58,631 bases of DNA from assembly GCA_009602725.1 (NCBI GenBank), contig WELB01000153.1:1-58631 (forward strand), in the 5' to 3' direction. Position 1 is the first letter of the stretch; each line of letters begins with the position of its first letter. Shown in pieces: positions 1 through 58,631 of the stretch. This DNA comes from Spirogloea muscicola (taxonomy: Eukaryota; Streptophyta; Zygnematophyceae; Spirogloeales; Spirogloeaceae). A program made the position numbers and the translations under genes. The notes under the pieces were generated by a model. That model was not told where the DNA came from, did not search any database, and saw only the letters and a program-made list of their open reading frames with translations.

Positions 1-244
1 GCCGGCCGCCCGGCCATCGCTCGCAGGCTGCTGCCTCGCCGCGGGCGCGACGCTAAGCTCAGCTCCACGCGGAGCCCGCGGCGGCCGCCGAAGCCGCTGC
101 GGCGGTCTGCGGTGGCAGGCCTGCCGGTGCCAGTCCCTGGCCGTCGACGGCGTCAGCCCTCCGCCAGGCCGGGTGGCCAGGACGTCAGGCGAGGCCGCCG
201 CAGGCCTCGACGATCTCGGCGGGTGGAAGGCGGCTTGGCCGTGG

Positions 245-3200
245 ATGCCGGAGTGGCAGGCAGCAGCAGCGGCGGCGGCGGCGGCCGCCGTTGTCTTCGT
301 TGCGGCGTCGGCGCTAATCCTTGACAGCCGCGCCTCCGGCTGGGAGGCCGGCGGCAAGCTCCTCCTGGTCGCGCTGGGAGCCATGACGGGCGCTGCTGCG
401 CCCGTTGGCGGCCTCCTCCGCCGACGCCTCCGCGTCTACTCGCTCGCGCTTGGCATCTTCCTCGACTACAAGGTTGGCCGTCCATATCAGTCCTGTGGTT
501 AGCAGGGGACTTATTTTGACCATGTTGTCTTCGATAATTGAAGCCTTTATCATCCTCTGTAAAGCACAGTACCTTGATTGAAACAATCAAGGATCGTCAT
601 CAGAGTTTTCATAGTACCAAAGTAGAGGAGGCAAGGATAAAAATTAGTCAAATTCTGAAAGAGCCGTTTGCTTGAGAATCTTGCATCACGTCGTAAGGTG
701 GGCTGGCCTGCAGTCGGTGTCGGTTAATGAATTGCTGACGTGACGGTATGCGCGCCTGCTGCGATCCGTGAGAGTCTGTGCAGCTGACGCAGAAGCGGGA
801 AAAGTGGTGTCGGACGCAGCAGCGGCGCGATGCGCTGTGGGAGGCGGCGCACGACCGCAATGCCCGCCGAGTGTACGCCGCCGTTGTCGCGCTGGAGGGC
901 CTGTGGGTGAAGGCGGGCCAGTACCTCTCCACGCGCGCCGACGTGCTGCCGGAGGCTTACATCCGCCGCCTTCAGCTCCTGCAGGATGCCCTCCCGGCGC
1001 GGCCATTTGAGGAGGTGCTGCCAATCAGGACATCTTTTTATCCATTTAACAAACACTTAAAGACTAAGATCCGAGGATCTAACTGAATGCAGGCAGGCTG
1101 ACGCGCTTGTTGCTGCTTGACCAGGTCAGGGAGACTGTAGAGCGCGAGCTTGGCTGCGGCCTCGCTGACATGTTCCTGGACTTTGACAGGGTCGCCCTCG
1201 GCACAGCCTCAGTGAGCCACCACCCCTACTAGCGTGCCTCGCCATGCATATGTTGCTACAATACGTAATGTTGTTAAGAGCTTTGTGTGCAGAAGTGTAA
1301 ACTCCGCATCCGTTTCTCGTGTAGATTGCTCAGGTCCACCGAGCTACCCTCAAGGACGGCGTTGACGTTGTCGTCAAGGTGCAGCACGTTGGTGTCAAGC
1401 AGCGCATCCTGCAGGTACACATGGCCAGCAGCTGCGTGACGCATTAGTGCGCTAGCCACCACATGGAAACATAGATGCCTGGCAGATTAGCACCTAATGT
1501 GGCGCTTCTCGAGGGTTGGCGTCTCTGCAGGACCTTCGCAACTTGCGCACAATAGTCCAGTGGGTCGCTTGGGCTGAGCCCAAATACAACTTCTCGCTCG
1601 TGCTTGATGAGTGGTGCCTGGAGGTCCCCAAGGAGCTCGACTTTGTCACTGAAGCAGGTGGGCATGATGCATCGCTCCCGCTCACAGCCGGTCGTGCCCA
1701 GCATGACAGACGCAATGTGAACTTTCATAGGAAGCCAGCACCATCAATTTCAGTCTTAAACAGGCAAGAAGCAAAGATGAGCTCTGTGCTGGAAAGTGCA
1801 TGCTATCCCAGCTGGGTATATAGTTGACCACATCATTGCAACACAATCATTACATGGCTGTTACATGTGTTATTACTGCTTGTGCTCATGACACCAAAAT
1901 AAGTTTTCAACCTTGTGTAACGGCAGAGAACACCCGTCAGGTCGCAGACAATCTACTCAGGAGCCGTGCACAGAGTTGCACGGAGGTCGACGTTCTCCTC
2001 CCAGAAGTATTTAAGGTACCCAACTGTCACTTTTTCCTGATTAGCTGGTGCCCTTGTTTCATGGATCTGAGGGTGGGGGTCAGTGGCAGCTCGCCATGAG
2101 AAGTCGAGTTGCTTGTGGTCTGAAGATGGGATTTAGCCTCACATGGAGATTTTGGAGCAACTCCGTAAACTTGTGGATCATGTCACAAGAGTTCAGGTTG
2201 CACATTTGTATTGGACTTATCTCACAGATCCACAAGATAGTCCAGCTCAAAGGGCAACTCGTGCATGGTCTAGCTCATAGGGCCGTTATTGTTACTTGAT
2301 CTGTTTTACATGATCCTCCCGCTCACTGTGCTCCAGAGTCTCCACATGTAGCATAACAGCTGGGCTGGTGAGCTGGCTTTCTTATGAGTACCCTCAGATT
2401 CGAAGCTCTCAGACTTAACGGCAACTGCCATGAGTGGTGTAATATGTTGGAAGTGGGGTCCCTTTTGACACAATACACTGTTAGATTAGCCATAGAATAA
2501 CTGTGCTTGATACTTTTATACCTAAGACCACTTGCAACCTACGTATGCCAGCCTATTCCGATCCATATTGTACTGGAGCATTTGGTGACAGGTGACTAGT
2601 CATGGAGGCGTCTATCTGTGTTTGCATGTATTCTGAAAAGGGACCACAGAGTCAGGCTGCCACAGTGTATAGTGTCACATAACAGCGAGTCCGATTCAAT
2701 TTTCTGTCGGCATCGGAGTAGCTCAGGCATACCTGACAAGGCTGGTCGCCAACTACACAATTCGGCTCGTCATTTGGCCCCTCGCGTATGCAGTCCACGG
2801 AGAAAGTCCTGATCATGTCGCACATGGATGGCGCCCGCCTGAACGATGCAGCGGCGCTGGACAAGCTCGGTGTTGACAAACAGGCGCTAGTTGAGGAGAT
2901 TACTAAGGCCTATGCACACCAGATATATGTGGACGGCTTCTTCAATGCGGATCCTCACCCAGGTGTGACATTGTCATTGATATCTCTCCTCCAAATCTGT
3001 CAAAGTCTGCTAGGTTGTGGTTAGGTGCCACCATTTCTGTCTCTGTGTGCTAGCAGCACAGTCTTATGTCGATCATGGATAGGCACTGCATATCTTGCTC
3101 CAGGCTTTGAAACATTGAGGCGACAACAGGATTTTGTGCGTGTCAGACGCTCGTAATATCACATGCATGTAGTAAACGGCATTTCAGGTCCACTGTTTGG

Positions 3201-6200
3201 ATGCGTAGAGACGCCCACTTTTGGAAGCATAGAGACGCCCACGAATGTTTGTGTAGGCCTCAGTGTCCAGGAAGCTGAGCTTCCTTTCGTTTTGGCACAG
3301 GAAATTTTCTTGTTAGCAATGAGCCTCCGCACCGTCCCGTTCTCTTGGACTTTGGCCTCACAAAGAAGCTCTCGCCCCACATGAAAATGGCCCTGGCTAA
3401 GATGCTGCTGTCTGCTGCTGAGGTTGGTGTCAGCAAGCTCTTACACTGCTTGAAACAACAGCGCTAAAACAGAAAGAAGGTTGTGTAATTACAGATTGAG
3501 GTTGACAATGTGGGAATTTAGACGGAAGTACATGGAAGTTCATTGCTTGAGAAGAGGCAATTGAGCATTTTTAGTAACGTCACAGCAAGCTTACCAATCA
3601 CCTGGGTCAGCTTCAGATTTGTTCAAGGGAGACTTCATATTACCTAAGAACGGACGTCTGTGTCTGCGCATCAGGGACCCCCTGCTTACAATGCTTTGAG
3701 CTTGCATGCAGGGGGACTTTGCAGCTCTCCTGAGCGCATTTGAGGAGATGGGGCTGAAGCTGAAGACAGACATGCCGGATGAGGCCATGGCCATCACCTC
3801 TTTCTTCTTCCGCAGGGCTGCCCCTCCGCAGGAGTCACTGGTATGCAGCTTGTCATGCCTATGCCACAGAGCTGGCACTTCTTTGTGTCATCTCTGATGC
3901 ATCATGCCATGGAGTGGAGGTATAGTGGGAAAGCTTGTGCCCAGGTGCATTCGTGCTTTGACCATGGCGGTCTGGCAAGTAAGGCTCCTTACAGCAAAAT
4001 ACTTCGACAGGAGGAAAACAAGGCGTACTTAAAAAACAGGGAGGAGCGGAGGAGGATATTGGAGGAGGATGCCAAAGGCGACAACTCTGATAGCAGCCTC
4101 CGGCGCAATCCTGTAAGCAGATTTTGGTGCTTCTCATTTAGACTACACGAGCAACTCAGCTGCGGTTCATTGCCTGTAAATTTGCGTCAGAGTTGCGTTG
4201 CTGTGTGCTTGGATTGCTATCCAAGCATATAACTGTCAAGCAGTGATGCTTACTTTTTGACATGCAGATAAATAAATAAATAAATATATATATATATATA
4301 TATATATGGCCACTTTGATTTGGTCTTCTTCTCTTCATTACAACTTGAGCAAAAGTCATGCAATTGTCCACTACTGCATGAGCATAACTTAAATGATTGG
4401 CAGGTGGACGCTTTCCCAAGTGAGGCTGTCTTCTTCATTCGAGTATTGAGCCTCCTTAGAGGTATGCTTGGATGGATCCTTAGCACATTGGAAGCAGTGC
4501 TACCTTTTCACTTTTCTCCACTTCCATACTTGCTTGTGCAAATGTAGCAACTTGCTGTCAAGGCAAATTGGCTTGAGCACGTCAAGCGTCAACTTGTTAT
4601 ACTGACATGGCAGGTCTGTCATCTACGTTGGGAGCTCGTGTGTCGTATCTTGAGGTCATGAGGCCGTTTGCAGAGGCTACACTTCTGAGGTGAGCATGTT
4701 CAGGAATAAAGTAAGCTCATAAGGAGTGGGCTACTGATTGTCCTCATGTCCTACTTGACACGAATTACCAAAGTCTGTTAGCAACCCTTATATCTTCCTC
4801 GGTTGTGCAGTGGTTCTCCCCAAGCTGACGGTTTGGCGCCCAAGGAGAGTATTCCCTGGATCTTCGACTCTCCAATCGCAGGGGATCTTGATGCAAAATT
4901 GCGCGATCTTTTGCTGGAGTTGGGACAGCAGAAGAAGATGCTTGGAATGCAGGTTGTCACTCCGCTGGCTTTTACAATATTGACTTTGATGAATGATACT
5001 ATGCCTTGTGGTGCATTGGCTATGTATGCAGCCTTCTGGGTGCTCTTCTTGAGGCTCCTAATGGCATGTCATAGTGCCTCTCAGGTATGTGTTTACAAGG
5101 ATGGTGAGGTTGTTGTGGACGTGGCTGCCGGTGTACTGGGGAAGTACGACCCACGGCCTGTGCAGCCCAACAGCTTGTTCTCTGTCTTCTCCGCAACGAA
5201 AGGCGTCACTGCTGGCCTGGCGCACTGGCTCGCTGACCAGAGGTATGTCAGATTGCATGGGAGCTTGGGGCTTTCAAGGGGCTGCCTGCACACCATGTTG
5301 CCTTTCCAGATACTGTACCTCAGCACTGGCTATCATGACTCTATAGCAGTGCTGGTTCTTGTGGCCCTTGTTGACTAGCTCATTATATTGTAAGACATGT
5401 TACCTTCAACTGCTGTGAAGGAGAAAGGAGAGTGCCAGTGCTTAAGACATACTGCCTGCAACTGCACTGAAGGAAAACGCCAGAGCTTACAGTATATCTG
5501 ATCATAAGCAAGACCACATGTTTCTTGCATTGTATTCCAGGCGGCTGTCTTTTGATGCACGAGTTGCTGAATACTGGCCTACCTTTGGCTGCAATGGGAA
5601 GGAGATCTGCACAGTAAGTTCACAGTGGCAGCCAATACCCTACTTATTAAAATCATGGGTGGTTTAGATCATGTTAGGCACGCGACTGCGAGAAGCTGCA
5701 GACCTGTCTTGGCCGTGAATCAAGTAAATATTTAATTAAACCTCAAGTAAATCTCATGCAAATACCTTGAGCAGCTGAGCTGACTGCTGGCTTTTGGTTC
5801 CGATGTTCCTGTTAACACTGGTCCATCGTCGCCTTATTGCTCTCCTATCACACATCATTGCAGGTGGCGCATGTGCTAACACATCGCGCAGGCCTGCACG
5901 ACGCCCTCGCAGGAGAGGTGATGGCCGAGCCAACAATTGCTACAGATTGGGAAGGCATGCTGGCTCGCATCTCTGAAGTCACGCCAACGTGCTCACCGGG
6001 TGCAGAAGAGATTTACCACGCGCTCACATTTGGCTGGCTGGCTGGCGGTGTAGTTGAGGTCAGTTGGGATTCGTGGCCATAGCCTCTGAGCATTGCAAGG
6101 ATCCTTGGCCATAGCTTCTGAGCATTGTACTACTTCTCCATACTTCTGCTCATCCACACAACGGGCTAGCACAGTTGTGTCATACACAAACTTAAACGTA

Positions 6201-7600
6201 CAAGCTCCCACTCGTAGTTGTGGGTCAGACATATGATCTTGGAGAGTAAGTTGCCTGTCTGCCTGCAGGCAGCAGCCAAGCGGCCCTTTCAGGAAGTTTT
6301 GGAGGAGGCATTGACTCGCCCGCTGGGCGTCGACGGGGAGTTTTACATTGGCATCCCCCCCGGTAGAGCTTAAATGCCTTGCTAATTGTAGCGCCAGTCG
6401 TGATGGACCACAAGTAGAGAGGTCGAGTAGCTTCACCCAGGCCATGGCACGCTTCCTATCAAGCAATATCTGGTCCAGTCACATCAGGTCATGTCATGGC
6501 AACCTTTGTTTCCAGTCACTGAGCTAGTTCCTGTGCTATGACTTATACCCTTGACATATTCCTTCTCTTGGTGGTTACTCAATCTAGGAGTGGAAACAAG
6601 ACTAGCCACTCTGGCGCTCGACCCTGCCATCGCCACGTCATCTACGGCAGTGGCCATTGCACGTGCCGCTTCTCAGACCACCCAGGGCTCAGCCACCGGC
6701 ACGATGGATGCTGTCAACAGTGAGCGCCAGGCGGGAGGCGGCAGTGGTGCAGCGGCAGCAGCACCCGACAGGACCCCAGGCGGCATCACGCAGTTGGTGG
6801 CCTCCACTTTCAACGCGCTGTACATGCGGCGCGCCATCGTGCCGGCGGCCAATGGCCACTTCTCAGCGCGAGCACTCGCACGGTACTATGCCATGCTGGC
6901 TGCTGGTGGTGTCGTGCCGGACGTTCCAGCCACGCCTGCAGGCACGCCTCCGCTCGGAAAGTCTGCGCCGGCGATGGAGGCTGTGGCGCCCAGCCTGCGG
7001 GCGGAGCGGCGGTGGGCGCTGTGGCGGCGAGGGGAGGTGGCCAAGGGCCGCAGCGCTGCGCGGGTGGACGCAGACTTCATCGACGTGGAGGCGAAGCGGC
7101 AGCCGCTGCTCGGCTCAGCGGCAGCCCGGCCGGTTGCCGCCGATATGAGCACGACGGCTGTGGTGGCCGCCAAGGCGTGGCCAGACAGCGGTGACGGCAG
7201 CAGCGGCGCAGAGGACGTGCCCAAGCTGCGGATTTTCCAAAGCGACGATGTGGTGGATGCCTGTGTCGGTGCTGGCGCGTATGCAGCGCTGTGCCTGCCG
7301 GAGGGCCACTTTGGGCTCGGCTTCCAGCGGTTCCATGCCACCGACGGCACCGCCGCTGCTGGGCCACCGGCAAGCGGTGCTGCATTTGGGCACATTGGGC
7401 TCGGCGGCTCAGTGGCGTTCTGCGATCCGGCTCATGGGCTGGCAGTCGCTGTGACATTGAACCTTCTCTCCGAGTCGAGGGAGCCCACGTCAGCGGTCGT
7501 GCGCTTGGTGTGCTCAGAGCTGGACGTACCAGTGCCAGCCATGTTCATGCCCAAGGTGGAGACAAGTATAGCGGCCGTGGCCGCAGATGGATTCACATGA
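245..7600 (+). CDS. ABC1 (UbiB/ADCK) atypical kinase fused to a serine beta-lactamase-like domain
   Basis: Eighteen exons join in frame: 245-472, 784-1014, 1125-1211, 1325-1414, 1531-1657, 1927-2015, 2794-2962, 3301-3422, 3712-3840, 4011-4112, 4404-4461, 4614-4689, 4811-4952, 5085-5242, 5541-5613, 5864-6058, 6269-6362, 6588-7600 (about 1,060 residues). The kinase half carries the ABC1 KxGQ motif (VKAGQ, near residue 119), IAQVH, VVKVQ with the ATP-site lysine, ELDF..EAEN, NADPHPGN and LLDFG, so the catalytic set looks complete. From about residue 551 there is a class C beta-lactamase/esterase-like domain with SATK (SxxK, about 586-589), a Tyr motif (EEIYHAL) and GHIGLGG in the place of KTG. 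The same two-domain order is known in land-plant ABC1K proteins. ABC1 kinases act in organelle quinone and lipid metabolism; the substrate here is unknown. The first ATG in frame is at 245, but the frame stays open to the window edge, so the N-terminus may be longer. The last exon has an Ala-rich insertion before the final motif. Confidence 0.93.
4268..4308. repeat. AAAT then TA microsatellite
   Basis: A run of AAAT units passes into about ten TA units inside the intron between exons 10 and 11 of the ABC1 kinase gene. This is simple-sequence DNA with no coding effect. Confidence 0.95.
6075..6128. repeat. Imperfect 21-bp direct repeat in an intron
   Basis: GGCCATAGC(C/T)TCTGAGCATTG occurs at 6075-6095 and again at 6108-6128, with one mismatch. 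It lies just inside the intron after exon 16 of the ABC1 kinase gene and looks like a small local duplication. Confidence 0.85.
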
Positions 7601-8600
7601 GTGGCTCCCCTGGCTTCAGACTGCCGCTTATCTGAGAGCTGCAGCTCATGGTTGGCATGCATGACACCATGCTGGATGGCAAGCCAGAATTCAGCTCGGT
7701 ATCCATTGATAGCTTGCATGTCTAGCCTCTACCATTCTGTATTGGAAGGATAGTTATGATTCATTGAAACATGCTATTGTATGAGCCCTTTTGCTCAAAT
7801 CCTTCATCTCAGTCGTTCTAGGAAGATGAGTAGAACTCCGTATGCCAGCCTCTATTGCTGCCTACAACCCCCGGTTGTTTGCGGGCCCATTGATCTGGTC
7901 ATAGCCTGCTGTGGCTGCTGCGATGTCCATGGTGAACACCGCTGCAGCCAGAACTGGGAGGCATCTCTTTCTTGAGCAGAAAGAGATGGTCTGATTTGCG
8001 TTCTGAAGTGCTGCTGCTTCTGCTGCGCTGGGCCAGGTCGTTGCATGCAGCGCGTGCGTGCTTGGAGAGGTTGCTGCCATTGTATGAGGCTTGCAGAGGT
8101 CGGTGGAAATAAGGCTTCGGAGAAGAGGGCTGGGGGATAGGAAGGGCGATGCCTGAAGGCCGCAGCAGAGCAAGGACCAAGTGAGGAAGAGAGAGTGGAA
8201 GAGAGGGGTCTACATATAGAGGAGGCGAAGAAGAGGCATGTAAGGTTTACGCTTAGATGATGCAGTAAGGGTTTAAGGTTATGGGGGTGCTCAGGGTTTA
8301 GCTTAACGGCGGTGAGGGTTTAGCTTAACGGCGGCCAGGAGCATCGGGGGCAAGCTCCCCGCGGCTTCACGACACGTGGCGGCCTGTGCCCGCCTGCCGT
8401 TGACCGCACCCACCCCCCTCCCCCCTCCCGACCTCCCTCCCCCGGGCCACACGGTTCCGTGACCGCGCGCCTCGCCCAGATCCCCCCCTGCCCCGCCCCA
8501 CCTCACCCTCCTTCNGCCGCCGCCGCGCCGCCGCCGCCGAGCTCCTCCTCCTCCCGCCTCTCCTCCTGCTCTCCGGTGCGCCATCCCCTTATCCACGACA
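7601..8600. other. Intergenic spacer between the ABC1 kinase and EGF genes
   Basis: I see no coding exon here. The left part is the 3' flank of the kinase gene. The right part is a GC-rich, pyrimidine-rich (CCCTCC) region at about 8400-8580, probably the promoter side of the EGF gene. It contains telobox-like GGGTTTA repeats (listed separately) and one unresolved base at 8515. Confidence 0.6.
8293..8334 (+). repeat. Tandem 22-bp repeat built on a telobox-like GGGTTTA core
   Basis: AGGGTTTAGCTTAACGGCGG occurs twice exactly, at 8293-8312 and 8315-8334. A related GGGTTTAAGG lies just upstream at about 8269. Telobox motifs (AAACCCTA and variants) are common promoter elements of plant growth and translation genes, so this could be regulatory DNA of the downstream gene. 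That role is inference. Confidence 0.7.
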
Positions 8601-8947
8601 CGACGGATGCGTCTTAGAAGCAGCCTACGACCGGATTCGAACCGGAGACCTTTCCGTTGCCTCGTCGCCTCCCGGTGGTCGGCCTATGGGGGTCTGTGGC
8701 GTCGAGCCCCAGTCGGCCGTGCTTGGCAGCCTCCATGGATGAGCCGAGACCGCGAGCCGCGGCTCGCCTCCTCCCCCTCCTCGGCCGCTCTGGCCCTCCA
8801 TGGCTCACCGCGCACGCCGTCCTGCCTCCTCTCGAGCGCTGCGGCGCCCTTGCCGTGTCGCCGATGCGGGAATCAGCTGGTGCCCGCCGTCGCTTGAGGG
8901 CCCGCTGAGGCGCCGCGCGAGAGCGCATCCTTGACGACCGCGTGCAG

Positions 8948-11900
8948 GCGTGGCTGCGGTCCCCTGCCCGGACGGCAGCCTGCAGTGCGACGCCAATGCC
9001 GAGTGCACCTTCGCCGCCACCGGCGCGGCGGTCTGCGCCTGCTTGCCGGGCTACACGGGCGACGGCCACACCTGCGCCCGTGAGCGAGGCTGCCCATGTC
9101 CTTCCCCTCTCCTGCCTCCACTCGACCTCCCTCCTGGCATTGCTCTTGCACTGCCGTCGCTGGCTCTGATGCCACTCTCCCCAACTGCCACCGCTCCAAT
9201 GTCAGCAGAAGTCGACTACTGCGGGGTCCAGCAGCCGCCATGCTCACCACACGCCACGTGCGCGAACGCGCCCGGCGGGCGCAACTGCACCTGCCTCCCG
9301 GGCTTCCAGAGCGACGGTGTCACCTGTGCTGGTGGGCTGCTAGCCGCTGCTGCCCTCGATCGCTCCTACCTCCACTCATTCTTACGTATCTGTCACAGAG
9401 CGGGAGCTTTCACAGCTGTCCTGCTGTCCATCCTCTCAGTTCAGTATGTGCCTCCCCCCTCTCCTTCCCCCCTCCCATTCCCTGCTCCCGCTCCACTGCC
9501 AAAACCCAAAACCCCGCCGGCCCCTCCCGTTGGAGGTGAGCTTCTTTTCAGCTCATTCTACGTCCGCGCTTGGTGCAGATGTCGATGAGTGCACGGCAGG
9601 CCTGAGCAACTGCTCGCCGCTCGCGACCTGCGCCAACACCGTTGGCGGCTTTTCGTGCAAGTGCCGGCAGTACTACGCTGGCGACGGCGTCACGTGCACC
9701 CGTGAGTGAGCTTGCCATCGACTCTTAGCGCTGTGCAGCCGCTGTCGTCGTGGCCCACGGGCTGAGCAGGCGGTGACGGCCGCGGCAGAGGCGGACCTGT
9801 GCACCAGCAAGGGCATCGTGTGCCAGGAGCACGCGACGTGCGCCAACACGCTGCCGGGGCAGTACCGCTGCATCTGCGATGCGGACTACCGCAGCAAGAA
9901 CAGCTCCAGCTGCATCCGTGAGCGATGCACCCTCTCCATCCTCCCTCTGTCCCTCCTCCCTCCGCCTCTGCCCCTCCCTCGGGCATGCTCACGCCGGCTG
10001 CCCGCTTCTCGGCCACCCCTCCACTGCGCTGTCACCTGACCGCGGTCATGGTGGGGCCGGGCGTGCAGCCATTGATTACTGCGCCAACCGCACGGTCAAC
10101 GTCTGCTCGCGCTACGCCGCATGCACCAGCGTGCCCGGCGGCGTCAGCTGTGGGCCCTGTGCCGCCGGCTTTGCTGGCGACGGCATAACGTGCACTGGTG
10201 ACTGGCTTCGCGCTGCTACCTATCTTCCTATCTCTCTCGCTGCCTCACCTCCTGTCTCTTGACCTCATCTCCTCCCCAGTCCTCTGTCTTCCCCTCTCTT
10301 CTACTCACAGCGGTGCGCTCTGCTGCACTGCGGCGGCCACCACCGTTGCCTGCCGCGCAGATGTGGACGAGTGTGCCGCCAGCCCAGCAGTTTGCTCACC
10401 GGACGCAGCGTGCACCAACACGGTCGGCAGCTATCGCTGCACTTGCAATGTGGGCTTCGCCGGCGACGGCGTCACGTGCACCCGTGAGGCAGCCTGCTCG
10501 ACCCCGCCGCCATTTGAGCGAGTCCATGCCGGTGCTGCCCCCCCACTGCCCTTGCGCAGCTGTTGACCAGCCTGCCAGCGGAGGCGGTGCGGCAGGCGTG
10601 GATGTTTGCGCGACCTCGGCGAACAGGTGCTCGATCAATGCAACGTGCGCCAACACAACGCCTGGCAAGTACGCGTGTGCCTGCAAGCCCGGCTTCACCG
10701 GAAGTGGTTTCACGTGCAAAGGTGAGCGACGCCCATGGCGAGGCCTGCCCCCGTCTGCCCCCGAGATGCTATCGGGCCTGCGATTCTTGCGATGCTTGCT
10801 CACATCTCCTGCTCGTCTTCCCCCGCTCCCCTGCACACAGCGATCGACTACTGCAAGTCGGCAAACAATTGCTCCCGCTACGCGTCGTGCACCGACACCG
10901 CAGATGCTACCGGCTTCATGTGCGGCCCTTGCATCCAAGGGTATGCCGGCGACGGCGTCACCTGCACCCGTAAGTGCCTCCACAGCTCACCACCTGCCCT
11001 TTCCCTGGCCCTTGCTGCCTCCTCCCTCCTTGTCACTCCTTCCTCATGAAGCCATAAAGCCAGTGTGCTGGGTACTGTGCTGCGCCACACGCCCTGACGG
11101 TCTACGATGCTGCAATGGCGAAACGTCCTGCAGCAATCAATGCGTGTGCTGCTGGGCCGTGCTTTGCCAACTCGGCCTGCGCCTCCACCGGACCGGGGAC
11201 GTATAAGTGCACGTGCAATCCAGGTTACCAGAGCACCGCTGGTGGCACCGCCTGCACACGTGAGCTATCTTCCTCTCTCCCTGCTGCTCTCCCCCCCCCC
11301 TCTCTCCTGCGAGTCTGCATGGCCTCCGGAACCTCTCCCCCCCCCCTTCCTTCCCTTCTCTCCAAGTCTTGTTCTTGCTTTCTTGGCACACCTAGCGACA
11401 TACTCTCGAATCCTCTCTCAAGCCACCCAAAGCCTGCAATTTCCGTGGATGTCCAACGAGCCTTATGGAAAGTCCTGACATTCATGTCGTGCATTGCAGC
11501 CATCAACTTCTGCACCGGGGCAACCAAGTGCTCCAAGAATGCCGCCTGCACGCCGCTTGCCGGCGGCTACAATTGCACATGCGCCTTGGGCTATACGGGC
11601 AACGGCTTCACCTGCACCAGTATGCGCTGCTCACCTTCGGCCGGGCTATATGACTGTATGCCCTGCATTTTGAGCTTGGCCGATGAGGTCGCCAGATTGC
11701 CCATTTGCACGTTCACTCAAAGGGCCGCACTGTGCCGCGCAGACGTGGACGAGTGCGCGCTGGCGCTGGACAACTGCGACGGGAATGCGACGTGCACTGA
11801 CAAGCCGGGCTCCTTCTCGTGCGCCTGCAAGCCCGGCTTCGCAGGCAACGGCCTCAAGTGCACCCGTGAGTGGCCTCCGCCGTCGGCGCCGAGTTTGCCG

Positions 11901-14900
11901 CCACTGCTTCAGCCCATCGGCACTGCCACCGCTGACGCCGTCGCCGCCTCCGCCGCAGTAACGAGCTCCTGCACGGCGGGACTGGACAACTGTGCGCCAG
12001 GCGCGATATGCGCTGATACGCCGGGCAGCTTTACTTGCACGTGCCCGCCAGGTTACGACGGCAACGGCACAGCCTGCGCCGGTCAGCAACTCTTGTCCTC
12101 TCACCTCTGTAATTGGTCGTAGAGTATTGCATGCTCCCAGTCGGCGAGCCGCCACCCCCGCTGCTCTGCCCGAGCAGCTGCTAATAGTACTATTTTTCCA
12201 TGCTCCTTGCTGCAGACATAGATGAGTGCGCGCGCGACCTCGACAACTGCTCAGCGAACGCGGCCTGCACCAACACAGTGGGGTCGTTCACGTGCAAGTG
12301 CAACAACGGGTATGCCGGCAATGGGCGCTTCTGTACTGGTGAGCCGCACCGCCACAGTCGCCGCCGCTGCCGCCAGCGCTGCTGCCGTTGCAGCCAGCAG
12401 TCCTCATGTTGCTGATGCTCTGCTGTGCCCGGCGCCGCAGTACAGACATCAATGAGTGCGCGCTGACGTTGGACACATGCGACAGTAATGCGACGTGCAA
12501 TAACACAGTGGGAGGGTATACTTGTGCTTGCCTCCAGGGCTTCACCGGCGATGGCAGGACTTGCTCGTGTGAGGGCCGGCAATCCTTGTAGAAGAGTCTG
12601 CCTGAAACTGCTAGTCAAGGCTGCTTACGTGCTGGAAAGGCTTGGGAAGAGCTTGCTAAGTGCTGGAAGGGTAAAGCTTGTTGCTTGGAGTGCCGCTGTG
12701 TCCTTAATTGGAGCTACTTATCATGCTTCTGGCTGCATGCGCTTGCCTGCAGTGTTGGACCTCTGCGCCAACGGCCAGAATAATTGCTCCGCTGCAGCAA
12801 CGTGCACGCCTGGTCCCGGCAACTTCACATGCGCGTGTAATGATGGCTACTTTGGCAACGGCACCATGTGCACACGTGAGACACCCTCTGTGAAGTCAGG
12901 CCTCTGTTCACAATCTGCTATCCTGGTGTAGAGCTTGCCGTGTTGGGGTCCAGCATATGGCTAATTTTCAACTTAAAACTGAAAGCTATTCTTTAATGAA
13001 CCTCAATAAATCTCTACACTGCTCGCTGACAGTAGAATCACTTCTTCCCTTGGTGCTCCTGTGACGGCTGCTGGGCTGCAGAACAGAATCAGTGCGGTGC
13101 CAGCAATGTGTGCGGGCCCAATGCCGCTTGCCGCATTGTCAATGGCGTCGCCAATTGCTCGTGCATCACTGGTTATGTGGGCACTGGTCAGATGTGCAGC
13201 CGTGAGCATCTTTCCTTATCTTCCCCACCCCCCTTCCAAACACCGTCTTGGAATACCTACATCTAATGACAGATTGTATTACAAGCATGTCTTGCCTGGC
13301 AGGTGAGAAGAAGGAGATATACCTTTCTTGCTGTTGCGTTGGTGCCATGCTGTTGCATGCTGCTTTGTGTTGCTTGTTTATTTCAAATTTGGAAGCATTG
13401 CGAGGAAGCATTTAGCTGCTCATGAAGGTGCAGGCGGTGCTGTTCCCCTTGCGTGCCTACAGCTATTCTGCCCTGCGAGCAGGGCTCAGCAAGTTGCTCA
13501 GGAAATGCGACATGCAATGACACCACACCTGGAAATTACCTGTGCACCTGCAACACGGGCTTTTCTGGTGACGGCAAGATCTGCACAAGTGCGTGCTCAA
13601 ATACTTTCCATGTCCTGCACTAGCTGCGCCCTCCTCCTCAAGAATGCATGTTGTCTACATACTGCTCATGATTCTCATTGTCCTCAGACAAGACGTCAAT
13701 TCCTTGTGGAGGTGGTGTTTGACCACCCTCAGGGAAGCCTTTCTGGTGCAGAGTCGCACATTGCTACAGCCTTTAAGGATCACTGACAATTTTCATGTCA
13801 TTGAGAGTCTGCGGCAGAGTGTATGGGTTTGTAACTCATTAGTCTGTCATTGAGGCTATTAATCAGGTAGTCTATGTATCATGCTGATAAGGGCAGTGGG
13901 TAGTCGGCAGAGGCGCAGGTGTAATCATTCTTTTGCAGGCGAGTTTTCTATGTAATAAGAGGCTGATGGAAGAATTTATTGGGTGCAGTGATCGACGTGT
14001 GCGCAAGCGGTCAAGCCATGTGCGACCCCAAGGCAGTGTGCATCAATTCTGCGATTCCTGGCCAGTACAGCTGCGCATGCAAGGCAGGTTACACGGGCAA
14101 TGGCTCCATATGCACACGTAAGGCGCAGCTGCTGATGCCAACTTGGCATCCGAAAGCACTACTCGATGGCTGCTGTTCATGTCATCGATTCATCTCTGAC
14201 TCCCTGCCGTGCTTGTCTATCCTGCGCCTCATGAGCCCTTTCATATTGTGCTCCTCGCGCTCCAAATGCTAGTTGCTGCAGTCTTGCTGGGAAAGGCAGC
14301 TGAGCTCTCCGCTTGTCAGCTGACTGTCGTCCTTGTGTACACCAGAAATAAGTACAACCTGCTCGCCGCCCTGTAGTCAGAACGCCACCTGCTCGCCTGA
14401 TGACAGCGGCAACAATATCTGCACGTGCAACGAGGGGTTCACGGGCAACGGGGTGTTCTGCCGTGGTCAGTTGTCCTCCAGGGAGGAGAGGATGCAACTT
14501 GTTCATGGTCAAGGAAGACATAGCGTATTAGACGTTGACAGGGAATCTGCAGGAGAAATCATGCTGCATTCTGTTGCAGCTGCCAGGGGCTGAGGAGATG
14601 CTTTGCAATCTGCAGCTGGTGGCGGACCTTGTGGTGGGCCTTGCGGAGGTAATGCCACGTGCGTTATGGACAATAACACAGGCCAGTCGCAGTGCACGTG
14701 CAATCAGTACTTCACTGGCGATGGCTTCACCTGCACGCGTGAGTGGACGAGTCCACCTGATTCGGGGATCGTCTCCAATTTGCAAAACGAAACTCCTTTA
14801 CATCACTCGTCTGTGATGGAATAATTTCTATGATCACAGAGGCCCCATGTCTCTTAACTTGAGCAATTTACGCATGACTTTGAAGATATTAGCAGCACTT

Positions 14901-15845
14901 CCTAGCATTGTAACGAGGGAACCATAGGTCGCAGGTGCCTATCAAGCATTGTCCAGCCACAGATTTACGCGTAGCTGACAGAGCTCTTCTTGATTGCAAT
15001 GTTGACAGAGCTGGACATCTGCACGTATGCGCTTTCCCACTTCACAGCTATTTGCTCGCCATTCGCAAATTGTACAAATCTCGGCCCTGGAGATTACAAC
15101 TGCACCTGCAATCCACCATACGTGGGCGACGGATTTACTTACTGCAGTAAGACTATTTTCTCATTTCACAACTCCACATCGCCACGTGCACTTGACTCAC
15201 ATCACTGCGCTCATCAGAGGCCTGACAGCTTCGTTTGCTTGCACAGAGCTCCAAGGTCATACTTTCTTGAGGTGTCTTGCCATTGTTCTTGGAGTGAATT
15301 GCTAGGACTAGCCGCAGGCATGTGTTGGCCTTACTGCATAGACAGGAAGCCGTGACGTTGTCTTGACGAGGCTGTCACTTAGTCACTTAAAAGATCATTA
15401 AGTTTCCCACTTGAAGCTCGACTACCACGGACATATGAAGGCAGCAGGGACCTGTCATCGATTCTCACCTGTCAATGTGGATGCAGCTCTGCCGGGCCCT
15501 CCGGGCAAGGTGATGAAGCACCCGTGCACCAAGGGCAGGCGCTGCAAGCCGCCGCCACCGCCAGCGCGAGGACCGCCGCCGCCGCCGCACAGGAAAGGCC
15601 ATCACATCAGGTATCCGCCGCCACCCAGTAAGCTTGCAACGCCACCCAGTAAAGGTGGCCACCACTCAGCTGGCAAAGGCCACCATGTTAAGGTTCCTCC
15701 GCCACCAGGGGGCCCCAGGGCTCCTTCGCCCCCTCCAAAAGGCGGCCACCACAAGGCAGGGGTCGGCATGCACTCCCGCCCTCCCCCTTCTCGTCCACCG
15801 CCACCTCCTGCGCCAGTGTCCAAGGTCCCTTCTCCCCCTTCATGA
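8948..15845 (+). CDS. Secreted-type protein with 21 tandem EGF modules and a proline-rich tail (5' end unresolved)
   Basis: Twenty-one EGF exons: 8948-9079, 9209-9331, 9579-9701, 9789-9917, 10069-10197, 10361-10483, 10596-10721, 10841-10969, 11134-11259, 11500-11619, 11743-11865, 11959-12081, 12216-12338, 12446-12568, 12753-12875, 13082-13201, 13463-13588, 13989-14117, 14346-14465, 14616-14738, 15009-15146; tail exon 15487-15845. Each module has six cysteines and ends near G(Y/F)xGxGxxC, the EGF_3 style. Modules 3, 6, 11, 13 and 14 begin DVDEC, DIDEC or DINEC with CxN..G(S/G)(F/Y), the calcium-binding signature. Many NCS and NAT sequons suggest passage through the secretory path. The last 119 residues are Pro-rich with repeated GHH/GGHH and PPPP blocks, resembling a hydroxyproline-rich wall-associated tail. 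No transmembrane segment is visible, and the signal-peptide exon upstream of 8948 could not be fixed. A role in wall or matrix adhesion is inference. Confidence 0.9.
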
Positions 15846-16810
15846 GAAGCAGATGATCAGCTCGGCCGTGAGCTCAATTACTTTGTGTTAAGACCATTCC
15901 CAGCACAATTGTTGGACAACCCCACGACACCGCAATGTTGTGACATTCTGCTTTCTTGATCACCCACGTTTGTGTCTAGACCAACTTTTCCTTGGCAAGA
16001 GGTTACAAAAACACCCCCTCCTGTAACGTAGAGGAGCTTCAGGTAGGAGCCACTTGGAAAGTGGCAGGTTTGGCAGAGATGTAAGAGGCAGGATCTAGCT
16101 TCTTAGGTTACCTCTTGCATGGTGAACACTGTAGAAATTCTATGTGGAGGCTCCCCTCCTTTTGCAGCCTTGCTACCAAAGAAGACAACGATTAAACCCT
16201 AGGCAAGTTGCTTCGCCTTTAGAGTAAGACAGACATTTATTAGTCATTATCATTGTGGTTTCAATCTCCTCCAGTGGCAAAATAAGCGCCATTTCAACTT
16301 TTGGCACCTTGTGGCTCGTTGGATGTATGCGCTCTTTAATATGGAATCCCACAAGTGTCCCATCGTTCTCTCTGACACAGAACTTTGCCTCTTGTGCACA
16401 TGGTCAAGCTGCTAATGAAGAAGAGAATGTGTCTGCATGTCATCTTTTTAATTGCCAGCAGCCTCACCGGCAACTCAGTTCTGTGGTCATAAGCAATGGC
16501 ACACGTTTTAGCATCTGAATGCGAGCATAAGTAGTCATAGGCCGTCCATGTATGCATGCTTTTGGAACCCCTGCAGTGACAATGCGCAAGACGACTGCTG
16601 CATCCTTGACTGAGAAGAGTGGCTACAGCAGGCTCCTTCCACGTGGACGTGACAAACAAAAATCGGGGCACACAAAAAGCTGGACGTATCTGTATCATTA
16701 AGCACAAATGAGGTGTGTACGGCTCAGGTGCCCATTTGTGCATGTAGAGGAAATAGACAGCACGCCTTGAAAGACATCACGCAAGCAAATCAAATAGTCT
16801 GAGGAGCAGG
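15846..16810. other. Convergent 3' flanks of the EGF and BEACH genes
   Basis: I see no convincing exon on either strand. A TGTAA, the usual algal polyadenylation signal, lies at 16022-16026, about 180 bases after the EGF stop. I searched the minus strand for the FGQTP-type linker and WD40 exons expected to follow a BEACH domain and found none. Confidence 0.55.
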
Positions 16811-22405
<5,595 letters not shown>

Positions 22406-22414
22406 CTCACCATC

Positions 22415-23152
22415 TCATGGCCACGGCGGCGCTGGACTGCCTCCTCCTCTCATCTGCCGCGCCGCTGCTGCCGCGCCCAGTGCTCTGAGGTGCCTAGCGC
22501 ACTCGGCAGGCCTGCCACATGCTAGGTGGCTGTTCCGCTCCCTGACGACCTTTTCTAGCCTCGCCAGTCCCGCCAGGAAGCCCGCTGACGGCGGCGGACT
22601 CCTCAGCCCGGCGGGCCAGAGCATCAGCCGCCCCAGCAGCCGACCGCCGGCCAGCTGCAGGGCGTCAATGGCGAGGGCGGGAATGAGGCCCCGCAGCGGG
22701 CGGCCAGGGGAGCGGAGCGCGGTGAGGAGACACCGCGGCGGAAGAGCGCCGCGCGGGAATGCAGGACCCGCCGCGGCCGCGACGGCGGCGGCGGCGGCCG
22801 AGGAGGCGGCGGCGGCGGCGGCGATGGTCGATCGGGGAGGCTCTGGGCGGGTAGCAGGAAGCGGAGGCCTGGGGGGGGGTGGGCCCCGCGCAAGCCAAAG
22901 AAAGAGGAGCCGAAAAAGGACTACACTACAAACACTACAAAACACGTAGACGATGCAGAGGGAAGCTCTGTACCCACGAGTGAGCAACATCAGCTTTGAG
23001 GAGCTCGCTGCAGGTAAAGAGGCACTCCGCCGAGACCCAGAGGCGGCGGCCATAGCACGGCCTGCTCGCGTGTGGACGGCGTGGGCAAGGGAGCGTTGAA
23101 ACGATACCGCCAGGCGCATACGGAAGACAAAACTCTGCCCACACGGAAGCAA
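22415..23152 (-). CDS. Unassigned ORF upstream of, and in frame with, the BEACH gene
   Basis: This 245-codon frame is open and its 3' half (22900-22415) is very GC-rich with Ala, Arg, Pro and Leu bias. It ends at the TGA four codons before the BEACH start. I recognise no domain. It may be GC-driven chance, a 5' leader, or an alternative first exon spliced out before the TGA. The first part (23152-22950) has ordinary base composition and looks non-coding. Confidence 0.2.
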   Translation of the reverse strand: MLPCGQSFVFRMRLAVSFQRSLAHAVHTRAGRAMAAASGSRRSASLPAASSSKLMLLTRGYRASLCIVYVFCSVCSVVLFRLLFLWLARGPPPPRPPLPATRPEPPRSTIAAAAAASSAAAAAVAAAAGPAFPRGALPPRCLLTALRSPGRPLRGLIPALAIDALQLAGGRLLGRLMLWPAGLRSPPPSAGFLAGLARLEKVVRERNSHLACGRPAECARHLRALGAAAAARQMRGGGSPAPPWP

Positions 23153-23513
23153 GTAGCTACTGAGAGCGCCCTGTGTGCCTGGCCTGTGGCTCCCTCAAAA
23201 TTATTCTGCACACTCTCTATGCCCCTTTGTAGCTGCTCACCGCTCTTAGGCCCCTCTGAACCTTTGTGAATTCTTTTTGGGCTGGCTTTTCGCAGCCCTT
23301 GCCCCCATTGGGAGTGCCACTTCTATCTATGCGCGCCCGGCTGACCTTACAGCCGCCTTGTGAAGTGTTAGCAGCCGCTAACACTTCAAACTCTAGTTCC
23401 TTCGTTGGTGCACCCCAGAAGATATAGAGTGTATTGAGTCGCAGAGTGGCCTAAGTACAGAGGCAACTGAATGGACAGGTGTACATCACTTGCTGCTAAG
23501 GCTGACCCGGTAA
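22419..23513. other. Divergent promoter region between the BEACH and TCAIM-like genes
   Basis: This interval separates two genes that point away from each other, so it should hold both promoters. It includes the GC-rich stretch 22430-22900, a poly-G run near 22872, a hairpin motif at 23271-23298 and the start of a dispersed repeat at 23476. No convincing extra gene is visible. Confidence 0.5.
23271..23298 (+). repeat. Dispersed hairpin motif, copy 1
   Basis: TTTTTGGGCTG then GCTTTTCG then CAGCCC can fold as a 6-bp stem. Near-identical sequence occurs at 42853-42881 (plus) and 31556-31526 (minus). The upstream flank shares TAGCTGCT and GGCCCCT fragments with the 42.8 kb copy. It may be the end of a degenerate transposon family. 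Confidence 0.55.
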
Positions 23514-23524
23514 GTAACCACGAG
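23476..23524 (+). repeat. Dispersed about 49-bp repeat, copy 1
   Basis: This stretch, beginning CAGGTGTACATCAC and ending TAACCACGAG, recurs at 31670-31717 with a few changes. Here it ends in a GTAAGT that could act as a splice donor in the 5' leader of the TCAIM-like gene. Confidence 0.75.
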
Positions 23525-26061
23525 CCCACCTGGCCACTTGTCTCGGGCCGTCTCAAGCGCCCGAGGCGCCGTCGCCGCCGCCGCCGCCCCCCGCCGCCGC
23601 CGCCGGCTGCCGCGGGCTCGCNGCGCGGCGCCTCCTCCGCGGCCGCTGCACGCCGCCGCCGGTGGCGCGCACTCGGACGCCGCGCCGAGCCTTAAGTCCC
23701 AGCTCCGCCTGCTGTACCGGCTCATCCACCCCGACCTGCTGCACAACCGCCCCGCCGAGCGCGTGAGCGGCCGCCTCAACCAATCTCCCCATCTGATCTG
23801 CGCGCCTGGTCGTTCGAATCATTCAGCTGCTTGTGATCTCGTTCATTTGCTTCTACCATCATGAGTCTGTCATGCTGGATGGGGCAAGGGAGCTGAGATC
23901 GTCAGTCTTGGACTGCCGCCTCGTGCCCTTGATCGGCAGGCCGCGAACGAGAGGTCATTCCAAGTGCTGCAGGAGTACCTCGCGCATGCCAGGCAGGGCG
24001 GTGGCGCGGAGCAAGCTCCTCGCTTGTACCCGTTTGAGGTCTGACCGGCTCCGACTTGGTGCAGCTGGTTTGCTGATCATGCCCGTTACATGTTAAGGAC
24101 CAGCTGCAGATACGGCAGTTGTCCACTTGGGCTTCGGTCCCGTGTTGCCAGGGTTCCTTAATAGATGTTTCATTGTGTTGCAGCTCTACATCAACAGAGG
24201 CAGCACTGATGATGGCGTGTTGGAAAAGGTGGAGCTCACTCTGCCGCCACCACAGCGATCGCGGAGGGAAGGCGCGGAGCTCCCCCTGGCCACCAGGATG
24301 TCCTTGGGCCGCCTCCTGGCAGCATGTGGCTTATCTGCGGATGTCTCCGGCGGGCTCTACCGGGACCAAGTGCTCAAGCTCTCTGGTCAGCACAGTGACT
24401 TGCTTTGGCAGCGAGAACGGGTGACTCGCGATATGGAAGCTGTCAGTTGACGAAGAATACATAAGCGCATGATGACCTCACTTTTTCGCCGGCCCACTTT
24501 TGTGACGCTTCTTGCAGACCTCTTCCAGCAGGCCTCTGAGCTGCAGCGGCAAAGTGAAACCGCTGCTATGACTGGTGGTGAGAACCCAGCTTCTTCATGC
24601 AGCACCTGCCAGGGCAGACAGGAGCTGTGTTGTACGGGCTCAGTCTGCAAGCAATTCAAGGGAACACTCCTGGAAATCCTCGTGATCCTGTGCCCACATC
24701 AGCGTCTGCTCTTTGCTTTCTAACTATTGACATGTCGGTTGTACTGTACAGACCAAAACCTTATTGTGGTGAGGAATGCACTCCGCATGGGGAGGGGCAT
24801 CACTCTGCAACTATCGGGCAAACTTGGTCTGACTTGCAATCAGCACGCTGACTTACTTCATAGGCTGGCCCGCCGCCTCGATGAGGTACCCGACCTGGAC
24901 CTTGCAGGTCACCGCAACTCCCTGTTCCTCATATAATCTCGAGTTGCTAAGCTTCATAGCCGCTCTTTCCTCAGCTCGTCCTAGCAGCACTAGCGCTTGG
25001 GGCACTCTTTGGGGTTGCTGACAACACTTCGATTTAGGTTGACGTTGTTGTTGCTTGCTGTCTGGAAGCTTCCATGACCTCTATGACCTCAGAGCTGGCA
25101 ACTTTTAGATAATTGTATAAGAACAAATCAAACCGCGTGCAGATTGCACCTTAGTGCTTGGAGAATGGGACGGATTAGATTTGCGTGGAAGGATCTGCAT
25201 AGATTGCAGAAACGTGGACGAAGGTTGGGCAACATGGTTTGGACAGCCCGATATTGAGCAGGCCCGCACAAAAAGACGGATCGAGCAAGTCAGGCGTGCC
25301 AAGGAGCTTCTTGTGGCAAAGCTGGTAACATTCACACCGACCCACTCACTGAACACTGTGCTTTCAAACACAGGTGACATGCAGATGTAGCTCTTTGTCC
25401 TTGTCGGTTTGTGGGATGATGCACATTGTACTTGTCTTTCAGCAACATTGAACATGCACTCACCAAGGCAAACCCTTGATGGCAGATGGAAGTAGAAATG
25501 TTGTACACCAGTTACAGCACAGGTGTCACTGCTGAGTACTTCAGCTTTCTTGACGGACTTGCAAGTGGAGCACGACAAGATGGTGCCGTAGGAGGAGGCC
25601 GTTTTCACGACCTTCCCATCTATGTCACTGGATCAGTGAAGTTTCTAGGTGACGCTTCGGGTGCCACTGAGAGCAACAACAAGGAGCTGCCAACCATCCA
25701 TCCAAACATGGGGTTCATCACCACCCCGGTCGACATCCGCCACAAGGAGCTATACAACTTCATCGAGCATAAGGGGGAGGAGGCGCTGGCACGGCGACTC
25801 CAGTACAAGCAGGCCGAGGAGAGAATGTCACAACTGCAGTTAAAAGTTCGAAAGACACTGGGGCTGAAGCGCCTGGAGAAGAGCTTGGATATCAGGGAAG
25901 ACCAGTTTGTCTCAGCGTGCATGAGAATGCTGAGATTTGCATCAATTTTGCAGAGACACACTGAGGGTCTGAACTTGTGCATTGCTGATGAGCATGGTTT
26001 CACTGGTGGAACTTCACCATTCGTCTATTTGAAATGGGACTTCAGCATGTCTGACTTATGA
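23514..26061 (+). CDS. TCAIM: TCAIM-like mitochondrial protein (DUF4460 + DUF4461), 5' end unresolved
   Basis: Exons: about 23514-23762, 23940-24038, 24184-24445, 24518-24577, 24613-24681, 24752-24907, 25143-25324, 25486-26061. The first exon encodes LRLLYRLIHPDLLHN and the next ANERSFQVLQEYL, the DUF4460 signature of TCAIM (T-cell activation inhibitor, mitochondrial). The HPD tripeptide between two helices resembles a J-domain. The long last exon (191 codons) fits DUF4461. Upstream of HPD the sequence is Arg/Ala/Pro-rich, as in a mitochondrial presequence. No ATG exists in the open frame before 23762, and a single unresolved base at 23622 could hide a frame change, so the start is unknown; a small first exon at 23471-23512 ending in GTAAGT is possible. 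The junctions around 24577-24752 are the least certain. In animals the protein acts in the mitochondrial matrix; its role in algae is not known to me. Confidence 0.82.
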
Positions 26062-26207
26062 CAGACGTCCGCTTCGATTGCACAGTGGCCAAAGAGTGGC
26101 TCATTGCACGCTCCTCCAGCTATGCATTCTCTACAAACAATGTCAGCTTTGGAAGCAGCAGTAGCTCTTTGTTCTTTGTCTTTGCGGGTCACCTCGGCAT
26201 CAGACCT

Positions 26208-27287
26208 TCAGCCTCGGTCAAGAACTTCCCAGGCCCCAAGGTGCTCTGAGGGCTCGAAGTTTGTGAAGACCCTAAATTCATTGCCCAGCTTCCTGATATG
26301 TTGAGGCCGGAATGTGCACGGCCTGGCACCAAGCAGGGTCCAAGCGCAAGCCTTCTGAATATCCCCTGCCAAATCAATCAGGAGGGCAGGCATTGCCTTG
26401 TCAATGTCCTGCAAAATTGATTAGGACGTTCTTGATCAGCGAAGGCTTCCAATTACACCTGCATTCCAAAATATTTTTTCAAATTTTGACTTTTGCAACT
26501 GGCTTAAGAAGTTCGTCAAAGTCGAGATTGCAGTAGCAATAGCAACAGCAGAGGGGCTTAACCAGTCAGCAGAATAAACTTGGTGTCTGCATTTGGGTTC
26601 GCCAGTAGTTTCATGGTCTCAACCATCTTCTCCAGGCACTCCGCACTCTGGCACACGAGTTTCCAGAAATTGCCTGATGTACTCCGTATTTAGGCAGGCA
26701 CTGTCCTTACAGAAAGATAATGACAGACTTTCGCAGCGACTTGACAAGTCATCCATGTAGGCTCTCTGCTGACACAATCAGAAGTTCGTACCAGGTACGG
26801 CGGATCGGCAACAACAATGTCGAAGGACCTGGCCAGCTCCTCAGGGATGTCGGTGGGCCTGTTGTAGTCGTAGAAGGTGAAGGAGCTTCCGAACTGCGCG
26901 AAGCGCTCGTCATACTCCAGCAGGTGCACGCCTGCAGCCGCATCGGACGCCTGTTCACTACACAGCAGAGCCAGCAGTGAAGCCCAATGGGCACAGACGC
27001 TGAGCCTGAGCAGGAGGATACTCATTAAGCATCTTCAACTTGAGCTATCTCAACGAGTGCCTCGTGTCCCGGGGACCCTTTGAGGAGTACCTGGAGCTTC
27101 CGGAAAAGTGATGGGCATGCCATGCAGGCGACGCGGAGCTCCCTGCCGCGGCGCAGCTCGCCGACCTCGGCAGCGAGCGTGGCGCACGTCGCGTTGTCGT
27201 ACCAGAACTGGCTCAGCCGCCAGTCCTCCGCGACGGGGTCGCCGCCGCCGGCGCCGCCGGGCCCCGCTGCCGGCGTGGCCGCGCCCC
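26208..27287 (-). CDS. EEF1AKMT1: eEF1A N-lysine methyltransferase (EEF1AKMT1/N6AMT2 family), 5' end in gap
   Basis: Minus-strand exons: gap edge (27287)-27091, 26950-26792, 26647-26563, 26365-26208, all phases closing. The visible start has [10 protein letters not shown], typical of the family N-terminus, then [19 protein letters not shown], and the catalytic [10 protein letters not shown] motif (DPPY), then KFILLTG, and a C-terminal NEFRVFTNF block. The enzyme uses S-adenosylmethionine to methylate a lysine of elongation factor eEF1A in the cytosol. The family is about 214 residues, so only a few N-terminal residues should be lost in the gap. It is divergently oriented to the ARFB gene, with both promoters in the gap. 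Confidence 0.9.
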
Positions 27288-28197
27288 NNNNNNNNNNNNN
27301 NNNNNNNNNNNNNNNNNNNNNNNNNNNNNNNNNNNNNNNNNNNNNNNNNNNNNNNNNNNNNNNNNNNNNNNNNNNNNNNNNNNNNNNNNNNNNNNNNNNN
27401 NNNNNNNNNNNNNNNNNNNNNNNNNNNNNNNNNNNNNNNNNNNNNNNNNNNNNNNNNNNNNNNNNNNNNNNNNNNNNNNNNNNNNNNNNNNNNNNNNNNN
27501 NNNNNNNNNNNNNNNNNNNNNNNNNNNNNNNNNNNNNNNNNNNNNNNNNNNNNNNNNNNNNNNNNNNNNNNNNNNNNNNNNNNNNNNNNNNNNNNNNNNN
27601 NNNNNNNNNNNNNNNNNNNNNNNNNNNNNNNNNNNNNNNNNNNNNNNNNNNNNNNNNNNNNNNNNNNNNNNNNNNNNNNNNNNNNNNNNNNNNNNNNNNN
27701 NNNNNNNNNNNNNNNNNNNNNNNNNNNNNNNNNNNNNNNNNNNNNNNNNNNNNNNNNNNNNNNNNNNNNNNNNNNNNNNNNNNNNNNNNNNNNNNNNNNN
27801 NNNNNNNNNNNNNNNNNNNNNNNNNNNNNNNNNNNNNNNNNNNNNNNNNNNNNNNNNNNNNNNNNNNNNNNNNNNNNNNNNNNNNNNNNNNNNNNNNNNN
27901 NNNNNNNNNNNNNNNNNNNNNNNNNNNNNNNNNNNNNNNNNNNNNNNNNNNNNNNNNNNNNNNNNNNNNNNNNNNNNNNNNNNNNNNNNNNNNNNNNNNN
28001 NNNNNNNNNNNNNNNNNNNNNNNNNNNNNNNNNNNNNNNNNNNNNNNNNNNNNNNNNNNNNNNNNNNNNNNNNNNNNNNNNNNNNNNNNNNNNNNNNNNN
28101 NNNNNNNNNNNNNNNNNNNNNNNNNNNNNNNNNNNNNNNNNNNNNNNNNNNNNNNNNNNNNNNNNNNNNNNNNNNNNNNNNNNNNNNNNNNNNNNNN
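27288..28197. other. Assembly gap (910 N)
   Basis: The gap is an unbroken run of N flanked by very GC-rich sequence (CCGCCG on both sides). It removes the first exons of the methyltransferase (minus) and the ARFB GTPase (plus) and the shared promoter. Confidence 0.99.
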
Positions 28198-29839
<1,642 letters not shown>

Positions 29840-31241
29840 GACGTTTCTTGCCACCCACAGTCTTCCTCCTTTGCCTGACCAGTGTAGGAGCAGGAGACAG
29901 AGTGAGCCCCAGCTCTATGCCCTTCACTGGACAAATACATATGTGATGCAAGCAGAGCAACCTTTATCGTTCGTCATTTGCGATTCTTTTATCAGTTCAA
30001 GGTGTAAACAAATTTCTGTAGCGGCGCCTGCTGTGATTCTTCCAGAGCCCGGCAAAAGAAAACTCTGAGCTGCAGGGCGCCCTCGTCCAGTTCTGTGCGT
30101 CCACATATTTCTGTCAGAAAGTCTCTTGTGTACCGTTCAGTTGATAACCATCATGACACTCCTCTCTACAAATTACTTGCTCTGTGCTCTATCAAGATTC
30201 ACAGCATGAGCTCTCTAGTGCTGCCCCTGAATGCTCCCAATGCTCCCTGAGTCTCCACCCACTTGACCATAGCAAGCAATTTCTCTATCCAGCAAGTTCC
30301 CTACCTACTATCGCGGACTTTGCCTGTCGAGCAGGCGTATCCACTTGTATCATGCTGAAATTGTTGTGAAGTTGGGCAAAATGCAGGGCTGTCAAGGGTG
30401 GCCTCCAAGCTTGAATTGAATTGCACTTCAAAGTGCCCATGCATACGGAGAGCATTGCCCTTTCTCATAGCAAGCAGCAGCATGGTGCATGACAAGCTTG
30501 CATCTAGCGGGCACTTTATCAGAAGGAACCCCTCAGCTCAGTACTGCTCCTGAAGTAGAGGAGTCTGGATGGCGACATCACGAAGGATGGTAGTGACGAG
30601 AAAAGAGGACTTCCTTGAGACATCTTGCACATGAATGGTTGCAACCCATAGCAAGCATTGTCAAGCAGTGCAAACGGCCATGCGAAAGCCTTGGAGCGGC
30701 ATTGTGAGAGACTAATCCAATAAATACAGCGTCAAGGAGCGGCGAGCTTGAGGGCTAGGGCTGGAGCTTGCAGTCGTGGTTAGCATACATTACTACCACC
30801 TTGAGGCAAGCTGTAGACGGGCCTCACTATCTGTGCCCTGGAACGTGCAGCAGGGCGGCTTCCTTGCGAGCCGGCTTGACAAGGAGCATGATGCGATGCC
30901 TGCGCCTCTGGGAACGGGAAACTGTTGGAAGCAATGGGAAAGTCCAACAGGACGTCCTTTTCCCTCTCAGCTGCTGCCTGGCGTACTCGATCCTAGCGAG
31001 TCCAGCGCCGTGAGCGACCGCAGCCGCAGTAGCGGCGACCCCCTCCTGTGTGCAACGCCAATCACTGCCAGACTGTGCACACGGGTGGCAGCATGTCCGT
31101 CCTGCTAGGACCGACTGGCGTCAAGCCAGTCGCCCACAACGGAGACGAGGCCGTAGGACGAGACCACCGCAGCTGGTGGGCTTGCCCGGCTCTCGAGGCC
31201 CTCAGGATCCCAATGGCGGCGTCGTGGGAGGGCGTGGGGAG
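29840..31241. other. Intergenic region, no recognised gene
   Basis: I see short frames only. A plus frame at about 30776-31108 is the longest, but it lacks recognisable motifs or splice partners. It may hold 3' UTR of ARFB, or a gene I cannot recognise. Confidence 0.45.
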
Positions 31242-31421
31242 TCAGCCGCGGGCAGGCTCGGCGGCGCCGCCGAGGAGGTCGAGCGAGAGGTTGGCGTCGG
31301 TGAGGGCGAGGGCGGTGCGGACGAGGGAGCGGAGGAGGACGACGAGCCAGGGGTACCAGAGGGAGGCCGCCAGGATGATGCCGAACACCAGCGCCCAGGG
31401 CCGCAGCCCGATCTCCGGCAT
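31242..31421 (-). CDS. Small single-span membrane protein ORF (59 residues), unknown
   Basis: The ATG at 31421 opens 59 codons. Almost every codon ends in C or G, as in the real exons nearby, and the product has a clear hydrophobic span (PWALVFGIILAASLWYPW, then VVLL) followed by SLVRTALALTDANLSLDLLG. This contrasts with the AT-richer flanks. It could be a complete small thylakoid or mitochondrial membrane protein, or the last exon of a gene whose upstream exons I cannot see. No family is recognised. Confidence 0.4.
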   Translation of the reverse strand: MPEIGLRPWALVFGIILAASLWYPWLVVLLRSLVRTALALTDANLSLDLLGGAAEPARG

Positions 31422-31525
31422 GCCGCGAGGTGGGGCCCCAGCAGTGAAGTGTTTGTTGGGCGATGGAGGGCCAAGTCCAGAAAGAATGACTAAGGTCCAA
31501 CGGAGCCAGCTCAAAGTAAGGCAAT

Positions 31526-31556
31526 GGCTGTGAGAGGCCAGCCCAAAGGAATGCAC
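31526..31556 (-). repeat. Dispersed hairpin motif, diverged copy 3
   Basis: Read on the minus strand it gives TTTGGGCTGGC, then CTCTCA, then CAGCC, matching the copies at 23271 and 42853 with a few changes. Confidence 0.45.
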
Positions 31557-31669
31557 AAGGTCCAAAAGGCCCGAAAGGCGCCACAAGAGCTATGCACATA
31601 GCTCTGCAAGAGACTAGAAGGAGTGTGTATGGAGTGATGGAGGGCCCAGTACAAAGACAAGCACATTGG

Positions 31670-31717
31670 CAGGTGTACATCACCTGCTGCTAGGCTGACC
31701 CGCTCAGTAACCACGAG
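31670..31717 (+). repeat. Dispersed about 49-bp repeat, copy 2
   Basis: It matches 23476-23524 apart from three or four differences, including loss of one A and a CTCAG in place of GTAAG. It has no coding role here. Confidence 0.75.
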
Positions 31718-31857
31718 TGAGCACGTAGAGGTCGCTAACTGGTGCTTGAATACCAGACGGCAATTCATCAAGCCAGGGTTTTTGGCTGAAACTTGCCCCA
31801 CCTAGGGTTTAGCTCCGAGGGCTTGGTCGGGAGTGCCACCCCGCGCAGCCGCCCGCC

Positions 31858-32511
31858 ATGGCGGCCGCCTGCGGCAGCGCCGCGAGCCTGGCGGCCGGCA
31901 TGGCCGCCGTGTCCCTCGCCTCCGCGCCANGCGGGGCCTGCCGCTGAGGCCCCGACTGTGGGCGCTGGCGCTTGCAGCGGCCGGCGGTGGCAGCGCCGGG
32001 TGGGCGGGGGCTGGGCGTGCGGTGCGCGCGCGTGGCGGGCGTGGAGATCCCCAACGCCAAGCGCATCGAGACGTCGCTGCAGTACATCCACGGCATCGGG
32101 CAGACGGCGGCGCGCCAAATCCTGCTCGACCTGGCCATGGACAACAAGGCCACACGCGAGCTGTCCGAGGAGGAGCTCACGCGCCTCCGCGAGGAGGTCG
32201 CCAAGTACATGACCGAGGGCGACCTGGTGAGAGCTGCGGCCCCCTAAACCCCTCCTAAACCCTCCTTCCCCTTGTGCCGTTGCCGCCATGGCCGCCGCCG
32301 CTCACGCTGCCGGCCCCTGGCGCGGGCACCTTGTGGGCGGCAGCGACGCTTCAACAACCTGGCCATCAAGCGCCTCAAGGACATCATGTGCTACCGCGGG
32401 CGCCGCCACATCGCCGGCCTGCCCTGCCGCGGCCAGCATACCAAGTGCAACGCGCGCACTCGCCGCGGCAAGAAGATCACCATTGCCGGCAAGAAGAAGG
32501 CGCCCCGATAA
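31858..32511 (+). CDS. Plastid ribosomal protein S13 (uS13c), nuclear-encoded; transit-peptide frame interrupted
   Basis: Mature exons are up to 32226 and 32344-32511. The protein reads [20 protein letters not shown], then [11 protein letters not shown], then [14 protein letters not shown], and ends [18 protein letters not shown] plus a basic tail. This is the full bacterial/plastid S13 of the 30S head, contacting tRNA. The ATG at 31858 starts an Ala-rich transit-peptide-like sequence in the same frame, but a TGA interrupts it shortly after the unresolved base at 31930. Either the N hides an indel, or a short intron ending at the acceptor GCTTGCAG (31971-31978) removes the stop. Teloboxes lie upstream (about 31805) and in the intron (32242-32265), typical of ribosomal protein genes. 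Confidence 0.88.
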
Positions 32512-33190
32512 GCGGCCTCTCACTCTCCACCTCGATCAAAGCCTCGCTAGGAAGTCACATGCCGCCATTTGCCTCTCGGTCACCTTGCCGTGGGGTTGCT
32601 GGAACGCCTGTCAAACTCGCCAGCTCGCTGGCGAAGCTGGCTCTCTGCTGCCAGCTGTCAGACTTTCGTTTGCGTGACCCAACTCTCAGCTCGCCTTTAT
32701 GTATTCAATGATCCAGATTTGCAAACAATGCCTGTCTCCTAGGTTTGGCAGATCATGCTTCCAAGGAGCTATTATGACGAGCAATCAGCTGCCGGCATCA
32801 CTTTGTGTTTGTGTGCTGGGAGAGAGCAATTTGGATGTGGGGAATGTGATCATAATGCAGCCCACGAGCCTTGCGCTTGCAAAGACCACAAATGAGCCAC
32901 AGCTTCACTCTACTGCACCTTTGCATGCAGCTGCCTCACAAGGCATGCCCAAGTCATTATACGATATGTAACTCTTGTCAGAGGAGACAAGGCGAATCTT
33001 TCAGAGGCCAGAGGCTGGGCCTCCCTGCTTCTGAACGAGCGCACATGGATAGTCAAGGAGGATAAGAAGCCAACAGACAAGCTGGCGTCCAAATTGTGAC
33101 AGTGGTCAAGCTTAGGACTTGCAGCAAGATTGACTTGACTGGCGAGTCCTGCACCCACAAATTGCTGGGAAAATGGGCGACATTGCCTCG
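32512..33190. other. Convergent spacer between the S13 and MATH genes
   Basis: The spacer holds only 3' flanking sequence of two convergent genes. No ORF with recognisable content is visible. Confidence 0.6.
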
Positions 33191-33496
33191 TCAGCTTGAC
33201 GCGTACCACTGTCGCTGCGGTGTTGGGTCTGAGTGGCCATTGCTATGAGGCACGACGCCGTTGGTTAGCACTGGCGGCAACCCAACTCCCAGCGGCATCG
33301 TGGCATTGAATATGGCCTCCGAGGTGGGCGCCAACTGCTCGGCCTGGTTGGCCCCTCCTTGCTGCTGCTGCTGCGGCAGCGGCGGCGGTGGGTGCTGCTG
33401 CGACTGCTGCGACAAGGACTTCTGCTGCTGCTGCTGCTGCAATGGTGCCGGCGAGTGCTGTTGGTGCTGCTGCTGCTGCTGCTGGTGCTGCTGTTG

Positions 33497-33536
<40 letters not shown>

Positions 33537-36500
33537 TGCTGCTGCAACACTCTCACCTACAAGGAAGGATAATGCCTAGGGCGACCATAAGGCCCCCCAT
33601 TTGCTGATTACAGCAGCATAAAGGGTAGACTACTGCACTTTCTAGCAACTTTCTAGCAAACGTGGTTTCACATTCCAACAGACAGACTTCAAGCAGCAGC
33701 TTGTGACAAGATATGCGGAGATGTTTGACCTGCCGGAGACCCTCGTCGTGAATACGCGCAAGCGTGTCCAGCTCCGCAAGGCTGAGCGCCTCCAAGCCTG
33801 CCCCGTACAGCGGGGCATGCCGAGACATCTCTTCCTGCAAGCTCGCCTCCAGCGTCTGGATGTAGTCCTGATGAGCATGCAGCTTCGCTTCCATGCCGTC
33901 AATGTAGGCTTCGCACCTCATAACCTGAGAATATTGCTGTCACTTGCATCAGCAAGCAGTAGACCTAGATGCTCAAGCAACGAGGCAACAAAAGGGAGAC
34001 ATACATAGGCAGTGCCGCCAAGAGCACTGCCACGTAGCGGACAGCAACCTGCATTGGAATGGGAGTGGTCCAATGGCTTTTGTAGAGCCACTGCGAGCTG
34101 TTGCGCTCCTTTCAAGGAATACTAGAACAGTACAAAGAAGAGGATTGCAATCATCATTCAACAAGTCGAGATGCAAAACGTAGTGTCCAGGATGAGGTGG
34201 AGGCGAACTTGTTCTTCCTTCTCGCGCAGGCCACCCTCAGTTCGGCCCACCGTCTGAGTCAGGCGCTGTACTTCGGCCTCCAAGGACTGCCTCACCTCCT
34301 CCCTAGTCACATTCTCTGCGGAGGATCTCTTCAGCTCCTCATCAAACCGCTTCCTTGCGCCCTCGGCGCCCTTCAGCCGCTCCGCAAGGACATTCTTCTC
34401 CTTCATCACCTTCTGCAAACCAGCAAGCGATGACCATGTCGCATGTTCAGCTACAATTTGCACAAGGAGGCTGCCAATCATACACCCACAATTAGATCAA
34501 TCGAGATCCCGTCAAATATGGAGGCTAAGTAATGCATAGGAAGCGTCAATAGGCATCAATGTGGACTCTGCCCCCTGCTGATACCTTCAGCTCGTCGCGC
34601 TTCCGGAACTTGAGCTGAGCAAGCTGCGCTTCAGCCTCCTTCAAGCGCTCGGCAAAGCCCTTCTTCTCTGTGGCCAGCCGAGCAATCTCATCGTCCTTCT
34701 CACTCCTAGCCCACTCCAGCTGACTCTCCATCTCCCTCAGCTTCTCGGCTGCGTCCTTCCTCTCCCTCACGCCCTTCTCTGTCTCCAGCCTCAGCTCCCC
34801 CTGTCAAGCGGCAGTCGCAGGTATCAGTATAACCTGTCCTGCAAGTGCCACTGAGTTTTCTTTCTTGATGCATCTGCCCTACTTATGTAGTCACCCTTGT
34901 CCTGCAAACATTGCCAAATTCTCTCAAGCCACTTGCACAGCTAACATAGGCATACCATCGCACACAGTACACCACAACTTGGACCAGGAAGGAAAGCGCA
35001 TGACATAGTGCTTATCCTTGATGCACAAGCTGCTTCAGTTATTTCAGCACCTTTATTCTTCCTAGAGTGTTCTCAGTGTCGGCCAGCTTCTGTTGCAGCG
35101 CAGCTTTCTCCTTTGTGAGGCGGGCAACCTCCAGCTGACGCTCCACAGTGACTGCCTTCAACTCCTCGCTGACAGCAGTCAGCTGCTGCCACATTGCGTC
35201 TCTAGCAGCGACGGATGTCTCAGCAGCCTCCCTCATCAGCGCCAAGGCCGGCCTGGCAGTGCCCTCCTCTTCCCGCACCTGCTCATATGGCAATATCCAG
35301 GCATAAGCCAAATGCCCCCACTAATTTGTATGCTAATCAAGTCCTTGCCTTGAAGTACAAACAGCCTTGCAAAGCATGAGACATTGCTTAACGATGCTGG
35401 TGGCATAAACTAAGTATTAGTGTACTTCAAGGGGGAGCAGTACCAGAAATGTCAGGATGTCCATCCCCAGCTCAGCTTCGTGGGGTAGCGTGGCTCTCCC
35501 GATCAAGCCTACTGATCTGGAAGCTGCTGTTCCAGGCCGTCCCCCAGGCCCGCTCTCCCGCGGACCCACTGAGCTGGCCCCTCGGATGGACGTGACAGTG
35601 GTGCTGCTGGTGGCGCGCTCCACCAAGCCGCGTAGCATCCGCTCGCGGCTCACCTCGTCGGCATAGACCTTGAACATCACCGCGTAAAGTGTGGACACAA
35701 AGTCCCGCACCCTCGCCTCTTTGGACGGGCTCAGGGCCTCAGCCAGCCCCAGCATGGCAAAAAAGTCATCCTCCTCACTGTCCTCCTCCACGTGCGCAGT
35801 GGAGGCCAGGTGGATTTGCTCCTCCTCTCCAGGCAGTGGACTCAGCAGTTGCCAATTTAGGGGTACCTCTTGCTGCCAGCTAGGGACCTCACCCTGCCAG
35901 CCTGCAGCACCCACCCCGCGCTGAAGGATGAGGCGCTGCGCTCGACGACGCTCGAGAACCATGACCACGCTCTGCTCGCCAAAGGCCCCTCTGTTGACGC
36001 ACGCCTCAAACACTGCTCTGGCTTGGAAGCGGAACTGAGGCAGCGTCAGCATCTCCACCAAGATGTCTACGTCGGCCACCCTCCAGCAGGCTGCTGCGGC
36101 CTGCTCCGCTGCTGCCTGCAGCTTTTCAGCGTCCAGTTGCTCAGCTGCCCCGCCGTTGTCTCTGTCAGCAGCTGAAACGAGGGTGGCAGCCGAACTAGCA
36201 ATGTCAACCTCCGAGGGATCACAATCATCCTCAATCCCCCTCAACAGCGCCTCTGCGACCCCTGGTCTAGAAGAGACTGAGCCCCTGACTACGTCAAGCA
36301 CTCGTGGCGGTACAGCTGGCCCCAATCGCTTAAGACGGCTTCGGATGGCAGCCACCTGTGAGAGATCAACAAGAGATGCTTGTCATGAACAGCTGCTGCA
36401 GCATCCACATGGTCGAGCAGACATGGTTCAGAATGCATTGCGTCTCGATCTAGAGGCCAGGTTGTAGCAGACCCAGTTGACTGAGAGTTTTAGGCTTGTC

Positions 36501-39500
36501 TGCATGCAAGTCTGCATTACAGCAGGAGTTGCAGATTACTTCTTTGACGGCCGACAGGCTGCCAGATAAGTTACCGCGTAAGGAAGCCTTCCACAATCTC
36601 CAGCTGCCTTGAGAGCAAAGCTCATGACCGCAGCTAATGCGTCATCCTCTACATGGGGCATGGCAAGAAGAGCCTGCTCCAGGACTGCATCACCCACTTC
36701 TGGACCTGCCTCCATCTGAGCCAAAGCTCCCAACACCTGAACCAAGAATTGCATCCGTCTTGAGGACTCAGGACGCACATGAGTGCCGTTGACCAATGGC
36801 ACTCGATGTGGATAACGACCCTAAACACACACTGTGCTGGTGTTGGTAATTGATAGTCATTGCTAGTGGTATTGTCATACTGATTTGCTCATCAGAAGCA
36901 GCTGAAATTGAATTGAGGCAAGTCCTTGGAAACTAGCAAGCCCCTGAGGATACCAGGAGTCGAAGAGATGGCTCTGCTTCAGGTGCATTCATCCGTTCCA
37001 GGAGGACCTGGGCCGCAAGCGGGTGCTCCGAGACATCGACCAGACGAGGCACCAAGGACAGGAGCTGGGGTTGCAGAGGTGAAGGGGCATGTTCAAGAAC
37101 CTGACAGGAATCCACCCTTTGAGTTGAACATAAGCTTTAAGCATGACAAGATGGCTTGCATGCATCAGCCAATGACTTGTTGGACAGTGAAAGCACACAG
37201 CAGGATTGAGATGACAAGTCAAGCATCAGTCAAGAAGCTTGACAATTGAAATCAGCTAATAGCAAGCATGGTCCTCATTACGGGTCTAGCATAGATGAGG
37301 GCGCAGCAACCATCATCAATCTATCAATATGTTCTTTTCAGCAGCATGTGGTCGACTACCATGGCCATCCTCTGGGCAGAATGAGGTCTTCGTCTTGGTG
37401 GTTCTGGTTGGGCTGCCTGCACAGCTGGCACCATACTCTCCAAAGCTCGAAGCGACTCCACAATTAGCATGAGCAGCTCCTCTGCTTGCTCTGGCCACTT
37501 CATCTGCCACATCAAAGTACTTGCCCAAGGCAAGCGTCAGATGCTGTTGTCTGGACAAGCGACGCATTCATCTACAGGAGGTCATGGGATTGGGCAGTGG
37601 TTGTGACACCAATATGAGCATACACTGAAGAAACAACTCAATGTGAACCCACAAACCTGCATGTTATAAGGCTCCTCAATCAGCTCTAGTGGCTCAAGCA
37701 TTCCAGATTATGCAAGGTAAAGGATAGGCATCCGGACCTTTGAGCTTTGAGAGCCTGGATTGCTCAGAGCAGAAACACCTTCTGTAGGCCGGGAATTTGA
37801 ACAGGAAGCTAGCATGGCTGGACCATTAGAAGTAGCGACAATGGCCTTCGTGCTCAATGTGTCAGCATTGCTAGAGAAAGTGGACTGAAGCTGGCTGTCA
37901 GAAGACGAAGTTGCCGGCAGGTATTCGCTTCTCAACGGAGGAGATAAGTCCCCTGTATGTGAATCACTGCTCTGCACAGCCTGGCCTCCATCCTCACCGA
38001 AGAATCGATGGTCAACAGCACTGTCCTCTGTGTGTCCCTGCGTCACTGTGCTTGAGGAGCTAACTGCCACTTCACCACCCCTCCGTGCATGGTGAGGGAG
38101 GACCAGAGGCAGGGCTGACTTGCCAGCAGCCAAGCTGCCAGAAGCTTCTGCAGTATGTGACTTTGCTTCAACTGCCGCCACAAGAAACGAAGTGCATGTG
38201 TTAAGGACATTTGCAGCACCCAAGGCAAGCCAGCTAACAACAATGTACTATCAAATAAATGGCTTCAATCCACTGCATTCTGTCAGAATGTTAGCCCTGA
38301 CATCTGCTTGCATATTGACATTCATGGCCACAAGGAAAACAAATTGAGAAATTTGAAAGGGCGAGCGTTGGAAAATGAGTGATAATAAAAAGCTTCACTA
38401 CCTGGAGGATTGAGGTCAGCCACAAGATGACGCCCATTTGACGGTACGCAACACTCCACCATAATGTCCAGCAGAAGGTCAATGATTGCTTGTTGCAAGA
38501 CCTTCACGCCCATGAGCAGGTTCATCAAACTTGGCGACGAAACATTTGCAGTCTCGCCGGGTGTTGTGCATTGGTCTCCCAATCCACCAAGTTGTGTGAC
38601 CTTTGTGGGCAGCAGCAATCGCTTGACCTTGGCTGGGTCGTCCAGGTACATCCTCAGGCCAGCAAGAAATGCTGCCACAGCTCCTGCATCCAGTAGCAGC
38701 TTCTCTCGAAGAGTAACCTGAGTTGCACAAGCACACCAGGTCTTGCTCTCTCAGCATCACTATGTGAGGTTGCACCTTGAGAACGCCTTCACAACGTCAT
38801 ACTTGATAATTAGTGCTCCATGATCAGACCTTGCCTTCGATTTCTCATGAATCTACGATTTCACATGTCGAGTCTTGATTGTGCCTTCACCAAGGCCATG
38901 CTGCTAAAGAGTAAGTGTGCAAGCTTTGACAGTGTCAGGAATTGCAAGGACTCAGGGTCACGAACCTGGAGTTGAGATGGATCTAGAAGAAGTGGCGGGT
39001 TATCGCCATAGGACAATTGAAAGCCAGCCCTTGCCAGCAGCGATTGGAAGAGGTCTTCATCATCCACGCTGCAGCCAGCTTCACTTTCGTCTGACTCCAG
39101 TAGCTCATCTGGGTCGGTGCTCAATGCATCCTGCTCATCATCCGACATGAGCACCTGCTGAAGATGTTCAAAACTCCCCAAAGCTGGACATCAGATCCTA
39201 GACCTTTCATTCTAGACTTCTCGAGGTGGGCAACCTACAAAGGGAAAGAAACCCACGACATGCTCGACCAGGTCGCTTTTGCAAGCCAGGCTCCATAGTA
39301 ATAGTGCAGATCTTCAACAGCTCTGCCAGATGAGACGAAGATGAAAATCCCAGTCTGTTAGGGGGTCTACTCACCAGATCAGAGAACTCAAACCAGGGAC
39401 AGCAGTCCAGTATCTCACACACAAAGACGAGCGTATCACGCACAAGGAAACCAGCCTCAGGATCCAGTAACTCTGAAACTTTCATAAATTGCAATACGCT

Positions 39501-42500
39501 GTTGTTCCAAGTCTTTGTGCATATGCTTGACTCCTGCAGATTCAAACCCTTTGTAAGCTGCAAGTCATCCAAGGAGTCACTTCGGAAGATGCAGGCATTG
39601 GTGCCAAGCAACACGAACAGGCAAGCTCGGCGAAGCTGATCTTCAAAATCTAAAGAAAGTTCTGTATGACATCTGGCCTTGTTGACCGTGTGCACTGTGT
39701 ATTATTGCTAGTCCAGACTAGCACTAGCAGAAGCCTACGACAAAATATCGAGGTAATGAGAGAGACCTTCCAGACTGTGCGCTCTGCGTGCTTCTGATTC
39801 ACCACAGCGATGCAGTATCGGACCCAGAAGTTCTTCTCTGACTCAGCACAGCCTGATGGTGTGGCTGAAGTGGAGGAGCTAGCTGAGGCCTGGAGGGCCT
39901 GGTCACTCTCCAAGTAAATGCATAGCGTGTCGAATGACTCATACACGCCTGCCATGGATGTATTAGTCAGAAACCAGAAGCTCCTACACCTGGGCAAGCA
40001 CTGAACTCTCAGAATAACTGCAGATCAAATAGGCAACCATTTTTCATTGCTTATGCAATAGAATCAATATCCTGGAGAGCAGTTGCTTTCACAGACCTAT
40101 CCGTAGCTCGCAGCCACCGGCAGAGAAGAACTTGCTAAATATTTTCCGAGTCTCCATGATCTCTTTGAAGGCCACAAAGTTCTCCACCCGCCATGTGAAC
40201 GTGCCTCGCTTGCCTATGCGTAGTGGAGCATCTTCCGCCACGGGCACTGGAACTGGAACAGGGGCAGGCCCACCTTCAGGCCTCTCTGGGAGGTCCAGCA
40301 GCGTTGATGTCTCCTTCAAGATGAGGACCTCAGCAGAGAAGACCACCGTGTCCTGACCGAGGGAGTCATAGATAAGGATTAGTGAATCGCAATAGCTGAG
40401 AAATAGCCTGCAGATAAGGCTTAACATTGCAGAGACAGTGTTCTGCAGCAGCAGGCATGGTCTTGTCAGCCTAGCATGACTTAATTCTGGCCTCAATGCT
40501 GCCATAACTGACGGCTGTCAACCTGCAGATGACCTTTACTACAGTGCTAGCACAACCATGCCGGTGGAGAAAGGTGGTCTAAGCAATCGAGTATTACCAG
40601 CACGAGAAAACCTGAGTCCTGATCAAAGAGCGAGGTGAGAGTGACAAACTCTCGCCACCCCCAGTCCTTGGCAGCCTTAGAGTAGCGATTCTGTGACTCT
40701 TTAGTCACAGATCGCTCCTCACTGCGCTGGTTGACCACGGACAATCTGTGGCTCACAAAGCAGCTCCAGTCCCCAGTGGTTCTTGGATCGGTCACTTCCA
40801 AGAACATGGACAAGTGGCACGGAGGCTGTGATTGACCTGCTTTCAAAACCTGTAAGTGCTCAGTGCAATTCCTCCTTGCTTGCAGTATCTGGAGATGAGA
40901 ATCTTTGCATATGCCACTTGTTATTGGCCAGATACTGCGTCATGGCACTCCCCTCTGTATCCATCCCTAGACTGACTTGGATTGCCAAGCCTACTCCGCT
41001 ACAAAATCAACAGTGTCAACTTTTGCACTCTCGCGGTCAATGAATGCTAGGGTGTTGCGTCATAAGCTTCACCTCGAGGGTAAACAATGAGCCGGCAATC
41101 TCTGGCGCCAACTTGAAAACGCCGGCTCTTGATGCAGAGTCCAGTGATCTTTCGCTTCTTCAGAAGGTCCTTCAAGCGCGTGAAGTTCTCAATCCGCCAG
41201 ATGAATTTACCTTGAAAACCATCTCCTTTCTTGGCGTTGGCTGCAACCATAGAAAGTGAAAGGCATGTAAGCGTCTGTAAGTACACCTTGTGTGCGTTTC
41301 CTACCTACCTGTTGGTAGACCACTGTCAGACTCCCTTGTATCATGCACCTACTGAGGCTCCATGCGGGTGATGTTGATATCAGGAGGCTAGCTTAGACCT
41401 GCAATAAGCTCATATCTGCAGCTGTGAAGTAGCCGCATGTCAAGTATCTGACCATTGGGGCACAGCAATGGGCCAGCGGCCATAGAAGGCTTTGCATAAC
41501 CTACCCGAGCGACCGCTGACTGGAAGAATGCTCTTTGAGAACGTGCTAGACTCCTTGATGACATGGAACGAGGCGCTGAAGACAGCGGTATCGTCTGTGA
41601 CATAGCCTGCATCCGCAGCCACAAAGTCTGCCATCTTCATGTAGTCATTCCACCCGAGGCTGGTGTTGTCTCCGCTCTTGTTGTCCGCCGCAAAGCGGCC
41701 GTACGAGTCGCGGTGGGTGTGGTTGACTCCAGCCCGCTGGTTGAGCACGGACATGCGGAAGAGGCACCAGCAGCTCCGCTCGGTGGCCACCGGCTTCTCC
41801 GTGTCCTTGCTCTCCAGGCACATGGAGAGGTAGTCCACGCCGTTTACGCCGGACTGGTAGACGCTGAGACGGAGGTTGCACTCGCCGGCGGGGAACACGG
41901 GGCTCATGATCTTCTGCGTCTTGATCATCTCCTTGAAGAGCGACAGGTTGTGCACCTTCCACGTGAACTTGCCGCTGAGCGCCTCGCCCGAGGGCCCCAC
42001 CGACACCGGCAGCTCGTTCTCGCGGGAGAAGGACACGGACTCGTGGAGGACCATGATCTCGGCCGTGATGAGCACGGCGTCGCCGACCAGGAAGCCGGCC
42101 TTGGGGTCGAGGACAGCAGAGGAGGGCGTGAAGTCGCACCAGCCGTGGGACTTCTTCTTGCCGGAGAACCGGTGCCACGAGTCGCGCTGGATGGTCTTGC
42201 CGTCATCGCGCTGGTTGAAGACGCAGAGGCGGTAGCTGGCGAAGCAGTCCCACTTGGAGCTGGAGCTGCCGCGGGGGTCCGTGACCTGCAGGTAGATGGA
42301 GATGTACCCCGGCAGCGCCTGCGAGTCGCCCTTAGGGTACACGAGCAGCCGGCAGTCGTAGCCCCCGACCTCGAAGTACTTGCTCCACAGCGCGCGCGCC
42401 TTGACCTTGGCCAGCTGCGCGATGGTCCACCGGCAGACCGCCGCGTGCTCCACGCGCCGCTCCACCACCACACTCTCCTGCCCACCCTCCCGCGGCTGCT

Positions 42501-42651
42501 CGTCGCCGTTCTCCTGCCCGCCGCCGCGCGCCACTCCCTTGTCCCCGCCGCCGCCGCCGCCACTGCCGCCGCCACCGCCGCCGCATCCCCTGGCCCCGGT
42601 CACGGCCCCCCCTGCGCCCCTCGCCCCGGCGGCGCCCGCCTCCGCGGCCAT
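33191..42651 (-). CDS. Large multi-MATH (TRAF-like) coiled-coil protein with polyglutamine tail
   Basis: Minus-strand exons: 42651-41505, 41240-41073, 40836-40598, 40352-40097, 39948-39767, 39533-39375, 39154-38966, 38717-38402, 38171-37738, 37503-37360, 37100-36954, 36820-36575, 36355-35444, 35278-35051, 34800-34585, 34412-34209, 33924-33730, 33556-33191. All phases close to about 1,915 residues. Four MATH domains occupy about 70-720 (CRWTIAQL, FTWKVHNL, FIWRIENFTRLKDLL, FTWRVENF). Then come SLLARAGFQLSYGDNP and SLMNLLMGVKVLQQAIIDLL, a helical-repeat region, coiled coils (about 1,514-1,730), CEAYIDGMEAKL and SLQEEMSRHAPLYGA, and a Gln-rich tail. This order matches the large plant TRAF-like family represented by Arabidopsis At2g25320, whose biochemical role is poorly known. 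MATH domains bind peptides in ubiquitin and receptor complexes. The N-terminus is Gly-rich. A small extra exon near 37660-37700 is possible. Confidence 0.92.
33366..33546 (-). repeat. CAG repeat encoding polyglutamine
   Basis: CAG/CAA units interrupted by CAC encode about 19 glutamines and then mixed Gln/His/Pro near the start of the last exon of the MATH gene. The longest pure run is at about 33490-33545. CAA interruptions (TTG on the plus strand) are present. Confidence 0.95.
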
Positions 42652-43268
42652 TTAGGGCGTCCCTAGCTGTCGAGGGTGCTGTGCATTTCGTGGCGGCGCC
42701 GTCGTCTAAACGCCGATAAGCGCTTCCAGGAGCCTAGCGTCTCTGGCCTGAGGCTGCTTAGTAGGGGTTACTGAGTGATCCGTAGCTGCTTTGTTTCTTT
42801 GTGTGCTTGTTTTTCTTAGCGCTTCCCTTGGCCCCCTCCTCGTCCTACGTTCGTTCTTTTTTGGGCTGGCTTTTCCAGCCCCTATTCTCAATAAGCGAGG
42901 CCGGACCTCCATGGGGACGAACACGACTTGCCTCATATCGCCACATATACCATGCGCTAGACCGACAACGAGCACATCTGAGCGTGCTTCATCTCCGCAC
43001 CTGGCCGGGCCAACGTGGCCCACTTCTCCTTATGGGGATCTCAGTCTACTTTTTGTGGTTTCTCCATGTTGGAGCGCAATTTCACCTTGCTGCATTCACT
43101 CTATCAACTCTTCCTCATCAACTCGTCCTGGCATGGAACTCATGCAACTAGAGCTTCGACAAGGCATGTCACAACACTCTACCCAAGGATTTCAGTACTG
43201 GAAATGCTGGCGTGAGTGCCCCAAAGAATTCACTACTCTAAGAGTACTAGGATTTATCAGGCTATTCA
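42652..43268. other. Spacer between the MATH gene start and the RPN6 gene end
   Basis: The spacer should hold the MATH gene promoter on its left and RPN6 3' sequence on its right. The hairpin-motif repeat at 42853-42881 and its flank are inside. A plus frame of 179 codons at 42791-43330 spans it but shows no domain and has ordinary non-coding codon use; I treat it as chance or as a transposon remnant. Confidence 0.5.
42853..42881 (+). repeat. Dispersed hairpin motif, copy 2 (perfect stem)
   Basis: TTTTTTGGGCTGGCTTTT is followed by CCAGCCC. The arms GGGCTGG and CCAGCCC pair over 7 bp with a CTTTT loop. It is followed by CTATTCTCAATAAGCGAGG and matches copies at 23271 and 31556 (minus). Confidence 0.6.
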
Positions 43269-45989
43269 CTATGTTGCTATCTTTGCCGACTTGGCATACA
43301 GGCTATCTACCACCTTGCTCATGTTCGTAAGAGTACTTAAAGCTGCAGGGTAGATGGCATCAGCAGGAATGTCGTCAAAAATGATAAGGCATCCTGCACC
43401 TTGATCTAGGGTGCCCTCAAACTTGTGGTCAAGGATCATTTGCGAGAGCTTTTCCTCCACTTGACTCACAGGTAAGTCTATAAGAGCTGCAAATCCAAGA
43501 TAAATACAGCATATGTAAAATGACATAACATTGAGTAGAAAAAGTCTTGATGCTTGACACCTTCACATAGCTCTTGCTATGAAATGCAAGCTCACTCAGA
43601 TAAAGCAAGGCATTTGTGCCTAATCCTGTGTTGCCCCCTCTCACATTACACTCAGTGTGCAGGAAATGGAACAGTATGGCAGCTAGCAGAGAGTGAGGGA
43701 CATCTGCCGGCCAACCTGCAATGTGAGAAATCTCCACCTTGGAGAATGGCTCAATGAGGCGTGCCAGGTTCTGCTCAAGAAGTGTGTCGTAAAGTGAAGA
43801 CAAATGACGGTCAATGATGGGGTCATCTGAGAGCTCTGACTTGTAGGATTGCAGAGCAGTTTCGAAGAGTTGTAATGACCGTTTGCTGTGTGCATCAGCC
43901 ACTGCCTTCATTGCATCAATCTCATTTCCTGTATACTTGATGCCTGCCTTGGTCGAGATGATGCTGTGCACGTCCTCTGCCTGTTACACACCGCAGTTCG
44001 TCTATACACATGTCAATCCGCTATGAAGTCCATCATTGTTGATGACACAATAGCACTTCAGTGATCCTGTGCCCCACATCACATTAGGAGATTCCTGCTC
44101 AATGGACGCAGGTCATACCTGGCTTGTCATTATTTTGCACAGGAGCATGTACTTCAGGCACGACACTGCCTTTGGATCATCCAGGGCATTGAAAGCTTCA
44201 AAACCCTCAAAAAAGTAGGAGTAGCCAGTCTTGTAGTCCTTCTCTTCTGCATGCAGGATACCAGACTGCACACGAGATGGACCGTTGAGGGAGGGAGGGA
44301 AGCGCTAGCGAGACTTTCAAGTTGCCTAAGGCATGGATGGGCCTATAGCAGAGAATCATAACTTGCACCTCATGCAAGGCAAGACGCGCTGTTTGCCTGT
44401 GGGCCCCAAGACAAATGACATGCGCTGGTGTTGTGAACTAACATACTACATCATGCCCCTTGGGTCACTCACATACCTGCATATCAATCTGACCCTGCTG
44501 TGCTGGAGGAACATATATAGCATTAGCAGCAGTGCGAGCCGCTGTAAGTGCTGCCTTGGCCTTTGGGATGTTTCGCAGTTGATGTTGCAACCGACTTTCT
44601 AGAAGGTCAACATCGACCAGTAAAAGCTTGTCGTCAAGCCTCCTCACATCCCTCACAAGACTGGTAAGTAGGCTCAGAGCCGCCTGTGATACAGGGAGAG
44701 GTGACTATCAGCAACACATCATCAAGTCAGTATTGCAGCCGTGCTGGGTCATGCTAGGCCACAGGCTGTGTAGGAACGGGCCTGGTAGTCTCTCATTTCC
44801 ATGTAAAGTGCTGCCAGACGAGCCTCCACACGCTGTCGAAGGAAGGTACGCTTCTCCTGCCGAGTCCACTCCACCATCTCCTTGCAGAGGTCCACCTTCA
44901 TTGATCATAGCAACGACCAGGAGTCACAACAGCTCCTCTGCAAAGAGCTCACACGGCTATTCTGAGGACCCATGATTTATTCCCAATGGCTATTCTGGGC
45001 AAGCTTGAGCAGCAGCCAAAGACATGGTGACCTGCAAGTGCTACAGGACACTGTGATCTCCTCCGCTGACACGCTCGTCTGACAGCCACACACTTGACAA
45101 CTTGCTCCGGCTAGATGACTCCGTGGCGTGAGCTGCAACTGCTGGAGTGCATTCATTTCTTCCCTTCACCAAGACCAGTCGCAAGCTGCATAGTCATAGC
45201 ATGAGAAGCTGATTGCGCGCAAAAGCACAGGGTAGCACCTGCAGTGCAGTGGTACCGGGAACCTTGGCTACGAGGTCAATGATGGTGCGGACGATCTTCG
45301 CAGTCTTGGCTTTGGCGACTAGATCAAAATAGGGCCGGAGCTCTGTCAAGAGCTGCCTCAGAGCTCCTGCTTTGCCTTGACGTGCCAAAATCTCTCCTAA
45401 CTCATTAATAGCTGTCTCCTGCAAGCGTGAACACGAAATGATATCTTAGCATTCCTGTATGTTATGCATGCCACGACTGAATCTTCCTGATGCCACCAGC
45501 CTCTCAGCAGGCTAGTTGCCATGCATAAGCAGACTGGTTTCAGTCTATTGAAGACAAGCAGCCATGAATTTGACCCAGCAGTGCAAACTCCTTAGCCCAT
45601 CTAGTATGCAAAGGAACGAGCGGCAGAGCGTGTAACCTTTGTTCTCAGAGCCTCGCCAGTCGTGGAGCTGTCTCTGATGATGCCACTGAAGCAGCGACAC
45701 CGCGCTGGGTATCAGCAGTGACGCCGTCATCAAAGCATGCCTTTACAACTCGCACTGCTACAGTATGCCTTTCCTCCTGAGCCCGCCCTGCACACCTGTA
45801 GATGGCGGCCGCCTCATCGTTGTCGACGTTGACGAGCTCCGCGGCCTCCTCCAGCGACGCCGTGGTGGCCGGGTAGGAGGCCGCAGCCTCCGCCGGCGGG
45901 GGCGGAGGGGGCAGTGGCACGGCATCCACGGCCATGCTCTCAGGCCCGCCTCCGTCGTCGTCGCCGGCGGTTCCGGCGGAGGGCTCCAT
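43269..45989 (-). CDS. RPN6: 26S proteasome lid subunit RPN6 (PSMD11)
   Basis: Minus-strand exons: 45989-45796, 45685-45637, 45418-45239, 44895-44782, 44683-44477, 44265-44119, 43980-43716, 43486-43269 (457 residues). The TPR-like solenoid blocks ([59 protein letters not shown]) and the PCI domain near the C-terminus ([34 protein letters not shown]) identify RPN6, which clamps the lid to the base and core of the proteasome. The end ([20 protein letters not shown]) is the usual C-terminal helix. The acidic, Pro-rich N-terminus is longer than in plants. The join after exon 4 (DYQ) needs a GC rather than GT donor (CAG|GCCCGT). A GGC repeat lies just upstream of the ATG. Confidence 0.93.
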
Positions 45990-46030
45990 GGCGCCGCTGT
46001 CGAAGCTCGCGCCCGCGCCGGGCCTCCCCT

Positions 46031-46067
<37 letters not shown>

Positions 46068-46746
46068 AGCCGGAGGACCGCTGCGCGACGGCGTTTCCGC
46101 ACCTAGCAGCCGTCGTCCGCAAGCCGTGTGCCACCGTCGCGTTTAACGCGGACGAGTGCGGGCGAGCCAACCCGTTCACACTGATGGGGACGGCCTACTT
46201 CCGCTGACGGGGCGGGGGCCTGTTCACACCCCAAAACTCGATGGAGCGCGGCGCCGCGGGCGGGGGGGGGGCTGCGGCGCCGGCCTGGGGGCCAAAGAGA
46301 GTGAGATGATTGCCTGGGCGCCCCCCTCCTCCCTCCCTCCCGCCCTCCCGACCTCCCTCCCCATCCCGCCCTCCTACGCACTTATATACCTCCCTCCCTT
46401 TTCGCCCCAGTCCCTCTTCCCTCCCTCCCCCCTCCTCCCAGCCCCCAGCCCGCCGCCGCCTCCAGGCCAGGAGGCGCAGCCCGCGGCGCCTACATAAGCG
46501 GCGCCGCCGCCAGCGTTTGCCATTTCTCCCACCGCCACCCTCGCCGCGCCTGCCCCGCCCGCCGCCGGCCCTTGCGCCCGCGATCAGCGCCCCTTGCGCG
46601 CCTGGCATCTGCGTCTTGTGCGCCGCCCTTTGCTGGGGCTGCTCGGCTGAGAACGCCTGAGCCCTGCGGCAGCTCCACTCTTGAGGGCTGTCATCAGCAC
46701 GTTCCTCACGCGCTTGTGCCGCCGGCCTCGGTGCTGCGCTGCCCGC
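45990..46746. promoter_or_regulatory. Divergent promoter region of RPN6 and the CPSase small subunit
   Basis: This 757-bp interval joins two divergent genes. It holds a CCG repeat (46031-46069, 5' leader of RPN6), a G run (46262-46270), a long pyrimidine-rich tract (about 46319-46470) and a TATA-like TTATATA at 46382-46388 facing the CPSase gene. Several overlapping GC-rich frames here look like chance. Confidence 0.45.
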
Positions 46747-49700
46747 ATGGCCACTGCCGGCTTGGCACGGCATGCACTCGCACCAGGAGTTGCGCGGAGC
46801 TGCACCTCTACTACTCTCGGGCAGCACAGGGACCAGCTACCAGCTCCTCTACCTCTGCGGAAGGCCTCCTTGGAACAGTGCGTTGCGCCGGCCCTGAGCT
46901 CCTCAGCTTCTCTGCACCTCGGCAGCGCTCTCTCGAGGCAGGCATCCCTCAAGCAGAGAAGCAGGCAGTGTGGTCATCGAAGGACGGTCGTCGCCAGCGC
47001 AGCTTGTGAGTCACCTCATAACATGGATAATGTGCACTCATTAAGGAGCTGTACCGTCCTTGTGCTTTTGCATCAATGAAGCGACAACTCATTCCAGCGG
47101 ATAGTCAGAGACAAGTGCCTGGTACTGAAGTCTTTGCCATTGTGGGGTCAGGATCAGCAGTACTTGGGGACACAAGATCTTGCTGACTCTTCCCAACACA
47201 CTAAAAACCGAATGCAGCTATTGAGAGACCCTGGAAGACGGCCGATGCTCGCCTTGTGTTGGAAGACGGGTCTGTCTGGAAAGGGAAAGGCTTTGGAGCG
47301 AGAGGCACTCAAGTGGGTGAAGTGGTCTTCAACACGTCGCTGACTGGGTAAGTGTTTTGGTAGTTGTTCCAGTGGGCTCTCTGTCCTTGCTTCTGTCAAG
47401 CTGTGTCTTCAACGTGGAACTGAAGACATTGATGTATATTCAGGTATCAGGAGATCTTAACGGATCCCAGCTATGCGGGCCAGTTTGTCCTGATGACAAC
47501 ACCTCACATTGGCAACACTGGGGTCAACTTTGGTAAGGACTTAGACACTTTAGACATTGACTACCTCTGTGTTACAGTCACTCCGCCAGAGGAGCTACTC
47601 CTCCTGTCTTGTGTGTGTGTACGAGTGCACTTACATTTCCTCATATGCTGGGTATCTTACCAGGTGACGAAGAGTCAAGGACCTGCTTCCTGCAAGCACT
47701 TGTCATCCGAAATCTCAGTGACTGGTGAGTAGTAGTGCTTCCATGAAGTCAAGCCCTGTGATGCAGATTCATAGACTTGCACGGGCCATCTTGTACACGC
47801 TGCTGCTGACTTGCTTGTTACACCTAAGCTGTTGCTAGTTGTGCCTGGCCTTTGAAGTCTTCCTGTTCTTTGTGACAGTGTCTCCAACTGGAGGGCAACA
47901 CAGACATTGCCTGACTACCTCAAGCAGCGGGGAGTCATGGGCATCAGTAAGTTTGTGGGCGTGCTGGACCATTTTCTGTCTCAAGTGGGTGCAAGCAAGT
48001 CTTTCTACTACTACCGTGGAAGTGCTAAACGAAGGTTTCATCCTGGCAAGTAGTCGCTGTCAACCTGGAAACTCCTTCATAGCGTATTGACAAACAGGTC
48101 GTGCTTTATATGGTTGTGAATGCAGCAGATGTAGACACTCGAGCAATCACCCGCAGGTTAAGAGAACGTGGCTGCCTTAACGGTGAGCTCATCGTCCATC
48201 TTGTTTACACTTGCGAAGTGCATCCTTTTCCTATATCCCAATCAAAAACGGCTTGTGAGTATCAGAGCAGAGCTTTGACAGCCTGCTCATAATGAAGGGC
48301 TGCATTTGAAACGGGTAAACATTTCTCTTTGAGAGCAGGCCTCTATTCAAGGCCCACATACTAAGAACCTGTTACTTGAAAATACAGGAGTACTCACAAC
48401 CGACTCAAAGAAGACCGATGAGGAACTTGTAGAGACTGCCAAGGGCTTCAACATTCTTGGTGATGTTTCTTTCACTTGCAAATTGGCTTGTTCTTATCAT
48501 GGCATACTGTTGGGTGGAAGACCTCTTCCATAAGTTCTACTTAGGCTTTCTCTTAGGCTTGTCCAGTGTGCTCACAGCACTTTCAAAGAGTTGGTTGACT
48601 CCAACAGGTCAATTTCAACAGGTCATGTTAGTATCCCTATGTGCTTAATGTTGGGAGTAGAACGTCAAGGGAGATAACTCATTCATGCCCTCATTTCATG
48701 CCCTGCTGACCTTTTGCGATTTGTGGGTTGCAGGCAAGGATCTTATCTCCCCCCTGAGCTGCGAGGAGCCATACGTTTGGGGGGACAAGACAGAGGATGC
48801 CTGGGAGTTCAACAGAGACTTGGTGGCAGATGCACCTGACGTCGTCCATGTAAGTCAAGCAAGATATCCCGCAACATTCTGCACAATGGCACAGCGCACA
48901 ATGAGAAGTGGGCACTGCAGCTTGACAATGTGATGTACTTGGTAGAAGGTCACTGCTTTGTTCTCAGTTATTTGTGTAGACAGTAGGGGATTGCTCTTGG
49001 CACGCAGAAGCAGCAAATCTGAATATGCTGGATGCCACTCGTGGCAATCAACTGTGTGACAAACAAGTGAGGTGCTTATATGTGCAGATTGTGGCATACG
49101 ACTTTGGAGTGAAGCAGAATATGCTCCGACGGCTGGCTTCTTATGGCGCCAAGATCACAGTGGTCCCTTCCACTTATGCGCCAGAGGAGATTATTGCTAT
49201 GAACCCCGATGGAGTTCTTTTTAGGTGCGACTTGGCATCCTTGTGGACGGCGTCTGTTCTCTATGCAGATTGTGTCCGCTTTTGACAGTCAAAGCTGATG
49301 ATCAAGAAAGCTGTTGAAGGACTCAGCAAATGTGTCTATCTCTCTCGTATGCAGCAATGGTCCTGGCGATCCTTCCGCCGTTCCTTACGCCGTGGAGAAC
49401 GTCAAGCAGGTCATCGGCAAGGTACCCGTTTTTGGCATCTGCATGGGACACCAACTCCTTGGTCAGGCTCTTGGAGGCACCACCTTCAAGATGAAGTTTG
49501 GCCATCACGGTGGCAACCACCCTGTGCGACACGTTCCTTCTGGTCGTGTTGAGATCAGTGCACAGGTGAGCTTTGGCTGGAATCACCCTATGCCAGCTTT
49601 TTACTATTAAGATACTGGAGACCTTTTGTTTCTTGATCTTGACATGGAGTGCAACTGATCTAACATGCACATACACCACTCTATTGCCTAGAATCACAAT

Positions 49701-50022
49701 TATGCTGTGGACCCCAAGACGCTGCCAGAGGGTGTGGAGGTCACGCACATCAACTTAAATGATGGCACCTGCGCGGGGATGACGTACCCTGCCATGCGGC
49801 TGATGAGCATCCAGTACCACCCAGAGTCTTCACCCGGTCCACACGATTCTGATTCATGTGAGCAACCTTACAATACCACAAGCATTGTGAGAGCATACAA
49901 TCAAGTCACCAAAATCAGATGCTGAACCCCATCCTGGAGCACTGTTGACTCGGTTCCGCTGGCTTGCAGGTTTTGAGGACTTCATCAGCATGGCAAAGGA
50001 GCACAAAAAGTCAAAGGCATGA
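46747..50022 (+). CDS. CARA: Carbamoyl-phosphate synthase small (glutaminase) subunit, plastid type
   Basis: Exons: 46747-47005, 47218-47347, 47444-47532, 47664-47724, 47879-47946, 48126-48182, 48388-48459, 48734-48849, 49088-49224, 49355-49565, 49692-49857, 49970-50022 (472 residues). The first about 85 residues are Ser/Ala/Arg-rich and look like a chloroplast transit peptide. [37 protein letters not shown] and [20 protein letters not shown] mark the CarA N-domain. [20 protein letters not shown] and [11 protein letters not shown] begin the class I glutaminase domain, with catalytic Cys about 359 and YHPES (His about 443, Glu about 445). It hydrolyses glutamine and channels ammonia to the large subunit for arginine and pyrimidine synthesis. 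All catalytic residues are present. The large subunit gene is not in this window. Confidence 0.95.
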
Positions 50023-50455
50023 GCAGCCTCGAGGGCCTATGATTGACCTGTGGAGCTGCAGCCAAGTGCTTGAGACACGCCTCCTTTGGGTGGTGTGCAC
50101 CTTCCTGATGATTTTGATACTGCTGTTTGGGCAGTTGTGTTGTGTGTTGACCCGAAACCAATGCAGGTCTTTCATGTACTTCCATCAGTCATTGATTTCT
50201 TTTCATGTCAAAGGATGTTGCTTCCTAGTCTCCTCGTTCATACTCATGGGAACAACGATGGAACAAATTTGTGCTCTTCCCAAACTTGCTGGATCACTTA
50301 TGTAGTCGAATGCAAGTGCCGCTTACAGATAATTACTCGCAGAGTACATGGACTGCAATACAGACTGGACGCCTTGCAGAAAACGCTCCACTTGGCAGTC
50401 ATTTGCTTAGGCGCCACTGGCTCTGGAATCCAGCACAACCAGTGGTGCGTTGGTG

Positions 50456-50502
50456 TGTCGCTAATGGTGAAGCTGTCTCGCTAATGGTTAAGCTGTCTTT
50501 GT
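50456..50502. repeat. Tandem duplication, about 22-bp unit
   Basis: TCGCTAATGGTGAAGCTGTC is followed at once by TCGCTAATGGTTAAGCTGTC with one change. No coding role is visible. Confidence 0.8.
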
Positions 50503-50771
50503 CCTGGCCAAGCTGAATACTGCTCGCACTGGAGGGAATGTTGCCAACTTCGACACTCACATTTCACGCCGCCCTTTAGTCGCGCGTTAAGCTGCCTGGC
50601 CACGCGGACTAGCTTATCAGTCAAACCTTGTTATAGGCACGTCGGCCGGTTTGGCGAAAATATGTGACTATATCGAGGTGTGCTTGTTCGTTGTAGAGGC
50701 ACTATTGCCCCCAAATGTGCTTCTACCGTGACAATCAGCAATATATCAAATTATATTGAAAATGGCTTTTT

Positions 50772-50870
50772 GGGTTTAGGTTTAGGGTTAGGGTTTAAAA
50801 ACTAGACCCTAACCCTAGACCTCAACCCTAAACCCCACACCCTAAACCCTAAACCTCAACCCTAACCCCT
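50772..50870. repeat. Interstitial telomere-type repeats in inverted arrangement
   Basis: The left part (50772-50797) reads in TTTAGGG orientation; after a short linker (AAAACTAGA) the right part (about 50805-50870) reads in CCCTAAA orientation with degenerate units. The orientation switches from G-strand to C-strand, as at an end-to-end telomere junction, although the arrays are short. Confidence 0.85.
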
Positions 50871-51066
50871 GTAGAGAATATGAGAGATATGTTGATTTGT
50901 TTTCATATAGGCACTTCTAGTGGGGGAATCTGCCCCGAAAAACTGTGCCTGTACATACAGGCACGTTCCTGTATCGAGTCACANGCGAGAGCCTCGCCGG
51001 GGCTCTCGCGGCGACGCGTCGTCGTGAGCGCGAGGCCAGCGGAAGCGCGGAGGCGGCGGCGCGAGG

Positions 51067-54000
51067 ATGACGACGCTCTCGGCGCTCCTCACCTCCGTCT
51101 CCACGTCCTTCGTCCTCTTCCTGGGCATCCTCCTCGTCTACGTGCTGCTCTCGAAGCGGCGCGCCAACTTCCCGGTCTACTACCCCGCGCGGCTGCTGTC
51201 GGGCCAGGGCCCGCCGGAGCACGTGGAGAAGAAGGGCCTCTTCAGCTGGCTCGCGGAGGCCCGGTCCATCACTGAGGAGGAGATCATCGCCTTCGCTGGC
51301 GTCGACGCCGCTGTCTATCTGAGGCTTCTCTTGACATGTGGGCGCAATTCCGTCCTTGCTCTCGACCATGCAAATTACCTAGCCCAGACGTATCTCGGTG
51401 CTTCAGGGTGGATTGCTTGCATGGCCGGCTACTCTGGAGCGTCCCGCAGGCAGGACTCGAAGAAGGCTCTGATGGGCATCTAGCAGCTTCTGTACTACGC
51501 CTTCATGGTAAATGCATTAGTAGGTCATCATGACTTGGTTAGAGTATGTGAATGTAAGCAACTTCGAATTTGAGAAACCCTTGGTGGTCAATGCAGGTCT
51601 GCACATCACCATCTTTGCGGCTGTTTACTGCTGCCTCGTGCTCATTCCCCTCTGCGCTCAAGGGGGCTACTATGAGTCACACAATCAACACCAGGTCGAG
51701 CCTGGGCAGAAGTTCAGATATGACTCGCTGGATCTGCTTGCCATGGGCAACATTCAGGTACACCTATTTCTGCATGAGCTGCAAGTTCTGCAGGTGCTGG
51801 CATACAGCCATCATACATGTGGAGTTGATCTGCCAGGTTAGCGCACATATGGTTGTTGAGGTCAGACTGTGACCACGGCGTGCTTGAATCAGGATGGTAG
51901 CCCATTGCTGTGGGCATTTGCAATTGGGGCATACTGGGTCACCATGGGCACGTTCCTTTTTGTCCGACGGGCATTCATGGACATCACGAAGCTGCGGTGG
52001 CGACATCAAGCCACAGAACGAGCTCGCCCCGATCAGTACACAGGTTGACTCAACTGCCCTCGCTCTCACGTTGGCAGTACCTGTTCTTACAAGACCAAGT
52101 TGAGTGGGTTTTAGAACACATGCCCGAGCAAGCTGGATGTTTGCAGTTCCATGCATCCTCTCAGGAACGCGAGATTGCTCTCCTGTCTTAGAAGAGCACT
52201 GCTGCTGCTGCTGCGCTGCTGAGGCTGTACCAGCAGCGTGGTGATGTAATGCTTGTGAGACACTGATGCTGCTATGTCCAGTCAGATGCGTACTGCACAC
52301 CATAGCACTGGCGATCTCATTTGCTTATTCTAGAAACTTGCATCTTTGCATACAGTGCTTGTGAGGGACATACCTCCACCAAGAGGCATTGAGAGTCAGC
52401 AGGAGCATGTGGATGCCTTCATGAAAGACATGCATCCAAACACATTTGAGAGAGCCATCATCATACAAAAGATGGACAAGGTCTGTCCATCGGTCAAGCA
52501 CAAGAGCTTGGCGCAAAGAAAGGAAGGCAGGGAGAAGGTTGACTAGCCACTGCATGCCTTCTGCAAGTGCAGGCACGCTTCCGGCTAGTCATAGACTGAT
52601 GCGCCATCTGCTGCAAACTTCAGGTCCAGAAGACCTGGATGGACATTGAGAAGACTCAGAGGCAGCTTGAGCGAGCTCAAGCCATGTTGGCCAAGGGAGA
52701 CATGCGCCCACACCACAGACTTGGCCTCTTTGGATTGTGTGGGAAGGAAATCGATTCTATTGACTACTACAGCGAGCATTTGATGCAGTTGAAAAAGCAG
52801 GTACGAGAACTTGTTCATGACAGCCACAGCCGTAAGTAGGAGCCTCTTGATGTTCCACTGGACAGTGTATCTCGTTGTATTCAGCTAGAAGTTGGAGGCT
52901 TTCGCCACGCCTGTCGCGTTCTTGCAGTATTTGCGTTTTTACTTTCTCCGTATTGCTGGCTCATAGAGTCTACCAATTTTTTCATGCAGCCTGTACACTG
53001 TGGCGTACCTGGGATGTGCTTCTCATGTCAATGCAGCTCATGAGCAGCCCATCTGGCTTGTACGAGTCAAAGCTGACATGGTTACGTTGGATGGTCAGGT
53101 TGAACGAGAGCAGAGACTCACCAGTGAAGAGAGCGAGCCTGTAGCTGCATTAGCCATCTTCAACAGCCGTCCAGCTGCTGCCATTGCTTCACAGGTGATG
53201 TAGGAACAAATACAGTCACATGCTATGACAAAGTCTGCAATGGGCAGCTTCACGATGTGAACACAAACTCCTAACTTAATGGTGTGGCTTGCCTGTGGAT
53301 GACAGATTGTTCATGCTCAGCAAGCTGAGACGTGGATCACAAGTCCAGCCCCAGAGCCACGCGAAGTCATATGGGAGAATCTAACAATCCCATTGACAGA
53401 GCGGATAGCCCGTCAGATTACTGCAAATTTCATTGTGTTTTTGACAGTCTGCTTTTACATGGTAATTCCCATGAGCGAGGAGCTCGTGGTCTTTAACATG
53501 ATATGTCACATATTGTGAGAGCACGCCTTAATGCTGTCTGCATCAGATTCTTGTGGGGATTGCACGTGGCCTTCTTGTTAGACAGAAGGGGACTGCATGG
53601 TCAATGTAATGAGGAGCCCTGCCATGGCAAATTCGCTGCAGATCCCCATTACATTTGCAACGTCCCTGACAACAATAGACAATTTCAGGAAGATACTACC
53701 GTTTGCGAAGCGCTTGATCGATATGTGAGTGTTCCAAACTTGCAATATCTTTGTGAGCTTGAGATATACTATAGCAATTGTTCTTAATGTATAGACCACA
53801 TCCTGGTCCTACTTAATGTAGGAGAAGGGACTTAGCACTGATCATTGTCAGTGCGCGACCAGGCCGGTGCTGAAGAATGCCCTGGAAGCGTACCTTCCTC
53901 CCTTGATTCTGGCAACCGCCCTCACCTTCATTCCAGTCTTCATGACTTACCTCAGTCGCTTCGAAGGCTATCCGCAAGAAAGCACTGTAACAAGGGCCAC

Positions 54001-55733
54001 CATGGAGAAATACTTCTACTTTATCATCTTCAATGTGTTTATTGGAGGAACTGTGAGCGGTTCAATATTCCAGACCATCCAGCTCGTTGTGAAGGAGCCC
54101 ATGCAAGTGCTGAGCATTCTGGGGGCCTCACTACCGCCAAATGCCAACTTCTTCATCACCTTCGTGGCCCTGAAGTAAGTTGTGCGCTATACACACGAAG
54201 GCTTCTCTTCTTTACTTTAGCATGTGGCTGCTCCTATTCTTGGGTGCTCACTTTGCTTCAAGCTCACTGTGATAGGCTGTTTGTTGGATATGGCATCGAG
54301 CTACTCCGGCCAGTGCCTTTCATCCAGTATTATGTACAGCGGGCATTCTTCTGCAAGACGCAGAAGGATGTGAATGATTCGTGGCAACCAGGACCCATAT
54401 TATACGGGGCACATGTTCCCTTTGATTTACTTATTATGACATTGGGACTTTGTTATGCTGTCATTGCTCCCATCATCTTGCCATTCACTGCTCTGTATTT
54501 CGCTTTTGGCTGGCTTACCATGAGGCACCAGGTCCACTCTTCATTGTCCCTATTCCCCATCATACAGCACAGTGCATGACCTCCTTTAGCTTGTACATTG
54601 TATGTATGTGTGAAGGGTCTGTGGCGCCTGTGAGGCAGGCCCCCCTACTTTCTAGTTGTGCTTGCAGCTTACGTTTGATTGTCAATATATTGTTGCTGAT
54701 GCAAGATGCATTTGCTTTCTTGTGTCATCCTGCAGGCCATGAACGTGTATATGCCCTCATCTGAAGGTGGAGGCCGGATGTGGCGGCACATCAGCAGCAG
54801 GATATTGGCCGTCCTTTTCACAGCCCAGGTCTAGATTCTCCACTGCCGGGCTTTCTTGTACATGCCGCGAGCTGCTATGTTGGCAACATGAAAGCAGTCT
54901 GCTGATCTGTGACTTGGGCATGAGGACTATCTGTAGTGTCAGATGGCATTGGATTTCTGGTTGACGAAGTTTCAATTTGCTGAATTCCTGATGTGTTTCT
55001 GGGATTTGAGTCGAGTCTGCCAATGGAGCAAAACTGACAAGTCTTTTGACCCGACTCAGATCACTATGCTGGGATACTTTGGCATCAAGAGGTTCAGTGC
55101 CACTGTGGTCCTTGTTCCGCTTCCCTTGGCTACTGCCGCTTTCTATGCGTACTGCAACCAGTGCTTCTACCCGTCTTTCTACTTTACTTCCTTAGAAACA
55201 GCTCGACAGCAGGTAAGTCTCACCCCTGGTATTGACTACATCCGGCTTAGCTTTCTTCCATTTATCAGTGAGATTGTTGAAATACATGTTAAAGTCTGAC
55301 CATGTTTCCTAGAACCTATAGTGGCACGGGCTGATATTGGAAAGCCAGCTTCCCATTGGTCTCACAACCCTCAGGCAACAGCCTCAAGCTGCAGCACCCC
55401 AGGCAACCTTTGCAGATGGTCAGCTCTGTTGCAGCGCACATTGTAGCCTTAATGAGTCCTTTTGTGCTTTGCATACAGCCTGCACCTGTGGCCTATGAGT
55501 CAAACGATAAGAAGGGGTATCAGAAGCTCAAGAGTACCAGGGAGGACATGCTGGACGGAGTGGTGAGGGAGGTGCCGACGCTTGAAGAAATAGTGCATGC
55601 GTATACTCCAGAGTGCATGGCAGAGCCAGGCCAGAAGGAAGAGTTCAGACAGGACACAATTGGCTCAGACAGCTTGTCAGAGTCATCAAAGCTCCTCCTT
55701 GGGGCAAGTGTTGCAGCTTCACTGCCGGTCTGA
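51067..55733 (+). CDS. OSCA/CSC1-type hyperosmolality- and mechano-gated calcium-permeable channel
   Basis: Exons: 51067-51337, 51487-51507, 51597-51757, 51893-52043, 52356-52480, 52624-52800, 53099-53194, 53306-53461, 53642-53724, 53863-54174, 54276-54531, 54736-54828, 55060-55212, 55479-55733 (769 residues, the usual size). An N-terminal membrane span (about 7-28) and two more (about 98-117 and 156-175) precede the cytosolic region (TVLVRDIPPP, GLFGLCGKEIDSIDYY, AALAIFNSRPAAAIASQ). The RSN1/DUF221 membrane core follows: EVIWENLTIPLTERIARQI, IPITFATSL, YLPPLILATALTFIPVFMTY, EKYFYFIIFNVFIG, APIILPFTALYF and a final GYFGIKRFSATVVL span. The tail is acidic and soluble. OSCA/TMEM63 proteins open on membrane tension and admit cations including Ca2+. 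The 21-base exon 2 closes the phases but is the weakest call. Confidence 0.92.
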
Positions 55734-56265
55734 ATGTTCCCCTTGATATAGGTTGTCTACGCATATATTTTCTGGTGGTGCCCCCTCCTTACCACCTTCT
55801 AGAGGCTCTTGACAAGCCTTCTCAAGGCCTCATGCTATGAAGCAGCATGACTCATACAGCATGCCGTTGACATGCCAGATGACACAGTTGTGGCTTGCTG
55901 TCACAGAGTCTGTGCTTGGCAAGAATTTTGAGAGAATCCTCATTTGAGGCCCTTCCAAGTGATGTACTAAGATAACATGCATTAGCCACTTTCTTATGCA
56001 GCTTACCCTGGCCTGAATTGACTCTATGACACCTCTGTCATATCCTGCAAGACTTCAGCTGATAGGTGTAATCAACAATCTAAAATACATCAAAAGAGAT
56101 CATGCATGTAAACCAGGATGATGTGCTCTCTAAGATGTCTGATGATTAACCGGGTCGTGCAGCACAAGCAAGAGATAGTTGTCAAGACTTCTATGGCTTC
56201 AAGACTTCTAGAAGGCTGTATAATGCCAAGGTGCAAGTGAGCAGCAATGTGCTGGATGTTGCCAT
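55734..56265. other. Convergent 3' spacer between the OSCA and SAL1 genes
   Basis: I see no exon or repeat worth naming; this is AT-richer 3' flanking sequence of two convergent genes. Confidence 0.6.
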
Positions 56266-58631
56266 CTAGCCATTGGCAGAAGGTTGCTCGCCCTTGAGGC
56301 AGGTCTGCACGGCGGCAAGCAGGATTGGCATAAGCTGGGGGTTTGTGGCGACGATGCCACGCTCCACATCAAGATACCGCCCCTTTGAGAAATCCAGAGG
56401 CTTGCCAATTGCGTCAGACACAACGCCGCCCGCCTCTGCAAATAGAAAAGAGTGCAGCCGCATTTTGCCTAGCTCTCTCAATATTCTCATCACTTCACTG
56501 CAAATAAAAGGTGCACATTCATGACGGAAGAAGCCACCGTGCATCACACAGTACATCACCATTGCAAGTGAATACAGTAGCATATTCTTACTATCTGCAC
56601 TGGCAACGCATGCAGTGTAAGTGCTGGATGCATCAAGCAATTGCATTGTGTAACTGAGTGCACTGAGTGATGAATTGTGCACCAGTGACGACTATTGCGT
56701 CAGCGGCATGGTCCCAGATCTTCTCTCGGTACCCTGCATGCGGGAAACGGAGGTAGATCGCAGCGTCGCCCCTGGCCATGGCCCCGTACTTGGCCTGGCT
56801 GTCAATGCGTACTGGGGGTGCTGTGACTCCTAAGACCTGAACCATCAAAGGACCCCGCTGGCATTCTCAGGAGGCACTCCGCTTTTGTGGGTCGCTGCAC
56901 GCAGCTGGCAACATGAAAGAATTAAGCATCGATGCACTGTGAAATTGATGCTGCTGTTTACACGAGTATGGGCGCATCCTCACTCTAGCGATGCTGGCCG
57001 TCAGGTCCTGCTTGGAGTGTGCCGACTCATAGGACTCGCAGAACGTGGCCCAGGTTGGGTCGTCAACACTGCTGACACGCACCTGCAATGCCACAGTTTC
57101 CTTCCGTCAGTAGGCCAAGATGAGATGTCAGTAAACCTCAGCTTCACTTCACTTCCTGTCTGCGAAGATGTGGACCTGTTTAGGCGGCTGGGAGCTGTCC
57201 ATGGGCTCCACAGTGGTGCCTGCGCCCCTGCGGGCCGCGAAGAGGCAGCCAGTCGGCTCCCTCGAGGAGGCGGCAGCAGGCGCGACGCCACCGGCAATGG
57301 GCGCGCTGGGGAGGTTTGGGCAGCCCAGCACCCCCAGGACGACCTCGCCGCAGTCCAGCAGGCCCAGCGCCACAGCGTACTGGTCCCCGCGGACGAACCT
57401 GCCGCAGCCGCAAGTGAGAGCGTCATGCATGCATCAAGGCCTTTGCCTGGTGTGCCTGGTTTGCAAGGTCAGCCTGCATGCAAGAAATTGGGCGAGAGGA
57501 CGCTACGGAGGCTTATCCGTGTGAGACCACTGGTACTTCTAAGTGGACGACATTGGATCGTCGTCCGCGGCTGTAAGCTTGGAAGGCAGGGCGCACTAAG
57601 AGCGGCGGCGGCGGCTGCAGAGCTACCCGCGCGTCCCGTCGATGGGGTCCAAGACCCAATGCCGGCCCTGGGCGCCACCCTCGGAGCGGCCACGGTCGAT
57701 GGCGGCCATCACGTCGGCCGGCGCGAGCGGTGGCGGTCTCTCGCTGCCGTGCTCGCCATCAGTCGCCAGGACCTCGTTCACGAGCTCTGTGATGCGGTCC
57801 AGCATCGGCTGCCCGCCCTCGGCCCGGAGGTCGTCTGAGTCCTGCAGCACGTCAAAACCGTCAGCGAAGCTGCAACATCTCCACGATGAGTCCAGCAGCT
57901 GGATGGTAGAGCTTGGGCAGCGGCCAGCTGCCATGCTGCCACAGCCTTAGCAGCGGGCCTCGCCGGCGGCGCACCTCCTCCGCGACCATGGAGAGCGTGC
58001 CGGGCGGGAGAGCCCGCTCCAGCGCCCAGCTGACCAGCGCCTGCGAGCCTGCGAGCGCGCGATTGGTGGAGTGCGCGTAGCGTCCGGCGCGCCGCGAGGC
58101 TCAGCACTATCTGTCTCACTCTCGCTGCTGGAGCGCAGGCCGTCCGCCAATGTAGCATCGCTAGAAGCGCTAATGCAGCTAAAGCGGCGCTCGAGGCGGG
58201 GTCGGCGCTCGGCGGGCGCACCGTAGTCGGCCACGGTGACTGGCGACTTGTCGGCCTTGGCCTGCGTCTCCGCCGCCAGCAGCCGCCGCTGCACCATCTG
58301 CGCGCGGCAGCCGCCAGGAGGCGCGGCTGAGAGTCCTAAACCCTAAACCCCAAACCCTACGATCTTACGCACAACCTTTGTTGTTGTTGTTGTCGTTGTT
58401 GTTCGAATCCTACTCCCGCCAATATCTATGCATTTATTGTTGTTGTTTGGGCCGCGCTGCGTCGCATGCCAGTCGGCCAGGCGCTGCTCGTTGCGCTCCG
58501 GGCGCAGCTCGCGCAGGGGGGGGCCCGCCATCGCCGCGACGGCGCGGGAAGGAGGGGCCAGAAGGCCCGACAGGGGCCGGCGGCGGCGGGGGACCTGGCA
58601 GAGGCGGCAGGCCAGGCGCACGGCGCGCCGC
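56266..58631 (-). CDS. SAL1: 3'(2'),5'-bisphosphate nucleotidase (SAL1/HAL2 type), 5' end beyond window
   Basis: Minus-strand exons: window edge (58631)-58595, 58297-58222, 58048-57975, 57841-57627, 57398-57176, 57082-56984, 56836-56683, 56435-56266. The first partial exon encodes AVRLACRLCQ, which joins MVQRRLLAAETQAKADKSPV and TVADYG. MVAEE supplies metal-binding glutamates, DPIDGT is the signature of the Li+-sensitive phosphatase family, GFVRGDQYAVALGLL is strongly conserved, and WDHAAD is the second signature. The enzyme removes the 3' phosphate of PAP to give AMP, in sulfate assimilation and in plastid-to-nucleus stress signalling in plants. All catalytic motifs are intact. The intron 58594-58298 carries telomere-like and GTT-repeat sequence. 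The N-terminus and any transit peptide lie outside the window. Confidence 0.94.
58335..58360 (+). repeat. Telomere-type CCCTAAA repeats inside a SAL1 intron
   Basis: CCTAAACCCTAAACCCCAAACCCTAC gives about three and a half plant-type telomere units, in the intron between the first two visible SAL1 exons. It may be a splicing-neutral remnant or an intronic telobox enhancer. Confidence 0.8.
58380..58450 (+). repeat. GTT trinucleotide repeats flanking a tRNA-like 3' end
   Basis: GTT/GTC units (about 58380-58402) run into TTCGAATCCTACTCCCGCCA, which looks like the T-loop and 3' acceptor half of a tRNA, followed by another GTT run. No 5' half pairs with it, so it is a fragment at most. Confidence 0.5.

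Follow-up and report, generated by a model that had tools for sequence, protein, structure and literature searches.

Introduction

Long arrays of EGF modules are well described from animal proteins such as fibrillin, NELL1/2, uromodulin and the Notch ectodomain, all of which are built from modules of the EGF_3 and EGF_CA types. In the green lineage, EGF modules occur in vacuolar sorting receptors, which carry a protease-associated (PA) domain and a transmembrane segment, in wall-associated kinases, and in papain-EGF proteins. Plant walls also contain hydroxyproline-rich glycoproteins of the extensin type, whose Ser-Pro(3-5) repeats are hydroxylated and glycosylated. With regard to gene structure, passages of one study credit class 1-1 domains with a large part in the building of metazoan multidomain proteins (PMC3927616). 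The borders of animal EGF modules are not always exon borders, as is stated for JAG1 exon 6 in part of another (PMC2725086). A lectin survey describes EGF modules as perhaps uncommon in plants, yet as found in chlorophytes and/or bryophytes in combination with lectin domains (PMC6362431).

Here we describe an EGF-array gene in a 58,631-nt stretch of DNA (the window) of the streptophyte alga Spirogloea muscicola. As in the animal array proteins, its modules belong to EGF_3 and EGF_CA; unlike those proteins, it has no animal partner domain among its Pfam matches, ends in a Pro-rich tail of plant type and has each of its 21 modules on an exon of its own. EGF modules are equally what it shares with the green-lineage proteins, from which it differs in having neither a protease-associated nor a kinase domain and in carrying one module per exon, where a papain-EGF gene on contig C32 of the same genome carries two. 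A basic, Pro-rich tail is common to it and the hydroxyproline-rich wall proteins; in contrast to theirs, the tail has few classical Ser-Pro repeats (as judged by eye) and is joined to EGF modules. Among the titles and abstracts covered, on EGF modules in green algae, Zygnematophyceae and cell walls and on symmetrical exons, we found no earlier description of such a gene, and the main text of Feng et al. 2024 (PMC11096116) contains no word beginning with EGF.

Results

Exon structure of the EGF array

A splice-site scan around the cysteine modules delimited 21 consecutive exons on the + strand between 8948 and 15146, each encoding a single EGF module with six cysteines. They are 120-138 bases long and every length is a multiple of three (21/21 exons), the commonest being 123 bases (8/21). 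Acceptor and donor are in phase 1 in all 21, the introns splitting codons after the first base. The genome has two further homeologous copies of the gene, on contigs C69 and C94, and the arrangement of one module per symmetric class 1-1 exon holds for 21/21 exons in all three copies. A preliminary description of this DNA had claimed as much for the number, length and phase of the exons, and the splice sites and the copies confirm it. The same description gave 8948-15845 as the span of the array; the 21 EGF exons within it stand, whereas a leader exon upstream had been missed and 15487-15845 proves to be a separate, Pro-rich exon.

Unless noted, the borders given here rest on splice sites and the three copies. 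The array opens with module 1 (8948-9079) and module 2 (9206-9331). For exon 2, acceptors at 9209 and 9212, also in frame, were dropped, since of the three candidates only 9206 is present in all three copies (C94 has no AG at 9212). Full calcium-binding consensus sequences are found in modules 3 (9579-9701), 6 (10361-10483), 11 (11743-11865, with a peptide identical across the three copies), 13 (12216-12338, for which an EGF fold is also predicted) and 14 (12446-12568). Modules 5 (10069-10197) and 8 (10841-10969) are C-G-P-C variants, with two residues and not one between cysteines four and five (C-x-x-C in place of C-x-C). The remaining exons encode modules 4 (9789-9917), 7 (10596-10721, with an acceptor upstream at 10560 that is also in frame), 9 (11134-11259), 10 (11500-11619), 12 (11959-12081), 15 (12753-12875), 16 (13082-13201), 17 (13463-13588), 18 (13989-14117), 19 (14346-14465), 20 (14616-14738) and 21 (15009-15146). 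The last of these is three bases shorter in C69, through one in-frame deletion. Exons of the calcium-binding modules begin immediately ahead of V/I-D/N-E-C, where the acceptor lies, and their donor comes one residue and one base past the sixth cysteine; the cuts in animal calcium-binding EGF exons probably correspond. No RNA families or tRNAs were found in the 58,631-nt window.

Conservation in three homeologous copies

The genome of S. muscicola has been published as triplicated, according to passages of two papers (PMC7994812, PMC11547041). Homology of the window to C69 starts at base 190 and to C94 at base 79, and both end at 16734; it is interrupted in places, most widely near 8.2-8.5 kb, by gaps and insertions. 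The C69 and C94 copies each retain 21/21 acceptor AGs, 21/21 donor GTs and 126 cysteines, with 0 stops. Since two homeologous copies keep all splice sites, cysteines and open frames, a chance origin of the exon model is excluded. Per-site divergence among the three copies was 0.072-0.081 in the EGF exons versus 0.129-0.158 in the introns, and dN/dS was 0.20-0.22 (dS 0.21-0.22, dN 0.040-0.049; 875-876 codons), figures computed with the exon 2 acceptor at 9212 or 9209 instead of 9206, which alters the exon by no more than 6 bases. The 21 EGF exons contain a single indel, of 3 bp; gap runs in the introns number 98, and only 16 of these have a length divisible by three. The EGF gene is under purifying selection in three copies. 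Retention of an intron would leave the frame open for 0/21 introns in all three copies, for one in two copies and for five in one copy.

These data bear on whether the modules might belong to several shorter genes or to an array in decay. The start codon was not seen and there are assembly gaps upstream, as such a reading would allow; set against this, 21 intact splice-site pairs, a frame without stops and the signature of purifying selection are all present in three copies, and we consider it very improbable.

Leader and tail exons

Upstream of the array, part of a leader exon was located at 8516-8575 (+ strand). It encodes an Arg-rich stretch followed by LLLLPPLLLLSG and ends in a phase-1 donor (GTGCGC) which, by eye, would join EGF exon 1. 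The frame is open in the three copies, with two more Leu codons in C94 than in the window copy, and the hydropathy peak over 15 residues is 2.28-2.52. The hydrophobic core of a putative signal peptide is in frame in all three, its start Met missing at runs of N. A start codon in this frame was not seen in any of the copies (an ATG after the gap in C69 is in another frame). Since assembly N gaps lie upstream in every copy (1, 1 and 899 N, the single N of the window being at 8515), we attribute the loss of the start codon to them. The assembly is demonstrably faulty in this region, since a segment of 760 bases (8516-9275) recurs at 100% identity in contig C15, where it adjoins another single N; misplacement of a short contig is the likeliest cause.

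The last exon (15487-15845, + strand) encodes a basic, Pro/His-rich tail of 118 amino acids and closes with TGA at 15843-15845. The tail contains 41 Pro, 11 His and 20 Lys+Arg residues and no Asp or Glu; its prolines mostly do not form the Ser-Pro repeats of the extensin type. Indels distinguish the copies here, and in the final few residues the frame of the window copy differs from that of C69 and C94. The exon ends in a stop in all three.

Domains, predicted fold and modification sites

Pfam searches with the spliced protein matched both families named in the preliminary description, EGF_3 at 487.6 bits (cut-off 28.5; E 6e-150) with 16 stretches passing alone, and EGF_CA at 229.9 bits (cut-off 27; E 2.1e-69) with seven. 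Nine families were matched in total, and all are of EGF type except ADGRF3_N, which reached 62 bits over the whole protein with no single stretch passing. Sequence matches in the PDB include NELL2 (4.4e-28), Notch1 (1.1e-26) and uromodulin (7.9e-21). One of the 21 modules, module 13 (40 residues), was modelled with AlphaFold2 at a mean pLDDT of 84.1; in the alignment used as input, 5/21 rows start with M, a GTG or TTG having been read as a start. The best PDB match to this model by Foldseek was a NELL1 EGF module (TMq 0.93, 50% identity, E 0.0018), so that none reached E 0.001.

Calcium sites were scored with the established calcium-binding EGF motif [DNEQ]-[VIL]-[DN]-[EQ]-C ... C-x-[DN]-x4-[YF]-x-C-x-C. 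It is complete in modules 3, 6, 11, 13 and 14 in all three copies, the same five (5/21) for which calcium-binding signatures had been noted before. Among these five, 13-14 is the only adjacent pair. With so few full sites and one adjacent pair, most of a rod made of these modules would not be stiffened by calcium. N-glycosylation sequons in the array number 25 in the window copy, 23 in C69 and 24 in C94. The O-fucose consensus of animal proteins, C2-x4-[S/T]-C3, is matched by 11 of the modules in the window copy.

The preliminary description had left open whether the gene encodes a receptor-like or a matrix-like rod. Among the Pfam families matched by the spliced protein we found no kinase or other receptor domain, no galacturonan-binding domain as in wall-associated kinases, no PA domain as in vacuolar sorting receptors, and no LNR or ankyrin parts as in Notch. 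A transmembrane-like segment was likewise absent by hydropathy, both from the tail (maximum over 19 residues -0.85) and from the array (maximum 1.11). Since a hydrophobic leader is combined with a tail that has no transmembrane segment, the protein is probably a secreted rod of wall or mucilage type and not a receptor; of the original wording, the extracellular-type rod is retained and the receptor-like character is not. The protein could be the ectodomain of a membrane receptor only if transmembrane and inner parts lay on exons past 15845 or in alternative transcripts. EGF arrays are frequent in animal receptors, the PDB sequence matches include the ectodomains of Notch1 and adhesion GPCR E5, and the weak ADGRF3_N match points the same way. 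In each copy, however, the last exon runs to its stop; homology with C69 and C94 ceases at 16734, and the next gene identified, among ten reading frames of the window that were scanned, is a BEACH gene on the opposite strand. We therefore judge a receptor to be unlikely.

Growth of the array

The further apart two modules lie in the array, the less similar they tend to be, though the trend is weak (r -0.19, permutation p 0.024), and neighbours are not distinctly more alike than other pairs (adjacent-pair excess p 0.09). In a tree of the modules the three copies of each group together, and modules 5 and 8 form the closest pair (support 0.90). The phylogeny that had been proposed thus recovers counterparts and this one pair, whereas the modules are too short for deep branches to be resolved. 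As each module groups with its counterparts, the duplications are old and predate the parting of the three copies. No two of the 21 introns resemble each other at E 0.01, which leaves the homology of the modules as the sole basis for deducing exon duplication. Tandem exon duplication by recombination within introns would be the likeliest and simplest account of the array.

Exon shuffling had been put forward together with tandem duplication. Class 1-1 exons and duplication are in line with the data; shuffling between genes is hinted at by one further gene only. Genome searches for EGF-type matches, which give lower bounds (153 Mb, 471 contigs), found at least a few outside the arrays, on C195, C222, C32, C5, C15, C42 and C123. 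By eye, those on C195 and C222 are genes resembling vacuolar sorting receptors, and that on C32 is a papain-like gene whose two EGF modules share one exon. On C5 a single EGF-like stretch was seen; it has no donor, and the acceptors listed for it include none in phase 1. The further gene, on C42 with a homeolog on C123, has three consecutive class 1-1 exons, each encoding an EGF-like module with eight cysteines. The scan of C42 admitted symmetric exons only; that of C123 admitted all phases and offered several borders, from which the acceptors common to both contigs were taken, and such common acceptors exist for all three exons. Ahead of these exons, reading by eye showed a Pro-rich stretch and its phase-1 donor on C42 but not on C123, where N precede the exons. 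Class 1-1 EGF exons are thus present in at least two genes of this genome and not in all its EGF genes, since the C42 gene has them as well as the 21-module gene, and C32 differs. Movement of modules between genes is consistent with this second gene and its two copies, in which no donor-recipient pair is apparent.

Bacterial EGF arrays

EGF arrays were also found in bacteria. Contigs from GTDB were scanned with exact peptide patterns, and of the 14 stretches in this small sample two were kept, both from metagenome-assembled genomes. One (L013) is an intronless frame of 1033 amino acids made of head-to-tail EGF modules, the other (L014) has two EGF modules in view and is also intronless; the head-to-tail arrangement is shared with the algal gene and the lack of introns sets them apart. 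In the phylum of the L013 genome, 26 of 57 genomes, its own included, match EGF_3. Mean module identity was 0.458 between alga and bacterium, 0.420 within the algal array and 0.565 within the bacterium, the 17 bacterial modules having been picked by pattern. For 14/21 algal modules the best of these 17 exceeds the best match within their own array, and bacterial modules are up to 72% identical to algal module 13. Matches in one contig of the L013 genome are spaced by 123 bases.

Such observations raise the possibility that the modules were acquired by gene transfer from EGF-rich bacteria and then gained introns and spread by exon duplication. The intronless array, the identities, the prevalence of EGF_3 in the phylum and a spacing equal to the commonest algal exon length are all compatible with this, and a bacterial gene transfer has been stated for plant GRAS genes in part of one paper (PMC9942845). 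However, the bacterial modules are close to the consensus of the family, and this closeness alone may account for their higher identity; the comparison covered the alga and the bacterium, and modules of 40 residues are unable to carry a deep tree. Moreover, an intron at the same place in all modules would need either a one-exon ancestor or repeated targeted gain. On balance we regard transfer as a minority possibility.

Host of the gene

The resemblance to animal genes could also indicate that animal DNA contaminates the assembly, as the whole scaffold or as this gene. With three contigs carrying syntenic copies, GRAS and light-harvesting genes present in the assembly and a Pro-rich, wall-type tail, the probability of this is negligible; the non-animal host assumed at the outset is borne out and animal contamination excluded. 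The GRAS genes, several apparently in triples, and the light-harvesting proteins, several apparently in two or three copies, were grouped by score and span. The PDB matches of one light-harvesting protein include chlorophyll a/b proteins of plants and algae, with the multi-domain chain 9vfj on top, followed presumably by a moss chain that outscores those of Chlamydomonas. A chlorophyte, as had been suggested, is not the host: GRAS genes are, to our knowledge, absent from chlorophytes, and we rejected that assignment in favour of the streptophyte S. muscicola.

Discussion

We favour, with some confidence, the view that this locus is a single gene of the unicellular zygnematophyte S. muscicola encoding a structural glycoprotein secreted to the cell wall or mucilage, a rod with a basic tail whose array arose by exon duplication. 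In such a protein the signal peptide, seen in part, would direct entry into the ER and presumably secretion, and the 21 EGF modules would form a long, disulfide-locked rod. The five calcium sites, if they bind the ion, could stiffen it locally. The strongly basic, Pro-rich tail, with its plant wall-protein character, may hold the protein in an acidic polysaccharide matrix.

The array itself could derive from one phase-1/phase-1 exon, duplicated via intronic recombination while the three subgenomes were not yet separate. Since it would consist of phase-1/phase-1 duplicates, the frame would be kept whichever module is added, lost or skipped. In-frame skipping of modules had been suggested earlier, and the symmetric exon structure supports it as a predicted property of the gene. 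More tentatively, and with somewhat less than even probability, class 1-1 EGF exon duplication and shuffling may have run independently in a streptophyte alga to yield a family of EGF/proline-rich matrix proteins, the first module perhaps being bacterial.

A gene design with one EGF module per interchangeable exon is best known from animals. Here it is found as a 21-exon case under selection in three subgenomes, in an alga whose group is sister to the land plants. Together with the second gene, this makes it testable whether the phase-1 exon route is peculiar to animals or is a consequence of EGF biology combined with phase-1 introns. The gene further suggests that the wall or mucilage of Spirogloea muscicola has a so far unstudied component.

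Homology between the window and each of the two contigs that carry the other copies of its EGF-array gene (C69 and C94) ends at the same position, 16734. Beyond it the window carries a BEACH-domain gene on the minus strand, the counterparts of which, judged by matching profile spans, lie on two further contigs, C2 and C373. This pattern suggests a rearrangement or a misjoin. Degenerate plant-type telomere-like repeats (CTAAACCC/TTTAGGG) occur inside the contig at 50802–50870 and, by eye, at 8210–8340.

The stretch 8516–9275 of the window recurs with 100% identity over 760 bases on contig C15 (C15:1211474–1212233; L015:3475–4234), where a single N marks the end of the duplicate. The likely cause is that the assembler used one short contig in two places. 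By eye, the first intron contains a tRNA-like stretch on the minus strand (8635–8700), for which ARAGORN made no tRNA call; it is perhaps a SINE remnant.

Other EGF-containing genes were seen in this genome. On C32 (851.0–852.1k; L012:3000–3800), inspection by eye found a papain-like protease end (KNSWG), two EGF modules sharing one exon and a LysM-like stretch. A second gene, found at two locations rather than three (C42:109697–110297, L016:3698–4298; and C123, L019), has three consecutive class 1-1 EGF-like exons, each with eight cysteines, preceded by a proline-rich stretch observed at the C42 copy (at C123, N precede the exons).
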